From Geobacter sp. SVR (lineage in GTDB: Bacteria; Desulfobacterota; Desulfuromonadia; Geobacterales; Pseudopelobacteraceae): 64,000 nt of DNA. This document shows, piece by piece, positions 1 to 64,000 of this stretch. The number at the start of each line of letters is the position of its first letter. The stretch's first letter is position 1. The notes beneath the pieces are model-generated. The model was not told where the DNA came from and ran no database searches. It saw only the letters and a program-made list of their open reading frames with translations. Made by a program: the position numbers and the translations under genes. The stretch lies in the NCBI RefSeq assembly GCF_016865365.1, contig NZ_AP024469.1:1355001-1419000 (forward strand), written 5' to 3'.

Positions 1-211
1 GCTCCCGTTCGGCGCTCAGCCCGTCCAGAAGCAGCGAATAGTCGATGACCTCGCCGGCTGTGCCGAGTTGCGCGCTCTCCTGTTGGAGCATGAGCACCTG
101 GTCGTCGTACAGGTTGCCGGAAAGGTGGAGCAGATGACCGATCAGGGTCGACTTGCCGTCATCGACGCTGCCGCAGGCCAGAAATCGGAGTATCCCGTTG
201 CCGTTTGCCAC
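1..211 (-). CDS. cysN: Sulfate adenylyltransferase subunit 1 (N-terminal part, runs off window)
   Basis: This is the GTPase subunit of ATP sulfurylase, which drives formation of adenosine 5'-phosphosulfate from sulfate and ATP with CysD. Only about 70 residues are in the window. They begin with GTG and contain the GTPase P-loop GSVDDGKST close to the N-terminus, followed by LIGHLLH, as in CysN/NodQ. The start codon shares one base with the cysD stop codon (TAGTG), so the two are translationally coupled in the order cysD-cysN. Whether a CysC (APS kinase) domain is fused at the C-terminus cannot be seen. Confidence 0.9.
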
Positions 212-1116
212 TAGAAGTACCCCTCCAGTTTTTTCTTTTCCATGCTGCCGGTCTGGTCGAAATCGATCAATCGCCCGGCCCGCTCCGAACTCCGTGCCCG
301 TTCCAGTTCGTGGACGATCCTCCTGACGGTGGCTGCGCGCGATTCCATCGCCGCGCTCAAGGGGTAGCATCCAAGGGTCCGGAAGCGCACCATTTTCATC
401 TGCGGCGTCTCGTCGGCCGCCAGCGGCATCCGTCCGTCATCCACCATGATCCACTGCCCCTCCCGTTCCACCACCGGTCGGCGGGCGGCGAAATAGAGCC
501 CCACCACCGGGATGCGCTCACGGGCGATGTAGCGCCATACGTCAAGTTCCGTCCAGTCGGAGAGGGGAAAGACGCGGAAGCTCTCCCCCCGGTTCCTTGC
601 CAGGTTTGGAACGCTCCACAGCTCGGGGCGCTGGGCGCGTGGGTTCCAGCGGTGCCCTGCGTCGCGGAAGGAGAAAACGCGCTCCTTGGCCCGGCTTTTC
701 TCCTCGTCCCGCCGGGCACCACCCAGGATCATGTCGTAGCTGCCGGAATCGAGTGCCATGCGCAGGGCTTCGGTTTTCATGATCTCCGTATAGACCCTGC
801 TGCCGTGCGTGAAGGGGGTCACCCCCTGCCTGAGCCCCTCATGGTTGGTGTAGGCGATGAGCTCCATTCCGTGACTGGCTGCCGTGGTGTCGCGGAAGGC
901 GATCATTTCGCGGAATTTCCAGGTGGTATCCACGTGAAGCAGCGGAAAGGGGGGCTTCATTGGGTAAAAGGCCTTGAGCGCCAGGTGGAGCATGACCGAT
1001 GAGTCCTTGCCGATGGAGTAGAGCATGACCGGCCGCTCGGCTTCCGCAACAGCCTCGCGGATGATCCGGATCGACTCCTGTTCCAGTTGATGCAGGGCAC
1101 CGTTCGGCTTCATCAT
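211..1116 (-). CDS. cysD: Sulfate adenylyltransferase subunit 2
   Basis: The catalytic PP-loop ATP pyrophosphatase subunit of ATP sulfurylase works in the cytoplasm on assimilatory sulfate activation. The 301 residues match the family length. The PP-loop SIGKDS is at residues 34-39, and the conserved [15 protein letters not shown] and [12 protein letters not shown] segments follow. GGAGG lies just ahead of the tandem ATG-ATG start. cysN follows with a one-base overlap. The pair indicates sulfate assimilation for cysteine or sulfonucleotides rather than dissimilatory sulfate reduction, which uses the unrelated Sat. No upstream regulatory motif was recognised in the gap to the next gene. Confidence 0.96.
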
Positions 1117-1295
1117 GATCCTCCGTTTGAAGTGTAACTCCCCTGTCCCCTTTAGGCCCTATGGGTCCTCCTATCCTAAGAGGGGAAACGCACGATCGAA
1201 ACTACGCCCGGAAATTCCGGCGCGGAGTCATCCCGCTCCGTCCATATTGTTGAACGCTTTTGAATGTACTGGTCCCCAATCCCCGGTCCCCGCCT

Positions 1296-2564
1296 TTAAA
1301 ACGGATACCCCAGCCCCACGAACACGGCCGGCCCTTCGTTGCCGACCCCCACATCGACCCGGCCGATGATGTTGGGGCGGACCACCGCCCTGAAGCCGAT
1401 GCCGACGTTTATCTGAAAGCTGTTAGGGCTTGCGTTGCTGAGAGAGGACATGACCGAGCCGATGTCGACGAAGGGGGCCAGCTCCCAGTCGGACAGCACA
1501 TTGAACAACCGCCAGCGGAACAGCCTGATCCTCTCCTCCAGGTTGAGCAGCAGATAGCTGTTGTCGATGAAGCGATAACGCCCATAGCCCCTCAGGGTCG
1601 TCTCTCCCCCCAGGGTGCTCTTTTCGAGGAACGGGGCGCTGTCGCCCGAGACCTGGCTGCCGGCCAGGCGCGCCACCGTGATGTAGTGCGCGTCCGCAAA
1701 AGGGTAAAAATACTTGAATTCCGCTTCATATACCTGGTAGTCGGCACTGCTGCCCAAGGCCTGCCAGCTGGTTTCCACGGAAGCCCTGGCCTGCCAGCCC
1801 GAGGTGGGCAGGCTGTCCGAATCGAGGGTGCTGTAGACGGCGGAAATTTTCTGGGCGTGCACCACGAACCCGTTGATGCCCGGAACCGATTCCGCCGTGA
1901 ATTTGTCGGTGATGAAGGGAATTCCCTTGATGGCACCCTGCTTGATATCGACCTTCTTGGCCCGTTCCCCGAAAATCAGCTTGAACTTGTCGAAAAGACG
2001 GTACCCGACGGAGGCTTCCCCTCCCAACTCCTGGTCGGAGTAATTGGTTTCGTTTTCCTTTTTGGCGGTGGACTGAAACCCGAAAAAGCGTGCCGAGCCA
2101 TCCGTATAGGCAACGGCTTCCCCTTCCAGATCGAATTTGTCGGAAAGGAATTCCCGGTCCGAATAGCGGAAGCGGTACTCCTGATTGATCTTGGTGGCCT
2201 TTGCCAGATTGACCCGCCATTGCCGCTCGGGCGTGGGATAGAATGCCCCGTAGAGTATGGTCGTAACCCCGAAATTCTTGTTGTAGTTTATCTGCGGTGC
2301 CATCAGGGTGCTTACCTCGTCCTGGCTGTTGTGCAGCAGGAAAGCACTCAATGCACCGAGGGTGACCCCTTCATTGGGGCTCGAGGCTATGACCGGCAAC
2401 GGAATCGTGACCATTTTCACCTGGTCATCGAAGGTGTCGTTCGTCAGCGGATAGGGCAGATTTTTGCGGGGAACCATGTTCGTGCAGGCTCCCAGGAAGA
2501 AGCTCAGCGACAGGACGACAACCAGGCAGCGCCCGATTTTTATGCTGTTGTCTGGCATGGTCAT
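1296..2564 (-). CDS. Omp85/BamA-TamA-like outer membrane protein with lipobox
   Basis: Predicted outer membrane beta-barrel of 422 residues. A short hydrophobic segment ends in a lipobox (FLGAC, Cys27). The rest is rich in alternating aromatic and polar residues and ends in phenylalanine (VGLGYPF), typical of barrels recognised by the BAM complex. The motif TLRGYGRYRF matches the LRGY/VRGY loop-6 signature of the Omp85 superfamily. There is no room for several POTRA domains, so it resembles short surface-antigen (D15) proteins rather than BamA itself. A lipobox on a barrel protein is unusual. The start could also be two codons inside the stated one. Its cargo is unknown. Confidence 0.75.
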   Translation of the reverse strand: MTMPDNSIKIGRCLVVVLSLSFFLGACTNMVPRKNLPYPLTNDTFDDQVKMVTIPLPVIASSPNEGVTLGALSAFLLHNSQDEVSTLMAPQINYNKNFGVTTILYGAFYPTPERQWRVNLAKATKINQEYRFRYSDREFLSDKFDLEGEAVAYTDGSARFFGFQSTAKKENETNYSDQELGGEASVGYRLFDKFKLIFGERAKKVDIKQGAIKGIPFITDKFTAESVPGINGFVVHAQKISAVYSTLDSDSLPTSGWQARASVETSWQALGSSADYQVYEAEFKYFYPFADAHYITVARLAGSQVSGDSAPFLEKSTLGGETTLRGYGRYRFIDNSYLLLNLEERIRLFRWRLFNVLSDWELAPFVDIGSVMSSLSNASPNSFQINVGIGFRAVVRPNIIGRVDVGVGNEGPAVFVGLGYPF

Positions 2565-2778
2565 GAATGGGCCGTGGATGGTTGGTGAAAGCTGACCGAC
2601 AACAAACAGTATGACCGAAAATGTCCATTGTGCAACGCGTCGGGGAGAGGTAGGGCGGGGCTGGTTTTATAAGTATCTGTAGAAAGCGGATTTTTGTGCG
2701 GTGCACACCAGCGGCCTGCTTCCGGACGGAACGGTGGTACGCTTGTAACGGAAGCCCATCACCAGTCAGGAGGTCATC

Positions 2779-3069
2779 ATGAATACCTTCATCATATTCT
2801 TCCGTTTCACAGACAAGGGGATCGCCGGCATCAGGGAATCACCGGCCCGGGTCGAGGCCGCCAAGGAAAAGGCCCGAAGCATGGGGGCCGTAGTGAAGCA
2901 CTTCTATGCCCTCAGCGGCCTCTATGACACGATGCTGATGCTGGAAGCCCCCAGTGAGGAGCATGTCGCACGCATCGCCCTGTCGATCGCCTCGCAGGGG
3001 AACGTGAAGACCGAGGTTGTACGGGCCTTCGACGAGCAGGAGTATTGCCGGATCGTGTCGGAGCTGTAG
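2779..3069 (+). CDS. GYD domain protein
   Basis: A small cytoplasmic protein of 96 residues that resembles the GYD family of dimeric alpha-beta barrel (ferredoxin-like) proteins. FIIFFRFTDKG starts strand 1, an amphipathic helix with AAKEKARSMGA follows, then YALSGLYDTMLMLEAP as the family's G-x-YD strand. The family is widespread and its biochemical role is unknown. AGGAGG stands seven bases ahead of the ATG. The gene is alone on the plus strand between minus-strand units, so it probably has its own promoter in the upstream 200 bases. Confidence 0.8.
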   Translation: MNTFIIFFRFTDKGIAGIRESPARVEAAKEKARSMGAVVKHFYALSGLYDTMLMLEAPSEEHVARIALSIASQGNVKTEVVRAFDEQEYCRIVSEL

Positions 3070-3263
3070 ATGTACAGAAAGAAAAATCAGATCTAGCGGA
3101 TTTGAAAAGGAGGGGGAGCAGGCGCAGAGCTTGATGCCAAGCGGTGAATCGGCGGCTGGGGGATGCTGCGCCGGGGCATGAGAGAAAGCAAAGTGGGGTT
3201 GTATATTATGGAAAAGCGTCGGCAATGGAGTGAACCAGATGCACCACTTGGGAGAGTACAGCA

Positions 3264-3297
3264 CAAAAAAAGAGAGTCGGTAACTTACCGACTCTCT
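3264..3297 (-). terminator. Rho-independent terminator of the initiator tRNA
   Basis: A perfect 13-bp inverted repeat (AGAGAGTCGGTAA at 3271-3283 with its complement at 3285-3297) is followed on the minus strand by a run of seven T. It lies 8 bases past the tRNA 3' end. Confidence 0.88.
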
Positions 3298-3305
3298 TGG
3301 TTTTT

Positions 3306-3382
<77 letters not shown>

Positions 3383-3458
3383 TCAATGTGAATACTCTTT
3401 ATATCCAAAGAGCTCCTGCTTGTCAATATAAAATTTCAAGCGAGCTGTTTTTTTATTG

Positions 3459-4244
3459 TCAATTGTGATCGGGGATGACGATCGCTCCTTTGCCGAGCTT
3501 GCCGGCCAGATCCTTGGCTGCATCCTGTTCGAGCTTTCTGCCGACCTGCACGCGGTACCAGGTGCCTTTGTCTCCCTGATTTGATTCGACAATGGTGACG
3601 TTCAGCCCCTTGCCGGCCAGCTTGCTCCTGAGGCTTTCGGCTTCGGATTTCAGGGTGTATGAAGCCACCTGGACGACAAAACCGTTATTGTCACGGACCC
3701 TTGCGGCAGGCTTTTCCGAGGTTGCCGATTTTTCCGGCGGTGCTGCAGGGGCCTCGGCATCGGACTGCACCTGTTTCAGGTTGGAAGGTATGGCGGCTTG
3801 AAGCGGTTTTTTGCCTTTGTCGTCGCCCGCATTGATACCGCTGCCGAGGACATTGCTTTTCTGGCCGCTGGGCAGCGTCTTGTAAAAGCTCAGGTTCGGT
3901 TCGGGGGCGGCCTGGGGGGCCGGTGCGGACTGCTGGCCGCCGGCCTGACCCTGGTGGGAGGCCGCCTCAGGCGAGAGGGCCTGCTGTGCCGTTTTTACCG
4001 CCTGCACCGGGGTTGCCGGCGCCTTTGGCGAATTCTCCAGGCTGGTTTGCTCCATGGCGGCCTGAAATGACTTTTTGGCCGCCTTCTGCGAGAAGAACCA
4101 GCCGGTGCCGTAGCCGGCAATGAAGGTGACAACGGCTATGACGACCGTGACGGTCGTGATCGGCCTGACCGGCTCCTTGCGGGGCCTGACCTTGCCATGC
4201 CCTCCGATGTATGACTGCTTTGGCTCGCTGTAATCGATGCGCAT
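3459..4244 (-). CDS. SPOR domain membrane protein
   Basis: A bitopic inner membrane protein of 261 residues. A short basic cytoplasmic tail is followed by a membrane helix at about residues 29-51, a long Ala/Pro/Gln-rich linker, and a C-terminal SPOR domain at about 184-255 (FVVQVASYTLKSEAES...GTWYRVQVGRKLEQDAA). SPOR domains bind peptidoglycan stripped of stem peptides at the division septum. The start at 4244 is chosen because GGAG stands seven bases ahead of it; a longer frame would run into argS. It directly follows argS by 10 bases, an arrangement common in this lineage. FtsN-like function is an inference from domain order. Confidence 0.88.
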   Translation of the reverse strand: MRIDYSEPKQSYIGGHGKVRPRKEPVRPITTVTVVIAVVTFIAGYGTGWFFSQKAAKKSFQAAMEQTSLENSPKAPATPVQAVKTAQQALSPEAASHQGQAGGQQSAPAPQAAPEPNLSFYKTLPSGQKSNVLGSGINAGDDKGKKPLQAAIPSNLKQVQSDAEAPAAPPEKSATSEKPAARVRDNNGFVVQVASYTLKSEAESLRSKLAGKGLNVTIVESNQGDKGTWYRVQVGRKLEQDAAKDLAGKLGKGAIVIPDHN

Positions 4245-4254
4245 GGAGACTCCG

Positions 4255-5946
4255 CTACATCCTTTCCGGGGCGGATATTCCCAGGATGGAAAGGGCATTT
4301 TTCAGGGTCTGGGCGGTACGCTTGAGCAGATACAGCCGTGCGTTCGACAGGGCCGGATCTTCGCTGAGGACGCGGTTTTTATTGTAAAAACTGTGGAAAC
4401 AGCCGGCCAGTTCGCTCAGGTAGTAGGTCAGCCGGTGCGGTTCGAAGTGCCGGGCGCTCTCCTCGACCGTGTCGGGCAGGGCAGTCAACAGCTTGATCAG
4501 CTGCAGTTCCTCCGGGGTTTCCAGCAGGGCCAGCTTCTCCGCTGTGGCCTGATCCGGCACGCGGTATCCCTTCTCGACTGCGTTCTCGAAAATGCTGCAG
4601 ATGCGGGCATGGGCATACTGGACATAGTAGACCGGGTTGTCGGGCGATTGTTCTTTTGCCAGATCGATGTCGAATACCAACTGCGAGTCGGGCTTGCGCA
4701 TGATGAAGAAGAACCGGGTGGCATCACGGCCCACTTCGTCGATCAGGTCGCGCAGGGTTACATAGCTGCCGGCGCGTTTGGAGATCTTGACCTCTTCCCC
4801 TCCGCGCAGGACTGTCACCATCTGGTGCAGCACATATTCGGGCCACCCCCGGGGTATGTCGCGGTCAAGCGCCTGTAGGCCCGCCCGGACGCGGGTAATG
4901 GTGCTGTGATGATCCGAGCCCTGTTCGTTGATCACCCGGGTGAAGCCGCGCTCCCACTTGTCGAGGTGATAAGCGATATCGGGTACGAAATAGGTGTATC
5001 CGCCGTCGCTCTTGCGCATGACGCGGTCCTTGTCGTCTCCGAAGTCGGTTGTCCGCAGCCACAGCGCACCATCCTGCTCATAGGTATGGCCGTTGCTGTT
5101 GAGCTGCTGAACGACGCTCTTGACCTTCCCGTTGGTATAGAGGCTCGATTCGAGAGTAAAAACGTCGAAGCGGACATCAAAGGCCTTCAGATCCAGGTCC
5201 TGTTCGTGGCGCAGGCTGGCCACTGCAAATGAGCGGATCGCTTCCAGATCATGGGGATCGCCTGCGGCGGTGACGTGGCGGTCGTCCGCATCCACGGTTT
5301 CCTGCGCCAGATAGGCGCGGGCCACATCCTTGATATATTCCCCCTGGTAGCCGTCCGCCGGCCAGCGCGGGTCGTCCGGCTCGATGCCGAGGCAGCGGGC
5401 CTGCACCGACAGGGCGAGATTGGAAATCTGTTGCCCCGCGTCATTGTAATAGAACTCGCGGGTCACATCCCAGCCGGTGGCGCTGAGCAGGCGGCAAATG
5501 GTGTCGCCGATGGCTGCCCCGCGACCGTGGCCGATGTGCAACGGGCCGGTTGGGTTGGCACTGACGAACTCTACCTGCACCTTTCTACCGGCCCCGCTTT
5601 TCGTCAGGCCGAAGACTTCGCCCTGTTCCGCGATCTCGATCAGGATTGTCTGCCATGCGGCGGGGGAGACGAAGAAATTGATGAAGCCCGGTCCGGCTAT
5701 GTCGACCCTGCTGAGCAGACCATTGCCGTCCCCGATATGGCGGATCAGGAGTTCGGCTACCTGGCGCGGCGCTTTGCGCTCCCCTTTGGCCATCTGCATG
5801 GCTATGTTGCAGGAGAAGTCGCCGTGATCCGGACTGGCGGGGATGCCTACGACAACGGCGGGAATGGGGGAGGAGTTAAGTTCATTGGCCGACGCAGCGG
5901 CCTGCAGGGCAGTTTCAACCAGCGAGGCAATTCTTTGGCGCATCAT
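4255..5946 (-). CDS. argS: Arginyl-tRNA synthetase
   Basis: Class I aminoacyl-tRNA synthetase that charges tRNA-Arg. The 563 residues fit the family. The N-terminal Add-1 domain is followed by [15 protein letters not shown], with the HIGH motif at residues 137-140. The KMSKS-equivalent loop reads KISKRAG. The C-terminal DALR anticodon-binding domain contains [13 protein letters not shown], and the protein ends PERM with the usual terminal methionine. It is followed by the SPOR protein at 10 bases and preceded by ftsB at about 150 bases. Confidence 0.97.
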
Positions 5947-6097
5947 GTGTGAGAGTGTTCCTTGGTGTCGATCGGATTGAGGGCGAGCGCGTCATGTCCT
6001 TGGTATTCGAAAGTGCGGGAGAATTCCGTCATGCGGAATCGCTTGTGGCTATCCTCGTTCCGGTCGCACTCGGGGCGGCCTGGCCGGGAAAGCATGT

Positions 6098-6394
6098 TCA
6101 TTCCTTTTTTTCCGGAGGGAACTGATATATCACTTCGTTGCTGCGAACCAGGCCGAAGTCCTTGCGGGCGACACTTTCGATATAGCGCCGATCGGTTCTG
6201 AGGGCCTGAATTTCCCGTTTCAGGTTTTCGTTGTCGGCGCGCGTCTCGCTGAGACGGGCATCGACTTTGGCCTTGTCCTGCTTCAGCTCGTAAATGCGCA
6301 ACAACCCCTTGTCACCGAATACGGTGAAGAAGAGGATAAAGGTGATGCATCCCGCCGGAATGAGGTACAGCCTTTTCTGGAGGCGCAGTTTCAC
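6098..6394 (-). CDS. ftsB: FtsB/DivIC-type septum formation initiator
   Basis: A bitopic cell division protein of 98 residues. It has an N-terminal membrane helix at about residues 10-27, then a coiled coil (RIYELKQDKAKVDARLSETRADNENLKREI), then the conserved tail with RTDRRYIESVARKDFGLVRSNEVIYQFP. This matches FtsB, which bridges FtsL and FtsQ in the divisome. It begins one base past the uxs stop, so it is in one transcript with the UDP-sugar genes. Neighbouring SPOR and amidase genes fit a cell-envelope and division cluster. Confidence 0.9.
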   Translation of the reverse strand: MKLRLQKRLYLIPAGCITFILFFTVFGDKGLLRIYELKQDKAKVDARLSETRADNENLKREIQALRTDRRYIESVARKDFGLVRSNEVIYQFPPEKKE

Positions 6395-6395
6395 G

Positions 6396-7331
6396 TTATC
6401 CCTTTGCGATACAAGCCTCGAAGTATTCGGCCGTCATGCGGAGCCCGTCTTCCAGGGCCACGAGCGGTTTCCAGTCAAGTTTCGCACCGGCCAGTGAGAT
6501 GTCCGGGCGCCGTTGTTTCGGATCGTCCTGTGGCAGTGGTTTGAAGATGATACGCGATCGCGAATTAGTTATTTTAACAATTTTTTCTGCAAACTCAAGG
6601 ATTGTATTTTCAGTCGGATTGCCCAGATTGACCGGCCCGATGAAGCCTTCGCACTCCATCATGCGGTTCATGCCTTCCACCAGATCAGCGACATAGCAGA
6701 ACGAACGGGTCTGGGAACCGTCGCCGTACACGGTGATGTCTTCGTTGCGCAGGGCCTGCAGAATGAAGTTGGAAACCACCCGGCCGTCGTTTTCAGCCAT
6801 GCGGGGGCCGTAGGTATTGAAAATGCGGATGATGCGGATGTCAACCCCGTTCTGGCGGTGGTAATCCATCATCAGGGTTTCGGCTACCCGTTTGCCTTCG
6901 TCGTAGCAGCTGCGGATGCCGATCGGGTTGACGTTGCCCCAGTAGTCCTCGGTCTGCGGGTGGATCTGCGGATCGCCGTACACTTCGGACGTAGAGGCCT
7001 GCAGAATGCGGGCCTTGACCCGTTTGGCCATGCCCAGCATGTTGATGGTGCCCATGACGCTGGTCTTGACGGTTTTGACCGGATTGTACTGGTAGTGCAC
7101 CGGCGAGGCGGGGCAGGCCAGGTTGTAGATGCGATCCACTTCCAGCAGGACCGGTTCGACGATGTCGTGGCGCACCAGTTCGAAGCGGCGGTTGTCCAGC
7201 AGGTGGATGATGTTGTCCTTGGAGCCGGTGAAGAAGTTGTCCAGGCAGATGACATCGTGCCCCTGTCCGAGCAGGCGTTCGCACAGGTGTGAGCCGATGA
7301 AGCCGGCGCCGCCGGTGACCAGGATGCGCAT
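6396..7331 (-). CDS. uxs: UDP-glucuronate decarboxylase (UDP-xylose synthase)
   Basis: An extended short-chain dehydrogenase of 311 residues that converts UDP-glucuronate to UDP-xylose with bound NAD. The Rossmann motif TGGAGFIGS lies at residues 6-14, STSEVYGDP near 114-121, and the catalytic YxxxK is Tyr143/Lys147. [10 protein letters not shown] and the absence of a 4-epimerase signature favour decarboxylase. The start at 7331 has GGAGGG six bases upstream; the frame stays open far upstream through ugd, but that extension is not protein-like. It starts two bases after ugd, which makes its substrate precursor. The product probably feeds a surface polysaccharide. Confidence 0.9.
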
Positions 7332-7333
7332 GA

Positions 7334-8689
7334 TTATCCCTCCGGGTGGATGGTTCTGCCGTTTCTGCCCAGGGGCAGGTAGGTGAATCCGGCGGCAGCC
7401 ATACGATACGGTTTGTACAGGTTGCGGGAGTCGAAAACGACCGGACTTTTCAGGGCAGCGGAAATGCGGTCGAAGTCGGGATTGCGGTATTCGCTCCAGT
7501 CGGTGATGACTGCCAGGGCATCGGCATTGGCCAGGATTTCGTACTGGTTGTGGCTGTATTCGATCCGGTCGCCGAAGACCTTCTGCGCCTCTTTGATCGC
7601 CTCGGGGTCGTGGGCCCGCACAGTGGCACCGGCTGCCAGCAGGCGCTCGATGATGGTGATGGCCGGGGCTTCGCGCATGTCGTCGGTGCGGGGCTTGAAG
7701 GACAGGCCCCAGCAGGCGATGATCCGTCCGGCCAGGGGGCGCTCCTGATCGGGGAAACCCAGGGACTTGATGATCTTCTCGGCCAGCACCTCTTTCTGGC
7801 GTTCGTTGACCTCTTCCACCGCCTTGAGCAGCAGGAAGTCGTACTCGCATTCGTCAGCGGTCCTTACCAGTGCCTTGACATCCTTGGGAAAGCAGGACCC
7901 GCCATAGCCGGGGCCGGGAAAGAGAAAATCGTAGCCGATGCGGGAGTCAGAGCCGATCCCTTCGCGCACGGCCGCCACATCGGCCCCCATCCGTTCGCAC
8001 AGGTTGGCGATCTGGTTCATAAAGGAGATGCGGGTGGCCAGCATGGCATTGGCGGCGTACTTGGTCATCTCGGCGCTGCGGATGTCCATCACGATCATGC
8101 GGTTCTGCTTGCGCATGAAGGGATCGTAGAGCTCTTTCATCAGCTCGGCAGTGCGGACGTTGTCGGTGCCGATCACCACCCGGTCGGGCTTCATGAAGTC
8201 CTCGATGGCGGCCCCTTCCTTGAGGAATTCGGGATTGGAGACCACATCGAACTCGTAATCGACCCTGCGAAGGGCCAACTCCTCCCTGATCGCCTCCCGG
8301 ACCTTGTCGGCAGTGCCGACCGGCACGGTGGACTTGTCCACGATGATTTTGAAGCCGTTCATGGCGCGTCCGATTTCGCGGGCCACACCCAGCACGTACT
8401 GCAGGTCGGCGGAGCCGTCCTCGCCAGGGGGGGTGCCGACGGCAATGAAGGCCATCAGGGAATCCCGGACAGCCTCCGGGGCATTGGTGGTGAACGACAG
8501 GCGCCCTTCCGAAAGGTTGCGGAGCACCATCTCCTTGAGTCCCGGCTCGTAGATCGGGACGATTCCCTGCTTGAGCCCGTCGATGCGGGCCTGATCGATA
8601 TCCACCGTAACTACCGTATTGCCGCTTTCAGCGAAACAGGCGGCTGCCACAAGGCCGACATAGCCGGCGCCGAATATGCAAATCTTCAC
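7334..8689 (-). CDS. ugd: UDP-glucose 6-dehydrogenase
   Basis: It oxidises UDP-glucose to UDP-glucuronate with two NAD. At 451 residues it is full length. The NAD-binding GAGYVG is at residues 7-12, and the catalytic loop [12 protein letters not shown] carries Cys266, the thioester nucleophile. DKSTVPVGT and [19 protein letters not shown] are also conserved. It stands directly upstream of uxs, so the two genes make UDP-xylose in sequence. The gap to rsmI is 67 bases. Confidence 0.95.
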
Positions 8690-8756
8690 CAGGTTGCTCC
8701 CGAAAAAATTGTAATGACAAGATATATCACAGCAAATGGCCCGTATTCCAGCACTA

Positions 8757-9602
8757 TTATGGCGGTGAATCGCTGTCTTTAAGCTGCAGGGCCAGTGAAT
8801 ACGCCTCGTTGCGGGCGGTGCCGGTCAGTTCGGCCGCTTTGCGGGAAGCATCCTTGACCGACAGCCCTTCCTCCTTCAGCAGGCGCCACAGCACCCGGTC
8901 CAGCGGTTCCGCCGTATCTACGACGGCCTGGCCCGGCGCCACCAGGATGACGATCTCACCCCGCGTCCTGCCGGGGGGCAGGGCTGCCAGCACTTCGGAC
9001 AGCGTGCCCCGGGCATACTCCTCGTAAATCTTGGTCAGCTCGCGTGCCACCACGACCTGCCGGTCTCCCATCACCTCCAGCAGGTCGGCCAGCGTGTCCT
9101 CCAGGCGGTGGGGAGCCTCGTACAGCACCAGTGTCCCCGGCACGCCGGACAGACCGGAAAGGAAGCTGCGCCGTTTGCCCTGTCGAGAGGGGGGGAATCC
9201 GGCAAAGGTGAAGGTGTCGCTGGGGAGGCCGGAGCCCGAAAGGGCTGTTATGGCTGCACAGGCACCGGGTACCGGTACCACGCGGATGCCCTCGGCTGCG
9301 GCATCCCGCACCAGCTGATAGCCCGGGTCCGAAATACAAGGGGTACCGGCGTCAGAGATCAGCGCCACCGATTTGCCCTGACGCAGCGCGTTCAGGATGC
9401 GCTCACCCTTGAACTGCTGGTTATGGTCGAAATAGGAGGTCAGCGGTTTGGAGATGGTGAGGTGATTGAGCAGCTTGAGCGAGTGGCGGGTATCCTCGGC
9501 AGCAACCAGATCCACCTCTCCCAGGATGCGCACAGCCCGGTAGGTGATATCCTCCAGGTTGCCGATGGGGGTGGCGATGATGTACAGGGTGCCGCTCGTC
9601 AT
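8757..9602 (-). CDS. rsmI: 16S rRNA (cytidine(1402)-2'-O)-methyltransferase
   Basis: A SAM-dependent tetrapyrrole-methylase-fold enzyme that 2'-O-methylates C1402 in the ribosomal P site. The 281-residue protein starts TLYIIATPIGNLEDITYRAVRIL and has the family motifs AAEDTRHSLKLLNH, SDAGTPCISDPGY, and PVPGACAAITALSGSGLP. The catalytic core is followed by VLYEAPHRLEDTL and a C-terminal helical part. The start codon overlaps the amidase stop by four bases (ATGA), so translation is coupled. Confidence 0.95.
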   Translation of the reverse strand: MTSGTLYIIATPIGNLEDITYRAVRILGEVDLVAAEDTRHSLKLLNHLTISKPLTSYFDHNQQFKGERILNALRQGKSVALISDAGTPCISDPGYQLVRDAAAEGIRVVPVPGACAAITALSGSGLPSDTFTFAGFPPSRQGKRRSFLSGLSGVPGTLVLYEAPHRLEDTLADLLEVMGDRQVVVARELTKIYEEYARGTLSEVLAALPPGRTRGEIVILVAPGQAVVDTAEPLDRVLWRLLKEEGLSVKDASRKAAELTGTARNEAYSLALQLKDSDSPP

Positions 9603-10876
9603 TTGAGGCTCGTGATGTAGCCGCGGATGCCCTCCAGGATGCCTTCGGCGGTCATTTCCTGGTAAGCCGGGTCCTTCAGGCGGGTCTCCTCGTGAGGATT
9701 GCTGATAAAGGCGGTTTCCACGAGGATGCTGGGCATGGTGGCGCCGACCAGGACATAGAACGGCCCCTGCTTGACCCCCAGGTTCCTGGCATCGCCGTGG
9801 CGGGCGCGGACCTTCTTGTGGAGGGACTTCTGCACCTCTTCGGCCAGATGGGCGGAGTCGTTGAGCTTGTAATTGGCCATCAGATCGAACAGGATCGCCT
9901 GCAGAACGCTGACCTTTTCCAGGGAGGTACCGTTCTCCTTGGCAGCCAGCTGGGCCGCTTTCTCGGTCTTGGCCAGATTGAGGTAATAGGTCTCGATGCC
10001 GGCTGCCGAGCGGTTGAGGGATGCATTGGCATGGACCGAGACGAACAGGTCGGCATTGACCTTGTTGGCAATGGCGGTGCGTTCCTCGAGCGGAATGAAT
10101 ATGTCGGTGGAGCGGGTCATGACCACATCCAGCCCCAGTTCGTCCCTGAGCATATCCCGCAGCTTGAGGCCGATCGCCAGGACCACATCCTTCTCCATGA
10201 CGCCGTTGAGCCCCACGGCACCGGAATCATGTCCGCCATGGCCGGGATCGACCACGATCCTACGTATTTTCGAAATCACCGGTTTCCTGGGCGGTTTGGC
10301 GATGCGCTCCACCACCCGTTCGATCGCCTTCGGTTCCTCGTGCTTTACCTCAGGTGCCGGTTCCGGCCGCGCGCTGATGCCCGGTTCGAGCCTGGCGATC
10401 TCGGTCGGACGTTCCCCGCGCACATCGATGATCAGGCGCGCCGGTTCCGAGAGCGGGAAGACCTTGTAGTCCTTGATGTTCTCGGTGTCCAGCACCACCC
10501 GCACCACATCGGCCTTGTACTGGCCGACCCGGGCACCCTTCAGCAGTCCGTCGCCGATGGTGATGTCCTTGACCCCCTTTGCCAGTCTGGTGCGGTTGAT
10601 GTCGACATAGATCCTGCTCGGCTTGCCATCCTTGCCCTTGCCCAGTTCATGGGCCTCCCAGGTGACATCGCGGTCCAGCTCAAGGGAGATGCGGGTATAG
10701 TCCGGGTTGGACCAGTGCTTGATCTCGCTCAGTACGGCCGAGGGGTGAACCGATGCCGACGACTGTTCGGTAAAGACCGCTTTTGGGGCGGCCTTTTTCT
10801 TGGCTGCCTGGGCCGGGAGAGGATACAGCAGGCAGATCATCAGGAAACAGACAGCTATGTGAAGAAATCGATTCAT
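9599..10876 (-). CDS. amiC: Periplasmic N-acetylmuramoyl-L-alanine amidase with AMIN domain
   Basis: A 425-residue cell-wall amidase that cuts septal peptidoglycan during daughter-cell separation. A signal peptide (FLHIAVCFLMICLLYPLPAQA) leads to an AMIN domain at about residues 45-155, a Pro/Glu-rich linker, and a zinc-dependent Amidase_3 domain from about residue 205. VVDPGHGGHDSGAVG gives the first zinc histidine (His213), EKDVVL the zinc glutamate (Glu228), SVHANAS the second histidine, and ILVETAFISN the catalytic glutamate. Met at 10876 is preferred because it directly precedes the signal peptide; 10891 is an alternative. Calling it AmiC is by domain order. Confidence 0.92.
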   Translation of the reverse strand: MNRFLHIAVCFLMICLLYPLPAQAAKKKAAPKAVFTEQSSASVHPSAVLSEIKHWSNPDYTRISLELDRDVTWEAHELGKGKDGKPSRIYVDINRTRLAKGVKDITIGDGLLKGARVGQYKADVVRVVLDTENIKDYKVFPLSEPARLIIDVRGERPTEIARLEPGISARPEPAPEVKHEEPKAIERVVERIAKPPRKPVISKIRRIVVDPGHGGHDSGAVGLNGVMEKDVVLAIGLKLRDMLRDELGLDVVMTRSTDIFIPLEERTAIANKVNADLFVSVHANASLNRSAAGIETYYLNLAKTEKAAQLAAKENGTSLEKVSVLQAILFDLMANYKLNDSAHLAEEVQKSLHKKVRARHGDARNLGVKQGPFYVLVGATMPSILVETAFISNPHEETRLKDPAYQEMTAEGILEGIRGYITSLK

Positions 10877-11243
10877 GGGATGACTCTGCATGGAACAGAT
10901 GATTTGAAAAGTATCGTGATTTTTAGCAGAAATCCCTCTGTTTAACAACTGTTGCCGCGCCTGACGGGAATAGGGGCCCGGTTGTTCGGGAGAACATGGC
11001 TGTGACAACTGCGTGTGTGCTGCCGCATCGCAGGCAGTTTAGGGCACGCCGGCCCAGGCGTCAAACATTATCCGTCCCTGCATCCTGGGGAACAACGCTC
11101 TCATCGAGGGGCAATGCGGATATCCCATCTGCAGGACAGACAGGGAAGGGATAGTCGCGATGATTCCGGAAAACGGCGGGACGTGCTGAAATCATGACGG
11201 CATGGCGGTACTTGCAACGCCAGGACCGGCATGGGCGGAGGGC
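10877..11243. other. Intergenic stretch with no gene recognised
   Basis: About 370 bases between the amidase start and the epimerase stop, both on the minus strand. I see no RNA gene, strong hairpin or protein-like frame with a ribosome binding site. It presumably holds the promoter for the amiC-rsmI-ugd-uxs-ftsB run. Confidence 0.5.
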
Positions 11244-12353
11244 TCACGGGAAGGCCGGCTCCACTCCGATGCCGTGACCGGCACGCTGCAGATCGAATCT
11301 GCCGCTGTCGTCCAGGTAGGGTGAGCGCGCCAGGTCGCCTGCGATGAAGAAGGTGGTGTCCAGGTCGATGAAATCGAAGCAACCCAGGCCGGCAGCGAAG
11401 TGGGCCGCTGCCGTGATCGACAGGGCCCCCTCTATCATGGCCCCCAGCATGAGGGGGATCGAGTGGGCGGTTGCCAGCCGGGCTATCTCGGCCCCCTCCA
11501 GAATACCGCTTTTCATGAACTTGATATTGATGGCGCTGACTGCGCCATTGTCGATGGCTCGCCGGGCAGTGGCCAGCGAGCCGACGCTCTCGTCGGCACA
11601 GACCAGGGTGCCGCTGCCTTCCAGGGCGGCCGTGACTGCGGTCAGGCCTTCCCAGTCGTGCTTCGGCACCGGCTGTTCGAGCAGTATCGGCCGAACGCCG
11701 CCGCGATCGAGCCTGTCCATGAACGCCAGCATCTGCTCGGCCCCATACCCCACATTGGCGTCCAGGGTCAGCTCGCAGCCGGGCACGATCTCCTGCACCG
11801 CCAGGACGCGTTGCAGGTCCAGTTCCTCGTCCCTGCCGATCTTGATCTTGAATCGAGTAAAGCCCCGCGCCGCGTAGTGCCGGGCAGCAGCACGAGCCTC
11901 TTCGAGGGTGCCGATCACGACGGTGATGTCCGTGGCAAAGGAAAGCCGGGGCCGATGCGGTGCCGCCGGCGCGAAGAGCTGGTGGAACGGGATCCTCCTC
12001 ATGCGGGAGCTGATGTCCAGCAGTGCCATTTCCAGGGCTGCCAGGGCCGCATGATTGCCCGCCAGGGCAGGGGCGAACTCGCGGCAGGCTTCCTCCGGAT
12101 CGTCTGTTTTGCGCCCTTTCAGGGATGCGGCAACAGTCTGCAGGTTGGCCAGGGTGGTGGCCACGGTTTCGCCAGTAATGTGGGCGGCAACGGCCGCTTC
12201 GCCGTAACCGCAGATGCCGTCGCTGGTCCGGAGTCTGAGAAAGACGTTTTCCAACTCATCGTGCTGCCCGGTGGCAATCCGAAACGGCGTGATCATCGGT
12301 GCTTTGATGATCGCAACTGTTGCATCCTCTATCGCAAACGAGACTCTTTCCAT
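11244..12353 (-). CDS. Enolase-superfamily dipeptide epimerase (L-Ala-D/L-Glu epimerase type)
   Basis: A 369-residue member of the muconate-lactonizing/mandelate-racemase group. The catalytic KxK is in RFKIKIGRDEELD. Metal ligands are the Asp of LTLDANVGY, the Glu of LLEQPV and the Asp of LVCADESV, and the second catalytic lysine is in INIKFMKSG. The lysine pair on opposite barrel faces and the PMITPFRIATG N-terminus resemble L-Ala-D/L-Glu epimerases that recycle murein dipeptides. The start at 12353 has GGAGGT seven bases upstream; an ATG ten codons earlier has no such site. The exact dipeptide substrate cannot be read from sequence. Confidence 0.85.
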   Translation of the reverse strand: MERVSFAIEDATVAIIKAPMITPFRIATGQHDELENVFLRLRTSDGICGYGEAAVAAHITGETVATTLANLQTVAASLKGRKTDDPEEACREFAPALAGNHAALAALEMALLDISSRMRRIPFHQLFAPAAPHRPRLSFATDITVVIGTLEEARAAARHYAARGFTRFKIKIGRDEELDLQRVLAVQEIVPGCELTLDANVGYGAEQMLAFMDRLDRGGVRPILLEQPVPKHDWEGLTAVTAALEGSGTLVCADESVGSLATARRAIDNGAVSAINIKFMKSGILEGAEIARLATAHSIPLMLGAMIEGALSITAAAHFAAGLGCFDFIDLDTTFFIAGDLARSPYLDDSGRFDLQRAGHGIGVEPAFP

Positions 12354-12514
12354 GTCATGCACCTCCAGGGTCGGTAGCAGCATTGAAAATCCATGAAACC
12401 TATATCCAATCTGAACACAACCGGACTGTCCGGCGAATCAGCAATCTTGTGCGCCAGGGGCGGTAAAGTGGTACTTCTCAATTTCAGGTTTGTATCCTGT
12501 TTATCAGTAGTCTG

Positions 12515-13396
12515 CTAAGCCCTGGTGGTGAGCCAGATGCCGGAGAAGATCAGGCCGATGCCGGTTACCTGGAACAGGTGCAGCGACTCCCCCAGGAACA
12601 TGATCGACAGGAGCGTGCCAAAGACCGGCATCAGGTGCAGGAAAAGCCCGGCTCTGTTGGCCCCCACCTGGCCCACCGCCTGATTCCAGAAGATGAAGGC
12701 CAGGACCGAGGGGAAAAAGGCCACATAGAGCAGGCTGGCCCAGGTGGCCGGGCCCGGCGCCATGTGCAGCCCCTGGCCAAGCTCCCAGGCATAGAGCGGA
12801 GCCAGGCCCAGCAGGCCGAGGGCAACGATAGAGGTCAGAAAACTCAAGGGGTGCAGCCCGGCTGGTCGCTGGCGCAGCAGAAAGGTGTAGAGCGCCCAGC
12901 AGGCCACCGCCAGCAGCACCCACAGGTCCCCCCGGTTGACCCGCAGGGCCAGCAGCAGGTCCAGGTCGGCACGGCTGATGATGGTTATCACCCCGGCAAA
13001 GGAGATCGCCATGCCCACTGCCTGGAGCTGCGTCACCCGCGTTCCGCCGAAGAGCCGCGACAGGGCCACAATGGCGATCGGGATGATGGAGTTGAGCAGG
13101 ATAGCATTGGTGGCGGTGGTGCTCTGCAGGGCGATGTAGACGAACGTATTGAAGCAGAATACTCCCAGGAAGGCGAACATGGTCAGGGCCTTCCAGTTGT
13201 GGCGCAACAGAGGCCATTGGTCGCGGACGTGGCGCCAGGTGAAGGGGAGCAGGATCAGCAGTGCACCGGCCCAGCGCCAGAAGACCAGGCTGACCGGCGG
13301 AATGCTGGCATGCACGGCCCGGCCGAGCACGAAATTGCCGGCCCAGAAGAGCGTGGTAAGCACGAGCAGCAGGTAGGGGGAAAGGGGGATGTGCAT
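12515..13396 (-). CDS. EamA/DMT-family transporter (drug/metabolite exporter)
   Basis: Integral membrane protein of 293 residues with ten predicted helices in two repeated EamA halves. The first half contains LFWAGNFVLGRAVHASIPPV and the second DLWVLLAVACWALYTFLLR, each beginning with the family's W-A/W motif. The end of each half has the AQxxG-like GMAISFAGVITI and IGLIFSGIWL. Members export metabolites or drugs; this substrate is not predictable. It stands alone, with 160-280-base gaps on either side. Confidence 0.9.
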   Translation of the reverse strand: MHIPLSPYLLLVLTTLFWAGNFVLGRAVHASIPPVSLVFWRWAGALLILLPFTWRHVRDQWPLLRHNWKALTMFAFLGVFCFNTFVYIALQSTTATNAILLNSIIPIAIVALSRLFGGTRVTQLQAVGMAISFAGVITIISRADLDLLLALRVNRGDLWVLLAVACWALYTFLLRQRPAGLHPLSFLTSIVALGLLGLAPLYAWELGQGLHMAPGPATWASLLYVAFFPSVLAFIFWNQAVGQVGANRAGLFLHLMPVFGTLLSIMFLGESLHLFQVTGIGLIFSGIWLTTRA

Positions 13397-13673
13397 GGAC
13401 CATGGGCCTCTGGTAAAATCGTGAATCCGTGAGGCCTTCCAGCCTTCACTTGCTACCCAAACCTCTGTTCCTGCGTTTCTGAAGCAAGAGACTGTTCAGT
13501 GGAGGTGACGCGGCATTGTCGGCATGAAGCGGGGCCGGCGGCGATCAAGCCCCGACATGACGCTCGCTTCGGCTTTATACCTCACGAATTCAGGAGAATC
13601 TGAATCTGCCGTCCGCACTCGTGCAGGCCGGGGGCGGGGCGGCGCGAGATACAGTACAGCATTGCGGTGCCGG

Positions 13674-14411
13674 TTACCAGCCCAATGCCAGCTTCACTCC
13701 CAGTATTCCCCCCACCGTCAGGAACAGCACCCGCACAAATCCGTACCCTTTGCTGCGTCCCAGGCGGGAGCCGCAATACGCCCCCAGCACGGCACCGGCC
13801 GTGGAGGGTATCATCAGTCTGGCGTCGGCAAAGCCAGCGGATATGAAGATGACCACCGCGAAACAATTCCAGGTGAAGGCGACCACGTAGTAGTAGCCAA
13901 GGGCGGTGAGCAGAGGGAAACCGCGGGTCTTGGAGAGCAGGAACGAGGTGAACAGGCCGTTGCCGGAGCCGAAGAACGACTCGTAGGCCCCCAGCGGAAA
14001 GGCCAGCATGCCGGTTACCCGGCGCGAGAGGCGCGGTTCCGATTCCCCGCGGCCCAAGGAGGGACTGAAACCTACTGCGGCAACCAGGCTGATGATGACA
14101 AGACCGACCACGCGTTTCAGGATCTGTTCGTCCACCCCTCGCACCAGGAGCGTGCCGGCATAGGCCCCGGCCAGTCCGAAGCCGATCATGAACCTGATCA
14201 GCGTCCAGTCGAGGGTCTTGCCCCGGAGATAGTTGCGCGCCGCGATCAGGGTCCAGGCGGCGCCGTTCATCTGGTTGGAGGCGATGGCGACCGGCAGGGG
14301 AAAGCCGAGGGACAGCCAGACAGGCGTGGTCAGCATGGCAGCCCCGGCGCCGCTCATGGAGCTGAGTAGCGAGGCCAGGAATGCGACGGAGAAGATGATG
14401 GTGGTGTGCAT
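13674..14411 (-). CDS. TauE/SafE-family sulfite/anion exporter
   Basis: Integral membrane protein of 245 residues with about eight helices and the duplicated TauE/SafE pattern: FLASLLSSMSGAGAAMLTTPVWLSLGFPLPVAIASNQ in the first half and LAFPLGAYESFFGSGNGLF in the second. The family exports sulfite, sulfoacetate or similar anions, and several members act in sulfonate or cysteine metabolism. No adjacent sulfur gene supports a specific substrate, although cysDN lies 13 kb away. Confidence 0.85.
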   Translation of the reverse strand: MHTTIIFSVAFLASLLSSMSGAGAAMLTTPVWLSLGFPLPVAIASNQMNGAAWTLIAARNYLRGKTLDWTLIRFMIGFGLAGAYAGTLLVRGVDEQILKRVVGLVIISLVAAVGFSPSLGRGESEPRLSRRVTGMLAFPLGAYESFFGSGNGLFTSFLLSKTRGFPLLTALGYYYVVAFTWNCFAVVIFISAGFADARLMIPSTAGAVLGAYCGSRLGRSKGYGFVRVLFLTVGGILGVKLALGW

Positions 14412-14468
14412 GCGTGATGTTTTCCAGCGGGGCAGGGATCTGCCGGGATGCGTAATACTGTTACCTTA

Positions 14469-15617
14469 CTAATTACTTTTCTTCGATAGGTCGCGGAATC
14501 TCTTGATCGCAACCTTCCGAACCTCAGAATGGGGGTCTTCAAGTGAAATCGTGTTAGCCAATTCTTTATTGGTTAATTTTTGAACTGCAGCAATTCTAAC
14601 TATTTTAGAGGTGTCTTCGAGTGCAGATTTAGAGATAATGACTTGATCATCGATTTTTGATATTGCTATGCTTCTTATGGTAGCATCAGCATCCCCGATG
14701 GCAAGACGCTTCAAAGTATCCTCTTTACTCAATCTTATTGTGGCAGCGGCTCTAACATCTGCATTATCATTACTAGTGGCTATTTTCTCCAACAAATCCA
14801 TGTCAGTTAATTTCAGGGTGGCCGCTTCCCTTACATCACTTTTCATATCCTTAATGGCCAACTCTTTAAGCGTCTCCATGTCATTTAGACAACTTGTTGC
14901 TGCTCTTCTCACGTCTGTTTTGGGATCGGACAAGGCGAATCTTTTAATTACCTCTTGGTCGTTCGTTCGGCAAATCGCTATTTCCCTTATATCTGCGATT
15001 TCATCCTTCAATAGTTTCCGTAATACCGCTTGATTTTCAAGTCTTGCCACAGCAGCTTTCCTAACATCTGTCTTTTTGTCGCTGAATGCTATGTTTTCAA
15101 GTAAAGTCTGATTGGTTATGCGACTTACAGCAATTTCTCTGACATCATTATCAGTATCATTTTTATATAAATGTTCTAAGGTTTCTTGATCTTCAATTCT
15201 TGAGACAGCAGCTTTCCTTACATCATCATTCTTTTCATTTTTAGCTATATCGCTGATCAATTTCTTATTCTCAATCTTTTCTACAGCAGCAGCTCTGACA
15301 TATGAATCGCTATCTCTCAGTGCAAATTGTTCAAGAAGAGATTGATCCGATATGTTTGCGACCATGTCTCTTCGAATAATTCTGTTTGTATAAACTTGAG
15401 TCAGCTTTTCAAAATGCTCAGAGGTGTAGCCCCTAAAAGGGCCTAGGAAAACACACTCCGCGATATCCTGACTAGCTTCTTCAAATGTAGCTTCGTTCGG
15501 ATAGAAGTTGCCGCCGGTGAGAAATCCTATAGTGCCATTTAAAATTATTGCGAATGGGTCAGGGGTGTAATTAAGTGAAACAAATTTTGTTTCTTTGGGT
15601 TTGACATGGATTTCCAT
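14469..15617 (-). CDS. Tandem ~24-residue helical repeat protein (LRV/HEAT-like)
   Basis: A 382-residue protein, strikingly AT-rich next to its neighbours. From about residue 85 to 375 it is built from roughly twelve repeats of 23-24 residues with consensus DVR-x-AA-x-x-[RK]-[IL]-x-[ND]-x-x-x-L-x-x-[IL]-A. Examples are DVRKAAVSRIEDQETL and DVREIAVSRITNQTLL. This resembles leucine-rich repeat variant or short HEAT-type solenoids that bind proteins. The first 80 residues (HVKPKETKFVSLNY...) are not repeats. They look like the missing second half of the domain in the preceding lipoprotein, so the pair may be one interrupted gene. The ATG used here has no clear ribosome binding site. Function unknown. 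Confidence 0.7.
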   Translation of the reverse strand: MEIHVKPKETKFVSLNYTPDPFAIILNGTIGFLTGGNFYPNEATFEEASQDIAECVFLGPFRGYTSEHFEKLTQVYTNRIIRRDMVANISDQSLLEQFALRDSDSYVRAAAVEKIENKKLISDIAKNEKNDDVRKAAVSRIEDQETLEHLYKNDTDNDVREIAVSRITNQTLLENIAFSDKKTDVRKAAVARLENQAVLRKLLKDEIADIREIAICRTNDQEVIKRFALSDPKTDVRRAATSCLNDMETLKELAIKDMKSDVREAATLKLTDMDLLEKIATSNDNADVRAAATIRLSKEDTLKRLAIGDADATIRSIAISKIDDQVIISKSALEDTSKIVRIAAVQKLTNKELANTISLEDPHSEVRKVAIKRFRDLSKKSN

Positions 15618-15631
15618 ATCGTGAGCAGGGT

Positions 15632-15898
15632 TTAATAAGTACTTATAAAATGTTTTCCTTCTTTGGCATTAACCAAAAAGTACCCATTGTTGAAAAGCTT
15701 ACCTAATTCGTTTCCATCAAAACTGATTTTAACTATAGTTGGGCTTCCACCAATACTACTTCTGTATATTATTACCGTACCTTCATCATCTGCTGGTTCG
15801 TTCTTCAATAGAAGGCTGTCGCCATATTTGATACCGGTGGCGCTACACCCACACAAAATTGATAAATAGAGAATCAAGACGGAAAATATCTTATACAC
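15632..15898 (-). CDS. Short lipoprotein, DUF2846-like, probably truncated by a frame change
   Basis: An 88-residue protein starting at GTG behind GGAGAG. A hydrophobic signal ends in the lipobox ILCGC (Cys18). The body (GTVIIYRSSIGG...VKISFDGNELGKLFNNGYFLVNAKEGKHFIS) follows the pattern of DUF2846 lipoproteins: a Y-R strand, a G-x-x-x-G-x-L turn, then P/E-G-x-H. Known members continue for another strand rich in K/P-G/E-x-x-Y/F-V. Here the frame stops just after that point, and the continuation sits in the shifted frame entering the next gene. The family assignment is from memory of the pattern and moderately certain. Confidence 0.6.
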   Translation of the reverse strand: MYKIFSVLILYLSILCGCSATGIKYGDSLLLKNEPADDEGTVIIYRSSIGGSPTIVKISFDGNELGKLFNNGYFLVNAKEGKHFISTY

Positions 15899-15917
15899 GG
15901 TGCTCTCCAGTCTTTAA

Positions 15918-16034
15918 TTAATATAATATTATTCTAGCCGCTGAGTTCCATAGCAGAACGACAATGACGGCTAGGGCGATAAGGTAGTAGTAATGACTTC
16001 CGATCCAGTTGAGCAAGTTTACGGCATCGTACAT
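15918..16034 (-). CDS. 38-residue single-pass membrane peptide
   Basis: A small frame too short for most gene callers. It begins ATG seven bases after GGAGGAG and reads MYDAVNLLNWIGSHYYYL then IALAVIVVLLW, ending ARIILY. One membrane helix occupies about residues 15-30, with a YYY cluster at its start. It stops 19 bases before the lipoprotein GTG, so it is probably the first gene of a three-gene unit with the lipoprotein and the repeat protein. Evidence is the strong ribosome binding site and hydrophobicity only; no homologue is recalled. Confidence 0.6.
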   Translation of the reverse strand: MYDAVNLLNWIGSHYYYLIALAVIVVLLWNSAARIILY

Positions 16035-16456
16035 GGACTCCTCCTGGGAATGTTGTGCATCAAAAGTTCAACTATACTGAGTCAGGCACGACTATCATCC
16101 TCTTCCAAACAGCTCGAATTCCGGAGATGTACCTTTATCTGCAGCATAATATCAAATACTACATTGCGCTTGAGGTTATCCGCCGCTGCTCTATCGTCGA
16201 CTTACTCCTTGTAGCCAGCCCTTTGCAGAAAAAGCAAAACCCCGTGCTCCATCACAGGAACGCGGGGTTTCGTCTTGAATCGGGGAATTGTAAGATCCAG
16301 TTGTCCTCACGATAGCTCCGCAGACATTGTCACGATATGCCGCCGCAGCTAATCAAATTTACTCACAAATGTCAAGTTGGGTTAATTATATTTCCTTGCA
16401 TATGGATATGCCACCCCTTCGATAGTGATTTTTCAGGTCTGCTTCCAGTGCCCACA
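16035..16456. other. Intergenic region, contains repeat copy A
   Basis: About 420 bases between the small membrane peptide and the BenE-like gene. Roughly 16228-16345 is one copy of a 120-base direct repeat described separately. The remaining part is AT-rich with no gene recognised and probably carries the promoter for the peptide-lipoprotein-repeat-protein unit. Confidence 0.55.
16228..16345 (-). repeat. ~120-base direct repeat, copy A (terminator-like hairpin plus conserved tail)
   Basis: Copy A matches copy B at 18239-18360 at roughly 80% by eye, in the same orientation. Each contains AACCCCG...CGGGGTT, a hairpin followed on the minus strand by TTGCTTT, and a shared tail with TTGTAAGATCCA and TGTCCTCACGATA. 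Both copies sit just past a minus-strand gene end (BenE-like here), so they can serve as terminators, but homology extends well beyond the hairpin. Confidence 0.75.
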
Positions 16457-17617
16457 TTATTTTTTGATACTGGGAATGATCTTCAGAACGGCCAGGCCGA
16501 GCAGCAAACCCCAGAATGCGCTGCCGATGCCCCTCAGGGTAAGCCCCGATGCGGTCACAAGGAACGTAATGAGCGCCGCATCCCGTTCCCGCTCGTCATG
16601 CAGCGCACCTGCCAGGCTGTTGCCGATTGTTCCGAGCAGGGCTATGCCGGCTATGGCCGCTACCAGCTCTTTCGGCAGGGCGGCAAAAGCAGTGGCCACG
16701 GTCGCGCCGAGCAGGCCGGTGATCAGGTAGAAAATGCCGGCCCAGACCGCTGCAAGATAGCGGCGTTCCGGATTTACATCCGCTTCCGGGCTCATGCAGA
16801 TGGCGGCGGTAATTGCGGCCAGATTGAACTGGAACCCGCCGATGGGCGCCAGCAGCACTCCGGTCAATCCGGTCCAGCCGATCAGCGGCGAGACCGGAGT
16901 CTGGTAGCCATTGGCACGCAGAACGGCAATACCCGGCACATTCTGGGAGGCCATCGTGACAATGAACAGGGGGATCCCGACGCCGATGATTGTCGAAATA
17001 GTAAACGTCGGTGCGATAAATACCGGTTGGGCAAGGGTAAGTTTCACAGCCTCGAAGTGAATCAATCCGCCCTGGGCCGCCCAGACCAGCCCGCCCAGGA
17101 AGGTCAGCGGAATCGTGTAGCGTGAGTTCAGTCTTCGGCCAGCCAGGTAGATAAACAGCATCAGGGCCACCAGCCGGAGCTGGGAACCGAGGGACACGAA
17201 GACTCCCATACCGAAGCGGAGCAGTACACCCGCCAGCATGGCAGCGGCCAGCGATTTCGGGACATGCTTCATGAGCGTCTCGACCCAGCCGGTTACACCG
17301 CAGATCGTGAGCAGCGCCGAGGCGAAGATAAAGGTGCCGATGGCGTCGCTCATCGGCAGACCGACCAGTGCCGTGGCCAGCAGCGCCGCACCCGGCGTCG
17401 ACCATGCGGTCAGCACCGGACTGCGGAAATACAGCGAGAGACCGATGCAGGTCAAGGCCATGCCCACACCCAGGGCCAGCAGCCAGGAACTGACGTGGGC
17501 AGGGCCGGCACCAGCAGCGGTAGCCGCCTGGAAAACTATGGCGGCCGAACTGGTGTAGCCGACCAACACCGCGATAAAGCCGGCGGAAATATGCGAAGGT
17601 CCGAAAAATTTACCCAT
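16457..17617 (-). CDS. benE: BenE-family benzoate/proton symporter
   Basis: Integral membrane protein of 386 residues with about twelve helices. It matches BenE: ISAGFIAVLVGYTSSAAIVFQAA at the N-terminus, then PVLTAWSTPGAALLA, VPKSLAAAMLAGVLLRFG and LVWAAQGG, with VTMASQNVPGIAVLRANGY in the second half, a family hallmark. BenE proteins import benzoate or related aromatics. No catabolic genes are adjacent, so the substrate is uncertain. AGGAG lies 12 bases before the ATG, a long spacing. Copies of the 120-base repeat flank this gene and the DinB gene. Confidence 0.88.
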   Translation of the reverse strand: MGKFFGPSHISAGFIAVLVGYTSSAAIVFQAATAAGAGPAHVSSWLLALGVGMALTCIGLSLYFRSPVLTAWSTPGAALLATALVGLPMSDAIGTFIFASALLTICGVTGWVETLMKHVPKSLAAAMLAGVLLRFGMGVFVSLGSQLRLVALMLFIYLAGRRLNSRYTIPLTFLGGLVWAAQGGLIHFEAVKLTLAQPVFIAPTFTISTIIGVGIPLFIVTMASQNVPGIAVLRANGYQTPVSPLIGWTGLTGVLLAPIGGFQFNLAAITAAICMSPEADVNPERRYLAAVWAGIFYLITGLLGATVATAFAALPKELVAAIAGIALLGTIGNSLAGALHDERERDAALITFLVTASGLTLRGIGSAFWGLLLGLAVLKIIPSIKK

Positions 17618-17726
17618 AAATACTCATTGCTCCTATTGTGATGCCATTACCCAGATACGAATAAACCCGAATAATAAGAAGACGCACCAATTCCCCTGAT
17701 CATGACTGTTATCTGTTCAATTATTC

Positions 17727-18224
17727 CTATTCCAGCCTTGTCAGATACGTGTTCCTTGTCAACCAAAGCTCCTCCATCCGGTACATATGCCAGTGATCAT
17801 GCATCAGTACATGCCTGGTCAGAATATAGAGCGAATACTCTTCATATTCAGGATGGGTCGCCCTCTTTTTCCAGGCTATGTCATCTGCACTTTCCAGGAG
17901 CTGCAGTTGACTGGCTCTGTTACAGGAGAACAGTTCGAGCGCAGATTCGATGCTCATGCGAAGGGGAGTATCAGATTCTGCCTTGTCTTCACCGGGAATG
18001 AACGGGACAAACTCGGGATTATCCTCATTCATGAACCGTTCAATACGCTTTGTCAGCATGGGTTGCACGTCGGCCAAATGGCTGTAATGCTCTGCAACAG
18101 TCCAGAAGCCTTCACCTCTTCGTAAATCCAGTTTGGCTTCCGGAATGGACAGGACAAACTGAGATAGTATTTTGGGCGACCGTCTGAGCGATTCCAGCAG
18201 ATCCGGAATGTCTTGCACCTTCAC
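17727..18224 (-). CDS. DinB-superfamily protein
   Basis: A 165-residue four-helix-bundle protein starting at GTG behind AGGAGA. Metal-ligand histidines in the DinB/YfiT pattern are visible: WTVAEHYSHLADV in helix 2, and LTRHVLMHDHWHMYRMEEL near the C-terminus. The superfamily includes thiol transferases dependent on bacillithiol or mycothiol; members in organisms without those thiols have unknown roles. It lies between the HD-GYP gene and the BenE gene, separated from the former by repeat copy B. Confidence 0.82.
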   Translation of the reverse strand: MKVQDIPDLLESLRRSPKILSQFVLSIPEAKLDLRRGEGFWTVAEHYSHLADVQPMLTKRIERFMNEDNPEFVPFIPGEDKAESDTPLRMSIESALELFSCNRASQLQLLESADDIAWKKRATHPEYEEYSLYILTRHVLMHDHWHMYRMEELWLTRNTYLTRLE

Positions 18225-18238
18225 TCTCCTTTCATGGA

Positions 18239-18360
18239 GAAAGCAAAACCCCGCGCTCCATCATAGGAACGCGGGGCTTCATCTTTGAACCAGGGAAATT
18301 GTAAGATCCAATTGTCCTCACGATAACTCCGGAAGGCATTTACACGATATTTATGCCGTC
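18239..18360 (-). repeat. ~120-base direct repeat, copy B
   Basis: Second copy of the element at 16228-16345, in the same orientation. It contains GCCCCGCG...CGCGGGGTT, then TTGTAAGATCCA, TGTCCTCACGATAACTCC and CACGATAT. It falls between the HD-GYP stop and the DinB ribosome binding site. Some of the differences from copy A fall in the stem: A has CCCCGTG facing CGCGGGG, B has CCCCGCG facing CGCGGGG, so B pairs better. Confidence 0.75.
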
Positions 18361-18425
18361 TGAATTAAGTATGCCGCCTCCGGATTCGCCTTAAAATGAA
18401 CTTGTCCGGGAGACGCTAATGGCCG

Positions 18426-19370
18426 CTATTTAATGGCAGCCTGGAACGCATAGAACAGGATGGTCGAAAAGCACTTGTAGGTCTCGTCGCCGATGATCTT
18501 GAAGGCCTCCTCCGGGGTTGAAGCCTTTCGGGTGGGTCTGTCGGATATGAGGGTACAGTACATGTCCGCCAGACCGATCACCTGGGTCGATACCCTGATT
18601 TCGTCCCCCTTGAGGCCGCCGGGATACCCGCCGCCAAAATACCGCTCATGGTGATGACGCACGGCATCCAGCACCAGATCATTGTAACGGCCGTTTTTCC
18701 TCAGGAATATATACCCCTCGAATGGATGGCGCCTGATCTCCTCCAGGGTGGGAGAGGTCCAGTAATCCTTTTCTTCCGTAATGTCCTTCAGAATGAGGGA
18801 CATGCCGATGTCGTGCAGCATTCCGGCCATGCCGATATCAACCAGATCATCGCGTTTTTCCGGAAAAAGCTTTGACCATACCAGCATGGACATGACCGCG
18901 ACCTGCATGGAGTGCCTGATGGCGAAGACCGAGCCGCTCCCCAGGGTCTTGAGCAGGTCGGCGATGCTCTGCGACTCCGAGATATACTGGGCCAGATGGC
19001 CGCTCAGATTCCTGCACCGTTCGGCATCCTGGGCCTTCTCAGGGTCTACGAAGATATTTTTCAGATAGTTTGTGGTGGCCTGGGTCAGCGCGGCGGTTTT
19101 CGCCATCTGGTCCATATCGCACCGCTCCAGGATCTCAGCCAGGTTTTCCTCGGTAAAACGGGCGACCTCCTCATGGTCTCCGGACCTGACATAGAGTATA
19201 CGCGTATTGCTGGCCAGCAGCCGGTCACGATCGACTTCGGTGAATGGAAGCGATTCTTCCTTGTAAAGGACATGTTTTCCCCAGGTTTCGGTAAAGAGCG
19301 CCACTCGGGGGAAGATATCGGGCAGCACGCATGCCAGGGAAACAGGCTCATATATATCATGGGTTCCCAT
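18426..19370 (-). CDS. HD-GYP domain protein
   Basis: A 314-residue protein with an N-terminal region of about 130 residues of unclear fold (contains VLPDIFPRVALFTETWGKHVLY and LYVRSGDHEEVARFTEENL), then an HD-GYP phosphodiesterase domain. The HD dyad is in MLHDIGMSLIL, followed by HPFEGY, VRHHHERYFGGGYPGGL (GYP intact) and VIGLADMYCTLISDRPTRKASTPEEA. HD-GYP enzymes hydrolyse cyclic di-GMP, or cGAMP in some Geobacter relatives. The start at 19370 is chosen for GAGGTG upstream; the longer frame is unsupported. No receiver domain is present, so the input signal is unknown. Confidence 0.88.
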   Translation of the reverse strand: MGTHDIYEPVSLACVLPDIFPRVALFTETWGKHVLYKEESLPFTEVDRDRLLASNTRILYVRSGDHEEVARFTEENLAEILERCDMDQMAKTAALTQATTNYLKNIFVDPEKAQDAERCRNLSGHLAQYISESQSIADLLKTLGSGSVFAIRHSMQVAVMSMLVWSKLFPEKRDDLVDIGMAGMLHDIGMSLILKDITEEKDYWTSPTLEEIRRHPFEGYIFLRKNGRYNDLVLDAVRHHHERYFGGGYPGGLKGDEIRVSTQVIGLADMYCTLISDRPTRKASTPEEAFKIIGDETYKCFSTILFYAFQAAIK

Positions 19371-19641
19371 CGATTCACCTCGGTAAAGGGGGGGAGCAGT
19401 TTGAAAGCGAACGATACCAATGGCTGGTACGGTTTCATTTTGATTACGCCATTGCAGCGATAAATGCAAGGAGGAGTGCTATTGGATGTTGCCCACGGAT
19501 TTTAAGAAAAAAATTTAAAATTAAATTGAGAAAATCATTGGGGCAGGATTGCAATAACTGTAAATCCATAGCCCGGCAAAAAAGTTCCTTCAACCGCTCC
19601 TGCCCTTTTCGGCCAGCGGTGCGTCCCTCACGACCGTAATA

Positions 19642-19962
19642 TCAGGCTGGCGTCGCAAGCTTAAGCCCGACAATACCGGCAATAATCAGCGCAACACTGA
19701 TGAGCCGACCAGTGTTTGCGGGCTCGCCAAAGAGTACGACGCCTAACGCTACCGTCCCGACGGCTCCGATCCCGACCCAGATGGCGTACGCAGTGCCCAC
19801 GGGAAGGGACTTCATGGCAATGCCCAGCAACCAGAGACTGATAAGCATCGACAGAATAGTCCCCACACTGGGCCACAACCGGGTGAAACCTTCCGTGTAC
19901 TTCAATCCGATTGCCCAGCCGACCTCAAATAACCCCGCAATAATAAGAATGACCCAAACCAT
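19642..19962 (-). CDS. sugE: SMR-family guanidinium exporter SugE/Gdx
   Basis: A four-helix small multidrug resistance protein of 106 residues. The proton- and substrate-binding glutamate is Glu13 in [23 protein letters not shown], the SugE/Gdx form rather than Emr[22 protein letters not shown] and [11 protein letters not shown] complete the helices. The start has GGGAGG about eight bases upstream; the frame opens further upstream, but that part is the riboswitch. The guanidine-II riboswitch in its leader fixes the likely substrate as guanidinium. Confidence 0.93.
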
Positions 19963-19983
19963 GCAGTTTTCCTCCCGCAAATC

Positions 19984-20028
19984 CGAGGTCGTCCTCGATG
20001 TGTAGTGGAGCGGTGAGGTCGTCCCCAC
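19984..20028 (-). promoter_or_regulatory. Guanidine-II (mini-ykkC) riboswitch
   Basis: In the sugE leader on the minus strand there are two short hairpins, each capped by ACGA. They are GTGGGG-ACGA-CCTCAC (20013-20028, one G-T pair) and CGAGG-ACGA-CCTCG (19984-19997). Two ACGR-capped stems a short distance apart, just ahead of a ribosome binding site and an SMR exporter gene, are the defining mini-ykkC arrangement. Ligand binding is expected to free the site GGGAGG at about 19970-19975 and turn on translation. Confidence 0.9.
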
Positions 20029-20098
20029 TTCCGTTCAGGCCTTACATGATATGCTTCACCATGATTATCCTACGGCCCATTGCCATGCCTTCGCAGCC

Positions 20099-20620
20099 TT
20101 ATTTTTCAAACAGACCGGCAAACAGCTCCTTTGACCTCTCCAGCCCTTTTTCAGTCAGCACAACGGCCTTGTTCCTATTGCGGGGATCAAGGATGTACCC
20201 CTGCTCAAAAAGCCGGTCCATAACCTCGAAATCCGTTCCTTTCCAGGCCCGGTTCCCGTCATGCAGCGTCAACTGCAAAAGAGCCAGCACGCACTCGTCT
20301 ATTTTCTCGGTATCGTATTCCGTTTTTTCCGCTGGCACATACCCGGTCTGTGCCTCGTGTATTCTGCTCACCAGCGGATAGCGTTCCGGATTGAGGATGC
20401 TGTCCACCTCAAGATCGACATCGAGCTCCGGCCAGTAGAGATGCTTTGGAGAGGGACATTCGACATGCATGACTTTTCCGATAGCCGCCTCCCGGAACCA
20501 GGGGAACTGGTCGTAGGGTAGGAACAGCTCCCGGTCTTCCAGCAGTATCCAGAGCCCATGAGGGGAGACATTCGTTACTTCAGCGGTCGAAGTGGAGGTG
20601 CCATGTTTTGCGTATGTCAT
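20099..20620 (-). CDS. DUF2442-like plus DUF6429-like fusion protein
   Basis: A 173-residue protein with two parts. Residues 1-85 (VTNVSPHGLWILLEDRELFLPYDQFPWFREA...HLYWPELDVDLEVDSI) fit DUF2442. The rest (DECVLALLQLTLHDGNRAWKGTDFEVMDRLFEQGYILDPRNRNKAVVLTEKGL) fits DUF6429, a winged-helix-like family usually found as a free-standing protein. The start at 20620 gives AGGAG seven bases upstream; an ATG two codons earlier is too close to that site. It overlaps the end of the DUF4160 gene, a frequent partner of DUF2442. The pair is often listed as toxin-antitoxin-like without proof. Confidence 0.7.
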   Translation of the reverse strand: MTYAKHGTSTSTAEVTNVSPHGLWILLEDRELFLPYDQFPWFREAAIGKVMHVECPSPKHLYWPELDVDLEVDSILNPERYPLVSRIHEAQTGYVPAEKTEYDTEKIDECVLALLQLTLHDGNRAWKGTDFEVMDRLFEQGYILDPRNRNKAVVLTEKGLERSKELFAGLFEK

Positions 20621-20819
20621 CCTCATGCTCCTTTATGAGCCTGCTCGCCGTTTTCAGCTCCACTTCCGACATACCATGATTCTGCGCCAGTTCAATTACC
20701 GGTTCAATCCAGAACTTCGCTTCTCCTCTCTGGCTCGTCACATGGATGTGCATCCGTGATTCCTCACGGGAGAAGAAGTGGAATCGCAACCCGCTTTTTG
20801 TAAAAACAGTGGGACTCAT
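20580..20819 (-). CDS. DUF4160 protein
   Basis: A 79-residue basic protein starting MSPTVFTKSGLRFHFFSREESRMHIHV, matching DUF4160 (normally P-T-I-x-x-x-x-G-x-R-I-x-x-x-x-x-x-x-PPHxHV). The body GEAKFWIEPVIELAQNHGMSEVELKTASRLIKEHEDDI also fits. A longer start (GTG at 20843) would overlap the mutS stop by four bases; 20819 is chosen on family alignment. It overlaps the DUF2442 gene by about 40 bases. Both are likely co-translated with mutS, which is curious for a presumed toxin-antitoxin pair. Confidence 0.72.
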   Translation of the reverse strand: MSPTVFTKSGLRFHFFSREESRMHIHVTSQRGEAKFWIEPVIELAQNHGMSEVELKTASRLIKEHEDDIRKTWHLHFDR

Positions 20820-20839
20820 ATCTTTTCCGTCAGACCCGT

Positions 20840-23455
20840 TCACACCATCCGTTTCAGCTCATCCAGCAGGTTGAGCGCCTCCAGCGGGGTCAGGGTGGCG
20901 ATGTTGAGCTTCTTCAGGCGCAGCCGCAACTGATCCTCGCTGCTCTCGAACAGCGTGAACTGGGGCGATTCCTTGGGGGGCCGCTTGCTGCTCTTGGCGA
21001 TGCGTGGCGCCCCCTCCTCGAACTCGCCGCTCTCCAGATTGCGCAGCACCTCCTTGGCCCGTTCGATCACGTCCGAAGGCATGCCGGCCAGGCGCGCCAC
21101 CTGGATGCCGTAGGAGTGGGAGGCACCGCCGGGGATGATGGTGCGCAGGAAGATGACCTGATCGTTCCACTCCCTGACCGCCACAGTGAAGTTTTTGATG
21201 CGCTCCCGCGTGGCGGACAGCTCGGTCAGCTCGTGGTAATGGGTCGCAAACAGCGTCCTGCTGCGGCAGGTGGGGACGTCGTGGATGTACTCGGCCACGG
21301 CCCAGGCGATGGATACGCCGTCAAAGGTGGAGGTGCCCCGGCCGATCTCATCCATCACGATCAGGCTGCGGGGAGTGGCGTTCTTGAGGATGCTGGCCGC
21401 TTCCATCATCTCCAGCATGAAGGTCGACTGGCCGCGGGCCAGGTTGTCGCCGGCCCCCACGCGGGTGAAGATGCGATCGGCAATGCCGATCCGTGCACTG
21501 GCTGCCGGCACGAAGCTGCCGACCTGGGCCATCAGCGTGATCAGGGCCACCTGGCGCATGTAGGTCGATTTGCCGGCCATATTGGGGCCGGTGATCATCA
21601 GAACCTGGTTCTCGTCACCGTCCAGGCGCGTATCGTTGGGGACAAAGCGTTCCCCCAGCTTCATCCCCTCGATCACCGGATGCCGCCCGTCGCGTATCTC
21701 GATCACGTCCGATTCGTCCACCATTGGTTTGCAGTAGTTGCGCTCGCCGGCCACGGACGCCAGCGCGATCAGCACGTCCAGGGCCGCCAGTCCCGCGGCA
21801 GTGCGGCAGATGCGCTCCGACTGGGCCGCCACCTGTTCGCGGATTTCCTGGTACAGGGTATATTCCAGATCGCAGATGCGCTCCTCGGCTCCCAGCACCT
21901 TCTCCTCGTAGTTCTTCAGCTCCTCGGTGATGTAGCGCTCGGCATTGGCCAGGGTCTGGCGGCGGATGTAGTCGGCCGGCACATTGGCCAGGTTGCTTTT
22001 GGTGACTTCGATCGAATAGCCGAAGACCCGGTTGTAGCGGATCTTGAGGGTCGATATGCCGGTGCGAGCCTTTTCCTGGGCCTCCAGCCGGGCGATGAAG
22101 CCCTTGCCTTCGTGGCTGATGGCGCGCAGCTCGTCCAGTTCGGCATGGTAGCCGCTGGCGATGATGCCCCCCTCCCGCAGCGAGAAGGGGGGCTGCTCCA
22201 CGATGCCCCGTCCGATCAGGGTACGGATCTCCTCCAGCGGGTCGATGGACTGGGCCAGCGAACGCAGCAGGGGAGACTGCAGCCGCTCCATCTGTTCCAG
22301 CAGCCCGGGCAATTGCCGAAGTGATTCGTGCAGGGCGCGCAGGTCCCGGCCCGACGCCGAGGCCATGCCGATGCGTCCATTGAGCCGCTCCAGATCGGCA
22401 ACCTGTTTGAGTTGCGCAACCAGGTCGTCGCGCAGGTCCGCCGCTTCCAGCAATTCCTCCACCGCATCCAGGCGCCGGCGGATCGGCTCCACTCCCACCA
22501 GGGGGTAGCTGAGCCACTGCTTCAGACAGCGGGCCCCCATAGCGGTGGCAGTCCGGTCCAGGCAGCCCAGGAGCGAACCGCTTTTCTTGCCCTCGGCCAT
22601 GGTGGCGGTTATCTCCAGGTTACGACGGGTGGCGGGGTCCAGGGCCAGGTGCTCGGAGCGCTGGTAGACCCGGATGTCGCGGATGTGCGGAATGGCGCTT
22701 TTGCGATTCTCGCGCAGGTAGTACAGCGCTGCACCGGCCGCCATCAGGCCGTGGGGCATGGATTCCAGCCCCAACGCCTCGGCAGAGGCGGCCGCAAACT
22801 GGCCGCACAAGAGCGAGCCGGCATAGTCGCGTTCATAGACCCAGGCCGGAGCGCGGGAGATGATCTTTTCCGCCAGAAAGGCGCGCAGGTCAGCCGGTAG
22901 GGTCCCCACATCCAGGCCGTCGGTCAGCAGTATCTCGCGTGGGTTGACGCAGACCGCTTCCGCCACGGCAGCCGGCGCGCCGGTCAGTTCGGTGACGCGG
23001 AATTCGCCGGTGGAGAGGTCGAGCCAGGCGCAGCCCCATTGATCGCCGCTCCCCTGGCACAGGGCCAGCAGGTAGTTGTTCTCATCCGGGGAAAGGCTCT
23101 CGGTCTCGATCAGGAGGCCGGGGGTCACGACCCTGACCACTTCGCGCCGCACGATGCCTTTGGTCTGCTTGGGGTCTTCCACCTGTTCGCAGATGGCCAC
23201 CTTGTAGCCGTGCTCGATTAGCTTGGCAATGTAGGGAGTGGCGGAGTGGAATGGCACACCGCAGAAAGGGATCTCGTCGCCGCTGCCCTTGTTGCGGGAG
23301 GTCAGGGTGATGTCGAGGATGCGTGCCGCCAGCAGGGCGTCGTCCAGGAACATCTCGTAGAAGTCCCCCATCCGAAAGAAGAGGATCGCATCGGGGTAGC
23401 CGGATTTGATCTCCAGGTATTGTCGCATCATGGGGGTCTGCTCTGCCATTGTCAC
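20840..23455 (-). CDS. mutS: DNA mismatch repair ATPase MutS
   Basis: Mismatch recognition protein of 871 residues, full length. The mismatch-reading Phe-x-Glu is in [10 protein letters not shown] near residue 36. The connector and core lever domains follow, then the clamp. The ATPase domain carries Walker [10 protein letters not shown], Walker [17 protein letters not shown] and the ATP signature [15 protein letters not shown]-terminal dimerisation tail ends in [17 protein letters not shown]. The DUF4160 gene follows with an overlap or near overlap. A short inverted-terminal element lies immediately upstream of the start, at 23461-23604. Confidence 0.97.
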
Positions 23456-23460
23456 GCCTT

Positions 23461-23604
23461 AAGAGGTTGTTGAAAAACGGGCATCTCGCCGCCGTCCTCG
23501 TCAGCCCTCTTGTGCGGCGTAGCGCTGCTACGCCTCCGCGGGGCTTCCTGCGGGTGCGACGATCTGCCCATTTTTGAACAACCTGAGAATTTCAACAACC
23601 TCTT
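23461..23604 (+). repeat. MITE-like inverted-terminal element, copy 1
   Basis: The core at 23465-23583 begins GGTTGTTGAAAAACGGGCA and ends TGCCCATTTTTGAACAACC, giving 19-base terminal inverted repeats with two mismatches. A perfect inner palindrome GGCGTAGC-GCT-GCTACGCC sits in the middle. An extra perfect 15-base pair (AAGAGGTTGTTGAAA at 23461, TTTCAACAACCTCTT at 23590) encloses it. The core is nearly identical to the inverted copy at 39226-39344, with two differences in about 119 bases. No coding potential. It lies just upstream of mutS. Confidence 0.85.
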
Positions 23605-23722
23605 CCGAGGTGCAATTGGTTCCGATTCGGAATGACAGGTTGTAGCATACCCCCCGGTGCATTTCAAGGCTGTCGGAGGTCGGCCAGTACGGTCATTGTC
23701 ATGCGGAACTGATTGAGATTCC

Positions 23723-24808
23723 TCAGGTTCGGAAACTGATCAGGAGGAGGGCCTGGAGGTAGTCGTCCAGCTTTTCAAGTGCATCCTGTGGCAGGTCATG
23801 CCGCTGTACCGGCTGGATGAACTGGCGCAGGAAGCTCCGTTCCCGGCGGTCAAGGAGGGGATTGCTCCAGCCGAGGCGGCCGGCGATGCGCACCGGAGCG
23901 AGATGGACGCCGCTGACGCTGCTGCGCAGGCAGGGGTTGAGCGTGATCCGGGAAGGACAGTAGCCGGAAACCGGTCCGGCAGTGTTCTTGCCCAGATAGA
24001 GCACGAAATTTCCGGGTGATTCGTGTCGAGCTTCCAGTTCGCTGATACGTCCGATCTCCCGCTCTACCTCCGGCAGTGCCCCGCAGTGCGCAAACTGCAG
24101 CGGCTGCAATCCGCTCTGCCCGACCAGCTCCATCAGATCTATGATCCGGAAAGTTGAAACCTGGGGATGCAGCAGGGCGTCGGCCAGTCCGGCAGCGAAG
24201 GACACCTCGGACGAAGCTTCTACATAATTGCGCAGACGGGAGCCGGGCTTGGAGCGCCCAATCAGCCGCCGGGCCTCAGTCGGCGTCCGTACGCCCAGCA
24301 GGCGGAAAGCGCGCCGAATCGATTCCTCCTCGCGCCGGGCGTAGCGGCTGTAAACCATGATCCGCAGGATCCCGCCTTCCGCCAGCCGCGAGGCCAGTGC
24401 CTGCAGCCCGGTCAGCGGGTCGGGCAGATGATGCAGCACCCCGTAGGCATCGATCAGACCGAATCGGCCGGCAGCCATGGCCGGGTCGAGCAGGCTGCCT
24501 ACCTGAAAAGAGACATTGCGCCTGCCGTGCAGCAGGCAGTGCAATCGTGCGCGTTTGAGGCTGGTGGCTGACAGATCCAGGGCGGTGATGGGAATGGTGG
24601 GATTGGCAACCGCAAAAGGGTAGGGGGCAAAGCTGCCGCAGCCGGCGATCAGGATGCGCCGGGCCGCAGAGGGGGGCAATTCACCGTTGAAGCGCGCCCA
24701 GAGGGCTTCCAGGTTGAGGGCATAGGTATCGCACCGACGTACCGAGGCCAGCAGGGGGTAATGAGGGTAGGGGTACAGCTCGTAATGGCGCAGGACGGGG
24801 TCGGACAT
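23723..24808 (-). CDS. Class I SAM-dependent methyltransferase
   Basis: A 361-residue protein. Residues 50-165 form a Rossmann methyltransferase fold: RRILIAGCGSFAPYPF (SAM-binding GxGxx), ITALDLSATSLKRAR (acidic loop), QVGSLLD, and LIDAYGVLHHLPDPLTGLQALASRLAEGG. The N-terminus DPVLRHYELYPYPHYPLLA resembles small-molecule or peptide methyltransferases of Geobacter and cyanobacteria that carry a YPYPHYP motif. The C-terminal half is unassigned. Substrate unknown. Confidence 0.82.
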   Translation of the reverse strand: MSDPVLRHYELYPYPHYPLLASVRRCDTYALNLEALWARFNGELPPSAARRILIAGCGSFAPYPFAVANPTIPITALDLSATSLKRARLHCLLHGRRNVSFQVGSLLDPAMAAGRFGLIDAYGVLHHLPDPLTGLQALASRLAEGGILRIMVYSRYARREEESIRRAFRLLGVRTPTEARRLIGRSKPGSRLRNYVEASSEVSFAAGLADALLHPQVSTFRIIDLMELVGQSGLQPLQFAHCGALPEVEREIGRISELEARHESPGNFVLYLGKNTAGPVSGYCPSRITLNPCLRSSVSGVHLAPVRIAGRLGWSNPLLDRRERSFLRQFIQPVQRHDLPQDALEKLDDYLQALLLISFRT

Positions 24809-24812
24809 TGAG

Positions 24813-24882
24813 GCAGGTTAAGGTTGAGGTTAAGGTTGAGATGTTTTGCTTTTACTTGACCTCAACCTTAACCTCAGCCTGT
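24813..24882. other. Long stem formed by GGTTAAGGTTGAG-type repeats
   Basis: Direct units AGGTTAAGGTTG are followed about 20 bases later by the complementary CCTCAACCTTAACCTCAGCC, giving a stem of about 16-18 bp with a loop of about 18 bases. It lies between the OB-fold gene end and the methyltransferase start. There is no T-run on either side, so a simple terminator is doubtful. Confidence 0.5.
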
Positions 24883-25305
24883 TTATTTTTTGACTGTCGC
24901 GTTTTCGATGATGGCGCTGTACTTGTAGCCGGCGCCGAAGTCCTTGTCCTTGGCCAGCGTGCCGGTCACGGTTATCACGTCGCCCACGGCGGCCAGTTCC
25001 TTGGAGGTGCAGACGATGTTGTTGTTGGCCTTGGCCTGGCTGCCGGTGCCGTCCTGGATATGGATCCAGTTTTTGCCCATGATACCGGTGGAAACCTTGA
25101 CCACCTTGCCCCGGATGGAGACCTTTTTCTTATCGAGCTTGGCGCTGTTGGCGAAAGCGCCCGCCACGGTGGAGGCATCGGGCCCGCTGGCCTTGGGAAC
25201 CGAAATGGGAGCGGTCGGCTGGGGTGCGCTGGGCTGGGCCGTGGCCGCTACGGCAGCGGCCAGCACTGCGGCGATCGAAACGGACAGGACGGTGAGCTTT
25301 TTCAT
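24883..25305 (-). CDS. Secreted OB-fold (nucleic-acid-binding type) protein
   Basis: A 140-residue protein with a signal peptide (LTVLSVSIAAVLAAAVAATAQ), a Pro/Ala linker, and an OB-fold at about residues 55-138. The fold shows KKVSIRGKVVKVSTGIMGKNWIHIQDGTGS and ELAAVGDVITVTGTLAKDKDFGAGYKYSAIIENATV. The pattern GKVVKV-x-N-WIHIQDGT is known from small periplasmic proteins beside cytochrome c nitrite reductases (NrfJ-like) and elsewhere in Geobacter. No cytochrome gene is adjacent. Ligand unknown. Confidence 0.75.
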   Translation of the reverse strand: MKKLTVLSVSIAAVLAAAVAATAQPSAPQPTAPISVPKASGPDASTVAGAFANSAKLDKKKVSIRGKVVKVSTGIMGKNWIHIQDGTGSQAKANNNIVCTSKELAAVGDVITVTGTLAKDKDFGAGYKYSAIIENATVKK

Positions 25306-25399
25306 GTAATCCCCTTTTTTGAATTTACCGGCATGAATTTTCTGATACTATCACGGAAACGTAGTCCGGCAACTCAAAAACGGGATGAGGTATTCTTCT

Positions 25400-26074
25400 A
25401 TGCAGCGGAAGGCTGTTGTACTTTACAGCGGAGGATTGGATTCAACCACCTGTCTGGCTTTGGCGGCACGCGACGGATTCGCGCCCCATGCAATCAGCTT
25501 TTCATACGGACAGCGCCACAGCCACGAGCTGGAGGTGGCCAAGGCATATGCCCGGCGCCTGGGGGCGGTCGAGCACATGGTGGTGGATTTCGACCTGCGC
25601 CTGATGGGGGGCAGCGCCCTGACCGCGGATATCGAGGTGCCCAAGGAAGGGGTGGGAAACGATATTCCGGTGACCTATGTGCCGGCCCGCAATACCATCT
25701 TTCTCTCCTTTGCCCTGGGATGGGCCGAGGTGCTGGGGGCCTTTGACATCTACATCGGCGTCAATGCCCTGGACTATTCCGGATATCCGGATTGCCGTCC
25801 CGAGTACATCGCCGCCTACGAAATCATGGCCAATCTGGCCACCAAGGCCGGAGTGGAAGGCTCGGCCAGGTTCCGCGTGCACACCCCGCTGATCAGCCTG
25901 AGCAAGGCCGAGATCATCAAAACCGGCGTTGCGCTGGGGGTGGATTACGGCCTGACCCACTCCTGCTACGACCCGACCCCGACAGGGCTTTCCTGCGGCC
26001 AGTGCGATTCCTGCCGTTTGCGCCTGAAGGGCTTTGCCGAAGCGGGTTTGACCGATCCGCTCAGGTATGCCTGA
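25400..26074 (+). CDS. queC: 7-cyano-7-deazaguanine synthase
   Basis: It converts 7-carboxy-7-deazaguanine to preQ0 with ammonia and ATP for queuosine synthesis. The protein is 224 residues. The PP-loop SGGLDST stands at residues 10-16, and the zinc-binding cysteines are in [21 protein letters not shown] near the C-terminus. [26 protein letters not shown] and [17 protein letters not shown] are family signatures. The start at 25400 follows GAGG by about nine bases; an in-frame ATG five codons earlier lacks support. It is divergent from the OB-fold gene. No preQ1 riboswitch was recognised in the 95-base leader. Confidence 0.95.
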
Positions 26075-26102
26075 AGCCACTTCGAGGTGCCGTCACAGAT
26101 GT

Positions 26103-26133
26103 AAAAAAACCCGCCGAAAGAGCGGGTTTTTTT
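26103..26133. terminator. Bidirectional terminator between queC and htrA
   Basis: Stem AAAAACCCGC-CGAAAGA-GCGGGTTTTTT gives a GC-rich hairpin with A-run and T-run on opposite sides, so it serves both converging genes. Confidence 0.9.
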
Positions 26134-26161
26134 ACGTCACGACATCAGGTTTTTTCAGGCA

Positions 26162-27586
26162 TTACGGCAGGGTCATGGCCACATAGTGCACGCTTCCATC
26201 GGGCAGCTTGACCAGCAGCCGGGTCACGTCGCCGCTCTTCAGCTGGGCAACCAGTTTGTTGTACTGCTCAAGGGTGGTCGGCCGCTGTCCGTTGATCTCG
26301 AGGAGCAGTGTACCCGGCGGGATGCCGGTATCATCGGCCGGTGAGCCGGGCTTGACCTCCGTGATCACCAGCCCCTTGCCCTCGGCGTAGCCGAAGCGGG
26401 CGGCCAGATCCTTGGTGAGTTCGCTCACCGTAAAACCGAGCTTGTCGTTGGCCTGTCCCTCTTCTCCCTTGGCGGCGGCCTCGCCTTCAGCCTCCTCCTT
26501 CAACTTGTCTATCGTGGCAACCACCTCGCTCTTCTGTCCTTCCCTGAAGATGGTGATTTTGACTTTTTTGTCCAGCGGTGTGGCAGCCACCATGCGGGGC
26601 AGCTCGGTGTACTCGACGATCGGCTTGCCTTCGTACTGCAGGATGATGTCACCGGTTTTGATGCCTGCCTTTTCGGCCGGACTGCCCTTGATCACGTCAG
26701 CCACCAACGCCCCCTTGTCGGCATCCAGGTTGAACGACTTCGCCAGCTCGGGTGTCAGCTTCTGGATCTGTACCCCCAGATAGCCCCGGGTGACCTTGCC
26801 GGTTTCGCGCAGTTGGTCGACAATGGCTTTGGCCATGTTGATCGGGGTGGCAAAGCCGATCCCCTTGCCATTGGCAACAATGGCGGTGGCGATGCCGACT
26901 ACTTTTCCTTCGGCATTGAACAGCGGTCCACCGGAGTTGCCGGGATTGATCGAGGCATCGGTCTGGATGAAATCGTCATAGGGACCGCTGCCGATCACGC
27001 GCCCCTTGGCGCTGACGATACCGGCGGTCACCGTTTGCGAGAGACCGAAGGGGTTGCCGATCGCCATCACCCATTCCCCCACCTCCAGCTTGTCGCTGTC
27101 ACCCAGCTCCAGCGCAGGGACCTTCTCCTTGTCGGTGATCTTGATCAGAGCCAGATCGAATTTCTCGTCCCCCCCCTTGATCTGCCCTTTCAGTTCCCGG
27201 CCGTCGGCAAGTTTCACCAGGACCTCGTCGGCGCCGTTCACTACATGGAAGTTGGTAAGGATGTAGCCGTCGCTGCTGATGATGAAGCCTGAGCCCAGGT
27301 TCTGTTCACGGCGCGGACGCTGCTGGTTCTGGTCGAAAAACTGTCCGAAGAATTCGTCGAAGAAATTGTCGTAGGGGCTCTGCTGCGTGTTCGGGGAGCG
27401 TCGCGTGCGCTGCTTGGGCTTGATGTTCTTGACCGTGCGGATGTTGACCACCGTAGGTTTGAGCCGTTTGGAAAGTTCGACGAAATCGGGCAGGGTGGCC
27501 GTGGCTGCGGAAAATGACGGTACTGCCAGGGTGCATACCACAGCAATGGCAACCAGGCGTGCAATCGACGTGATAAGTGCGGGCAT
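26162..27586 (-). CDS. degP: DegP/HtrA-family periplasmic serine protease
   Basis: A 474-residue envelope quality-control protease. A signal peptide comes first, then the trypsin-like domain with the catalytic triad His114 (LTNFHVV), Asp144 (KFDLALIKI) and Ser218 (NPGNSGGPLF), then two PDZ domains at about 260-350 and 375-470 (YLGVQIQKL...; GLVITEVKPGSPADDTGI). A Q-linker-like segment rich in Asn/Gln/Phe (FFDEFFGQFFDQNQQ) precedes the protease domain, as in the LA loop. The start at 27586 has GAGGAG nine bases upstream. It follows two Hsp20 genes on the same strand. Confidence 0.94.
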   Translation of the reverse strand: MPALITSIARLVAIAVVCTLAVPSFSAATATLPDFVELSKRLKPTVVNIRTVKNIKPKQRTRRSPNTQQSPYDNFFDEFFGQFFDQNQQRPRREQNLGSGFIISSDGYILTNFHVVNGADEVLVKLADGRELKGQIKGGDEKFDLALIKITDKEKVPALELGDSDKLEVGEWVMAIGNPFGLSQTVTAGIVSAKGRVIGSGPYDDFIQTDASINPGNSGGPLFNAEGKVVGIATAIVANGKGIGFATPINMAKAIVDQLRETGKVTRGYLGVQIQKLTPELAKSFNLDADKGALVADVIKGSPAEKAGIKTGDIILQYEGKPIVEYTELPRMVAATPLDKKVKITIFREGQKSEVVATIDKLKEEAEGEAAAKGEEGQANDKLGFTVSELTKDLAARFGYAEGKGLVITEVKPGSPADDTGIPPGTLLLEINGQRPTTLEQYNKLVAQLKSGDVTRLLVKLPDGSVHYVAMTLP

Positions 27587-27685
27587 TGTCGTGACTCCTC
27601 GATTCAATGGATGATAGTCGCAAGGGGGCCGTGGCGGCCCCCCGAATGGTCAGGCGGAAGGTGTCATGGAATCTGCCACCGCGCT

Positions 27686-28081
27686 TCAACCGCTGATCTT
27701 GATCTGGCGCGGCCGCGCTGCCTCCGCTTTCTGCAGGCGCAGCAGCAGCACGCCATTGGAGAAGCTGGCAATGGTCTTTTCCTGCTGGATGTTTTCCGGA
27801 ATCTGGAACTGCCTGAAATAGGGAGCCAGTTCGAATTCTGCATAGACGCTCCGTCCCGGCATGCTCCGCGAAAGGGGGGCGGTAATGGTCAAAATGCCCT
27901 TGTCCACGTTGATGTCGATGGTTTCCTTGGAAGCGCCGGGGATATCGGCAGCCAGTATCAGCTCCTCCTCGCGCTCGATGATGTTGACCGCGGGCCTGAC
28001 ATAGCGCTCCGGCGCACGGGTACTCTCCCGGGTCTGAAGGTCCCGTTCGTCGTTCGACTGTGTGATGCTGTTGACAGACAT
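27686..28081 (-). CDS. Small heat shock protein, Hsp20 family (second copy)
   Basis: A 131-residue alpha-crystallin-domain chaperone. YVRPAVNIIEREEELILAADIPGASKETIDINVDKGILTI marks the start of the domain, and the end of it carries ASFSNGVLLLRLQKAEAARPRQI, with the G-V-L/L-x-L motif and the C-terminal I-x-I (IKISG). The start at 28081 follows AGGAGG by seven bases. It lies 31 bases downstream of the first Hsp20 gene and 100 upstream of the protease gene. The two Hsp20s differ in sequence, so they may form mixed oligomers. Confidence 0.93.
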   Translation of the reverse strand: MSVNSITQSNDERDLQTRESTRAPERYVRPAVNIIEREEELILAADIPGASKETIDINVDKGILTITAPLSRSMPGRSVYAEFELAPYFRQFQIPENIQQEKTIASFSNGVLLLRLQKAEAARPRQIKISG

Positions 28082-28112
28082 TGCTGTACCTCCTTTCATC
28101 GTCATGTGAAGG

Positions 28113-28559
28113 TTATCGGCTGGATATCTCTATTTTTCTCGGTTTGGCGTTTTCCGATTTGGCCAGTGCGATGTGCAGGATGCCGTCCCGGCATTCTGCG
28201 GTGATCCTGTTGGGATCAACCTCCACCGGCAGCTCGATGGTACGGGAAAATTTCCCGAAACCGAGTTCGCTGCGATGCACCACCTGCCCTTCCAGGGCAA
28301 AGGGGGGCTTTCTCTCCCCTTCGATGGTCAAGGTGTTGCGCAGCAGGGAGATGTTGATCTCTTTGGGCTCGACACCAGGCACCAGTGCCTCTGCGTGGAT
28401 CTGGCCCTCATCTTCGCTCAGGTTCACCTCGGGAAAACGGCGCGTGGACAGAGGCGAAAGAAAGGCCGTGAAGGGGCGGCTATAGCCGTAGCCCCGAAAA
28501 GTTCGGTCGATTTCCCTTCTCATATTTTCCAATTCCCGGAACATATCCCAGCTTGCCAT
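28113..28559 (-). CDS. Small heat shock protein, Hsp20 family (first copy)
   Basis: A 148-residue chaperone that holds unfolding proteins. The N-terminal arm is WDMFRELENMRREIDRTF. The alpha-crystallin domain runs from FPEVNLSEDEGQIHAEALVPGVEPKEINISL to ECRDGILHIALAKSENAKPRKI, ending with the I-x-I motif (IEI). AGGAG precedes the ATG. A candidate promoter lies about 40-65 bases upstream, making this the first gene of a probable stress unit Hsp20-Hsp20-HtrA. Confidence 0.94.
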   Translation of the reverse strand: MASWDMFRELENMRREIDRTFRGYGYSRPFTAFLSPLSTRRFPEVNLSEDEGQIHAEALVPGVEPKEINISLLRNTLTIEGERKPPFALEGQVVHRSELGFGKFSRTIELPVEVDPNRITAECRDGILHIALAKSENAKPRKIEISSR

Positions 28560-28596
28560 GTGAGTTATCTCCTTTCATGGGTCGATATTTATCTAA

Positions 28597-28624
28597 ACAG
28601 TAATAATTGATATTCCAATGTCAA
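28597..28624 (-). promoter_or_regulatory. Candidate promoter for the Hsp20 unit
   Basis: On the minus strand TTGACA (28619-28624) is separated by 16 bases from TACTGT (28597-28602). The -35 hexamer is perfect and the -10 is weak. Context CCCTTGACA partly resembles an RpoH -35, but no CCCCAT-type -10 is evident. Confidence 0.35.
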
Positions 28625-28674
28625 GGGGGGCGAGGCACGATCCTCGCGTCCCGCAGGATGATGAGCGGAGGGGG

Positions 28675-30225
28675 CTAGGCCCGCTGCGCATGCCACCAGC
28701 CGTGATAGCTGAAGGGAACATGATGGCTGAGATGCACGCGTGCGATTGGTCCTGCGGACAGGCAATCCGCCCGAAGCACGGCCAGAAAGCTCTTTTTGGT
28801 CCCGCTGTCGTATACTTCGGTCAGCAGAAAGCCCGCTTCCCGGGAATCCTCCGCCGAATACGCCACTCTCGGTATCGGGACGAATACCGGCTCGCTGCAG
28901 TAGCAGCCGGCACCGAAATCGAAATTCTCCATTCGTCCGGTGTGCAGGTCGATCCGGCAGATCAGCGACCAGAAGAATTCCCCCCGTGCCGTCTTGGCCA
29001 TATACCCGAAACGGCAGCACCGGCCGCGCAGCAGCTCATTGATGCGCGGCCACTCGTAGCTGCCGGAGGCGATCTTCTCGTCGCGGATGGTCCGTGCCGA
29101 GGGATCGATCAGGTAGCGGCGCACTTCGCCGGGCCAGGCGTATTCGCCCCTGCGCCCCATCATGACCGCCGAGACGACCGGGTCCGCGCCGATGAAATGG
29201 TCCGGGTTATGGTAGCCGATAAATTCGGCTATGATTTCGGCACCCCGTTCATAGGCGTTGAAGGAGTGCCACATGTAACGCGCCGGAGTTTCGAGAAAGA
29301 GCGGAGGCTTGTCCCCTTCCCGATCAAAAACCATTACAAGGTTGCCCTTTTCCGGTTGCCAGCGCAGGGAATCCGCCATGCTGGAGTACCCCAGCATGAA
29401 GCCGAGATAGGAGATTTCCGCCGGGTGGAGGTTGAGAATCAGGTGGCGCGCCGAAACGAACCAGTCATGCATGTAGACGTTGCGCGGCAGCGGGACACTG
29501 CGGTGCTGTTTCAAGCTTCCGTCCGGCTTGAAGATGGTGATGTGGATCTTGGGGGAAGGGCCATAGCGCACCCCGAAATGGAGCCACTCTCCACTGAAGG
29601 GGTCCATCTTGGCGTGGGCCGCGTAAATGGTCATGTCCTCGGGCAGGCCCAGCAGTGAGAGACCGCTGGTCTCCAGCGTGTCCGGATCCAGTTCGTAGGG
29701 CAGGGCGCACTCGTCGAAGGCATACAGGCGTTTCCGCCAGTAGAAAACGGTGATGCCGGCCTGGCTTTTGAGGCGGCCGGGCGCCATGAAATTGGCCAGC
29801 ATGCCCCCGGGCGCCTGGGTGCTCCAGCTCGGATAGACGAACCTGCCGGCCCGTTCCTCATCGATGAATTTCTGCGTTCGCACGAACCTGTTGCGGTAAT
29901 GCACGCCGTTGTCATGAAAGCGGAACGACTGCACCAGGCCGTCCCCGTCCAGCAGGTTCCGCTTGCGCATCTCCCCCCGATCGAACAGCCCCGGCCCATT
30001 GCGGTAGAGCGTGCCGCGCAGTTGGGCCGGAATCTGCCCTTCGATCCGGGCTTCGTAGCTATATTCGTTTCGCAGGGATGTTGCCAGGCCGAGGTAAGGT
30101 CTGGCCGGATCGCCGAAATCGGCAAAGGCCTCCTTCCGCAGCGGAGGGCTGGTTGCGCAGCCCAGGACCGCCAGCGAAAGCGAGGCCTGGCCGGAAAGCA
30201 TCAAGAAACGGCGACGCGACAGCAT
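28675..30225 (-). CDS. Carotenoid cleavage oxygenase-family protein with Tat/lipobox N-terminus
   Basis: A 516-residue member of the RPE65/carotenoid oxygenase family, seven-bladed propellers with a four-histidine iron centre. Candidate iron histidines are in YAAHAKMDP, NVYMHDWFVSARH, YMWHSFNAYE and the C-terminal SYHGWWHAQ. QLRGTLYRNGPGLFDRG and DGDGLVQSFRF are family signatures. The N-terminus MLSRRRFLMLSG is a twin-arginine signal, and AVLGC at about residue 23 is a lipobox, suggesting an exported lipoprotein. Such enzymes normally need O2 to cut apocarotenoids or stilbenes, which is notable in an apparent anaerobe. An upstream ORF overlaps its start region. Confidence 0.85.
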   Translation of the reverse strand: MLSRRRFLMLSGQASLSLAVLGCATSPPLRKEAFADFGDPARPYLGLATSLRNEYSYEARIEGQIPAQLRGTLYRNGPGLFDRGEMRKRNLLDGDGLVQSFRFHDNGVHYRNRFVRTQKFIDEERAGRFVYPSWSTQAPGGMLANFMAPGRLKSQAGITVFYWRKRLYAFDECALPYELDPDTLETSGLSLLGLPEDMTIYAAHAKMDPFSGEWLHFGVRYGPSPKIHITIFKPDGSLKQHRSVPLPRNVYMHDWFVSARHLILNLHPAEISYLGFMLGYSSMADSLRWQPEKGNLVMVFDREGDKPPLFLETPARYMWHSFNAYERGAEIIAEFIGYHNPDHFIGADPVVSAVMMGRRGEYAWPGEVRRYLIDPSARTIRDEKIASGSYEWPRINELLRGRCCRFGYMAKTARGEFFWSLICRIDLHTGRMENFDFGAGCYCSEPVFVPIPRVAYSAEDSREAGFLLTEVYDSGTKKSFLAVLRADCLSAGPIARVHLSHHVPFSYHGWWHAQRA

Positions 30226-30385
30226 ACGGGACCTGATGCCGGATCATGCCGGCTGCGCTGATGTTGGTGCCCCAAACGAGCGGGTGGGGTCATTCCGCAA
30301 TCTCCTTTCGCCGGTTAAACGCCGGAAAGGGCACCCATGCAGAGCGGTCGGTCAGGCCGGCGCTTTTGTCAGATGTGGTACGGGG

Positions 30386-30718
30386 CTACTTGAAGGTTTT
30401 CAGGATGTAGTCGGCGATGACCTTGGCTTCTTTGTCAGGAATCGTTTTCTGATCGAAAACGGTCATGCCGGGGCCCGGCTTGCGCATGATGGCGATGATG
30501 TCCTTGGAGCTGGTGATGCCGTTGGCTTTCATCGCTTTTTTGCTCAGGGTTTTCTGGGAATTGATGGTATTGCCCCCATTGGGATGGCATACGGCGCAGT
30601 GTTTGTCGAATTCCTTTTTGCCGTCGATTTTCCCTCCTTCCGTGTCGCAAAAGCCGGCTGTTGCCAGCAGACAGAGTGCCACCATCGGAAGCGATAGCGT
30701 CAGGCAGTTTTGAGCCAT
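30386..30718 (-). CDS. Small secreted c-type cytochrome
   Basis: A 110-residue mono-heme class I cytochrome. A signal peptide (LPMVALCLLATAGFC region) is followed by the heme site CAVCH at residues 41-45, with the probable distal methionine in KPGPGMTVF. Helical tail IPDKEAKVIADYILKTFK resembles the cytochrome c6/c555 group. Such carriers shuttle electrons in the periplasm. GGGGGAG precedes the ATG. It is on the same strand as the carotenoid oxygenase, 160 bases upstream. Confidence 0.93.
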   Translation of the reverse strand: MAQNCLTLSLPMVALCLLATAGFCDTEGGKIDGKKEFDKHCAVCHPNGGNTINSQKTLSKKAMKANGITSSKDIIAIMRKPGPGMTVFDQKTIPDKEAKVIADYILKTFK

Positions 30719-30766
30719 GATCTCCCCCTTTTTCGAGAATTACGGCAGCTGGTGCCGGAAACGGAA

Positions 30767-30792
30767 AATGGCCTGCGGTATGGCAGGCCATT
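30767..30792 (-). terminator. Terminator after the CHRD gene
   Basis: Stem AATGGCCTGC/GCAGGCCATT (10 bp, six-base loop) followed on the minus strand by TTCCGTTTCC. Confidence 0.65.
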
Positions 30793-30825
30793 TCTTGCCG
30801 GTTGGGCGAAAGAGCCGACATACCG

Positions 30826-31296
30826 CTACTTGATCTGTCCCCGGATTTCCCCATCCGGATGTGCGTCGGTATGGACATTCACGAAGGTATTGCCCGCTTT
30901 GATTTCCTTGACCAGCGCATCAAGCCCTTTGCCCTGAAAATCTCCCATCAGGTCCTTGTCCGTGATGACGCCTTCGGCCAGTACTCCCTTGAATTTGCCC
31001 GTCTTTTTCGGCCCGGCAAAAATACCGGCCACTGGCGGTCCGTTTTCACCCTTCTTGCCGAGATGGATATGGGCGGCAGTCACGTTCTCGATGTCCTTGA
31101 CCGTCAGCTTGTAATCGAGTTGCTTGCCATCTTTGCTCAATTTGAACTCGGCATCGCCGCTCGCCTTTGTCTGGACCGTCGGAACGCTCTCTCTTCCCGC
31201 CAGCTTGGCCTTGAAGGTCTTCTCTGCGGCCATGCCGACCGATACGCTCACGAAGATCGCCAGCACAGCGAGCATCAGCAGTTTGATCCTGTTCAT
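30826..31296 (-). CDS. Secreted CHRD domain protein
   Basis: A 156-residue exported protein. After the signal peptide (LLMLAVLAIFVSVSVGMA) the rest is one CHRD domain: FKAKLAGRESVPTVQTKASGDAEFKLSKDGKQLDYKLTV, then VTAAHIHLGKKGENGPPVAGIF, then FVNVHTDAHPDGEIRGQI at the end, with the conserved histidines and the GEIRGQ finish. CHRD domains were named from chordin; the bacterial role is unknown. AAGGAG precedes the start. Confidence 0.9.
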   Translation of the reverse strand: MNRIKLLMLAVLAIFVSVSVGMAAEKTFKAKLAGRESVPTVQTKASGDAEFKLSKDGKQLDYKLTVKDIENVTAAHIHLGKKGENGPPVAGIFAGPKKTGKFKGVLAEGVITDKDLMGDFQGKGLDALVKEIKAGNTFVNVHTDAHPDGEIRGQIK

Positions 31297-31604
31297 CGCC
31301 TGCTCCTTTCCGGAAGTTTCACTCTACCTGCCCGTTCAATCAACCAGGATGTCCGTTCCGATTGCCGTCTGTTCTCAAACGAGCGGGAAACTACCTACAA
31401 TCTGAGTTTATCCCATGCCAAACGCTTGTCAATTTGAGGAGAGAAGCTGGAGTACCGCCGCTTTGGTCGCGGTTTTTCGGCATCTGGGCAGGTGACTTCA
31501 ATGTTTGCAGAAGGAGAAACGAGAGGATGGAACGACGGACACGGATAGCGCTCGCACACGACGATGTGGCAAGGAGCGGTCGGGCAGGGTGACGCAGGGG
31601 GATG

Positions 31605-31916
31605 TCAGCGGCGGGCGAAGAAGGTCTTCAGGGACTGCCCCAGCTCCCGGAACCTTTCGGTCAGTGATCGGGCCGCTGTGCGGCTTGCCTGGCCGGTCTG
31701 CTGGCCACCTTCCTTGAGGGCATGGCCCGTCTCATTGCCGAGCTTTTTGAATCCCTGGCCGATCTCCCTGCCCCCTTCCCTGAAGGCTTTGCCGGTGTCT
31801 TTGCCGATTTTCCCGGCTTCCCGGCCGATATTTCGGCCCGTTTGCCCCATGGAGGTGTCGGCCAGACAGGGGGAGCACAGGGACAGTACCAGGACGGAAA
31901 TTTCGATCAAACGCAT
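31605..31916 (-). CDS. Small secreted protein of unknown function
   Basis: A 103-residue protein behind AGGAGA. The signal peptide is RLIEISVLVLSLCSPCLA. The mature part is a Gly/Lys/Glu-rich helical series with a repeating G-[RK]-x-[IA]-G-[RK/QG]-x-x-x-K pattern (GRNIGREAGKIGKDTGKAFREGGREIGQGFKKLGNETG) and a C-terminal TERFRELGQSLKTFFARR. The 11-residue amphipathic periodicity resembles LEA-type or apolipoprotein-like surface helices. A longer open frame upstream overlaps pta and is not real. Confidence 0.6.
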   Translation of the reverse strand: MRLIEISVLVLSLCSPCLADTSMGQTGRNIGREAGKIGKDTGKAFREGGREIGQGFKKLGNETGHALKEGGQQTGQASRTAARSLTERFRELGQSLKTFFARR

Positions 31917-31965
31917 AATGTCTCTCCTCATGAGCATTGTACCAATGAAGGCGAAATCGGGGCAA

Positions 31966-32000
31966 CAAAAAGGGCACGTCCGGTAGGACGCGCCCCTTTT
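31966..32000 (-). terminator. Terminator after pta
   Basis: AAAAGGGGCGCGTCC-TACC-GGACGTGCCCTTTTT on the minus strand, directly after the pta stop. One internal mismatch; ends in five T. Confidence 0.85.
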
Positions 32001-32020
32001 CACAGCATCGATGCCGTCGA

Positions 32021-33025
32021 TTATGCCTGTGCGGCCTGGACGGCGGTGATGGCCACCACGCTGACGATATCCTCCACCGAGCAGCCGCGGGAGAGATCGT
32101 TGACCGGCTTGGCCAAGCCTTGGATGATGGGGCCGACCGCCTCTGCCCCTGCCACGCGCTCGACCAGCTTGTAGCCGATGTTGCCGGCATCCAGGTCCGG
32201 GAAGATCAGGACATTGGCCTTGCCTGCCACCGGGCTGCCCGGAGCCTTCTTTTCGCCCACCTTGGGGAGCAGGGCCGCATCGGCCTGCAGTTCGCCGTCG
32301 ATCAGCATGTCCGGCTTGATCTGTTTGGCGATCTCCATCGCCTTCAGCACCTTGTCGCAATCGGGATGGCTGGCGCTCCCCTTGGTGGAGAAGGAGAGCA
32401 TGCCCACCCGGGCATCCACATCCAGAAAGGCCTTGCAGTTGCCGGCCGTGGCTACGGCAATCTCTGCCAGGGCCTGAGCGTCGGGGTTGGGATTGACGGC
32501 GCAGTCGGCGAACAGGACAATGCCGTTTTCACCGAAGCTGGGAGTTTTGGTAACCATCAGGAAAAAGGAGGAAACGGTCTTGATGCCCTTGGCAGGGCCC
32601 ACGGTCTGGAAGGCTGCCTTGAGCACGTTGCCGGTAGTGCCGGTAGCGCCAGCCACCTCGCCCCCTGCATCGCCGCTCCTGACCATCATGCCGGCATAGT
32701 AGAGGTTGTCATCGGCAGTCAGGAGTTTCCTGGCCTCGTCTGCAGTCAGCCCTTTGCTCTTGCGCAGTTCGACCATCTCGGCCACGTACTGCTCCAGCTT
32801 GGGAGATGTCTTGGGATCGAGCAGTTCGACCCCTGCCAGGTTGATGCCCTTTGCTTCGGCTTCAGCCTTGATTTTGGCGGGATCGCCCAGAATGACGATC
32901 TTTGCCAGCTCTTCTTTCACGATCTTCTCGGCAGCGTACAGCATCCGCTCGTCGTAGCTTTCCGGCAGTACCACCGTCTGCAGGTTCTTCCTGGCCTTCT
33001 CCTTGATCTGGTCGACAAGATGCAT
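32021..33025 (-). CDS. pta: Phosphate acetyltransferase
   Basis: It interconverts acetyl-CoA and acetyl phosphate and is central to acetate uptake or excretion with acetate kinase. At 334 residues it is the short single-domain form. VVLPESYDERMLYAAEKI opens it, AGATGTTGNVLKAAFQTVGPAKGI lies mid-protein, and GNIGYKLVERVAGAEAVGPIIQGLAKPVNDLSRGCSVEDIV is the family's C-terminal signature. The ATG follows AAAGGAGGAG. No ackA is adjacent. A terminator follows, so it is probably transcribed alone. Confidence 0.95.
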   Translation of the reverse strand: MHLVDQIKEKARKNLQTVVLPESYDERMLYAAEKIVKEELAKIVILGDPAKIKAEAEAKGINLAGVELLDPKTSPKLEQYVAEMVELRKSKGLTADEARKLLTADDNLYYAGMMVRSGDAGGEVAGATGTTGNVLKAAFQTVGPAKGIKTVSSFFLMVTKTPSFGENGIVLFADCAVNPNPDAQALAEIAVATAGNCKAFLDVDARVGMLSFSTKGSASHPDCDKVLKAMEIAKQIKPDMLIDGELQADAALLPKVGEKKAPGSPVAGKANVLIFPDLDAGNIGYKLVERVAGAEAVGPIIQGLAKPVNDLSRGCSVEDIVSVVAITAVQAAQA

Positions 33026-33320
33026 TCTCCGGCTCCTCCTTTGATGGTTGATATATCAGGCAAAAGGTTGTGCTCTCTCGAATGGGTTCACATTTATAGG
33101 CGAAGATCAGGTGACGGTCAATAGAAAAGGCAGTAGAATCAGGCTTTTAGTGATATTGAAAAGCGTTAAAATATGATTAAACTATTCAGGGGGTTGGCCG
33201 CTTTCACGGGCGGTACGGAACGATAGGTGAAAAAGCGCTGTCGTCTTGCTTTCCCGATGTGCTAGGGTGTGCCGGCGGCAGCCTCCGAGGCGGCCTTCAT
33301 GACAAGCTCAGGAGTAATCG
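33026..33320. other. Divergent intergenic region between pta and the LOG gene
   Basis: About 295 bases upstream of both diverging genes. The central part (33140-33190) is AT-rich and probably carries promoters, but I could not assign -35/-10 pairs with confidence. No RNA gene recognised. Confidence 0.4.
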
Positions 33321-33908
33321 ATGAAAATCCGACGGATCTGTGTTTTCTGCGGTTCGAACCCCGGCAATGATCCTCATTTCATGGCAGGCGCGCGGAAGCT
33401 GGGAGAACTGCTGGTCAGCCAGGGGATCGGCGTTGTGTACGGCGGCGGGAACGTCGGTTGCATGGGAGCCTTGGCCGATGCGGCACTGGCGGCCGGTGGC
33501 GAGGTGATCGGCGTTATTCCGCAGGCCCTGCAGGACAGGGAGCTTGCCCACCCGGGGTTGACGAGCCTGCATCTGGTGGCTACCATGCACGAACGCAAGG
33601 CGCTGATGGCCGAACTGTCGGACGGCTTCATTGCCCTGCCGGGGGGGCTGGGCACCCTAGAGGAACTGTTCGAGATCGCCACCTGGAGCCAGCTCGGCCT
33701 GCATGCCAAGCCGCTCGCCCTGCTCAACGTCCACGGCTTCTACGATCACCTGGTGGCCTTTCTGGATCAGTGCGAGACAGAGGGGTTTGTACAACAGGCC
33801 AACCGCGACACGATCATCGTCGAGAGTGAGGCGGAGCTGGCACTGGAGCGGATAAGGAGCTACACTCCACCCCTGGTGCGCAAGTGGATCGACAAGCAGG
33901 AGATATGA
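33321..33908 (+). CDS. LOG-family nucleotide 5'-monophosphate phosphoribohydrolase
   Basis: A 195-residue lysine-decarboxylase-like Rossmann protein. The signature PGGLGTLEE is at residues 107-115 and the nucleotide loop GGGNVGCMGALAD near 41-53. CVFCGSNPGNDP opens it. LOG proteins release ribose 5-phosphate from cytokinin ribotides or purine monophosphates. AGGAG precedes the ATG. The alkyltransferase-like gene follows at a short gap, so the two are likely co-transcribed. Confidence 0.9.
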   Translation: MKIRRICVFCGSNPGNDPHFMAGARKLGELLVSQGIGVVYGGGNVGCMGALADAALAAGGEVIGVIPQALQDRELAHPGLTSLHLVATMHERKALMAELSDGFIALPGGLGTLEELFEIATWSQLGLHAKPLALLNVHGFYDHLVAFLDQCETEGFVQQANRDTIIVESEAELALERIRSYTPPLVRKWIDKQEI

Positions 33909-33932
33909 GCGGGTATGAAAGGAACGGTGGGC

Positions 33933-34253
33933 ATGTCCGGTTCCGCTGAGAAATATCAGGCTATTTACCGGGTAGTGGCCCGGATACCGAGAGGATGCGT
34001 GGCCACCTATGGTCAGGTCGCCGCCCTGGCCGGGCTTCCGGGGCGGGCGCGTCTGGTGGGATATGCTTTGCGTGTCTGCGACGACCGTGCGCTCCCCTGG
34101 CAGCGGGTGGTCAACGCCAGGGGGGAGATCAGCCTGCGGGACGATTGTATCGGCGACGCCGAACTGGTGCAGCGGCTGCGGCTGGAGAGTGAGGGGGTGC
34201 GGTTCGACGAGCAGGGGCGGATTCCGTTGGCTCGCTATCAGTGGCGGCCGTGA
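33933..34253 (+). CDS. Alkyltransferase-like (ATL) protein
   Basis: A 106-residue homologue of the C-terminal domain of O6-alkylguanine-DNA alkyltransferase. IPRGCVATYGQVAALAGLPGRARLVGYAL is the helix-turn-helix and the region with the arginine finger. The active-site PCHR is replaced by PWQR (Trp56 at the cysteine position), the defining change of ATLs. Such proteins bind O6-alkylguanine, flip it out and hand the lesion to nucleotide excision repair. An ATG six codons earlier (33915) is possible. It follows the LOG gene closely. Confidence 0.9.
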   Translation: MSGSAEKYQAIYRVVARIPRGCVATYGQVAALAGLPGRARLVGYALRVCDDRALPWQRVVNARGEISLRDDCIGDAELVQRLRLESEGVRFDEQGRIPLARYQWRP

Positions 34254-34330
34254 GGGAGGCTGTGTGGTAGAGGTTGAGGAAAAACTGTTGGTAAAACATT
34301 AAGTAAACAGGCATGTTATTTAAAAGATTA

Positions 34331-34362
34331 ACGCCCTGTGGCTTGCAGTAGCCGCAGGGCGT
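34331..34362 (+). terminator. Strong hairpin after the LOG-ATL pair
   Basis: ACGCCCTGTGGCT-TGCAGT-AGCCGCAGGGCGT pairs over 13 bases with one mismatch. It is followed by TGTCGTTAGTC and later a T-run, so it may end plus-strand transcripts. Confidence 0.5.
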
Positions 34363-34385
34363 TGTCGTTAGTCTCGATTTTTTTC

Positions 34386-34445
34386 GCATAACGGTAGCGT
34401 GGCGCACCAGCGCGTCAGCGCCTGTGTGCCGCCTCCTGGTTATGT
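34386..34445 (-). other. attC-like 60-base imperfect palindrome, site A
   Basis: Read on the minus strand, it begins ACATAAC and ends GTTATGC with an imperfect inner stem GGCACACAGGCGC / GCGCTGGTGCGCC around TGAC. It starts about 30 bases past the stop of the membrane gene at 34476. The size, bounding AAC...GTT heptamers, mismatched inner stem and position after a small gene fit an integron attC site; the heptamers deviate from RYYYAAC/GTTRRRY at one or two positions. Confidence 0.45.
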
Positions 34446-34475
34446 ACTTCACATTCTTGTGTATTTTTAACTTTA

Positions 34476-35156
34476 CTATTTATTCAGTCGGTTTCTCTCT
34501 AATACAGGAAACCACTCAAGATATTCACGCAATTCGCGAAGCCGTTTTTTATTAGAAAATCGGTCAAAAAAGCCTCTGCTGATTCCCCAAGGTATTGCAA
34601 GCAAGAAACATGTTATAACTACAAACACAAAGTGGTTTGTTAGGTCTGATATTTTGCTAACAGGAAATGCTTGTTGTAAAATATAACTTACAAAATTTGA
34701 TATTATTGCCAAAATAACACCAAACGAAATTATAGAAAATCTGTGCTCACCAAGTGATGCCAGGTGGGAAATTAACTCTTCATTTAATTTAACCAATATT
34801 TGCTCTCTTACTGATAATAAGTCAGTCTTTTCTTTGAATTTCTCACAAAACATAGAAAATTCTATGAATTTAATGTCAGGCTTGATTGCAATGATATTTT
34901 GCTTATAAATTTTAAGTTCGCCTTCAAATGTAGCTCTTAACCAAAAATACCTTATTATTATAGAAAATATTATGCTTGCTGCTAATGGAAGTAGCAGAAT
35001 TAGTCCTAATTTGCCTTTAACGACTATTACAATGTAAAACATTGGGATAACAATAATATATATTACTAGCATCATTGGTAAGATATGTTTCCAGAAGAAT
35101 TTTAGTTCAATTTGTTTTTTTAGATTTATAGATTGATTTAATGCTTCAATACTCAT
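34476..35156 (-). CDS. AT-rich multi-pass membrane protein, unknown
   Basis: A 226-residue protein with two N-terminal helices (HILPMMLVIYIIVIPMFYIVIVV and GLILLLPLAASIIFSIII), a soluble middle of about 70 residues, two more helices (FSIISFGVILAIISNFVSYIL and HFVFVVITCFLLAIPWGI) and a basic tail. I do not recognise the family. Codon usage is markedly AT-rich against flanking genes. GGAGGA directly precedes the tandem ATG, and the attC-like site B ends only 10 bases upstream, as a cassette boundary would. Confidence 0.6.
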   Translation of the reverse strand: MSIEALNQSINLKKQIELKFFWKHILPMMLVIYIIVIPMFYIVIVVKGKLGLILLLPLAASIIFSIIIRYFWLRATFEGELKIYKQNIIAIKPDIKFIEFSMFCEKFKEKTDLLSVREQILVKLNEELISHLASLGEHRFSIISFGVILAIISNFVSYILQQAFPVSKISDLTNHFVFVVITCFLLAIPWGISRGFFDRFSNKKRLRELREYLEWFPVLERNRLNK

Positions 35157-35166
35157 CATTCCTCCA

Positions 35167-35226
35167 GTATAACGGGTTGCCGCTGAGCCGCTAGCATAGC
35201 GAGTTGGCTCCAGTGGCGTGTTGAAT
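35167..35226 (-). other. attC-like 60-base imperfect palindrome, site B
   Basis: Read on the minus strand, it begins ATTCAAC (a perfect RYYYAAC core) and ends GTTATAC (one mismatch to GTTRRRY). The inner arms GCCACTGGAGCC and GGCTCAGCGGC pair over ten bases with one mismatch and one unpaired G, and a smaller GCTA/TAGC stem caps the loop. An unpaired base in one arm is a known feature of folded attC. It lies 11 bases after the stop of the gene at 35238 and 10 bases before the next start. Its length equals site A. Confidence 0.55.
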
Positions 35227-35237
35227 TGCACTGCTTG

Positions 35238-35816
35238 TCATTGGCTTGATAGCCTCATAAGACTCTTCAGGCGTCGTCGGTATTCCTCAACTAATTCATA
35301 CGAAATTCCTACTGAGTCTCCAAGCCCCCAGGGGCATGGTTCCCCAGCACTTTGGAAACGGTCTATTGTCGATTGGCTAATAGTTCGGGAACCATGAGCG
35401 ATAAAATTCCGGGCTACGGCAACCTCAATAATGCCCGCACGACCTCCTAATACCTCGCTCCAGACCCGTCCTGTTTGGCTTAAAAGCTGTCCTCCCCACC
35501 CCTCAATCCCGCCAGGCAAGCGATCTCCTTCGCCCAAGCCGAGTTTGACTCGTGCATAGCACTCGCAGAGAGAATAACTGTATGTCAATACTATGAAATA
35601 TAGAAGGTCTTCGTCTTGTAGTGTTCCAACATGTTCATCGACTGTAGCAGTGAAGCGACTGCTGCCATTTAGCGTTGTGATTCTAGCTGTACCCAAATCA
35701 GGAACTTGTAGGCTACTCCAAATATTTAATTCTCGTTCAAAGGCGATTTTAGAGGATTCAAGAAAACGTGTCAGCCGCTTCCACTCTTCCCAGACATCAG
35801 GTATTGAAAGTGCCAT
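35238..35816 (-). CDS. HEPN-like protein, unknown
   Basis: A 192-residue, mainly helical protein. The segment IEVAVARNFIAHGSRTIS contains R-N-F-I-A-H, an RX4H motif as found in HEPN domains, many of which are toxins or RNases. Upstream VLTYSYSLCECYARVKLGLGE is a helix typical of that fold. The assignment rests on this motif and predicted helices only. No partner nucleotidyltransferase is adjacent; the downstream gene is a membrane protein across an attC-like site. AGAAAAGAGGG stands a few bases ahead of the ATG. Confidence 0.6.
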   Translation of the reverse strand: MALSIPDVWEEWKRLTRFLESSKIAFERELNIWSSLQVPDLGTARITTLNGSSRFTATVDEHVGTLQDEDLLYFIVLTYSYSLCECYARVKLGLGEGDRLPGGIEGWGGQLLSQTGRVWSEVLGGRAGIIEVAVARNFIAHGSRTISQSTIDRFQSAGEPCPWGLGDSVGISYELVEEYRRRLKSLMRLSSQ

Positions 35817-35842
35817 CGAACCCTCTTTTCTGCATTAATAAT

Positions 35843-36298
35843 TTATTTTTTACCAACTGGAAGAGCTACAGGGATTGAAAATTGGAGTCGACTGCTCATG
35901 CTGCTCTCATCTGCTTGAGTACCGTCTTTTCCAAGCTTAATTCCAACTACAGTCACGCCAATACCCTCTTTACCATCCTTTTTAGTCGCGGAAGATACAG
36001 CAACGTCAAACTTTACCAAATGAACTGGACGCCGGTAATCTTGGTTTTCTTGTTCTTTAAGTAAAAACCCATAAACCTCTTCATTCTTACTTGAAGGCAC
36101 AACATCCTTTGGATTGACTATAGTGCCAACACCAAGTAGCTCGCTATTAGTCTCAGCGATTGCCTCTGATATATCCTTGATTGCTTCTTTTATAAAATCT
36201 TTTAAATCCACGTTTTCCTCCTTCTTCGATTCAACGGGGTTGGCCATGACCCGCCCGCCCAGTCTTTTCGGACGGTCGGCGTCTATTAACGTGGTCAT
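35843..36298 (-). CDS. Conserved hypothetical protein, soluble, AT-rich
   Basis: A 151-residue protein. An N-terminal amphipathic helix (VDLKDFIKEAIKDISEAIAE) is followed by a beta-rich part (VHLVKFDVAVSSATKKDGKEGIGVTVVGIKLG...SSRLQFSIPVALPVG). I recall similar hypothetical proteins with a pattern E-F-D-V-A-V...G-I-G-V...S-R-I-K-F-x-V-P scattered in bacterial accessory regions; no function is known to me. The start overlaps the previous stop by four bases (ATGA); Met18 is an alternative. Confidence 0.6.
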   Translation of the reverse strand: MTTLIDADRPKRLGGRVMANPVESKKEENVDLKDFIKEAIKDISEAIAETNSELLGVGTIVNPKDVVPSSKNEEVYGFLLKEQENQDYRRPVHLVKFDVAVSSATKKDGKEGIGVTVVGIKLGKDGTQADESSMSSRLQFSIPVALPVGKK

Positions 36299-36792
36299 CC
36301 ATTCATTTCGATTTCAAAGGGTGATCTATGAGCGTTCTCAACAAAACTCAGAAGCCTGTTGATATTCTCTAGGGCATATTCTCTGGTGTCTCGGGCTTCC
36401 CATTTGTTTTCAAAGTATTTTTCAAGAAACGGATATTCCGGCTCACCATCTACGTCATAGCGGCAATACTCTTTCCATGCTTCATCGAATTTTTCTCTTT
36501 TGTCGGCGGAGAGGTACAGGCGAAAGCGCAGCATGGCCTTAATTTGCTGAGGGAATGTTCTGTGGAGAATGTAGTAGACTTTTCCGATTCTATTTTCGTC
36601 GGGGTCGGGGTTTTCTCGGCAGTAGTACTTTTGGTCGAGACTCATCAAAGCGTCAAGAAAAGCCTCGTGAAAGTCGATGGCGGCTTTCTGCATTTCCTTT
36701 CTGTCGGAAACTCTTACGGCAGTGTTGTAGCCGATAAGACCTCCGATTGCAGTTCCGATGAGAGAAAAAATGACACTCATGTTGTTAGCCAC
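36295..36792 (-). CDS. Membrane-anchored hypothetical protein
   Basis: A 165-residue protein starting at GTG six bases after GGAGGA. A short N-terminal membrane helix (VIFSLIGTAIGGLIGYNTAV) is followed by a soluble helical domain (AAIDFHEAFLDALMSLDQKYY..., FPQQIKAMLRFRLYLSADKREKFDEAWKEYC). The family is not recognised. It is the first gene of the AT-rich block and overlaps the next gene by four bases. A longer ATG-started frame exists, but its extra residues precede the ribosome binding site. Confidence 0.6.
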   Translation of the reverse strand: MANNMSVIFSLIGTAIGGLIGYNTAVRVSDRKEMQKAAIDFHEAFLDALMSLDQKYYCRENPDPDENRIGKVYYILHRTFPQQIKAMLRFRLYLSADKREKFDEAWKEYCRYDVDGEPEYPFLEKYFENKWEARDTREYALENINRLLSFVENAHRSPFEIEMNG

Positions 36793-37238
36793 AATGATTC
36801 CTCCAGTGATAACTCGGCAGAGCATGCCATTGGCGGGATTATCGGAATATTACTCGGCTCGGCTATTGTTCATTTTGGGGGGGAGTTCGGGGGATACCAT
36901 ACTTATCTCACTTTAAATATAGGTTTCCTGAAACGCCCCTATCCATTCTTTCGGCATCGCCGTTTTCCCGTGGGCCAGCTGTGACATACCGTAATTAATT
37001 CGGGCTAAGGTATGTCAGAACATCAATCATGTCAATGCCGCAAAAAAACGAAACAGCCCCATCCGGGTTACTCTCTGTTCGAAAAGTCAGGAGAAGGGAC
37101 AAGCGTGACAGGCATTTGAATGCTCGAGATCTTGCAGCGCAGGTTTTGGTTGCTATGCTTTTCCATAGGAAGGTATGAAACACAGGGCTGGAACGGATGC
37201 CGAAGGCATCCCGATCCAATGGGGAAAGGAGAAACGAG
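36793..37238. other. Divergent intergenic region, 446 bases
   Basis: It separates the AT-rich block (minus) from the next plus-strand gene. It contains a perfect 9-base inverted repeat TGACATACC...GGTATGTCA (36982-37017) with an 18-base spacer, which could be an operator or terminator. No gene with a ribosome binding site was recognised. Confidence 0.45.
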
Positions 37239-37598
37239 ATGCGGAAGAGTATCGTGTTTCTGGCAATGCTGGCGCTGGTGATAGCCGCACCAGCCACTCT
37301 GCCGGCCAAGGACAAGGTCGAGGGCGAAGTGGTCATGGCGGTGGGCAACAAGGTCAATCTCTTCCACAGCGGCACGGCCGACGTGAAGAAGGAAATCTGC
37401 ATCAACGACGTGATCCCGGTCTTCCGGGAGTACGGGGGTGCCAAGAATCCCCGGTCAAAGGAGGTCGGGCAGGTGAAGGTGCTGTCCTATGCCGGGGAGC
37501 ATTATTTCGAGGGGGAGGTCGTCAAAGGGGAGGTGAAGCCGGGGGATGTGGCCAAGAAGACGGGGGCTGCCTGCCTGATCCAGCCCTACCGGCAATAG
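37239..37598 (+). CDS. Small secreted protein, unknown
   Basis: A 119-residue exported protein. AAAGGAG stands seven bases before this ATG, and the signal peptide is SIVFLAMLALVIAAPATLPA. The mature part (VEGEVVMAVGNKVNLFHSGTADVKKEICINDVIPVFREYG...GQVKVLSYAGEHYFEGEVVKGEVKPGDVAKK) looks like a beta-rich fold of the kind in FecR- or flagellar-assembly-like proteins. No named family is assigned. It is alone on the plus strand. Confidence 0.65.
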   Translation: MRKSIVFLAMLALVIAAPATLPAKDKVEGEVVMAVGNKVNLFHSGTADVKKEICINDVIPVFREYGGAKNPRSKEVGQVKVLSYAGEHYFEGEVVKGEVKPGDVAKKTGAACLIQPYRQ

Positions 37599-37624
37599 TG
37601 CATCATTTTTAAAACCGCTGTGAT

Positions 37625-37648
37625 TTCCGGGTCAACGATGCCCCGGAA
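37625..37648 (+). terminator. Possible terminator between converging genes
   Basis: TTCCGGG/CCCGGAA stem with a ten-base loop, then CCTTTTCTT on the plus strand. The stem is short. Confidence 0.45.
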
Positions 37649-37695
37649 CCTTTTCTTCCCACTGGTTTATCATTCCGTAACCGATCAGTCATACT

Positions 37696-38454
37696 TCAAT
37701 CAGTCGTCTCCTCATCCGCCGAGCCGTCGGTCTTCCCCCGCATATCGCCGTCCCGCTTCGACCGCAGCCACAGTACCAGCAGATTGCCGATAACGAAAGC
37801 GATCGCCCCGGACAGGGCCATGCCTGCGCCCGGTTCCCGGTGGACCTCAAGGAGTGCCCGGGGGTAGGGGGCGTTGACCGCCTGCTTGATATAGACGCCG
37901 TAGCCCTCGGAAAACCAGGGGTGATTGGGGCTGATCGTCACCCGCTGCGACGGGTTGCGGAGATCGGTAACCAATTCGGCGCTGAAGCCGAGCGGCATCC
38001 CCATGGGGGAGCCCTGTACCGTTATGGCCGCCACGCCGAAAGGCTGCCCGTCGGGAAGCTGCAGCAGTTCCCCCTGGTGGACTTCGAACTGCTGCACCGA
38101 GGAACCGAGGGCACTAATCAGATGGGCCGCCACGATCAGCAGGAAGCCGGCGTGCACAAGCTGTGGCGCAATCAGGGCAATGAAGCCGATGCGCCGCCAG
38201 CGCGCCATGACCGCATCCCAGGAGCAGAGCAGGGTGGTAATCACCACCAGGGCCAACAGCACCAGGGTCAGCCAGAGCCACCAAGAGTGGCTGACCGGCG
38301 TCTGCATCAGCCAGGCGAAGAACGGCATGAAGTTGATGGCTGCCCCCTGCTCACCCTTGAGCAGGAAGGAGCCGGCCGCCATTGCCAGGCAGAGCAGCGC
38401 CAGCAGCCAGAGCGAGAGTTGTAGCGATATGAGCGCGTTCCAGAGCCGTTTCAT
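37696..38454 (-). CDS. resB: ResB-like cytochrome c biogenesis protein
   Basis: A 252-residue membrane protein of system II cytochrome c maturation. Helices lie at about 10-30, 50-75, 90-115 and near the C-terminus, and the periplasmic loop carries FEVHQGELLQLPDG and PRNHPWFSEGYGVYI-like segments (SPNHPWFSEGYGVYIKQA). It is about half the length of typical ResB (Ccs1), a compact form found in this group. The start at 38454 lies five bases past the ccsA stop. With CcsA it is thought to move heme across the membrane and attach it to apocytochromes. Confidence 0.8.
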   Translation of the reverse strand: MKRLWNALISLQLSLWLLALLCLAMAAGSFLLKGEQGAAINFMPFFAWLMQTPVSHSWWLWLTLVLLALVVITTLLCSWDAVMARWRRIGFIALIAPQLVHAGFLLIVAAHLISALGSSVQQFEVHQGELLQLPDGQPFGVAAITVQGSPMGMPLGFSAELVTDLRNPSQRVTISPNHPWFSEGYGVYIKQAVNAPYPRALLEVHREPGAGMALSGAIAFVIGNLLVLWLRSKRDGDMRGKTDGSADEETTD

Positions 38455-38459
38455 AGTGG

Positions 38460-39179
38460 TCAGAAGCTGTGCGAGCTTTTCATCAGCATGCTTACACCCA
38501 GGTAAGTGAAAAGCATCACGAAAAACCCGGCGATGCCCAGCCAGGCAGCAAGCCGGTCCCAGCGCGTCCCCTTGAGGCGCAGATGGAGGAACAGGGCGTA
38601 AAAGATCCACAGGATCGAAGTCCAAAGCTCTTTGGGGGTCCAGAGCCAATAGGTACCCCAGGCGTAGTATCCCCAGATACCCCCCGCCAGCATGGAGGCC
38701 GAGAAGAACGACCAGCCGGTCAGGGCGGTGCGGTACTGCAGTTCAAGCAGAGAGCGTTCGCCCTGGCCGAGATACCCGGCACAGAGCAGTGCACCGACCG
38801 CGAACAGGGCATAGGCGAAAAAGGCCAGTACCACGTGCGCTTCGAACCAGAGGGTGTCCAGGATCTGCGGCAGCGGCATGGCCGAGGCGGGGAACAGCAG
38901 GGCGAACAGGGCGAAAAAGCCGGCAGCCATACCGGAAGCGGTTCCGAACCACTTCTTGCCGGCCAGGGCTGGGGAGAAGGCGGTGGCAAGGGCCATCACG
39001 CCGATGGAGGCGGAGAAGAACGCCAGGGTATCATGGGGCCCGAGCAGAGGCAGGCGCCCCAGGGAGAGGCCGCGCATGCCCAAGTACACGACCTCGGCCG
39101 CAGCTCCGGCAGCAAGGAGCAGCCGGTTGGACGAGCCGAACATGTACAGGCAGATGGAGGAGATCAGGAGCGGTTTCAC
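38460..39179 (-). CDS. ccsA: CcsA-family heme-handling cytochrome c assembly protein
   Basis: A 239-residue protein with about seven or eight helices and the tryptophan-rich heme-handling motif in GGIWGYYAWGTYWLWTPKELWTS, where the usual WSWDPKE reads WLWTPKE. Histidines for heme are in GPHDTLAFFSAS, FEAHVVLAFFAYALF and a C-terminal LHLRLKG. The start is placed at GTG 39179, since the longer frame begins inside the repeat element at 39226-39344. The resB-like gene follows, so the pair is a system II cytochrome synthetase. Confidence 0.8.
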   Translation of the reverse strand: MKPLLISSICLYMFGSSNRLLLAAGAAAEVVYLGMRGLSLGRLPLLGPHDTLAFFSASIGVMALATAFSPALAGKKWFGTASGMAAGFFALFALLFPASAMPLPQILDTLWFEAHVVLAFFAYALFAVGALLCAGYLGQGERSLLELQYRTALTGWSFFSASMLAGGIWGYYAWGTYWLWTPKELWTSILWIFYALFLHLRLKGTRWDRLAAWLGIAGFFVMLFTYLGVSMLMKSSHSF

Positions 39180-39225
39180 GGATGTAGCAATCTCCCGGTT
39201 GATTAGGGCAGATGGTAAAATTCGA

Positions 39226-39344
39226 GGTTGTTCAAAAATGGGCAGATCGTCGCACCCGCAGGAAGCCCCGCGGAGGTGTAGCAGCGCTACGCCGCACAAG
39301 GGGGCTGACGAGGACGGCGGCGAGATGCCCGTTTTTCAACAACC
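39226..39344 (-). repeat. MITE-like inverted-terminal element, copy 2
   Basis: An inverted copy of the element at 23465-23583, with about two base differences over 119 bases. It has the terminal inverted repeats GGTTGTTC/GAAAAA and the inner GCAGCGCTACG palindrome. It sits two bases after the trpB stop and reaches into the leader of ccsA. Its high identity to copy 1, 15.7 kb away, suggests recent movement or gene conversion. Confidence 0.85.
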
Positions 39345-39346
39345 GT

Positions 39347-40537
39347 TTAGAACGCCACTCCCATGGCATCGGCCACGGTGTGCATATCCTTGTCGCCGCG
39401 TCCCGACAGGCAGACCACGATACTCTGGTCCCTGGTCATGGTTGGTGCCAGCTTCAGGGCATAAGCGATGGCATGGGACGACTCCAGGGCCGGGATAATG
39501 CCCTCCTCGCGCGCCAGTGCCTGGAATCCCTCCAGGGCCTCCTGGTCGGTGATGCAGACGTACTCGGCCCGGCCGCTGTCCTTGAGCCAGGCATGCTCGG
39601 GGCCGACGCCGGGATAGTCCAGGCCGGCCGAGATGGAGTGGGCGTGGGTGATCTGGCCGTGCTCGTCCTGCAGCAGATAGGTGCGGTTGCCGTGCAGGAT
39701 GCCGGGGGAACCGGCGCAGAGCGGAGCGGCATGCTTGCCGGTCGCGATGCCGTATCCGGCCGCCTCGACCCCGATGATCCTGACCGATGTGTCCTTCAGG
39801 AAGGGGTAGAACAGCCCCAGGGCGTTGCTGCCTCCACCCACGCAGGCCACCAGTGCGTCGGGCAGGCGCCCTTCGGCCTGCCGGTGCTGGCGTTTGGCTT
39901 CCCGGCCGATAATGGCCTGGAAGTCGCGCACCATCATCGGGTAGGGGTGCGGACCTGCCACGGTACCGATGACGTAGAACGTGTCGGCAATGGTGCTGAC
40001 CCAGTTGCGCATGGCCTCGTTCATGGCGTCCTTGAGGGTGGCGGTGCCAGCTGTGACCGGCGTGACCGTGGCGCCCAGCAGTTTCATGCGGAAGACGTTC
40101 TGGGCTTGGCGCCGGGTATCCTCCTCCCCCATGAACACCTCGCACTGCATGCCGAACAGGGCAGCGATCGTGGCGGTGGCCACGCCGTGCATGCCGGCGC
40201 CGGTTTCGGCGATCACGCGTTTCTTGCCCATCCGGCGTGCCAGCAGTCCCTGGCCGATGGTGTTGTTGACCTTGTGGGCCCCGGTGTGGTTCAGGTCCTC
40301 GCGCTTGAGGTAGATCCTGGCCCCTCCCAGCCGTTTGGTCAGCTTTTCAGCGAAGTAAAGCGGGTTCGGGCGGCCGACGTACTGGCGCAGGTAATACAGG
40401 TATTCTTCCTTGAACTCGCGGTCGTGGCGGTAATGCTGGTAGGCTTGTTCCAGCTCCAGCAGGGCGGGCATCAGGGTTTCGGGAACGTAGCGGCCGCCGT
40501 ATGCGCCAAAATGGCCTTGTTTGTCGGGATAGTTCAT
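39347..40537 (-). CDS. trpB: Tryptophan synthase beta chain (TrpB1 type)
   Basis: It condenses indole with serine using PLP. The 396 residues fit TrpB1. The PLP lysine is in [13 protein letters not shown], phosphate-binding GGGSNA is in [16 protein letters not shown], and [16 protein letters not shown] and [18 protein letters not shown] are signatures. A repeat element follows directly after the stop. In this window it is separated from trpF by a membrane protein gene, and from trpA by 23 kb. A second beta chain (TrpB2) lies at 43014. Confidence 0.96.
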
Positions 40538-40545
40538 GTTGTCAC

Positions 40546-42228
40546 CTATGGTTGATGGAGAGGTCTGAAAAACGCCACCCGGTATGGTGTGGCTTCCGAA
40601 TGGTAGACGGAATCAAGGGCAAAGCCCGGCGCCGCAGAGGCCAGTCCGGCATCGGGAACCTCCGCATTGTGGACCTCGATGACGAACAGGTCCACATGGT
40701 TCCGAACGGCATACCGATAGGTGGCGGGCGGGTCCGCCACCGGCAGGGCGGTCCAGAGGCCGTTCAGGTAGTAGATCATCTTGTTCCAGGCTACCATATA
40801 GTTTTTGCCGGGGCCATACCGGAGCGCGGCCCACTGGCCCGCTTTGCGGGCATCATCCGCGTAATTCAGCCGGACCGCGCGGCCGGGGTCGGGAACGGCC
40901 TTGACCGTTACCTTTGCGTCCTGTTTCGGGGAAAACATGCCGGTCAGCAACCCGTTGCCGTACCTGTCAAGGTAGTAGGCCATGAGGCCTGTTGTGCACA
41001 CGATAACCACACCTGCAGCGGTTCTGTCCGTAAACAGCCTTCTGGCAGCATAAACCAGGCCGGCAGAGGCGAGTATGAGCAGTAGCGGCGCATAGGGCAC
41101 CAGGTATTTCCACCACCCCTCGCTGAACACCGGTAGAATGAGGAGGATCAGGAACGGGGCGGCAATGGTTGCCTTCCTGCGCAGGGAGGAATCTCCCCAC
41201 GAAAACAGAAACGACAGCGCTGCCAGAAACGTCAGGTACACCGGAAAGACATTGGGAAAGTGCTGCGTGCCGCTGTTGTTGGGGACCCGGCCGGGCAACT
41301 CCATCAGGAGGTTATGCAGGTAGACCCGGATGCTTTTCTCCGGATCCTGCAGGAGGTAACGTGCCAGATCGCCGATCCCTGAAGGCTGCTGCCATTTCAG
41401 CCTTCCGTCCGGGGCAAGGCCCCAGAGCTCATCGTTGCCCTGCTCCCCCTTGTTGTGGTCATGATAGATCCTGCCCTTCATCCAGATCAGGACGTAGGTC
41501 GCCTTGGGGCTGATGACGAACGTGCCGTAGTTTTTCTTGAGGAATGCCAGGTAGGGAGAGGACGCCAGGAAGAATACTACCACCATGATTGCCACGAGGC
41601 GGGGCATGAACGAACGCAACACCTGTCTGCCCTGTATTGCCAGCAGCGTCATGGATGTCAGGCCCATGATCAGGAAGCCTTCGGAACGGCTGAGATAGGC
41701 GCAGCAGAACAGGATACCTGCGCCTGCGGCATGCCACAACGAGTTGCGGGAGGCGGCACGGTCCAGCAGCCCCAGAGCGGTTATCAGAAAGACCGAATAG
41801 TAGATTTCCGGTTCCGTGGAGAAGGTGATGGCCAGAAAATGGGGTGTTACGGAGGAGGCCAGGGCCGCCACCAGCGCGATTCTGCGGTCGAACAGCCCGA
41901 CAGCCAGGAAATAGACCGCGGCGGTCAGCAGCACCCCCATCACCGGGGCGACAAGGCCCGCAGTCCTGAGAAGGTCGTGCATGCCGAAGATGCTGTCCAC
42001 TCCGGCAATGATGATGGAGGGCAACGGCGTGGCCCAGAGGGCCTGCCAGCCTGGCCCGATCCCCAACTGGATGTTACGGGCGATCTGAAGGTAAGTGTGG
42101 CCATCGGCGGATATGCCGGGGGGATGGTAGAACAGGCAGATCACCAGTGCCGAAAGGCAGAGGGGTATCAGGGGGAGCCAGCGCGAATCGATCAGACTTG
42201 TCCCGGATTGCTGCGTGCTGGCTGTCAT
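40546..42228 (-). CDS. Membrane glycosyltransferase, GT39/ArnT-like
   Basis: A 560-residue polytopic protein with about eleven helices and a soluble C-terminal end. [30 protein letters not shown] is the early extracytoplasmic loop with an acidic Asp pattern seen in polyprenyl-phosphate-sugar glycosyltransferases (PMT/ArnT/dolichyl-phosphate-mannose types). [28 protein letters not shown] resembles the family's T-E-P/x segment. The start codon overlaps the trpF stop by four bases (ATGA), so it is coupled to trpF. The acceptor is unknown; its place inside a tryptophan gene run is odd. Confidence 0.7.
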
Positions 42229-42890
42229 CTCGCGTGCAGTCCCGGAAGGGAGGCGGGGGAGGCCGCCTGCCGGCCGGCTGAGGCATGTTTGGCAGCGGCG
42301 ATGAAGTCCCGCACCAGCGCGGCATCCTTCCTGCCCGGCGCCGATTCGACCCCGCTGGAGACATCCACGGCATAGGGGCATACCCGCTTTACCGCCTCAG
42401 CCACGTTGGCAGGGGTCAGGCCGCCGGCCAGGATGATGCGGTGTGCGGCGGCCGCAACAGCGGCAATGTCCCAGTTGAAGGTCTGGCCCGTGCCGCCGTG
42501 GGCGGTCGGGGACCAGGCATCCAGCAGGCAGGCTGCCACACGGTAGCTGTCCACGCCGTCAAGGCTGGTGCTGTCCTTGATCCGGAAAGCCTTGATGATC
42601 CGGCGTCCGATCCCCCGGCAATAGTGCGGGGATTCGTCGCCGTGCAGTTGGATGAGATCCAGCCCGCACTGGTCGGCAATGCTGTTGACGGTCTGCTGTG
42701 TCTGATTGACGAACAACCCAACCGTATGCACGAAAGGGGGCAGCTGGCGGATTATGTCGGCAGCCTGCTCGGGGGCAATGTGGCGGGGGGAGGCCTGGAC
42801 AAAGACGAAGCCGAGCGCATCGGCGCCAGCGTCAATGGCCGTCAGCGCGTCGTCAAGATTGGTTATGCCGCAGATTTTGACTTTGACCAT
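42225..42890 (-). CDS. trpF: Phosphoribosylanthranilate isomerase
   Basis: A TIM-barrel enzyme of 221 residues for tryptophan synthesis. The catalytic cysteine is in VKICGITN near residue 7, and the catalytic aspartate in YAVDVSSGVE near the C-terminus. GFVFVQASPRHI, LIQLHGDES and LAGGLTPANV are conserved. The start at 42890 begins the conserved MVKVKICG; upstream codons in the same frame are repeat-derived. The ribosome binding site is weak. Confidence 0.95.
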   Translation of the reverse strand: MVKVKICGITNLDDALTAIDAGADALGFVFVQASPRHIAPEQAADIIRQLPPFVHTVGLFVNQTQQTVNSIADQCGLDLIQLHGDESPHYCRGIGRRIIKAFRIKDSTSLDGVDSYRVAACLLDAWSPTAHGGTGQTFNWDIAAVAAAAHRIILAGGLTPANVAEAVKRVCPYAVDVSSGVESAPGRKDAALVRDFIAAAKHASAGRQAASPASLPGLHAR

Positions 42891-43013
42891 AGATACAGGG
42901 ATCAGGGACCGGGGACCAGGAACCGGTGAGAACCTGTCCATGGATTTACCCGTCCGGTTGTTAGGTTGCGTTGGGAGTAGAAATAGGAACCAGGACTAGA
43001 GGGGTGTAAAGCC

Positions 43014-44393
43014 TTACCGATCCCCGGTCCCTGGTCCCCATCCCCCGATTTTCGGCAGTTTCTCCAGCGCCGCCTTCACCATTGCATCCGGATATTCGTA
43101 ATCCTCCAGATTGCCGGACAGGTAGGAGTCGTAGGCTCCCATGTCGAGCTGGCCGTGGCCGGACAGGCCGAACAGGATCGTGCGCTCCTTACCCTCTTCC
43201 TTGGCCAGCACCGCTTCGTCGATGGCGGCCCGTACAGCATGGGAGGATTCCGGGGCCGGCACGATGCCTTCGCTGCGGGCAAACAGCAGCGCACCTTCGA
43301 AGCAGGAGTTCTGCTTGTAGGCTTTGGCCTCGATCTGTCCGGCGGCGTACAGCTGGGAGACCAGCGGTGATTCTCCATGGTAGCGCAGGCCGCCGGCATG
43401 GATGCCGGGGGGCATGAAGTCGTGCCCCAGGGTGTACATCATGGCGATCGGCGCCACCTTGGCGGTATCGCCGTAATCGAAGGCATAGATACCCTTGGTC
43501 AGGGTGGGGCAGGAGGCCGGTTCGACCGCCAGGCAACGCACCTGTTTGCCGGTGGCCCGGTCGGCGATGAAGGGGAAGGCCAGACCGGCGAAGTTGGAGC
43601 CGCCGCCGCAGCAGGCGATCACCACGTCCGGGTAGTCGCCGGCGATCTGCAACTGCTCTTTGGCTTCCAGGCCGATCACGGTCTGGTGCAGGCAGACATG
43701 GTTCAGCACGCTACCCAGGGCGTAGTTGGTATCGGCATGGGTAGCGGCATCTTCGACCGCCTCGGAAATGGCGATGCCGAGGCTGCCGGGGCAGTCCGGG
43801 TCATGGGCCAGGATCGAGCGGCCGGAATTGGTGAATTCAGAGGGAGAGGGGATCACGTTGGCCCCCCACAGCTGCATCATGCTCTTACGGTACGGTTTCT
43901 GGGTGCAGGAAACCTTGACCATGTAGATCGTGCATTCCAGCCCGAACAGCGAACAGGCCAGGGACAGCGAGCTGCCCCACTGCCCGGCTCCGGTTTCGGT
44001 GGCCAGACGGCGGATGCCGGCCTGTTTGTTGTAGAAAGCCTGAGGTATGGCTGAATTGGGTTTATGCGATCCGGCCGGAGAGACCCCTTCGAACTTGTAG
44101 TAGATCTTGGCGGGAGTACCTAAGGCCTGCTCCAGCCGGCGGGCGCGGAAAAGCGGGGAGGGGCGCCACAGCTTGTAAATCTCGCGGACTTCGTCAGGAA
44201 TGTCGATCCAGCGGTTGGGGGACATCTCCTGCTCGATCAGCGCCATGGGGAAGATCGCCAGCATGTCGTCCGGGGTGACCGGCTGCAGGGTTTGCGGGTT
44301 GATGACCGGGGCCAGCGGGCCGGGCATGTCCGGGATGATGTTGTACCATTGACGCGGAATCTGGCTTTCGCTGAGCAGAATCTTGGTGTTCAT
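43014..44393 (-). CDS. trpB2: Tryptophan synthase beta chain, TrpB2 type
   Basis: A 459-residue PLP enzyme of the TrpB2 subfamily. Its N-terminus ([27 protein letters not shown]) is the TrpB2 hallmark, and the PLP lysine is in [34 protein letters not shown] binds phosphate. TrpB2 enzymes generally act without TrpA, salvaging indole or acting on O-phosphoserine. The last residues [10 protein letters not shown] read through a GGGACCAGG-type repeat, so the end may have been altered by it. It is upstream of trpF and trpB on the same strand. Confidence 0.93.
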
Positions 44394-44485
44394 GATCTCT
44401 CTCCTGAAGTCAAAATATCAACGTCAAAGGCAATGGAACGCGGCCCCACAAAACGGGCCTGAAGAAAAGGCATTAAGTTTCTGGT

Positions 44486-45802
44486 CTATTCCAGGTTGTC
44501 CTCGATCCGGATGAAGCTGGTCTTTTCGCAGATGAAATCGAATCCGTCGATCTCCTTCAAGGCCGCCTGCACGGCGCCTTCGCGAGCCTCGTGGGTCATT
44601 ATCACGATCGGAACCGGGGTTTCGTCGCCCGCCTGGTGGGAGGTCTGCATCATCGATTCTATGCTGATGCCGTTGCTGCCGAGTGCGCCGGCGATGGAGG
44701 CCAGTACCCCGGGCTTGTCAAGGGCGCTGAAGCGCAGCATGTACTTGCTGACGATTTCGGCCATCGGCTTGACCGGCAGGGTGGTGATCCTGTCGTCAAG
44801 GAAGCCGAGCGGCGCAATCCTGCGTCCGGCGCAGACCATCATGCTGCGGGACAGTCCCATCAGGTCCCCCACGATGGCGCTGGCGGTCGGATTCTGGCCC
44901 GCTCCGCGGCCGTAGAACATGACCGGGCCGACAAAGTCGCCGGTCAGGCGGATGGCGTTGAAGACGCCGTTGACGTCGGCCAGCGGGTTGTGCAGCGGGA
45001 TCATGGTCGGATGCACGCGGGCTTCCACCTGACCGTTGGAAAGCTTGCCGATCGCCAGCAGCTTGATGCGGTAACCGAAATCCTGGGCAAATTTGACATC
45101 CAGTCCGCTGATGCCGGAGATGCCTTCGGTATGGATGTCGTTAAAGTCGATGCGCGTGCCGAAGCAGAGCGAAACCAGCACGGCCAGCTTGTGGGCCGTA
45201 TCGATACCTTCTACATCGAAGGTCGGATCGGGTTCGGCGTATCCGAGTTCCTGGGCGGCCGTGAGCACATCGCCGAAATCGGCCCCCTCCTGGGTCATGC
45301 GGGTCAGGATGTAGTTGCAGGTGCCGTTCATGATGCCGAACACGCTGCCGAAGCGGTTGGCAGCCATGTTGCTCTTGATGGCCGTCAGTACCGGAATGCC
45401 GCCCCCCACCGAGGCTTCGAACTGTACCTCCACGTTGTGCTTGGCCGCCGCGGCATAGATCTCCGCACCGTGCAGGGCCAGCAGCGCCTTGTTGGCCGTG
45501 ACGATGTGCTTGCCTTTTTCGATTGCCTTGAGCACGAAACTCTTGGCAGGCTCGTAGCCGCCGATCAGCTCGATCACCACCGAAATCTCGGGGTCGTCGA
45601 AGATGGCATTGACATCGGTGGTCAGGCAATCGGGATCGACCGTGACGCCCCGGTCGGAGGTGATGTCCAGATCGGCGATCCGCTTGAGGACGATACCGGT
45701 ACCGACCTTGCCGCGGATCACATCCGCATTGTCCTGCAGCAGCTTGACCACTCCGGCGCCGATGTTGCCGAATCCTATCAGTCCAACCTTGATGTCGTTC
45801 AT
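44486..45802 (-). CDS. hom: Homoserine dehydrogenase
   Basis: It reduces aspartate semialdehyde to homoserine, leading to threonine, methionine and isoleucine. The 438 residues fit the family with an ACT domain. NAD(P)-binding GFGNIGAG is near residue 10, the catalytic domain has GTCNYILTRM and ELGYAEPDPTFDVEGIDTAHKL, and a C-terminal ACT domain (LRFSALDKPGVLASIAGALGSNGISIESMMQ) binds threonine for feedback control. It follows nusB by 24 bases. Confidence 0.97.
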   Translation of the reverse strand: MNDIKVGLIGFGNIGAGVVKLLQDNADVIRGKVGTGIVLKRIADLDITSDRGVTVDPDCLTTDVNAIFDDPEISVVIELIGGYEPAKSFVLKAIEKGKHIVTANKALLALHGAEIYAAAAKHNVEVQFEASVGGGIPVLTAIKSNMAANRFGSVFGIMNGTCNYILTRMTQEGADFGDVLTAAQELGYAEPDPTFDVEGIDTAHKLAVLVSLCFGTRIDFNDIHTEGISGISGLDVKFAQDFGYRIKLLAIGKLSNGQVEARVHPTMIPLHNPLADVNGVFNAIRLTGDFVGPVMFYGRGAGQNPTASAIVGDLMGLSRSMMVCAGRRIAPLGFLDDRITTLPVKPMAEIVSKYMLRFSALDKPGVLASIAGALGSNGISIESMMQTSHQAGDETPVPIVIMTHEAREGAVQAALKEIDGFDFICEKTSFIRIEDNLE

Positions 45803-45826
45803 TTGGATGCCCTTTATAGTCAGAGT

Positions 45827-46258
45827 TTACTCTTCGTTCGTTTCTTCGGTCTTGGGGCAGGGCTCGATATCGTCGAGAATGCCGTTGACAAAGGCGGGCG
45901 AATCCTTGTCGCCGAATTTGCGGGCGATCTCGATGGCCTCGTTGATGGTGACCTTTTTGGGAATGTCAGGCCGGTACATCAGCTCGTAGGCTGCCAAACG
46001 CATGACGTTCAGGTCGACCCGCGGCATTCTGGCCAGCGACCAGTTCTTGGAACGGGCGCTGATGGCGGCATCGATCTCGGGCCGCCACTGCCGGACCCCG
46101 TGGACGAGCCCTTCGGCGAATTCCCGCACCCTGGCCGCAACCTCGGGCTGGTCTTCCCGGAAGGACTGCAGCGTTTCCCTCAGGCTGGCCGTCGGATTGG
46201 CATCCAGCGCATAGAGCATCTGCAGCGCCAGTTCTCGTGCTTCGCGTCGTAAACCCAT
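45827..46258 (-). CDS. nusB: Transcription antitermination factor NusB
   Basis: A 143-residue all-helical protein that binds boxA RNA with NusE/S10 in rRNA antitermination. [16 protein letters not shown] at the N-terminus and [57 protein letters not shown] at the C-terminus are diagnostic. The start overlaps the ribH stop (TAATG), the classic ribH-nusB coupling. Confidence 0.96.
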
Positions 46259-46725
46259 TATTTCAGAGCCCTCAGCAGGTTAACGGTTTCAATGGCGGTT
46301 ACCGCGGCTTCGAAACCTTTGTTGCCGGCCTTTGTGCCGGCCCGCTCCACAGCCTGCTCTATGGTATCGGTGGTCAGTACGCCGAAGACCACCGGCACTC
46401 CGCTGTCCAGCGAAACCGCTGCGATGCCCTTGGAGACTTCAGATGCGACATAATCGAAGTGGGGGGTGGAGCCGCGGATGACGGCACCCAGGCAGATCAC
46501 GGCGTCGTACTTCCCGCTGTCAACCATCTTCTTGGCTGCCAGGGGGATCTCGAAAGCGCCCGGCACACGGGCCACATGGATATCCTTATCGTCGCCGCCG
46601 TGGCGGACGATGGCGTCGATGGCGCCCTCCAGCAGGCGCTCCGAAATGAAGCTGTTGAAACGGCTGACGATAACGCCCATCTTCTGGCCGCTGGCGTCCA
46701 GCTTTCCTTCAATGAATTGCGGCAT
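46258..46725 (-). CDS. ribH: 6,7-dimethyl-8-ribityllumazine synthase
   Basis: The penultimate enzyme of riboflavin synthesis, 155 residues. [70 protein letters not shown] and [31 protein letters not shown] cover the entire fold; His in TPHFDYV is catalytic. No FMN riboswitch was recognised upstream, and no other rib gene follows upstream in the window. Confidence 0.97.
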
Positions 46726-46882
46726 GGCAACCTCCTCGCATGACGTAAAGAAATCGAAATATTAGCACAGTTTTTCAAGATGTATAAACCAAAATATACG
46801 GACAACGCGGCAGGCAATGATACTGACGGCGACTCGACGCCGAACTCCGTACCTATCAGCTCGTGTGCACTTCGGGAGCGGG

Positions 46883-48019
46883 TCAGGAGCTGAAGGCAAT
46901 TTTTCCGGTATAATCGGCTATCAGAAAGGAGGGAAAAACATCCGGGGCATAGCTGTGGGCGGCCCGGGAGGCATGGTCGCAGACCAGTTTCAGCAGGTCG
47001 GTGTCGAATCCGCCGGCAACGACGATTTCACGGGCGGTGTTGGCACCGCCGATGAGGTCAAGGAGCGGCTGCGGGAGTCGCTGCCGCTCGGCCCAACCGC
47101 GCAGGGTCGCCAGATCCAGGTCCGAGGCGGCGGCATGAGTGTTCTCATGACCGCAGGCGATCTTGAGCAGCTTCGCGAACTGGCAGGCGAGCAGCGGCCG
47201 GTAAAAGCCGCGTTGGCTGCAAGCCTTCAGGGCATGGGCGACATGGTCCCCCATCATGATGCAGGCCTCTTCAGGCAACAAGGCAGGGAACGTGCCAGCC
47301 CTGCCCGGTTCGAGCAAGGCGTGTCCTGCCTCTTCAAGGTGTCGTTGCGCCGCCAGCTCGCTGGTACGCCCGGTCGAGAGCATCACGGTAGGGCAGCCAC
47401 AGGCCCGGGCCACATCCAGGGCCGTGTCGATGGTGTCGGTCCAGGCCTTGGCTGAAATGGGGCGGACAATCCCGGTGGTGCCGAGGATCGACAAGCCACC
47501 GACAATGCCGAGACGGGCGTTGAGGGTTTTTTGGGCAAGCGCTTCGCCGTTGGGTATGGAGATAGTGACGAGGATGGAGCATGGGGAGAAATGAGCGGGA
47601 AAAACGCCTCGCACCGCCTCTTCGATCATCTGCCGCGGAACAGGGTTGATGGCCCATTCCCCCGGTGCAACTGCCAGACCTGGTTTTGTGGCCTTGCCGA
47701 TACCGATACCTCCCTGGATGACAATATGGCTCTCCTCTTCGGGAGAGGGGGGCGAGGGGGGATTCACCGTCACCACGGCATGCACCTCGGCGCCGTTGGT
47801 CACATCCGGATCGTCGCCGGCATCCTTGATCACGAAGCAGGCGGCAGATGCAGCATCGAAGCGCTGCCCGTGCAGGCCGAAGCCGGCAGTGACTCCGGCC
47901 GGCAGTTCGATACTCACTTCGGCGACCGACTCCTGCCGGACCAGCATCAACGCCGCCCCCTTGGCGGCTGCAGCAGCGCAGGCGCCGGTAGTGTAGCCGT
48001 GGCGAAGCATTTTTCCCAT
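46883..48019 (-). CDS. cbiD: Cobalt-precorrin-5B (C1)-methyltransferase
   Basis: A 378-residue enzyme of the anaerobic cobalamin route. The N-terminus LRHGYTTGACAAAAAKGAALML is the CbiD signature, and GGLSILGTTGIVRPISAKAW and MMGDHVAHALKACSQRGF are conserved later. It follows cbiC by 46 bases in the order cbiX-cbiC-cbiD. Other cobalamin genes must lie elsewhere. Confidence 0.95.
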   Translation of the reverse strand: MGKMLRHGYTTGACAAAAAKGAALMLVRQESVAEVSIELPAGVTAGFGLHGQRFDAASAACFVIKDAGDDPDVTNGAEVHAVVTVNPPSPPSPEEESHIVIQGGIGIGKATKPGLAVAPGEWAINPVPRQMIEEAVRGVFPAHFSPCSILVTISIPNGEALAQKTLNARLGIVGGLSILGTTGIVRPISAKAWTDTIDTALDVARACGCPTVMLSTGRTSELAAQRHLEEAGHALLEPGRAGTFPALLPEEACIMMGDHVAHALKACSQRGFYRPLLACQFAKLLKIACGHENTHAAASDLDLATLRGWAERQRLPQPLLDLIGGANTAREIVVAGGFDTDLLKLVCDHASRAAHSYAPDVFPSFLIADYTGKIAFSS

Positions 48020-48065
48020 CGTCAGTTCACCTGCATCAGGGGCGCCGCATATCGCTCATGTCCCA

Positions 48066-48707
48066 TTACCGGCACGATTCGGCAGCCAGGATCGCCAGGG
48101 CGTTCACCACTGCTGCCGCTATGTTGGAGCCCCCCTTGCGTCCCATATTGGTGATAAAGGGTGCCGGGTGCTGCATGGCTGCCAGAGCCTTCTTGCTCTC
48201 CTCGGCACCGACGAATCCGACCGGTAGCCCAATGATCAGCGCCGGGTCGGCCTGGCCGTTCTCCATCAGGCGCAACAGCTCGAAAAGTGCCGTGGGGGCG
48301 TTGCCGATCACGAAAATGCGGTTCGCGGAATCGGCCACTCCCTTGCGCATGGCCGCGATGGAGCGGGTGATGCCCTCCCGGGCGGCCAGTTCGGCCACGT
48401 CCGGATCTGCCACATGGCATGACACGCGGCATCCGAAGCGTGCCAGCCGGGCCCGGCTGATGCCGGCCATGGCCATGTGCGTGTCGGTGACGATGCCGTG
48501 GCCCTGTGACAGCGCCGTCAGCGCCCGTTCGACCGCACCGTCGGAAAAGACGGTGGTGCGGGCGTATTCGAAATCAGCGCTGGTGTGGATGGCGCGCCGG
48601 ACCACCTGCCACTCGGCTTCCGGCCAGCCGTGCGCGCCAGCCTCGTCATCGATGATGCTGAACGAAAGCGCCTCGATCTCTTCCGGTTTCAGGGTCAGCG
48701 AATCCAT
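48066..48707 (-). CDS. cbiC: Cobalt-precorrin-8 methylmutase
   Basis: It moves the C11 methyl group to C12, giving cobyrinate. The protein is 213 residues; RRAIHTSADFEYA contains the catalytic histidine, and IVTDTHMAMAGI, VIGNAPTALFELLRL and GLPVGFVGAEESKKAL complete the family pattern. The start at 48707 shares a base with the cbiX stop (TGATG), indicating coupling; a GTG three codons earlier is possible. Confidence 0.95.
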   Translation of the reverse strand: MDSLTLKPEEIEALSFSIIDDEAGAHGWPEAEWQVVRRAIHTSADFEYARTTVFSDGAVERALTALSQGHGIVTDTHMAMAGISRARLARFGCRVSCHVADPDVAELAAREGITRSIAAMRKGVADSANRIFVIGNAPTALFELLRLMENGQADPALIIGLPVGFVGAEESKKALAAMQHPAPFITNMGRKGGSNIAAAVVNALAILAAESCR

Positions 48708-49090
48708 CAGCGCCACCCGAGCCGGTCCAGGGCCTCTCCGATCCGCTCGGCCTGGATCTCGGCCAGTTTGCGGTGCGCACCCAGGTGTTCTCCCATTTCC
48801 ATCACCAAGTCCGGATAGCGCTTTTTCGCCTCGGCGATCTCCTCGGGCAGATCGTGGAGCACGTGCGCTCCCATGAAGAGAAAGTAGGGCATCAGCAGGA
48901 TCCGTTCGGCACCTCTGGCCACGCAGGCGTCGATCCCTTCCTGGATGTTTGGTGCGTGCATCTCGCGGAACGAAACCTCGACGATCTCAAAGCCGGTCAT
49001 CTGCTGCACCATGGCGGCTACTTGGCGGGCAGCGTCGTTTGCAGTGGCGATGCGGCTGCCGTGAGCCATCATCAATATTGCGGTCTTCAT
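48707..49090 (-). CDS. cbiX: Sirohydrochlorin cobaltochelatase, short form
   Basis: A 127-residue class II chelatase that inserts cobalt in the early-cobalt pathway. Metal-binding histidines are in MMAHGSR near the N-terminus and FLFMGAHVLHDLPEEI near the centre. The short single-domain form is a homodimer, as in archaea. AAGGA lies eight bases ahead of ATG 49090; a TTG one codon earlier is an alternative. No cobalamin riboswitch was recognised in the 148-base leader. Confidence 0.92.
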   Translation of the reverse strand: MKTAILMMAHGSRIATANDAARQVAAMVQQMTGFEIVEVSFREMHAPNIQEGIDACVARGAERILLMPYFLFMGAHVLHDLPEEIAEAKKRYPDLVMEMGEHLGAHRKLAEIQAERIGEALDRLGWR

Positions 49091-49238
49091 CAAATGTTTC
49101 CTTTCCGGGGTGGTAAAGCGGTGGATCTGGCCGGGGGCAAGATCAGCCTTGACGTGCGGGGCGCATGCCGAAAGGGGGGGATGCTGCTTTCAGCCCTGCG
49201 TGCTGCGGTGTTGGCGGAACCGTGTGGTGTGCGGTTCT

Positions 49239-51134
49239 TTAACGGATCGGGATCCCTTCCCCGGAGCTATCCAGGGTGTTCAGTGATGCCCAGCATCCAC
49301 TGAGCGGGTGGCGGTACTCCCCACCCAGGCGGTACAGCAGATCCGAGATAATCTGCCAGGATGGGCGCAGATCACCTCCAGGTGCCTCTTTTCCGAACTC
49401 GCGGGGAGGGTGGCGGTCAGGATCGAGTCCCTTGATCGGCAGCCCGGGCCGCATGACCTGGTCGAAGCGTTGGGCGCGCCCCTCGTTGTTGACGAAGGTG
49501 CCTTCCATCTCCACCCAGGCCGTCGCAGGGAGTGTCACTTCGGCCCTCTGCATCACGCTCCCCGCTTGCCAGTCCACGGAGGCCAGTACCCGTACCCCTG
49601 GCGGAAGTTCCGCCAGATCGGCTTCGAAGGAGAGTATCCCTTTGACGGCGCCGCTTGCCAGGGCCTCGGAAAGCGCCATTGCACCGTATTCCCGGGCCAG
49701 CACTGCGCACCCGAAGGCGTTGGGCCCGTTCAGGATAAAGGCATGTCTGGCCGCGGACTCATCTGTCTTCGGCATGTCCGTTCCGGGGCGGTGAATCACC
49801 ACACCCCGCTTGGCCTCGGTCAATGGCACATCTGCCGGGGATGTTACAGTCACTATCCGGTACATATCGCCGGCTTCCCGGGAATCGGTGCGGTTGCCAG
49901 CTGAGGCAGCTTCTGGGACGATCTTGTAGATCCGGGCGCCGTTGCGCCAGGCCTGGCGTACTGCCAGGGCCATCATCGGAGCCTCTGCCAGCAGGTCCCC
50001 CTCCGGCAGAACGATCAGGTCGGCCGCTCGGACGTCGGCCAGCGAGGCCGGACCGCCCGGAGTGACCCGTTCGGCGGCTTCCATGGCATGCCGGGCCTCT
50101 TCCGCATTCGGAAAGTAGCTGAGCATGCCGGCGCCGGTCAGCTCCTTCAGGCGGGCCGCCATGATATTGCCCTCGTGGCTCATGCGGGGAGAGCCGACGA
50201 TGGCCAAGGCCTGCGGTCCGTGCACGGTGAGGAATTCCCTCAGCCGTTCCGCCAGCGTGCCCAGGGCGGCATCCCACTCGACCGGGGTGCCGTCCACCAG
50301 CGGCTGGCGAGGACGGTCGGGTGCATTGACGGCGGCATTGGAAAAGCGCCCCCGGTCGCAGATGAACCAGCCGTTGACGGCGTCGTTCCTGCGGGCCACG
50401 ACCTTGAGCAGCTCACGGTAGCGTGCCGCCGGGATCGTGTTGCAGCCAAGGGAACAGTGGGGGCAGATAGAGGCTGCCATGTCGTAATCCCAGTAGCGGG
50501 CGCGGAAGCGGGCGGTCTTGTCGGTGAAGACCCCGGTGGGGCAGATATCCACCAGGTTGCCTGAAAAGGGGGATTCCAACTGGCCATCCTGCTGCCGTCC
50601 GAAGTAGATCATGGAAGCCCGGCCCATGGCGCCGAAGTCGGTGCTGCCGGCATATTCCTGATAAAATCGCACGCAGCGGTAACACTGGATGCAGCGATTC
50701 ATCTCGTGCTCGATGTAGGGGCCGAGAAACTGATTGAGATAGGTCCGTTTCCTGCCGTCATAGCGGCGGCGGCCGTGGCCTCCGGCAATGGTGAAATCCT
50801 GCAGCAGGCACTCGCCCCCTTCATCGCAGACCGGGCAGTCGTGGGGGTGGTTGATCATCAGCCACTCGATGACGCTTTTGCGCATGGCCAACGCTTCGTC
50901 GTCGGTGGTCGAGACGACCATGCCATCCTGGGCCGGTAGCATGCAGGACATCTGCAACCCTTTGGCGGGACCATCCAGGATCTTGACGGCGCAGACGCGG
51001 CAGGCACCGGCCTTGCCCAGAGCGGGATGCCAGCAGAAATGGGGGATGGGGATGCCGACGCTGTGAGCCGCATCCAGCACGTTGGTCCCTTCGGAAACCT
51101 CAACCGGTATGTTGTCGATGATTAATTTCGGCAT
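49239..51134 (-). CDS. nuoG: NADH-quinone oxidoreductase subunit G-like protein
   Basis: A 631-residue iron-sulfur protein. The N-terminus holds the 2Fe-2S site (CWHPALGKAGACRVCAV), then His-ligated and Cys-ligated 4Fe-4S sites (HPHDCPVCDEGGEC; RCIQCYRCVRF), then a molybdopterin-oxidoreductase 4Fe-4S motif (CPHCSLGC). The remaining 400 residues are the vestigial molybdopterin fold. It is clearly shorter than complex I NuoG (near 900 in E. coli). With nuoF and nuoE upstream it forms a diaphorase-like module; no other nuo genes are in the window. Confidence 0.9.
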   Translation of the reverse strand: MPKLIIDNIPVEVSEGTNVLDAAHSVGIPIPHFCWHPALGKAGACRVCAVKILDGPAKGLQMSCMLPAQDGMVVSTTDDEALAMRKSVIEWLMINHPHDCPVCDEGGECLLQDFTIAGGHGRRRYDGRKRTYLNQFLGPYIEHEMNRCIQCYRCVRFYQEYAGSTDFGAMGRASMIYFGRQQDGQLESPFSGNLVDICPTGVFTDKTARFRARYWDYDMAASICPHCSLGCNTIPAARYRELLKVVARRNDAVNGWFICDRGRFSNAAVNAPDRPRQPLVDGTPVEWDAALGTLAERLREFLTVHGPQALAIVGSPRMSHEGNIMAARLKELTGAGMLSYFPNAEEARHAMEAAERVTPGGPASLADVRAADLIVLPEGDLLAEAPMMALAVRQAWRNGARIYKIVPEAASAGNRTDSREAGDMYRIVTVTSPADVPLTEAKRGVVIHRPGTDMPKTDESAARHAFILNGPNAFGCAVLAREYGAMALSEALASGAVKGILSFEADLAELPPGVRVLASVDWQAGSVMQRAEVTLPATAWVEMEGTFVNNEGRAQRFDQVMRPGLPIKGLDPDRHPPREFGKEAPGGDLRPSWQIISDLLYRLGGEYRHPLSGCWASLNTLDSSGEGIPIR

Positions 51135-51217
51135 GCCGTCTCAGTCCAATATCAGAGTCTGCCACAGAAACAGTGGAGAAATCCCGGAACACGAAGCTCC
51201 GGCAAAGATCAATGTCT

Positions 51218-52477
51218 TCAAAACGGGCAGGTACCTTTGGTGATGTGCTCCCTGATCTCATCCTCGAACAGCCGCAGCAGTCCCTCCACCGGTCCCATGG
51301 CGCCGGGGGCCAGGGCGCAGAAGGCATAATTCAGGCGGTGGACATGTTCCCGCAATATATCGATGTCTGATGGGGTCCCGTGCCCCTGCTCGATCTTGTC
51401 CAGGATGTGCACCACAAATGGCAGCCCTTCTCGGCAGGGGGTGCACCAGCCGCATGATTCGCGGGCGAAGAAACGGGTCAGGTTGAGGGTTGCGGCGACC
51501 ATGCAGGTGGTGTGGTCGAAAACGACGATGCCGCCGGTGCCCAGGCGGGAACCGGCCTTGGCCACCGGATCGAAATCCAGCGGCACCTGCCAGTGTTCCT
51601 TCGTGAGGTAGGGGGTGGAGGCGCCGCCGGGAATGCAGGCCTTGAAGCTGCTACCGGGACGCATGCCGCCGCAGGGGCCGTCGATGACCTCGCCCAGGGT
51701 GATGCCCAGCGGCAATTCCAGGCATTCGCAGGAGCTGACGTGGCCGCTGATGCAGAAGAGCTTTGTACCGGCAGCCTCGGGCGTGGCGGCCTGCGCTTTC
51801 CACCACTCCGCGCCCCGGCCGATGATGGCGGGGATGTTGGCCAGTGTTTCCACGTTATTGACCACGGTCGGCTGGCCCCACAGCCCCTTGACGGCCGGAA
51901 AGGGGGGCTTGGCGCGCGGATTGGCGCGCTTGCCTTCCAGGGCATTTATCAACGCGGTTTCCTCGCCGCAGATGTAGCGTCCGGCCGACTGGTGCAAGTC
52001 CAGCGTCAGATTGAAATTGGTGCCGTGAATGCCGGAACCCAGGAAACCCGCTTTTTGGCTCTGGAGAATGGCTTCGGCCAGTTCGGCCGCCCCCTTCTCG
52101 TAGCCGCGCCGGATGAAGATAAAGGCATGCTCGACCCCCAGGGCATAGCAGGCCAGGGCCATGCCTTCCACCAGCAGATAGGGGTTTTTTTCCAGCAGTA
52201 CGCGGTCCTTGTAGGTGCCCGGCTCCATTTCGTCGCAATTGCAGATCAGGTAGCGCGGTCCGGGCAGGTCGCGCGGCACGAACGACCACTTCCTGCCGGT
52301 GGGAAATCCGGCCCCCCCGCGCCCGCGCATGCCGGAGTCGATCACCGCCTGCTGGACATCGTCCGGGGACATCTCCTGCAGTGCCTTGCGCAGGGCGGCA
52401 TAGCCCCCTTCGGCACAATATTCGTCGAAGCGTACAACCCGGTCCGGCCGGTTATGCCTGAAGAGAATCTGTTCCAT
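51218..52477 (-). CDS. nuoF: NADH-quinone oxidoreductase subunit F (FMN/NADH-binding)
   Basis: A 419-residue flavoprotein that oxidises NADH. GMRGRGGAGFPTGRKWSFV is the FMN-binding loop, NCDEMEPGTYKDR lies at the NADH site, and ESCGWCTPCREG plus a C-terminal cysteine bind the N3 4Fe-4S cluster. YICGEETALINALEG is also conserved. It is followed by nuoG at about 80 bases and preceded by nuoE at 240 bases. Confidence 0.95.
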   Translation of the reverse strand: MEQILFRHNRPDRVVRFDEYCAEGGYAALRKALQEMSPDDVQQAVIDSGMRGRGGAGFPTGRKWSFVPRDLPGPRYLICNCDEMEPGTYKDRVLLEKNPYLLVEGMALACYALGVEHAFIFIRRGYEKGAAELAEAILQSQKAGFLGSGIHGTNFNLTLDLHQSAGRYICGEETALINALEGKRANPRAKPPFPAVKGLWGQPTVVNNVETLANIPAIIGRGAEWWKAQAATPEAAGTKLFCISGHVSSCECLELPLGITLGEVIDGPCGGMRPGSSFKACIPGGASTPYLTKEHWQVPLDFDPVAKAGSRLGTGGIVVFDHTTCMVAATLNLTRFFARESCGWCTPCREGLPFVVHILDKIEQGHGTPSDIDILREHVHRLNYAFCALAPGAMGPVEGLLRLFEDEIREHITKGTCPF

Positions 52478-52716
52478 GGCGGGCCTACGTTACCGCTGTT
52501 TGCCGCGGTTTTCAAGAGGTTTTGATGAAGTCCGGCCTATGAGCTTCAGCCTATAGTATACCTCACCTATGGCAGGGGGCTTTGCGTGCGCTTCTTTTTG
52601 CAATGGTTAGCGGGTGATCGGAAAAGGGGAAAGCGTGGATTCGATGCTGCAAAACAGTTCAGGAAGAACGGGAGGGGGAGAGGCAACAGATTGGCAAGGA
52701 TGCGAGAGGTTCCCCG

Positions 52717-53190
52717 TCAGGGTGCAGAGGGCAGCCCGGAAATGATCTGTTCCGCCTTCTCCATGCTGACCGGACCGTACAGGCGGTCTCCGATCATAAG
52801 GGCCGGTCCGTCGCCGCAGTTACCGAGGCATGAACAGGGCACCAGGGTAATGCTGCCGTCGTCCGTGGTTCCGCCTGCACTGACGTTCAGGCGTTGTTCC
52901 AACTGCTTCAACAGGGTTTCGCCACCCATGGCCCAGCAGGAAATCGAATCGCAGACATGGATAACCGTCCGTCCCACCGGCCGGCGATAGATCATCTCAT
53001 AGAAGGTGGCCAGCTCCTCCACCTGAAGCGGCGAGAGTCCCAGCACATCGGCAGCCTCGCCGACCGCCTCGTCCGTCAGCCAGCCGTAATGCTGCTGGAG
53101 CGCCTTCATCACGTCCACTGCGGCTTCGCGGGGGGTGATGGCTTCTTTTACTCGGTGGAGCAGTTCCTGTTTCAGCGCTTGAGGAATCAT
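52717..53190 (-). CDS. nuoE: NADH-quinone oxidoreductase subunit E
   Basis: A 157-residue thioredoxin-like 2Fe-2S protein. Cluster cysteines are in HVCDSISCWAMGG and VPCSCLGNCGDGPAL. The N-terminal helical bundle has LQQHYGWLTDEAVGEAADVLGLSPLQVEELATFYEM. It is the first gene of the nuoE-nuoF-nuoG set. The 240-base gap to nuoF has no recognised gene. Confidence 0.95.
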   Translation of the reverse strand: MIPQALKQELLHRVKEAITPREAAVDVMKALQQHYGWLTDEAVGEAADVLGLSPLQVEELATFYEMIYRRPVGRTVIHVCDSISCWAMGGETLLKQLEQRLNVSAGGTTDDGSITLVPCSCLGNCGDGPALMIGDRLYGPVSMEKAEQIISGLPSAP

Positions 53191-53262
53191 GGGCCTATTA
53201 TAAGGTGTTTGCGAGAAGTGGCAAGGAGAAATGACGCTGGCATTTTGACAGTTTTGACGTCG

Positions 53263-54408
53263 TTAGGGCAGAAACATGGCAAAGACCCGGTTGGAGAGCA
53301 GCATGCCTTTGCGCGTAAGGCGTACCGAACAGTGATCCGCCTCCATCAGCCCTGCTTTTGACAGCTTCTGGAATATTTCACCGTACAATGTTACGGGGGA
53401 CTGGCCGAATTCCTTTTCGAAGGCAGCAAAGCGGATGCCTTCGGCCAGGCGCAGCCCCAGGTACATGAACTCGGCCATGGCTTCCTGACGTGACAATTTC
53501 GAGACGTCGCAGCGGGGCAGGTCGTTGCGGTCGAGCGCGGCAGCATAGCCCTCCAGATCGGGTACATTGCCGAACCTGGTGCCGCAGGCGCTGTCCCGCA
53601 GGAAAGAATGGGCGCCGGCTCCCAGCCCGAGATACCCGTCACGGTGCCAATAGCCGCTGTTATGGCGCGAGCGGAAGCCGGGACGGGCATAGTTGGCGAT
53701 CTCGTAATGGTCGTAGCCGCCGGCGGTCAGCAGCGTGTCGGCCTCTTCGAACATGTCAGCCGCCAGGTCCTGGTCGGGCAGAGGCGAATCGTCGGCATAG
53801 CGCTCGGCAAAGGGGGTGCCTTCCTCAATGCTCAGGCCATAGACCGAGATGTGTTCGGGCGCCATTCGCAGCGCCTGTTCCAGATCCAGGCGCCACATGG
53901 CCGGGGTCTGGCCCGGCAGGGCATGGATCAGATCGATGCCGATGTTGCCGAAACCGGCCCGGCGTGCCGACGTTATCGCATCCACTGCCTGGGCAGGCGA
54001 ATGGATGCGCCCCAGCAAGGCCAGCATGCGGGGATCGAAGGACTGAACCCCGATCGAAAGCCGGTTGATGCCGGCCGTCCGAAACGCCTTCAGGCAGCGG
54101 TCATCGATGGTGGCAGGATTTGCCTCCAGGGTAATTTCGGCATCATCCTTCAGATCGAACAGTCCGTTGACCCGTTCCAGGAGGGCCGCGACCTGGGAAG
54201 GGGGCAGCAGCGACGGCGTTCCTCCCCCGAAGTAGACCGAATCCAGCGGGCCTGCGGTGGCGACCTTCTTACGTACCGCTTGCATCTCTTTGAGCAGCAG
54301 GGCGACGTAATCGTCGATCTCCCCCTCTCTTCCCTGGCTGGAGACGAAGGCGCAATAGGGGCATTTGCTGCGACAGAAGGGAATATGGACATAGATGCGG
54401 GTAAACAT
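53263..54408 (-). CDS. hemW: HemW-type radical SAM protein
   Basis: A 381-residue radical SAM enzyme related to anaerobic coproporphyrinogen oxidase but now viewed as a heme chaperone. The cluster motif is CRSKCPYC (Cys12, 16, 19). VYFGGGTPSLLP, TLEANPAT, RLSIGVQSFD, DLIHALPGQT and YEIANYARPGFRSRHNSGYW follow in family order. The C-terminal HemW domain runs to the end. The absence of the HemN C-terminal region supports HemW. It is divergent from the cytochrome c gene at 54489, which would need heme. Confidence 0.92.
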   Translation of the reverse strand: MFTRIYVHIPFCRSKCPYCAFVSSQGREGEIDDYVALLLKEMQAVRKKVATAGPLDSVYFGGGTPSLLPPSQVAALLERVNGLFDLKDDAEITLEANPATIDDRCLKAFRTAGINRLSIGVQSFDPRMLALLGRIHSPAQAVDAITSARRAGFGNIGIDLIHALPGQTPAMWRLDLEQALRMAPEHISVYGLSIEEGTPFAERYADDSPLPDQDLAADMFEEADTLLTAGGYDHYEIANYARPGFRSRHNSGYWHRDGYLGLGAGAHSFLRDSACGTRFGNVPDLEGYAAALDRNDLPRCDVSKLSRQEAMAEFMYLGLRLAEGIRFAAFEKEFGQSPVTLYGEIFQKLSKAGLMEADHCSVRLTRKGMLLSNRVFAMFLP

Positions 54409-54488
54409 ATGGTTGCAATTTTAGGCGGATTCAGTACAATAAGTCCACATTTTATGCCGTTGTTATCAGACCCCAAGGAGTCGAGAAA

Positions 54489-54797
54489 ATGAAAAGAGCA
54501 TTGACGTTGATTGCCGCATTCGCCGCCGTGGCACTGCTGACCGTGGCAGCCCAGGCCGAGAACAAGGGAGAGCAGATTTTTGCCCAGAAGTGCGCCATGT
54601 GCCACAAGGCTAATGGCAAAGGGGGCGCCATCGGCCCCGACCTGTCCAAGATTTCTGCCCGGATGAAGGAGCAGGATCTCAAAGGCAAGCTGGAAAATCC
54701 GAAGAAATCCAATCCTTCCAGCTCCATGCCGAGCTTCAAGACCCTCCCCAAGGCAGATATGGATGCCCTGGTAGGGTACCTCAAGACCCTGAAATAG
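54489..54797 (+). CDS. Small secreted c-type cytochrome
   Basis: A 102-residue mono-heme cytochrome. The signal peptide LTLIAAFAAVALLTVAAQA leads to CAMCH (Cys35, Cys38, His39). GAIGPDLSK and the probable distal methionine in SSSMPSFKTL are typical of class I. The C-terminal helix is KADMDALVGYLKTLK. AAGGAG precedes the ATG. A hairpin terminator follows at once. It resembles, but is not close to, the cytochrome at 30386. Confidence 0.94.
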   Translation: MKRALTLIAAFAAVALLTVAAQAENKGEQIFAQKCAMCHKANGKGGAIGPDLSKISARMKEQDLKGKLENPKKSNPSSSMPSFKTLPKADMDALVGYLKTLK

Positions 54798-54812
54798 AGG
54801 AACAGCAGATGG

Positions 54813-54832
54813 GGCCTGCCGCCAGGCAGGCC
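54813..54832 (+). terminator. Hairpin after the cytochrome gene
   Basis: Perfect GGCCTGCC-GCCA-GGCAGGCC hairpin 16 bases past the stop, followed by TCTTGCG. The U-run is poor, so it may attenuate rather than end transcription. Confidence 0.5.
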
Positions 54833-54875
54833 TCTTGCGAAGCTCCCCCACTAATCTTTTCCCCACAGGCATTTC

Positions 54876-55163
54876 ATGCGATTAAAGCAGGAACAGATAA
54901 AACACCTGGCAGATAAAATCTACGGTGACCTGTTCACCGAAGGGCTGATCGCACCGCGACGCGATCGCGGCGCCGCGGTGAACGGCATTGCCGGGGCGAT
55001 CCTTAATGATATCAGCCGAGAGCAGACGCTGGAGCGGGACGCCGAGCGGATGCTGGACGATACTATTGCTGCCATGGGGCGTGGCGGGGCCGATATCGAC
55101 CGCCGCAAAATGTTGCGGATGATCAAGGAGAAGTTGGCCAAGGACCGTAAGATCGTCCTCTGA
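54876..55163 (+). CDS. DUF507 protein (first copy)
   Basis: A 95-residue helical protein matching DUF507: RLKQEQIKHLADKIYGDLF at the N-terminus, AIAGAILNDISREQTLERDAERMLDDTI-like middle, and DIDRRKMLRMIKEKLAKDRKIVL at the end. The function is unknown. It is followed after 39 bases by a second DUF507 gene and then a DUF815 ATPase, a conserved trio in Geobacter relatives. Confidence 0.85.
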   Translation: MRLKQEQIKHLADKIYGDLFTEGLIAPRRDRGAAVNGIAGAILNDISREQTLERDAERMLDDTIAAMGRGGADIDRRKMLRMIKEKLAKDRKIVL

Positions 55164-55202
55164 GAGATCTCTCCACTGCGGTAACGAAAGGGAATCAGGT
55201 GC

Positions 55203-55463
55203 ATGTCACTGTCCGAAGACCGCATTTCCAATCTGTCGCACGAGATCATGGAACGCCTGGGGCGCGACGATCTCGCCGATTTCCCGGATAAAGCCCGGGC
55301 GCTGTCCCGTATCAAACAGACACTGTCCTCGTTCTTTCTGGCGGCAGAGGAGATCGACGAGGCGGTGCGTGCCAAGCTCAGAAACAGGGCACAGGGCAGC
55401 CGCGACTGGGATGTGCTCTACCAGAAGTTTTTTCTGGAGGAGCTGGTGAGGAGAAAATTGTGA
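55203..55463 (+). CDS. DUF507 protein (second copy)
   Basis: An 86-residue helical protein with RISNLSHEIMERLGRDDLADF and DKARALSRIKQTLSSFFLAAEEIDEAVRAKLRN, and the DUF507 end RDWDVLYQKFFLEELVRRKL. It probably pairs with the first copy, since the two always occur together where I recall them. AGGTG lies just ahead of the ATG. The DUF815 gene starts 13 bases after its stop. Confidence 0.83.
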   Translation: MSLSEDRISNLSHEIMERLGRDDLADFPDKARALSRIKQTLSSFFLAAEEIDEAVRAKLRNRAQGSRDWDVLYQKFFLEELVRRKL

Positions 55464-55475
55464 TTCCGGGCCATC

Positions 55476-56366
55476 ATGCTTGACCCCGCATTAACCGCTC
55501 AGCTCAAACGGGTGCTGACCTCGCTGGAACAGCTCCTGCCCCGTCCGATCCCCTCGATCGACTGGACCGCCACCATTGCCGCCAATTGGCGCAAACATTC
55601 CTTTGTCGGCTACCTGGAACCGCTTGAAGACGTCGAACGGATAGCCCTGCCGGACCTGCTCGGCATTGATGAGCAGAAATCGGTGGTGGAGGAAAATACC
55701 CGGCAGTTTCTGGCCGGGCTGCCGGCCAACAACGTGCTGTTGTGGGGCACGCGTGGCACGGGCAAGTCATCGCTGGTTCGCGCCATTCTGAACAGTTACG
55801 CCGACCGGGGGCTGCGGGTGATCCAGGTCGACAAGGATGATCTGGTGCACTTGCCGGATATCGTCGATGCCGTCAAGGGGCAGCCATTCCGCTTCATCAT
55901 TTTCTCCGACGATGTTTCCTTCGAGGTGGGTGAGTCCAGCTACAAGATGCTGAAGAGCGCCCTGGACGGCTCAGTCTACGCCCCACCGGAGAATGTGTTG
56001 ATCTATATCACCTCCAACCGGCGTCATCTGCTGCCCGAATACGAAACCGACAACCTCGGCGCGATGCTGGTCAAGAACGAGATCCATCACGGTGAGACTA
56101 CCGAGGAGAAAATTTCTCTCTCAGGGCGCTTCGGACTGTGGGTCGCATTCCATCCTTTCAGCCAGGAGCAGTATCTGGAGGTCGTCTGCCAGTGGATCGG
56201 CAGGCTCTGTGCCCGGATGGGATCCGAGCCGTTCTGGGATGAGGAGAGCCGACAGGCCGCCATCCTCTGGTCCCGCCAAAAGGGAGACAGTAGCGGCCGC
56301 ATCGCATACCAGTTTGCCAGCCATTGGGTTGGAAAGTGCCTGCTTGCGGGAGTCAGGGAATCCTGA
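55476..56366 (+). CDS. DUF815 AAA-type ATPase
   Basis: A 296-residue ATPase. Walker A GTRGTGKSS is at residues 91-99; the Walker B-like FRFIIFSDDVSFEVGE follows near 137-152; VLIYITSNRRHLLPEY is sensor 1. These match DUF815, AAA+ proteins of unknown function found with DUF507 pairs. The start has little ribosome binding site and lies 13 bases after the DUF507 stop, so translation is probably coupled. A terminator follows. Confidence 0.88.
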   Translation: MLDPALTAQLKRVLTSLEQLLPRPIPSIDWTATIAANWRKHSFVGYLEPLEDVERIALPDLLGIDEQKSVVEENTRQFLAGLPANNVLLWGTRGTGKSSLVRAILNSYADRGLRVIQVDKDDLVHLPDIVDAVKGQPFRFIIFSDDVSFEVGESSYKMLKSALDGSVYAPPENVLIYITSNRRHLLPEYETDNLGAMLVKNEIHHGETTEEKISLSGRFGLWVAFHPFSQEQYLEVVCQWIGRLCARMGSEPFWDEESRQAAILWSRQKGDSSGRIAYQFASHWVGKCLLAGVRES

Positions 56367-56436
56367 TCGATTTGCTCCGTTCGATGACCATGTTTTCAAT
56401 GCAGTTCCGAATATTACAACTCAAGTGTTTATTCTG

Positions 56437-56470
56437 AACGACCACAGAGCGTGCGCTCTTGGTCGTTTTT
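56437..56470 (+). terminator. Terminator after the DUF815 gene
   Basis: ACGACCACAGAGCG-TG-CGCTCTTGGTCGT pairs over 13 bases with one mismatch, followed by TTTT. Confidence 0.88.
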
Positions 56471-56486
56471 CCGTGAAAGGTGTGAC

Positions 56487-58580
56487 ATGCAGCGATTCAA
56501 AAAAGTATCGATCATTATCCTGGCTGTAGTGAGCCTGTTCGCGGGCAGCGGTTTTTCATCCTCCGCCGACGATCTGTTCGCCCGCGCCGTAAGCCGGTTC
56601 CGTCAAAAGGACTATGCCGAAGGTCTTACCTTGGCCGGGAAAACTGCCGATACGCCGCAGCGTACCTTTTTCATGGGGGTGAGCGCCATGCGGATCGGGC
56701 ATTTCGAGGAAGCCGTGCCGCTCCTGAAAGAAGCGGAACAGAAACTGCCGCTGGTCGCCGACTACGCCGCGCTCTACCAGGTCGAGGCGCTGCTGAAGCT
56801 CAAACGGTACACCGAAGCTGCCTCCAAGGCGGCTGCGTTCGCCAAGGCCTACCCCTCCTCGCTGCTGATACGGCGTGCCGAAAAATTCGGCGTGGATGCC
56901 CAGGTGGCAGCCGGTGATTACAAGGGAGCCCTCAGGATGTGCGACCTGTTCATCGAGAAATATCCTTCCGGCAGCGATTCCGTGGATGTGCTCTATCAAT
57001 CCGCCCGTTGCCGGGAAGAGACCGATGACAAAGTGGGTGCCGCGCAGATTTACCGCAGCATCTGGCTGAACAATCCGCTGGCAGCGCAGGCGAAAAAGTC
57101 CCGGGAACGTTTGGGAGAACTGGAAAAGGGGGAAACGAAGGTCGCCGGGTACACTGCCGACGAACTGCTGCGCCGGGCCTCGGCCCTGTTCACCCAGAAC
57201 GAGTTTTCTCAGTCGCTGCAGGTGCTCCAGTCCATTCCTTCAGAGGGGCAGCCGGCCGCAGTTGTCGGGCGCATTGCCGTACGTTCCGGCATGGCTTACT
57301 ATCGTCTGCGCAACTACAAAGAGGCTGAAAAGAGCCTGGCCGCTGCAATCGGCATTGCCGACCTGCAGCCTGCCATACGGTCCGAGGCACGCCTCTGGCA
57401 CGCCAGGGCAATCGAGCGCCAGGACCAGTCCGAACGGGCATTTGCGCTCTATATGGAGCTGGTTGGTGAAGGGAAAAAACAGGAGTTTGCGGCCGATGCT
57501 CTGATGGAGGCAGCCGGCCTGCGGCGGGGACAGGGGCGCTATACCGAGGCTGCCCCGTTGTTCGAGCAGGTCACCAAAAACTTCCCCGAATCGAGATTCG
57601 TCGGCAAGGCAGCCTGGGATGCAGCCTGGTGCCGCTACCTGGCGGGTGAGTACCCGCTGGCGGTCGAGGCCTTGAAAGCATTGCTCAATGACGGGGGACT
57701 GCGGGAAAAGGCGCTCTACTGGCTGGCCAGATCACTGGAAAATACCGGCAGTGCCGATGCAGCCGTATATTACCGCATGCTGCTGGACGAATACCCGGCG
57801 GGGTTCTACGCCGTGTGGCACCGCGAACAGAAGGGAATCAAGGATGAGCGGGAGCAGCTCGCACAGCGGGTGTTCCCGGCGGTCGCGGTACCGGCCTGCT
57901 TTGACAAGCCGCGCCTGCTGGCTTCCCTAGGTATGCAGGAAGAGGCGCGCAACGAGATGGGAGCTGCCCGTAAAAAGGCGGGTGAGAAGAAGGTGCCATT
58001 CTCCGACCTGGCCCGCCTCTATCTGGAGATCGGCGACTACGGATCGGCCATTGCCACCTTTCTGCAAAACCGGCCGGTGAAATGGGAGAAGTCCACCCTG
58101 CAGGTATGGTCAGCCGGTTATCCGCTGGCTTACAGCGATCTTGTGGCGCAACATACGTCGACCAATTCCCTGTCCGAAGCACTGATCTATGCCCTGATCC
58201 GGGCTGAAAGCGCTTTTTCCCCGACGGTCAAATCGCATGCCGGGGCGATCGGCCTGATGCAGCTCATGCCGGCCACCGCCAGGGCGACCGCCCGGGACAA
58301 AGGGACATTCGACCCGGCCTGCCTGACAATACCGGAGCAGAACATCAAGTTGGGCACCAAGCATTTCCGGGAGCTGTTGAAGGCTCACGACGGGAACGTC
58401 GTGTATTCGGTGGCTGCCTACAATGCCGGTACAGCGGCGGTGGAACGCTGGAAGAAGAATTTGAAGGGACTCAGGCAGGATGAATTCATCGAGAGCATTC
58501 CCTATCAGGAAACCCGCGATTACGTCAAGAAGGTCTACGCCTCGGCCGCCACCTATCGTCAGCTGTACGGCTTGCGATAG
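56487..58580 (+). CDS. slt: Soluble lytic murein transglycosylase (Slt70 type)
   Basis: A 697-residue periplasmic enzyme that cuts the MurNAc-GlcNAc bond with 1,6-anhydro formation. A signal peptide leads to about 500 residues of paired helices (TPR-like doughnut), then the SLT domain at about 555-690. YALIRAESAFSPTVKSHAGAIGLMQLMPATA contains the catalytic glutamate, and VAAYNAGTAAVERW follows. The start at 56487 is preferred for its AAAGG; the longer frame starts within the preceding terminator. It converges with lptD. Confidence 0.94.
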   Translation: MQRFKKVSIIILAVVSLFAGSGFSSSADDLFARAVSRFRQKDYAEGLTLAGKTADTPQRTFFMGVSAMRIGHFEEAVPLLKEAEQKLPLVADYAALYQVEALLKLKRYTEAASKAAAFAKAYPSSLLIRRAEKFGVDAQVAAGDYKGALRMCDLFIEKYPSGSDSVDVLYQSARCREETDDKVGAAQIYRSIWLNNPLAAQAKKSRERLGELEKGETKVAGYTADELLRRASALFTQNEFSQSLQVLQSIPSEGQPAAVVGRIAVRSGMAYYRLRNYKEAEKSLAAAIGIADLQPAIRSEARLWHARAIERQDQSERAFALYMELVGEGKKQEFAADALMEAAGLRRGQGRYTEAAPLFEQVTKNFPESRFVGKAAWDAAWCRYLAGEYPLAVEALKALLNDGGLREKALYWLARSLENTGSADAAVYYRMLLDEYPAGFYAVWHREQKGIKDEREQLAQRVFPAVAVPACFDKPRLLASLGMQEEARNEMGAARKKAGEKKVPFSDLARLYLEIGDYGSAIATFLQNRPVKWEKSTLQVWSAGYPLAYSDLVAQHTSTNSLSEALIYALIRAESAFSPTVKSHAGAIGLMQLMPATARATARDKGTFDPACLTIPEQNIKLGTKHFRELLKAHDGNVVYSVAAYNAGTAAVERWKKNLKGLRQDEFIESIPYQETRDYVKKVYASAATYRQLYGLR

Positions 58581-58626
58581 GCAGGTATTCAGTCGCAGAG
58601 ACGCGGAAACACCGAGCTGACCAGAC

Positions 58627-58700
58627 AAAGCCGGTGTGTGTCGATGCTCCGCGATGCCTCCCTGTGGGGGATCGCCGGGAGATCGATGCACATCGGCTTT
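58627..58700. terminator. Long hairpin between converging slt and lptD
   Basis: AAAGCCGGTGTGTGTCGAT pairs with ATCGATGCACATCGGCTTTT across a loop that itself contains GCGATGC...GGGATCGC. It can act in both directions. Confidence 0.7.
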
Positions 58701-58702
58701 TC

Positions 58703-60742
58703 TTATCTGAACGAGTTGGTCAGGCCGGCCAGATTGAAATTGAACGTGACGGACTGGTTGCCGGGGCGGTCATGGTAGGCGAGACTGACGGTCCAGCACT
58801 GGTGGCGGTACTCCACAGAATACACCGCCTCAAGGAATTGGCTACGGTCGAATGAGTAGCGGGCGGTGTAGCCGAGGGTCCAGGGCTTGAACAGTTTTGT
58901 GGCCACATGTCCCTCCAGGTATTCGACGACATTGCGGGACATGCGATAGCCGGCGCCCACGGTAGTGCCTTGCCGGTCGTCGAATTCCAGGCCCGGCGCG
59001 GCATAGGAGATCTGCTTGTCATAGACGTTGAAACGGGAATCGAACGTCAGCCTGGCCTGCGGGTGCAGCCAGGTGTCGGTTTCCAGGATAACGTCAGTCC
59101 AGGGGCGGCCCGCATCCACCAGGGTCAGCAGGTCACGCCGGGACCCGTCGATACTGTAACCCTGCATCAGGCGTATCCGCGAGATTTCGCGGTAGTCGTT
59201 GATGTCCCCCCTTTGAAACTTGCCCCCCAGTTGGCTGGTCAATCCGTAATAGAGTATGTTCTGCGGTACCAGGCGGTCGCCATAATCATAGAACGGCAGG
59301 CGGGATTGATCCTGATCCGTTACGTAGCGGTAGGATATCTCGGGGGTCAGCTCGTGACGTACTTTTTTGAGGTGATCCCAGTCAAGATCGTAGACCCGGC
59401 TGACGGAAGTGGACAGCGACAGGCCCAGGTCCGGCAGCAGGCTGCCATCCGTCCGGTGGATAGTGCTGCCGGAGGGGATGTTGTCGGTGGAGTAGGCCCT
59501 GAGATGTGCACCGAAGAAGAGCGATGCATTCAAATAGCCGGGGATGCCCCCCAGCAGGGTCAAGCGTGGGAAAGCATGCAGACGTTGACCCGTGGTATCG
59601 GTCTCCCGGTAGAGGTTTTCAGCGCTGGCATCCAGGTCAAAGTACAGCGGCAGGTCGAACAGCCGCTGACGGACCGCAGCCAGGCCGATGGCCGGAAGGG
59701 TCTGCAGCGTGTTGCTGTTGTCCGGCGCGTAGTAGTCTTCGGTGTAACGCAGATGAGCGGTAAGGGCGTAATGCTGCCAGGTCTTGAGCGCATTGACGAC
59801 CGTGTCGCTGGACTGCCGGTTGTAATCGCCGCTTTTTTCCCCGAAGTCGTGCAGAAAATTGCGGTCGCTGGTCTGGTTGACGTTCATGCGCAGGTTCAGG
59901 TCCGGTGAAAATATCTCCCGGTGATTCTGAATCACCTGTCCGCGCCAATGCTCATCCAGCATGTCATATATCAAATAGCCTGCGAAGTTGCCTTCGCTGC
60001 CCTGTTTCCTCAAGTAGCGATAGTCCACCCCGGTGCCTATGCCCCGCTTGGTCTGGATGTCGAGATCGAATACCGCATCCTGGCTGGGAGATATTACCCA
60101 GTACAGCGGGATATCGAGCTGTGCGCCGCGGCTTTTGGAGTAGCCGAAACGGGGGAACAGCAGCCCCGATGTGCGCTCGCGCACGACCGGAAAGGCGACC
60201 CAGGGGAGATAAAGAACCGGTATGTCCTTGACATAGAAGACCACATTCTTGCCGATGGCATACCCGAGCAGGTTGACCTTCAACTCGCCGGCGCCGAACT
60301 TCCAGCTGGGGTGGGGCATTTCGCACGTGGTCAACTCGCTGTCGGTGGCCACCAGGGTAGTCTCGTCCAGTCTGACTATCTTTTTGCCGGTAAAGGTGGC
60401 ATTGACCTGCTTGACGTTGACGGTGGCCAGTTCCAGTTCTCCGCGGCCGCTTGCCACGTCCAGGGATATGGATTCTCCCCGCAGGACATCGTCCCCTTTG
60501 GTGGCAACGATGTTGCCGGTGGCGGTCAAAATGCGCGTAGTGCGGTCATAGGTGGCCCGATCAGCGGTCAGGTTCATCCCCTCCCATACCAGGACCACGT
60601 TGCCGCTTGCGATGACCGTGTCGGTACTCTGTTCCTGACTGATGCTGTCGGCCTTGATGACAATGTCGTCCGCGCCCAGAGCGGGAACCGCGCACAGGAG
60701 CAGAGCCAGGCAGACCAGCGGGATCAGGCGTTTCAGTTGCAT
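58703..60742 (-). CDS. lptD: LPS-assembly outer membrane protein LptD
   Basis: A 679-residue beta-barrel that inserts lipopolysaccharide into the outer leaflet with LptE. The signal peptide is followed by an OstA/LptA-like beta-jellyroll (ADSISQEQSTDTVIASGNVVLVWEGMNLTADRATYDRTTRILTATGNI), then the barrel, with conserved YLPWVAFPV and GLLFPRFGYSKSRGAQLDIPLYWVISPSQDAVFDLDIQT. It begins 13 bases after the folC stop. The last residue is arginine, not phenylalanine. Confidence 0.94.
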   Translation of the reverse strand: MQLKRLIPLVCLALLLCAVPALGADDIVIKADSISQEQSTDTVIASGNVVLVWEGMNLTADRATYDRTTRILTATGNIVATKGDDVLRGESISLDVASGRGELELATVNVKQVNATFTGKKIVRLDETTLVATDSELTTCEMPHPSWKFGAGELKVNLLGYAIGKNVVFYVKDIPVLYLPWVAFPVVRERTSGLLFPRFGYSKSRGAQLDIPLYWVISPSQDAVFDLDIQTKRGIGTGVDYRYLRKQGSEGNFAGYLIYDMLDEHWRGQVIQNHREIFSPDLNLRMNVNQTSDRNFLHDFGEKSGDYNRQSSDTVVNALKTWQHYALTAHLRYTEDYYAPDNSNTLQTLPAIGLAAVRQRLFDLPLYFDLDASAENLYRETDTTGQRLHAFPRLTLLGGIPGYLNASLFFGAHLRAYSTDNIPSGSTIHRTDGSLLPDLGLSLSTSVSRVYDLDWDHLKKVRHELTPEISYRYVTDQDQSRLPFYDYGDRLVPQNILYYGLTSQLGGKFQRGDINDYREISRIRLMQGYSIDGSRRDLLTLVDAGRPWTDVILETDTWLHPQARLTFDSRFNVYDKQISYAAPGLEFDDRQGTTVGAGYRMSRNVVEYLEGHVATKLFKPWTLGYTARYSFDRSQFLEAVYSVEYRHQCWTVSLAYHDRPGNQSVTFNFNLAGLTNSFR

Positions 60743-60755
60743 AGGCAGTAGGTTC

Positions 60756-62033
60756 CTATCCGCGTATTCCTTTGAAATTTCTGCCTGTCAGCCAGGCCTT
60801 GGCCTCGCCCACCGTGAACAGCGAACCGCATACCAGAATCAGATCATCGGGACCGGCCTCGCTTTGCGCCGTTGTGATGCCGTTCGCAACGCTGCCGCAG
60901 GGTAGAGTCGGGATTCCCGCAGCGCCCAGGATGCGGGACAGGCTGAGATCGTCCAGGGCCCGTTCAACAGCCGGAGTGACGCAATAGCAGGTCGTGACGA
61001 GCGGGGCGAGCGGGGCGATTATCTGCCCGACCTCCTTGTCCGCCATGACTCCGATCACCAGCAGCAGGCGCCGGTAATTGTAATCGGAAAGAGCTGCGGC
61101 CAGTGCCGCGGCCCCGGCCGGATTATGCGCCCCGTCCAGGAGCAGGGGGGGGCGCCCTGGAACCATTTCCATACGTCCCGGCCAGTATGCAGTGGCAAGA
61201 CCCGACTGCATCGCCCGCTCCGCTGCCGGGAACCCCAGACCGGCCAGCGCTTCGGCGGCGGCCAGCGCCAGGGCGGCGTTATCCGCTTGGTAGCGCCCCG
61301 GTATGCCCGGCTTCAGGCCTTTCAGGGAGCATTGGACACCCTGGTAGTCGAGCGTTCCTTCCCGGTTCCATTCCGCCCTGAAGGCGTCTCCTGCGAAGAG
61401 GGTCCTGACGGAATTCTCTCTGCCGTAGCATTCAAATACCGCTCGTACTGCCGGCGCTTGGCAGGCGATGACGGCCGTGCTTTCCGGTTCGATGATGCCC
61501 GATTTTTCGAAGGCGATCTGTTCCAGGGTGGTGCCCAGATACTCACAGTGATCGAGCGCGATCGGGGTGACAAGGGTCATGATGCCGGGCAGTGCTGCGG
61601 TAGCGTCGCTGCGTCCCCCCATGCCCGCCTCCATGACGGCCGCTTCCACCTTCTCCTCCGCAAAGGAAAGGGCAGCCAGGGCAGTGACGATCTCGAAGAA
61701 GGTGGCATCTTCCGGGGCGTTTGACAAAACCCGGCCAAGCCGGGCCGCAAGCGTTTCCGATTCGATCTGGCCGCCATTCACGCGAAACCTTTCGCTGAAA
61801 TCGACCAGGTGGGGCGAGCTGAACTGCGCGGTTCGAATCCCGCCGGAGCTTAAAATGGACGAGAGAAAAGCAGAGGTCGAACCTTTACCGTTTGTACCGA
61901 CAACATGGATGCTGCGAAAGGAGCGCTCGGGGTTGCCCAGGCGGTCGAGCAGCAGACGTACTCGCTCGACGCCGGGGCGGATACCGAAACGCCGGCGGGC
62001 ATAAAGCTTCTCCAGCATGCCTGCCAGGGGCAT
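60756..62033 (-). CDS. folC: Bifunctional folylpolyglutamate/dihydrofolate synthase
   Basis: A 425-residue Mur-ligase-fold enzyme that adds glutamate to folates. ATP-binding HVVGTNGKGSTSAFLSSIL is at residues 42-60, FEIVTALAALSFAEEKV and AVMEAGMGGRSDATAAL follow, and LLLDGAHNPAGAAALAAAL is the C-terminal signature. It starts one base after the accD stop, in the trpA-accD-folC-lptD order. Confidence 0.95.
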   Translation of the reverse strand: MPLAGMLEKLYARRRFGIRPGVERVRLLLDRLGNPERSFRSIHVVGTNGKGSTSAFLSSILSSGGIRTAQFSSPHLVDFSERFRVNGGQIESETLAARLGRVLSNAPEDATFFEIVTALAALSFAEEKVEAAVMEAGMGGRSDATAALPGIMTLVTPIALDHCEYLGTTLEQIAFEKSGIIEPESTAVIACQAPAVRAVFECYGRENSVRTLFAGDAFRAEWNREGTLDYQGVQCSLKGLKPGIPGRYQADNAALALAAAEALAGLGFPAAERAMQSGLATAYWPGRMEMVPGRPPLLLDGAHNPAGAAALAAALSDYNYRRLLLVIGVMADKEVGQIIAPLAPLVTTCYCVTPAVERALDDLSLSRILGAAGIPTLPCGSVANGITTAQSEAGPDDLILVCGSLFTVGEAKAWLTGRNFKGIRG

Positions 62034-62034
62034 G

Positions 62035-62889
62035 TCAGGCAGCGGGGGAGGTGAGCATCTTCAGAATCGACGCAAGTTTTGGACGCATCTCGGTCCGGGG
62101 GATGATTACATCCACCATGCCGTGGTCGAGCAGATATTCGGCCCGCTGAAATCCTTCGGGCAGTTTCTGGCGAATGGTCTGTTCAATGACGCGCGGACCG
62201 GCAAATCCGATCAGCGCCTTCGGTTCGGCAACATTGAGGTCGCCCAGCATGGCGAAACTGGCGGTGACGCCGCCGGTGGTGGGGTCGGTCAGGATCGATA
62301 TGAAGGGCAGCCCGGCCTTTTTCAGTTTAGCCAGGGCAGCAGAGGTCTTGGCCATCTGCATCAGCGAGAGGATGCTCTCCTGCATGCGCGCTCCGCCTGA
62401 AGCGGAGATGATAATGACGGACTGGCGTTTCTGCAGGGCGCGCTCGATGGAACGGGTGATCTTCTCCCCCACGACGCTTCCCATGCTGCCACCCATGAAG
62501 GAAAAATCGAAGATTGACACCTGAACACCGATGCCATCGATGGTACCCTCCACGCAGATGATGGCGTCTCTGGCGCCCCCTTTGGCCAGAGCGGCATTAA
62601 TCCGCTCCTGGTAGCTTTTGGCATCTTTGAACTCCAGAAAATCGGTGGAGGTCATGCCAGCATCAAATTCCTGCCAGGCAGCTCCATCCAGCAGGAGTTC
62701 CAGGCGGCGGCGGGCCGCTATGCGGTAATGGTGCCCGCACTTGGGACAGACGTTCTGGTTCTGTTCGATATCCTTGCCGAGTACCGTTGCCGAACAGCCG
62801 GCACACTTGATCCACATTCCCTCCGGGACTTTGCTCTTCTTGCCGCCGGTACTCTCTATGCCTGCCTTTTCCCTGGTAAACCAGCTCAT
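62035..62889 (-). CDS. accD: Acetyl-CoA carboxylase carboxyltransferase subunit beta
   Basis: A 284-residue crotonase-fold carboxyltransferase subunit that transfers carboxyl from biotin to acetyl-CoA. The N-terminal zinc ribbon has Cys29, Cys32, Cys48 and Cys51 (CAGCS; CPKCGHH). SFMGGSMGSVVGEKI and ISASGGARMQESILSLMQMAKTSAAL are the oxyanion and CoA sites. The partner accA is not in the window. Confidence 0.97.
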   Translation of the reverse strand: MSWFTREKAGIESTGGKKSKVPEGMWIKCAGCSATVLGKDIEQNQNVCPKCGHHYRIAARRRLELLLDGAAWQEFDAGMTSTDFLEFKDAKSYQERINAALAKGGARDAIICVEGTIDGIGVQVSIFDFSFMGGSMGSVVGEKITRSIERALQKRQSVIIISASGGARMQESILSLMQMAKTSAALAKLKKAGLPFISILTDPTTGGVTASFAMLGDLNVAEPKALIGFAGPRVIEQTIRQKLPEGFQRAEYLLDHGMVDVIIPRTEMRPKLASILKMLTSPAA

Positions 62890-63009
62890 GGTAAACCTCT
62901 CGATTGTTTAATTTGACAAAAAATGTTTACTGAAAATGAAGGAGCTTGGTAGCAGATATACACTGCCGTGTCAAGTTCGATCCCTTGTGTGAATCGGTCG
63001 GAATGCGCC

Positions 63010-63810
63010 TCAACCTGCCGGGGTGATGGCCTGTTTCAGGGAGCTGACGAAACGTTGCAGCTCACCTTTGAGCTCTTCGCCAGCATAGTTCTGGAAGAGC
63101 CGCACAATGGCACTTCCCACCACCACGCCATCGGCTAGCAGCGATACCTCGGCGGCCTGTTGCGGCGTGGCAATGCCGAAGCCGGCCACGACCGGTATCC
63201 CGATTTTTTCCCTGACCGCGATGAGTTCAGCGGACAGGCTGGTGGAAACCTGCTGCCGTGCGCCGGTGACGCCGGTGACCGTCACATAATACACGAAGCC
63301 GCGTCCCAGCCTGGCTACCGTTTCGAGCCTGGCCCGGTCCGAGGTGGGGGTAAGCAGAAAGATGACCTTGAGGCCGCTGCTTTCAGCATGCCGAAGAAAC
63401 TGCCCTGCTTCCTCCGGCGGCATATCGACCAGCAGAACCCCGTCTACGCCTGCATCGGCGGCATCGCGGCAAAAGCGCTCGTAACCGTAAGCATGGATCG
63501 GATTGAGATAGCCCATCAGGATGATCGGAATCTGCGAGGTGATCCGTACCTCCCGCACCGTGGCGAGAATACCGTCCAGGGTTGTGCCGGCGGCCAGGGC
63601 GCGTTCCGAGGAGAGTTGTATGGTGGGGCCGTCGGCCATCGGATCGGAAAAGGGCATGCCCAGCTCGATGATGTCGGCTCCCGCCTCTTCCAGCAGGTGG
63701 ATCATTTCCCGGGTAGTGGGGAGGTCCGGGTCCCCCGCGGTGATAAAGGTGACCAGTGCTTTGCCCCGATCTTTTCCGAGGGCGTCGAAACGACTCTTGA
63801 TTCTGTCCAT
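63010..63810 (-). CDS. trpA: Tryptophan synthase alpha chain
   Basis: It releases indole from indole-3-glycerol phosphate. The 266 residues have the catalytic Glu and Asp in [24 protein letters not shown]-like [24 protein letters not shown], and [17 protein letters not shown]. It heads the trpA-accD-folC-lptD run with a 120-base gap to accD. It lies 23 kb from trpB, so the two chains are not in one transcript. Confidence 0.96.
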
Positions 63811-63846
63811 GGTGGTGGTTTTCCGTGGTTGATGAAATGCCGGATG

Positions 63847-64000
63847 TCAGATCTTGAAGCGGGACATCTCTTTCTCGAGGAGCGAGATCTGTTTCGAAAG
63901 ACCGGTGACCGATCCCTCAAGCACCCTGACCATCTCGGTATTGGAGGCTGTAGATTTCCGGATGTTCTGGACGGCGGCTGTGATGGTGTCGCTGTTCATG
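63847..64000 (-). CDS. C-terminal end of a methyl-accepting chemotaxis-type protein
   Basis: Only the last 50 residues are in the window (TITAAVQNIRKSTASNTEMVRVLEGSV, ending KEMSRFKI). The heptad pattern with a closing hydrophobic-F-K resembles the C-terminal coiled coil of methyl-accepting chemotaxis proteins. The sensing domain is outside the window. Confidence 0.55.
   Translation of the reverse strand, partial: MNSDTITAAVQNIRKSTASNTEMVRVLEGSVTGLSKQISLLEKEMSRFKI

What the first reader, a model, noticed from the sequence alone, without database searches (positions are those of the whole stretch)
14469..15898. Lipoprotein and solenoid-repeat protein look like one gene split by a -1 frame change
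The lipoprotein frame ends at GKHFISTY-stop. The next gene's frame, read upstream of its ATG, gives LLNPAHD then MEIHVKPKETKFVSLNY, which supplies exactly the strand that DUF2846-like proteins need after G-K-H. Moving one base back at ACTTATTAAAC joins the frames without a stop. The result would be a lipid-anchored protein with a twelve-repeat solenoid. Either a recent frameshift has broken it, programmed shifting occurs, or the split is ancestral.
Basis: partly seen in the sequence, partly recalled or inferred. Interest (0 to 1): 0.55.

Follow-up and report, generated by a model that had tools for sequence, protein, structure and literature searches.

The report
One solenoid lipoprotein gene, frame-broken
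Two neighbouring genes in an environmental bacterium look like the two halves of one membrane-anchored, repeat-built protein whose reading frame is broken in the middle of its first domain, most likely by an ordinary mutation or a sequencing slip.

Summary
On the minus strand a lipoprotein frame (15632-15898, 88 aa) stops at GKHFISTY; the next frame (14469-15617, open upstream to 15668) carries on in the -1 frame into a solenoid of eleven full units of 25-26 aa plus a partial one. A profile from 12 intact DUF2846-type lipoproteins matches the first frame at positions 11-98 of 154 (55.9 bits) and, weakly, the start of the second at 106-149. Joined in the -1 frame they match 11-149 (69.2-69.8 bits), best when the switch lies at the end of the first frame; 0 of 3000 shuffled joins score as high (best 69.1). 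So one beta domain appears cut in two. Some solenoid relatives carry their own lipoprotein signal, and intact DUF2846 domains occur ahead of other C-terminal domains. I found no intact DUF2846-solenoid fusion, nor the two as neighbouring genes. No canonical slippery heptamer lies in frame. Best reading: one ancestral gene with a single recent frameshift or a sequencing error. Programmed shifting is unlikely but not excluded. Interest is low: the lesion is ordinary, though the domain pairing may be unusual.

The parts
15903..15908 (-). Shine-Dalgarno-like GGAGAG, 4 nt before the GTG start of ORF1
   Evidence: read from sequence
15848..15898 (-). Probable lipoprotein signal peptide (residues 1-17), lipobox LCG-C with Cys18
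   Evidence: read from sequence, no predictor run; Cys18 is invariant in the alignments with intact DUF2846 homologues
15632..15898 (-). ORF1, 88 aa: signal peptide plus the first part of a DUF2846-type domain, ends GKHFISTY-stop
   Evidence: own profile positions 11-98 of 154, 55.9 bits
15614..15640 (-). Stretch in which the frame changes (ORF1 fits the profile to codon 87; the ORF2 frame fits from its residue 8-9)
   Evidence: profile score highest when the frames are joined after codon 87-88
14469..15617 (-). ORF2 as called from its ATG (frame open from 15668): end of the DUF2846-type domain, then the solenoid
15450..15790 (-). DUF2846-type domain as it reads across both frames
   Evidence: Pfam PF11008 match from ORF1 residue 37, below cut-off; own profile match to residue 63 of the ORF2 frame
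14472..15380 (-). HEAT/LRV-like alpha solenoid, eleven full units of 25-26 aa and one partial unit
   Evidence: PF02985 63.4 bits, PF13646 34.3 bits; 10-residue means 67-96, mostly 84 or more; 1lrv, TMt 0.57
15577..15620 (-). Two predicted RNA hairpins just after the junction (15603-15620, which contains the ORF2 ATG, and 15577-15593)
   Evidence: 101 nt, z -3.4; window 15569-15638, z -3.8, lowest of 69 windows; overlapping neighbours only -1.0 to -1.6; function unknown

Best explanation
This was one gene for an exported, lipid-anchored protein: a lipoprotein signal peptide, a DUF2846-type beta domain, and a C-terminal HEAT/LRV-like solenoid of twelve units. It was to be lipidated at Cys18 and to hold a protein-binding solenoid in the periplasm. 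A single net -1 frame change near the end of ORF1, inside the beta domain, now separates the two halves, either as a recent mutation in this strain or as an error in the assembled sequence. If the change is real, the cell makes a short lipoprotein with an incomplete domain, and a solenoid that has no export signal and probably little translation of its own. Shown: domain continuity across the frames, otherwise open frames, the solenoid fold in a model, and no ribosome-binding-like site seen before ORF2. Inferred: lipidation, location, partner binding, and that the lesion is recent.
For: Own profile of 12 intact homologues: ORF1 matches 11-98 and the start of the ORF2 frame 106-149 of 154, in order and with matching spacing. 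Joined, 69.2-69.8 bits over 11-149, best with the switch at codon 87-88. tblastn of the joined N-terminal 155 aa runs through the junction into intact L011 (query 8-125, E 2e-9 among the loci then held). In 395 phylum genomes, 37 of 37 listed DUF2846 places have no stop in the matched stretch and 34 of 37 reach profile position 75 or beyond of 92, where ORF1 alone stops at 55. DUF2846 is an N-terminal module elsewhere: with a caspase (L008, L059), with PEGA and a sub-cut-off HEAT match (L060, L062), with a sub-cut-off PDZ match (L064). Some solenoid relatives are lipoproteins: strict lipobox in 5 of 26, among them Geobacter sp. OR-1, of the window's order. No SD-like sequence before ORF2, while ORF1 has GGAGAG. 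In the ORF2 model the solenoid is confident and the first 90 residues, the orphaned half domain, are not.
Against: No intact DUF2846-solenoid protein was found. Pfam's own DUF2846 model gains little from the join (18.7 to 20.4 bits, cut-off 34.3), and the whole ORF2 frame scores only 2.5 bits on my profile. One of 3000 shuffled joins came within 0.1 bit. Nine of the 12 profile members were first found with the joined sequence as query, though 11 of the 12 genes also ring with PF11008 alone. In 3 of 26 solenoid-bearing genomes, Geobacter sp. OR-1 among them, DUF2846 exists as a gene elsewhere, not fused to the solenoid. The gene has no match in the two other genomes of the genus, so selection on either half could not be measured. 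The lowest folding z-score in the gene lies right after the junction, which a simple lesion does not explain.
Confidence: 0.82

Rival explanations
1. Sequencing or assembly error: the living strain has an intact gene and the record carries a net one-base loss (or two-base gain). This is a sub-case of the best explanation.
For: A single lesion in about 1.4 kb of otherwise open frame.
Against: No long homopolymer at the junction. Ten large genes of the window give the expected Pfam domains, but this is a weak control: they were chosen as long open frames. Raw reads and a second isolate were not available.
Confidence: 0.35
2. A real mutation has recently inactivated the gene in this strain (the other sub-case of the best explanation).
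For: Single lesion, no further decay; the gene sits in a low-GC stretch (37-41% in windows from 14500 to 15999, against 56-66% at 11000-14499) and has no match in either congener, as expected of an acquired, dispensable gene.
Against: Cannot be separated from a sequencing error with one record.
Confidence: 0.47
3. Programmed -1 frameshifting makes the full protein together with a short lipoprotein.
For: Both frames are otherwise open; the window with the lowest folding z-score of the gene (-3.8, of 69) lies at the junction, with a hairpin that begins 11 nt after the stop.
Against: No X XXY YYZ heptamer in frame in ORF1. The profile prefers frame 0 up to codon 87-88, which leaves only the last codons and the stop for a slip, with no slippery run there. 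No relative with the arrangement was found.
Confidence: 0.06
4. Two genes by origin: a short lipoprotein and a separately translated, coupled solenoid protein.
For: ORF2 has an ATG 14 nt after the ORF1 stop; many solenoid relatives show no export signal (by eye); DUF2846 and solenoid are separate genes, not neighbours, in Geobacter sp. OR-1.
Against: The N-terminal part of ORF2 looks like the missing end of ORF1's domain; no SD-like sequence before the ATG, which lies in a predicted hairpin; no DUF2846 ORF beside the solenoid in 52 stored loci.
Confidence: 0.08

Closest known systems
DUF2846 lipoproteins (Pfam PF11008)
   Same: Lipobox Cys, YR motif, G-K-H turn, following strand and the C-terminal segment line up across both frames.
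   Different: Split across two frames here, followed by a solenoid, and below the Pfam cut-off (20.4 against 34.3 bits joined).
Lipid-anchored HEAT/LRV-like solenoid of Geobacter sp. OR-1 (L110, identical to L006 over 343 aa)
   Same: Lipobox followed by the same kind of about 26-aa repeat; 36% identity over ORF2 residues 166-304.
   Different: No DUF2846 domain in the same frame; one unbroken frame of 343 codons.
Leucine-rich repeat variant protein, PDB 1lrv
   Same: Highest TM-score over the target (0.57) of the 50 Foldseek rows listed; the only PDB sequence match up to E 0.01 (E 1.5e-4).
   Different: Shorter; the iron-sulphur site reported for that protein (recalled) was not sought here.
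DUF2846-caspase lipoproteins (L008 from G017, same family of bacteria as the window; L059)
   Same: DUF2846 as an N-terminal module ahead of a larger domain.
   Different: The C-terminal domain is a caspase-type peptidase, not a solenoid; the frame is intact.

Membership tests
DUF2846 (PF11008) | Score over Pfam's gathering cut-off | tested here: not met
   18.7 bits for ORF1, 20.4 joined, cut-off 34.3
DUF2846 (PF11008) | Alignment over nearly the whole domain with intact DUF2846 lipoproteins | tested here: met
   only when the two frames are joined: own profile 11-149 of 154, 69.2-69.8 bits
Bacterial lipoprotein | Signal peptide with lipobox ending in Cys | tested here: met
   MYKIFSVLILYLSILCGC read from sequence; Cys invariant in the alignments; no signal-peptide predictor was run
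HEAT repeat proteins (PF02985, PF13646) | Score over Pfam's gathering cut-off, several repeats | tested here: met
   63.4 bits (cut-off 23.5) and 34.3 bits (cut-off 27.7), three stretches each; solenoid model
LRV (leucine-rich repeat variant) | Sequence and fold match to 1lrv | tested here: inconclusive
   E 1.5e-4 by sequence, TMt 0.57, but no Pfam LRV family among those listed up to E 10
Programmed -1 frameshift gene | Slippery heptamer X XXY YYZ in the zero frame | tested here: not met
   none found in frame in ORF1
Programmed -1 frameshift gene | Stimulatory structure about 5-9 nt downstream (spacing recalled) | tested here: inconclusive
   hairpin begins 11 nt after the stop; window z -3.8, neighbours -1.0 to -1.6
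Programmed -1 frameshift gene | Conserved arrangement in relatives | tested here: not met
   no relative with the split found

The most novel reading that the evidence does not exclude
A non-canonical, structure-assisted -1 frameshift (no slippery heptamer, paired hairpins after a stop codon) inside a beta domain that makes a short and a long, solenoid-bearing form of the same lipoprotein.
Probability: 0.05. Interest if true: 0.55.

Novelty: new variant of a known kind. Interest (0 to 1): 0.2.

Why it matters
As a frameshift it matters little beyond annotation: the two genes should be recorded as one interrupted lipoprotein gene, not as two proteins. As an architecture, it puts a DUF2846 module ahead of a HEAT/LRV-type solenoid, a pairing I did not find intact in the searches named here, and it ties the poorly known DUF2846 lipoproteins to exported bacterial solenoids. 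If a product across the junction were ever found, it would be an unusual recoding site.

Tried and rejected
Intact fused homologue: sought with the joined protein or its parts in 57 genomes, the window's own included, 141 of the order, 395 of the phylum, 277 of the class, 127 of the class of G334, genome contigs by peptide patterns, plasmids and viral contigs, and DUF2846 in the 26 genomes behind the solenoid loci. None was found. Limits: of the 37 DUF2846 places I printed nine longer frames and scanned four of these with Pfam; one long frame (G151, 550 aa) and most frames of 150-215 aa were not scanned for a second domain.

L090 matched ORF2 residues 12-389 and looked like a fused candidate, but its frame has no DUF2846 match to my profile; rejected.

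Two-gene arrangement: six-frame scans of 34 solenoid loci and then 52 (some overlapping) with the DUF2846 profile gave one weak hit (E about 0.01), a 57-residue frame cut by the end of L096, about 2.1 kb beyond the solenoid. Read it is a lipoprotein signal peptide only, and PF11008 does not ring in that genome (G775). Some loci are cut by contig ends or hold masked stretches, so their neighbours were not fully seen.

Synteny: the neighbouring TauE-like gene has an 80% relative in G007, but nothing else of window 8001-24000 matches the 16 kb around it, so no empty-site comparison was possible.

Rfam: no match at the gathering score in 12000-20000. Literature: DUF2846 is in two papers of the library. 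In PMC10792529 I saw two passages: its protein Bd1399 was annotated DUF2846 but its structure relates to DUF4360. In PMC9020721 (two passages) it is only a neighbouring gene. 'Leucine-rich repeat variant' gave 557 papers, 15 listed, mostly medical, none opened; 'LRV repeat' with lipoprotein, and HEAT repeat with lipoprotein and Geobacter, gave none.

Full report
Observation. On the minus strand, ORF1 (15632-15898, GTG start, 88 aa) is a lipoprotein-like frame ending GKHFISTY-stop, and ORF2 (14469-15617) begins 14 nt after its stop. The ORF2 frame is open upstream of its ATG to a TAA at 15669-15671, so the two frames overlap by 37 nt. Stepping back one base after any codon from 77 to 88 of ORF1 gives 476 aa without a stop. 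The coordinates and wording of the finding are right.

Domains. Pfam finds a partial DUF2846 (PF11008) in ORF1, profile positions 2-55 of 92, E 0.0018, below the cut-off; and HEAT and HEAT_2 in ORF2 above their cut-offs. NCBIfam has nothing for either up to E 1. The solenoid consists of eleven full units, ten of 26 aa and one of 25, plus a partial unit. An AlphaFold2 model of the ORF2 frame alone is confident over the solenoid (10-residue means 67-96 beyond residue 90, mostly 84 or more) and poor over residues 1-90 (means 30-43). Foldseek against the PDB lists PP2A scaffold subunits and other HEAT or armadillo proteins first, and 1lrv at rank 9 with the highest TM-score over the target among the 50 rows shown (0.57). 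1lrv is also the one PDB sequence match up to E 0.01 (E 1.5e-4).

One domain across two frames. Intact DUF2846-type lipoproteins were found in the same phylum. They run on beyond the point where ORF1 stops, and most end with a short segment that lines up with NEATFEEASQDIAECVFLG of ORF2. I built a profile from 12 of them, without the window's protein. Nine of the 12 were first found with the joined sequence as query, a possible bias, but 11 of the 12 genes also ring with the Pfam model alone. ORF1 matches positions 11-98 (55.9 bits). The first 90 residues of the ORF2 frame match 106-149 at 6.7 bits, just above the best of 2000 shuffles (6.3; 1510 of them were listed); the whole 389-aa frame scores 2.5 bits at the same place. 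Taken alone this half is weak; the strength comes from its fit behind ORF1. With the frames joined the match covers 11-149. I tried 29 switch points (codons 60-88), of which 12 (77-88) give an open frame; the score rises from about 54 bits at codons 77-80 to 69.3 and 69.8 at 87 and 88. In a control, 0 of 3000 joins to shuffled ORF2 sequence reached the real 69.2 bits, though the best was 69.1; 3 of 3000 matched to position 140 or beyond. ORF1 followed by the other two frames gave 53.5-53.6, and ORF1 followed by ORF2 from its ATG gave 63.4. The Pfam model itself gains little (18.7 to 20.4 bits). Taken together, ORF1 and the start of ORF2 are most simply two parts of one domain, and frame 0 is the ancestral frame up to about the ORF1 stop.

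Family evidence. In 395 genomes of the phylum, 32 have DUF2846 at E up to 0.001; the 37 listed places have no stop in the matched stretch, and 34 reach profile position 75 or beyond. One of the weakest (G188, L078, printed) looks like another kind of protein; G151, also weak and of the same frame length, was not read. Longer examples carry a caspase (L059, and L008 from the window's own family of bacteria), PEGA with a sub-cut-off HEAT match (L060, L062) or a sub-cut-off PDZ match (L064) behind DUF2846, so N-terminal DUF2846 ahead of something else is a normal architecture. For the solenoid, a scan of genome contigs with two peptide patterns gave 26 loci. A strict lipobox with a hydrophobic stretch occurs in 5 of 26 (L088, L092, L102, L103, L110). 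By eye, two more have a looser lipobox (L095, L104) and four have an export-like N-terminus without one (L094, L098, L101, L107); the other 15 look cytoplasmic, are cut by the end of the stored stretch, or are masked. L110 is Geobacter sp. OR-1 (order Geobacterales), identical over 343 aa to L006 from G051, a genome of the window's order; the window is therefore from Geobacterales by inference. None of the 26 solenoid frames matches the DUF2846 profile. In the 26 genomes behind these loci DUF2846 rings in 3 (G771, G777, G789); the frames there are 161-279 aa, none as long as the solenoid frames of those genomes. G789 is the genome of L110: that relative has a DUF2846 gene (161 codons) and a solenoid lipoprotein (343 codons) as separate genes. 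A six-frame scan of 52 stored solenoid loci gave one weak hit that is only a signal peptide. So the intact fusion was not found, and neither was a version with the two as neighbouring genes.

Expression. ORF1 has GGAGAG 4 nt before its GTG; I see nothing similar before the ATG of ORF2, and that ATG lies in a predicted hairpin. The 70-nt stretch 15569-15638 has the lowest folding z-score (-3.8) of 69 windows along the gene, while the windows overlapping it most score -1.0 to -1.6. There is no X XXY YYZ heptamer in frame in ORF1. I take the hairpins as an unexplained detail; they are the only positive support for programmed shifting.

Context. The gene lies in a stretch of 37-41% GC (windows from 14500 to 15999) between TauE-like and BenE genes of about 60-64%. 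Among 56 other genomes examined for each half, only one matched ORF1 (G017, the DUF2846-caspase protein) and one matched ORF2 (G051, the lipoprotein solenoid); neither congener matched. The gene may have been acquired horizontally. Ten large genes of the window give their expected Pfam domains. That is a weak control for assembly quality, since I picked long open frames, 10 of 115 listed ORFs of 150 aa or more.

Conclusion. Most likely a single ancestral gene for an exported, lipid-anchored DUF2846-solenoid protein, interrupted once. Whether the break is in the organism or only in the record cannot be settled with one genome.

Noticed in passing
window 16228-16338 and 18237-18350: Two direct copies (86% over about 110 bp; 90-92% in the pieces) of an intergenic element with a GC-rich inverted repeat, flanking the BenE gene and the 17727-18224 ORF; a search of the genome with 14400-16900 found only these two.
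   Followed up: partly
window 15577-15620: Two adjacent predicted hairpins, the first enclosing the ATG of ORF2; the window with the lowest folding z-score in the gene.
   Followed up: partly
L008 (G017), L059 (G364): Lipoproteins that join a DUF2846 domain to a caspase-type peptidase; in L004, the same place as L008, a second caspase-like ORF with ankyrin-like repeats (by eye) lies just upstream.
   Followed up: no
G454 contig C93, 12315-15041: Five DUF2846 matches in a row within about 2.7 kb.
   Followed up: no
L088-L113: Bacterial (and one archaeal-titled) records from many phyla with long arrays of a similar 26-aa LTDQAxLAxVA...VRxAAVEK repeat; some are lipoproteins, several others begin with a shared motif like GLFxPxW.
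   Followed up: partly
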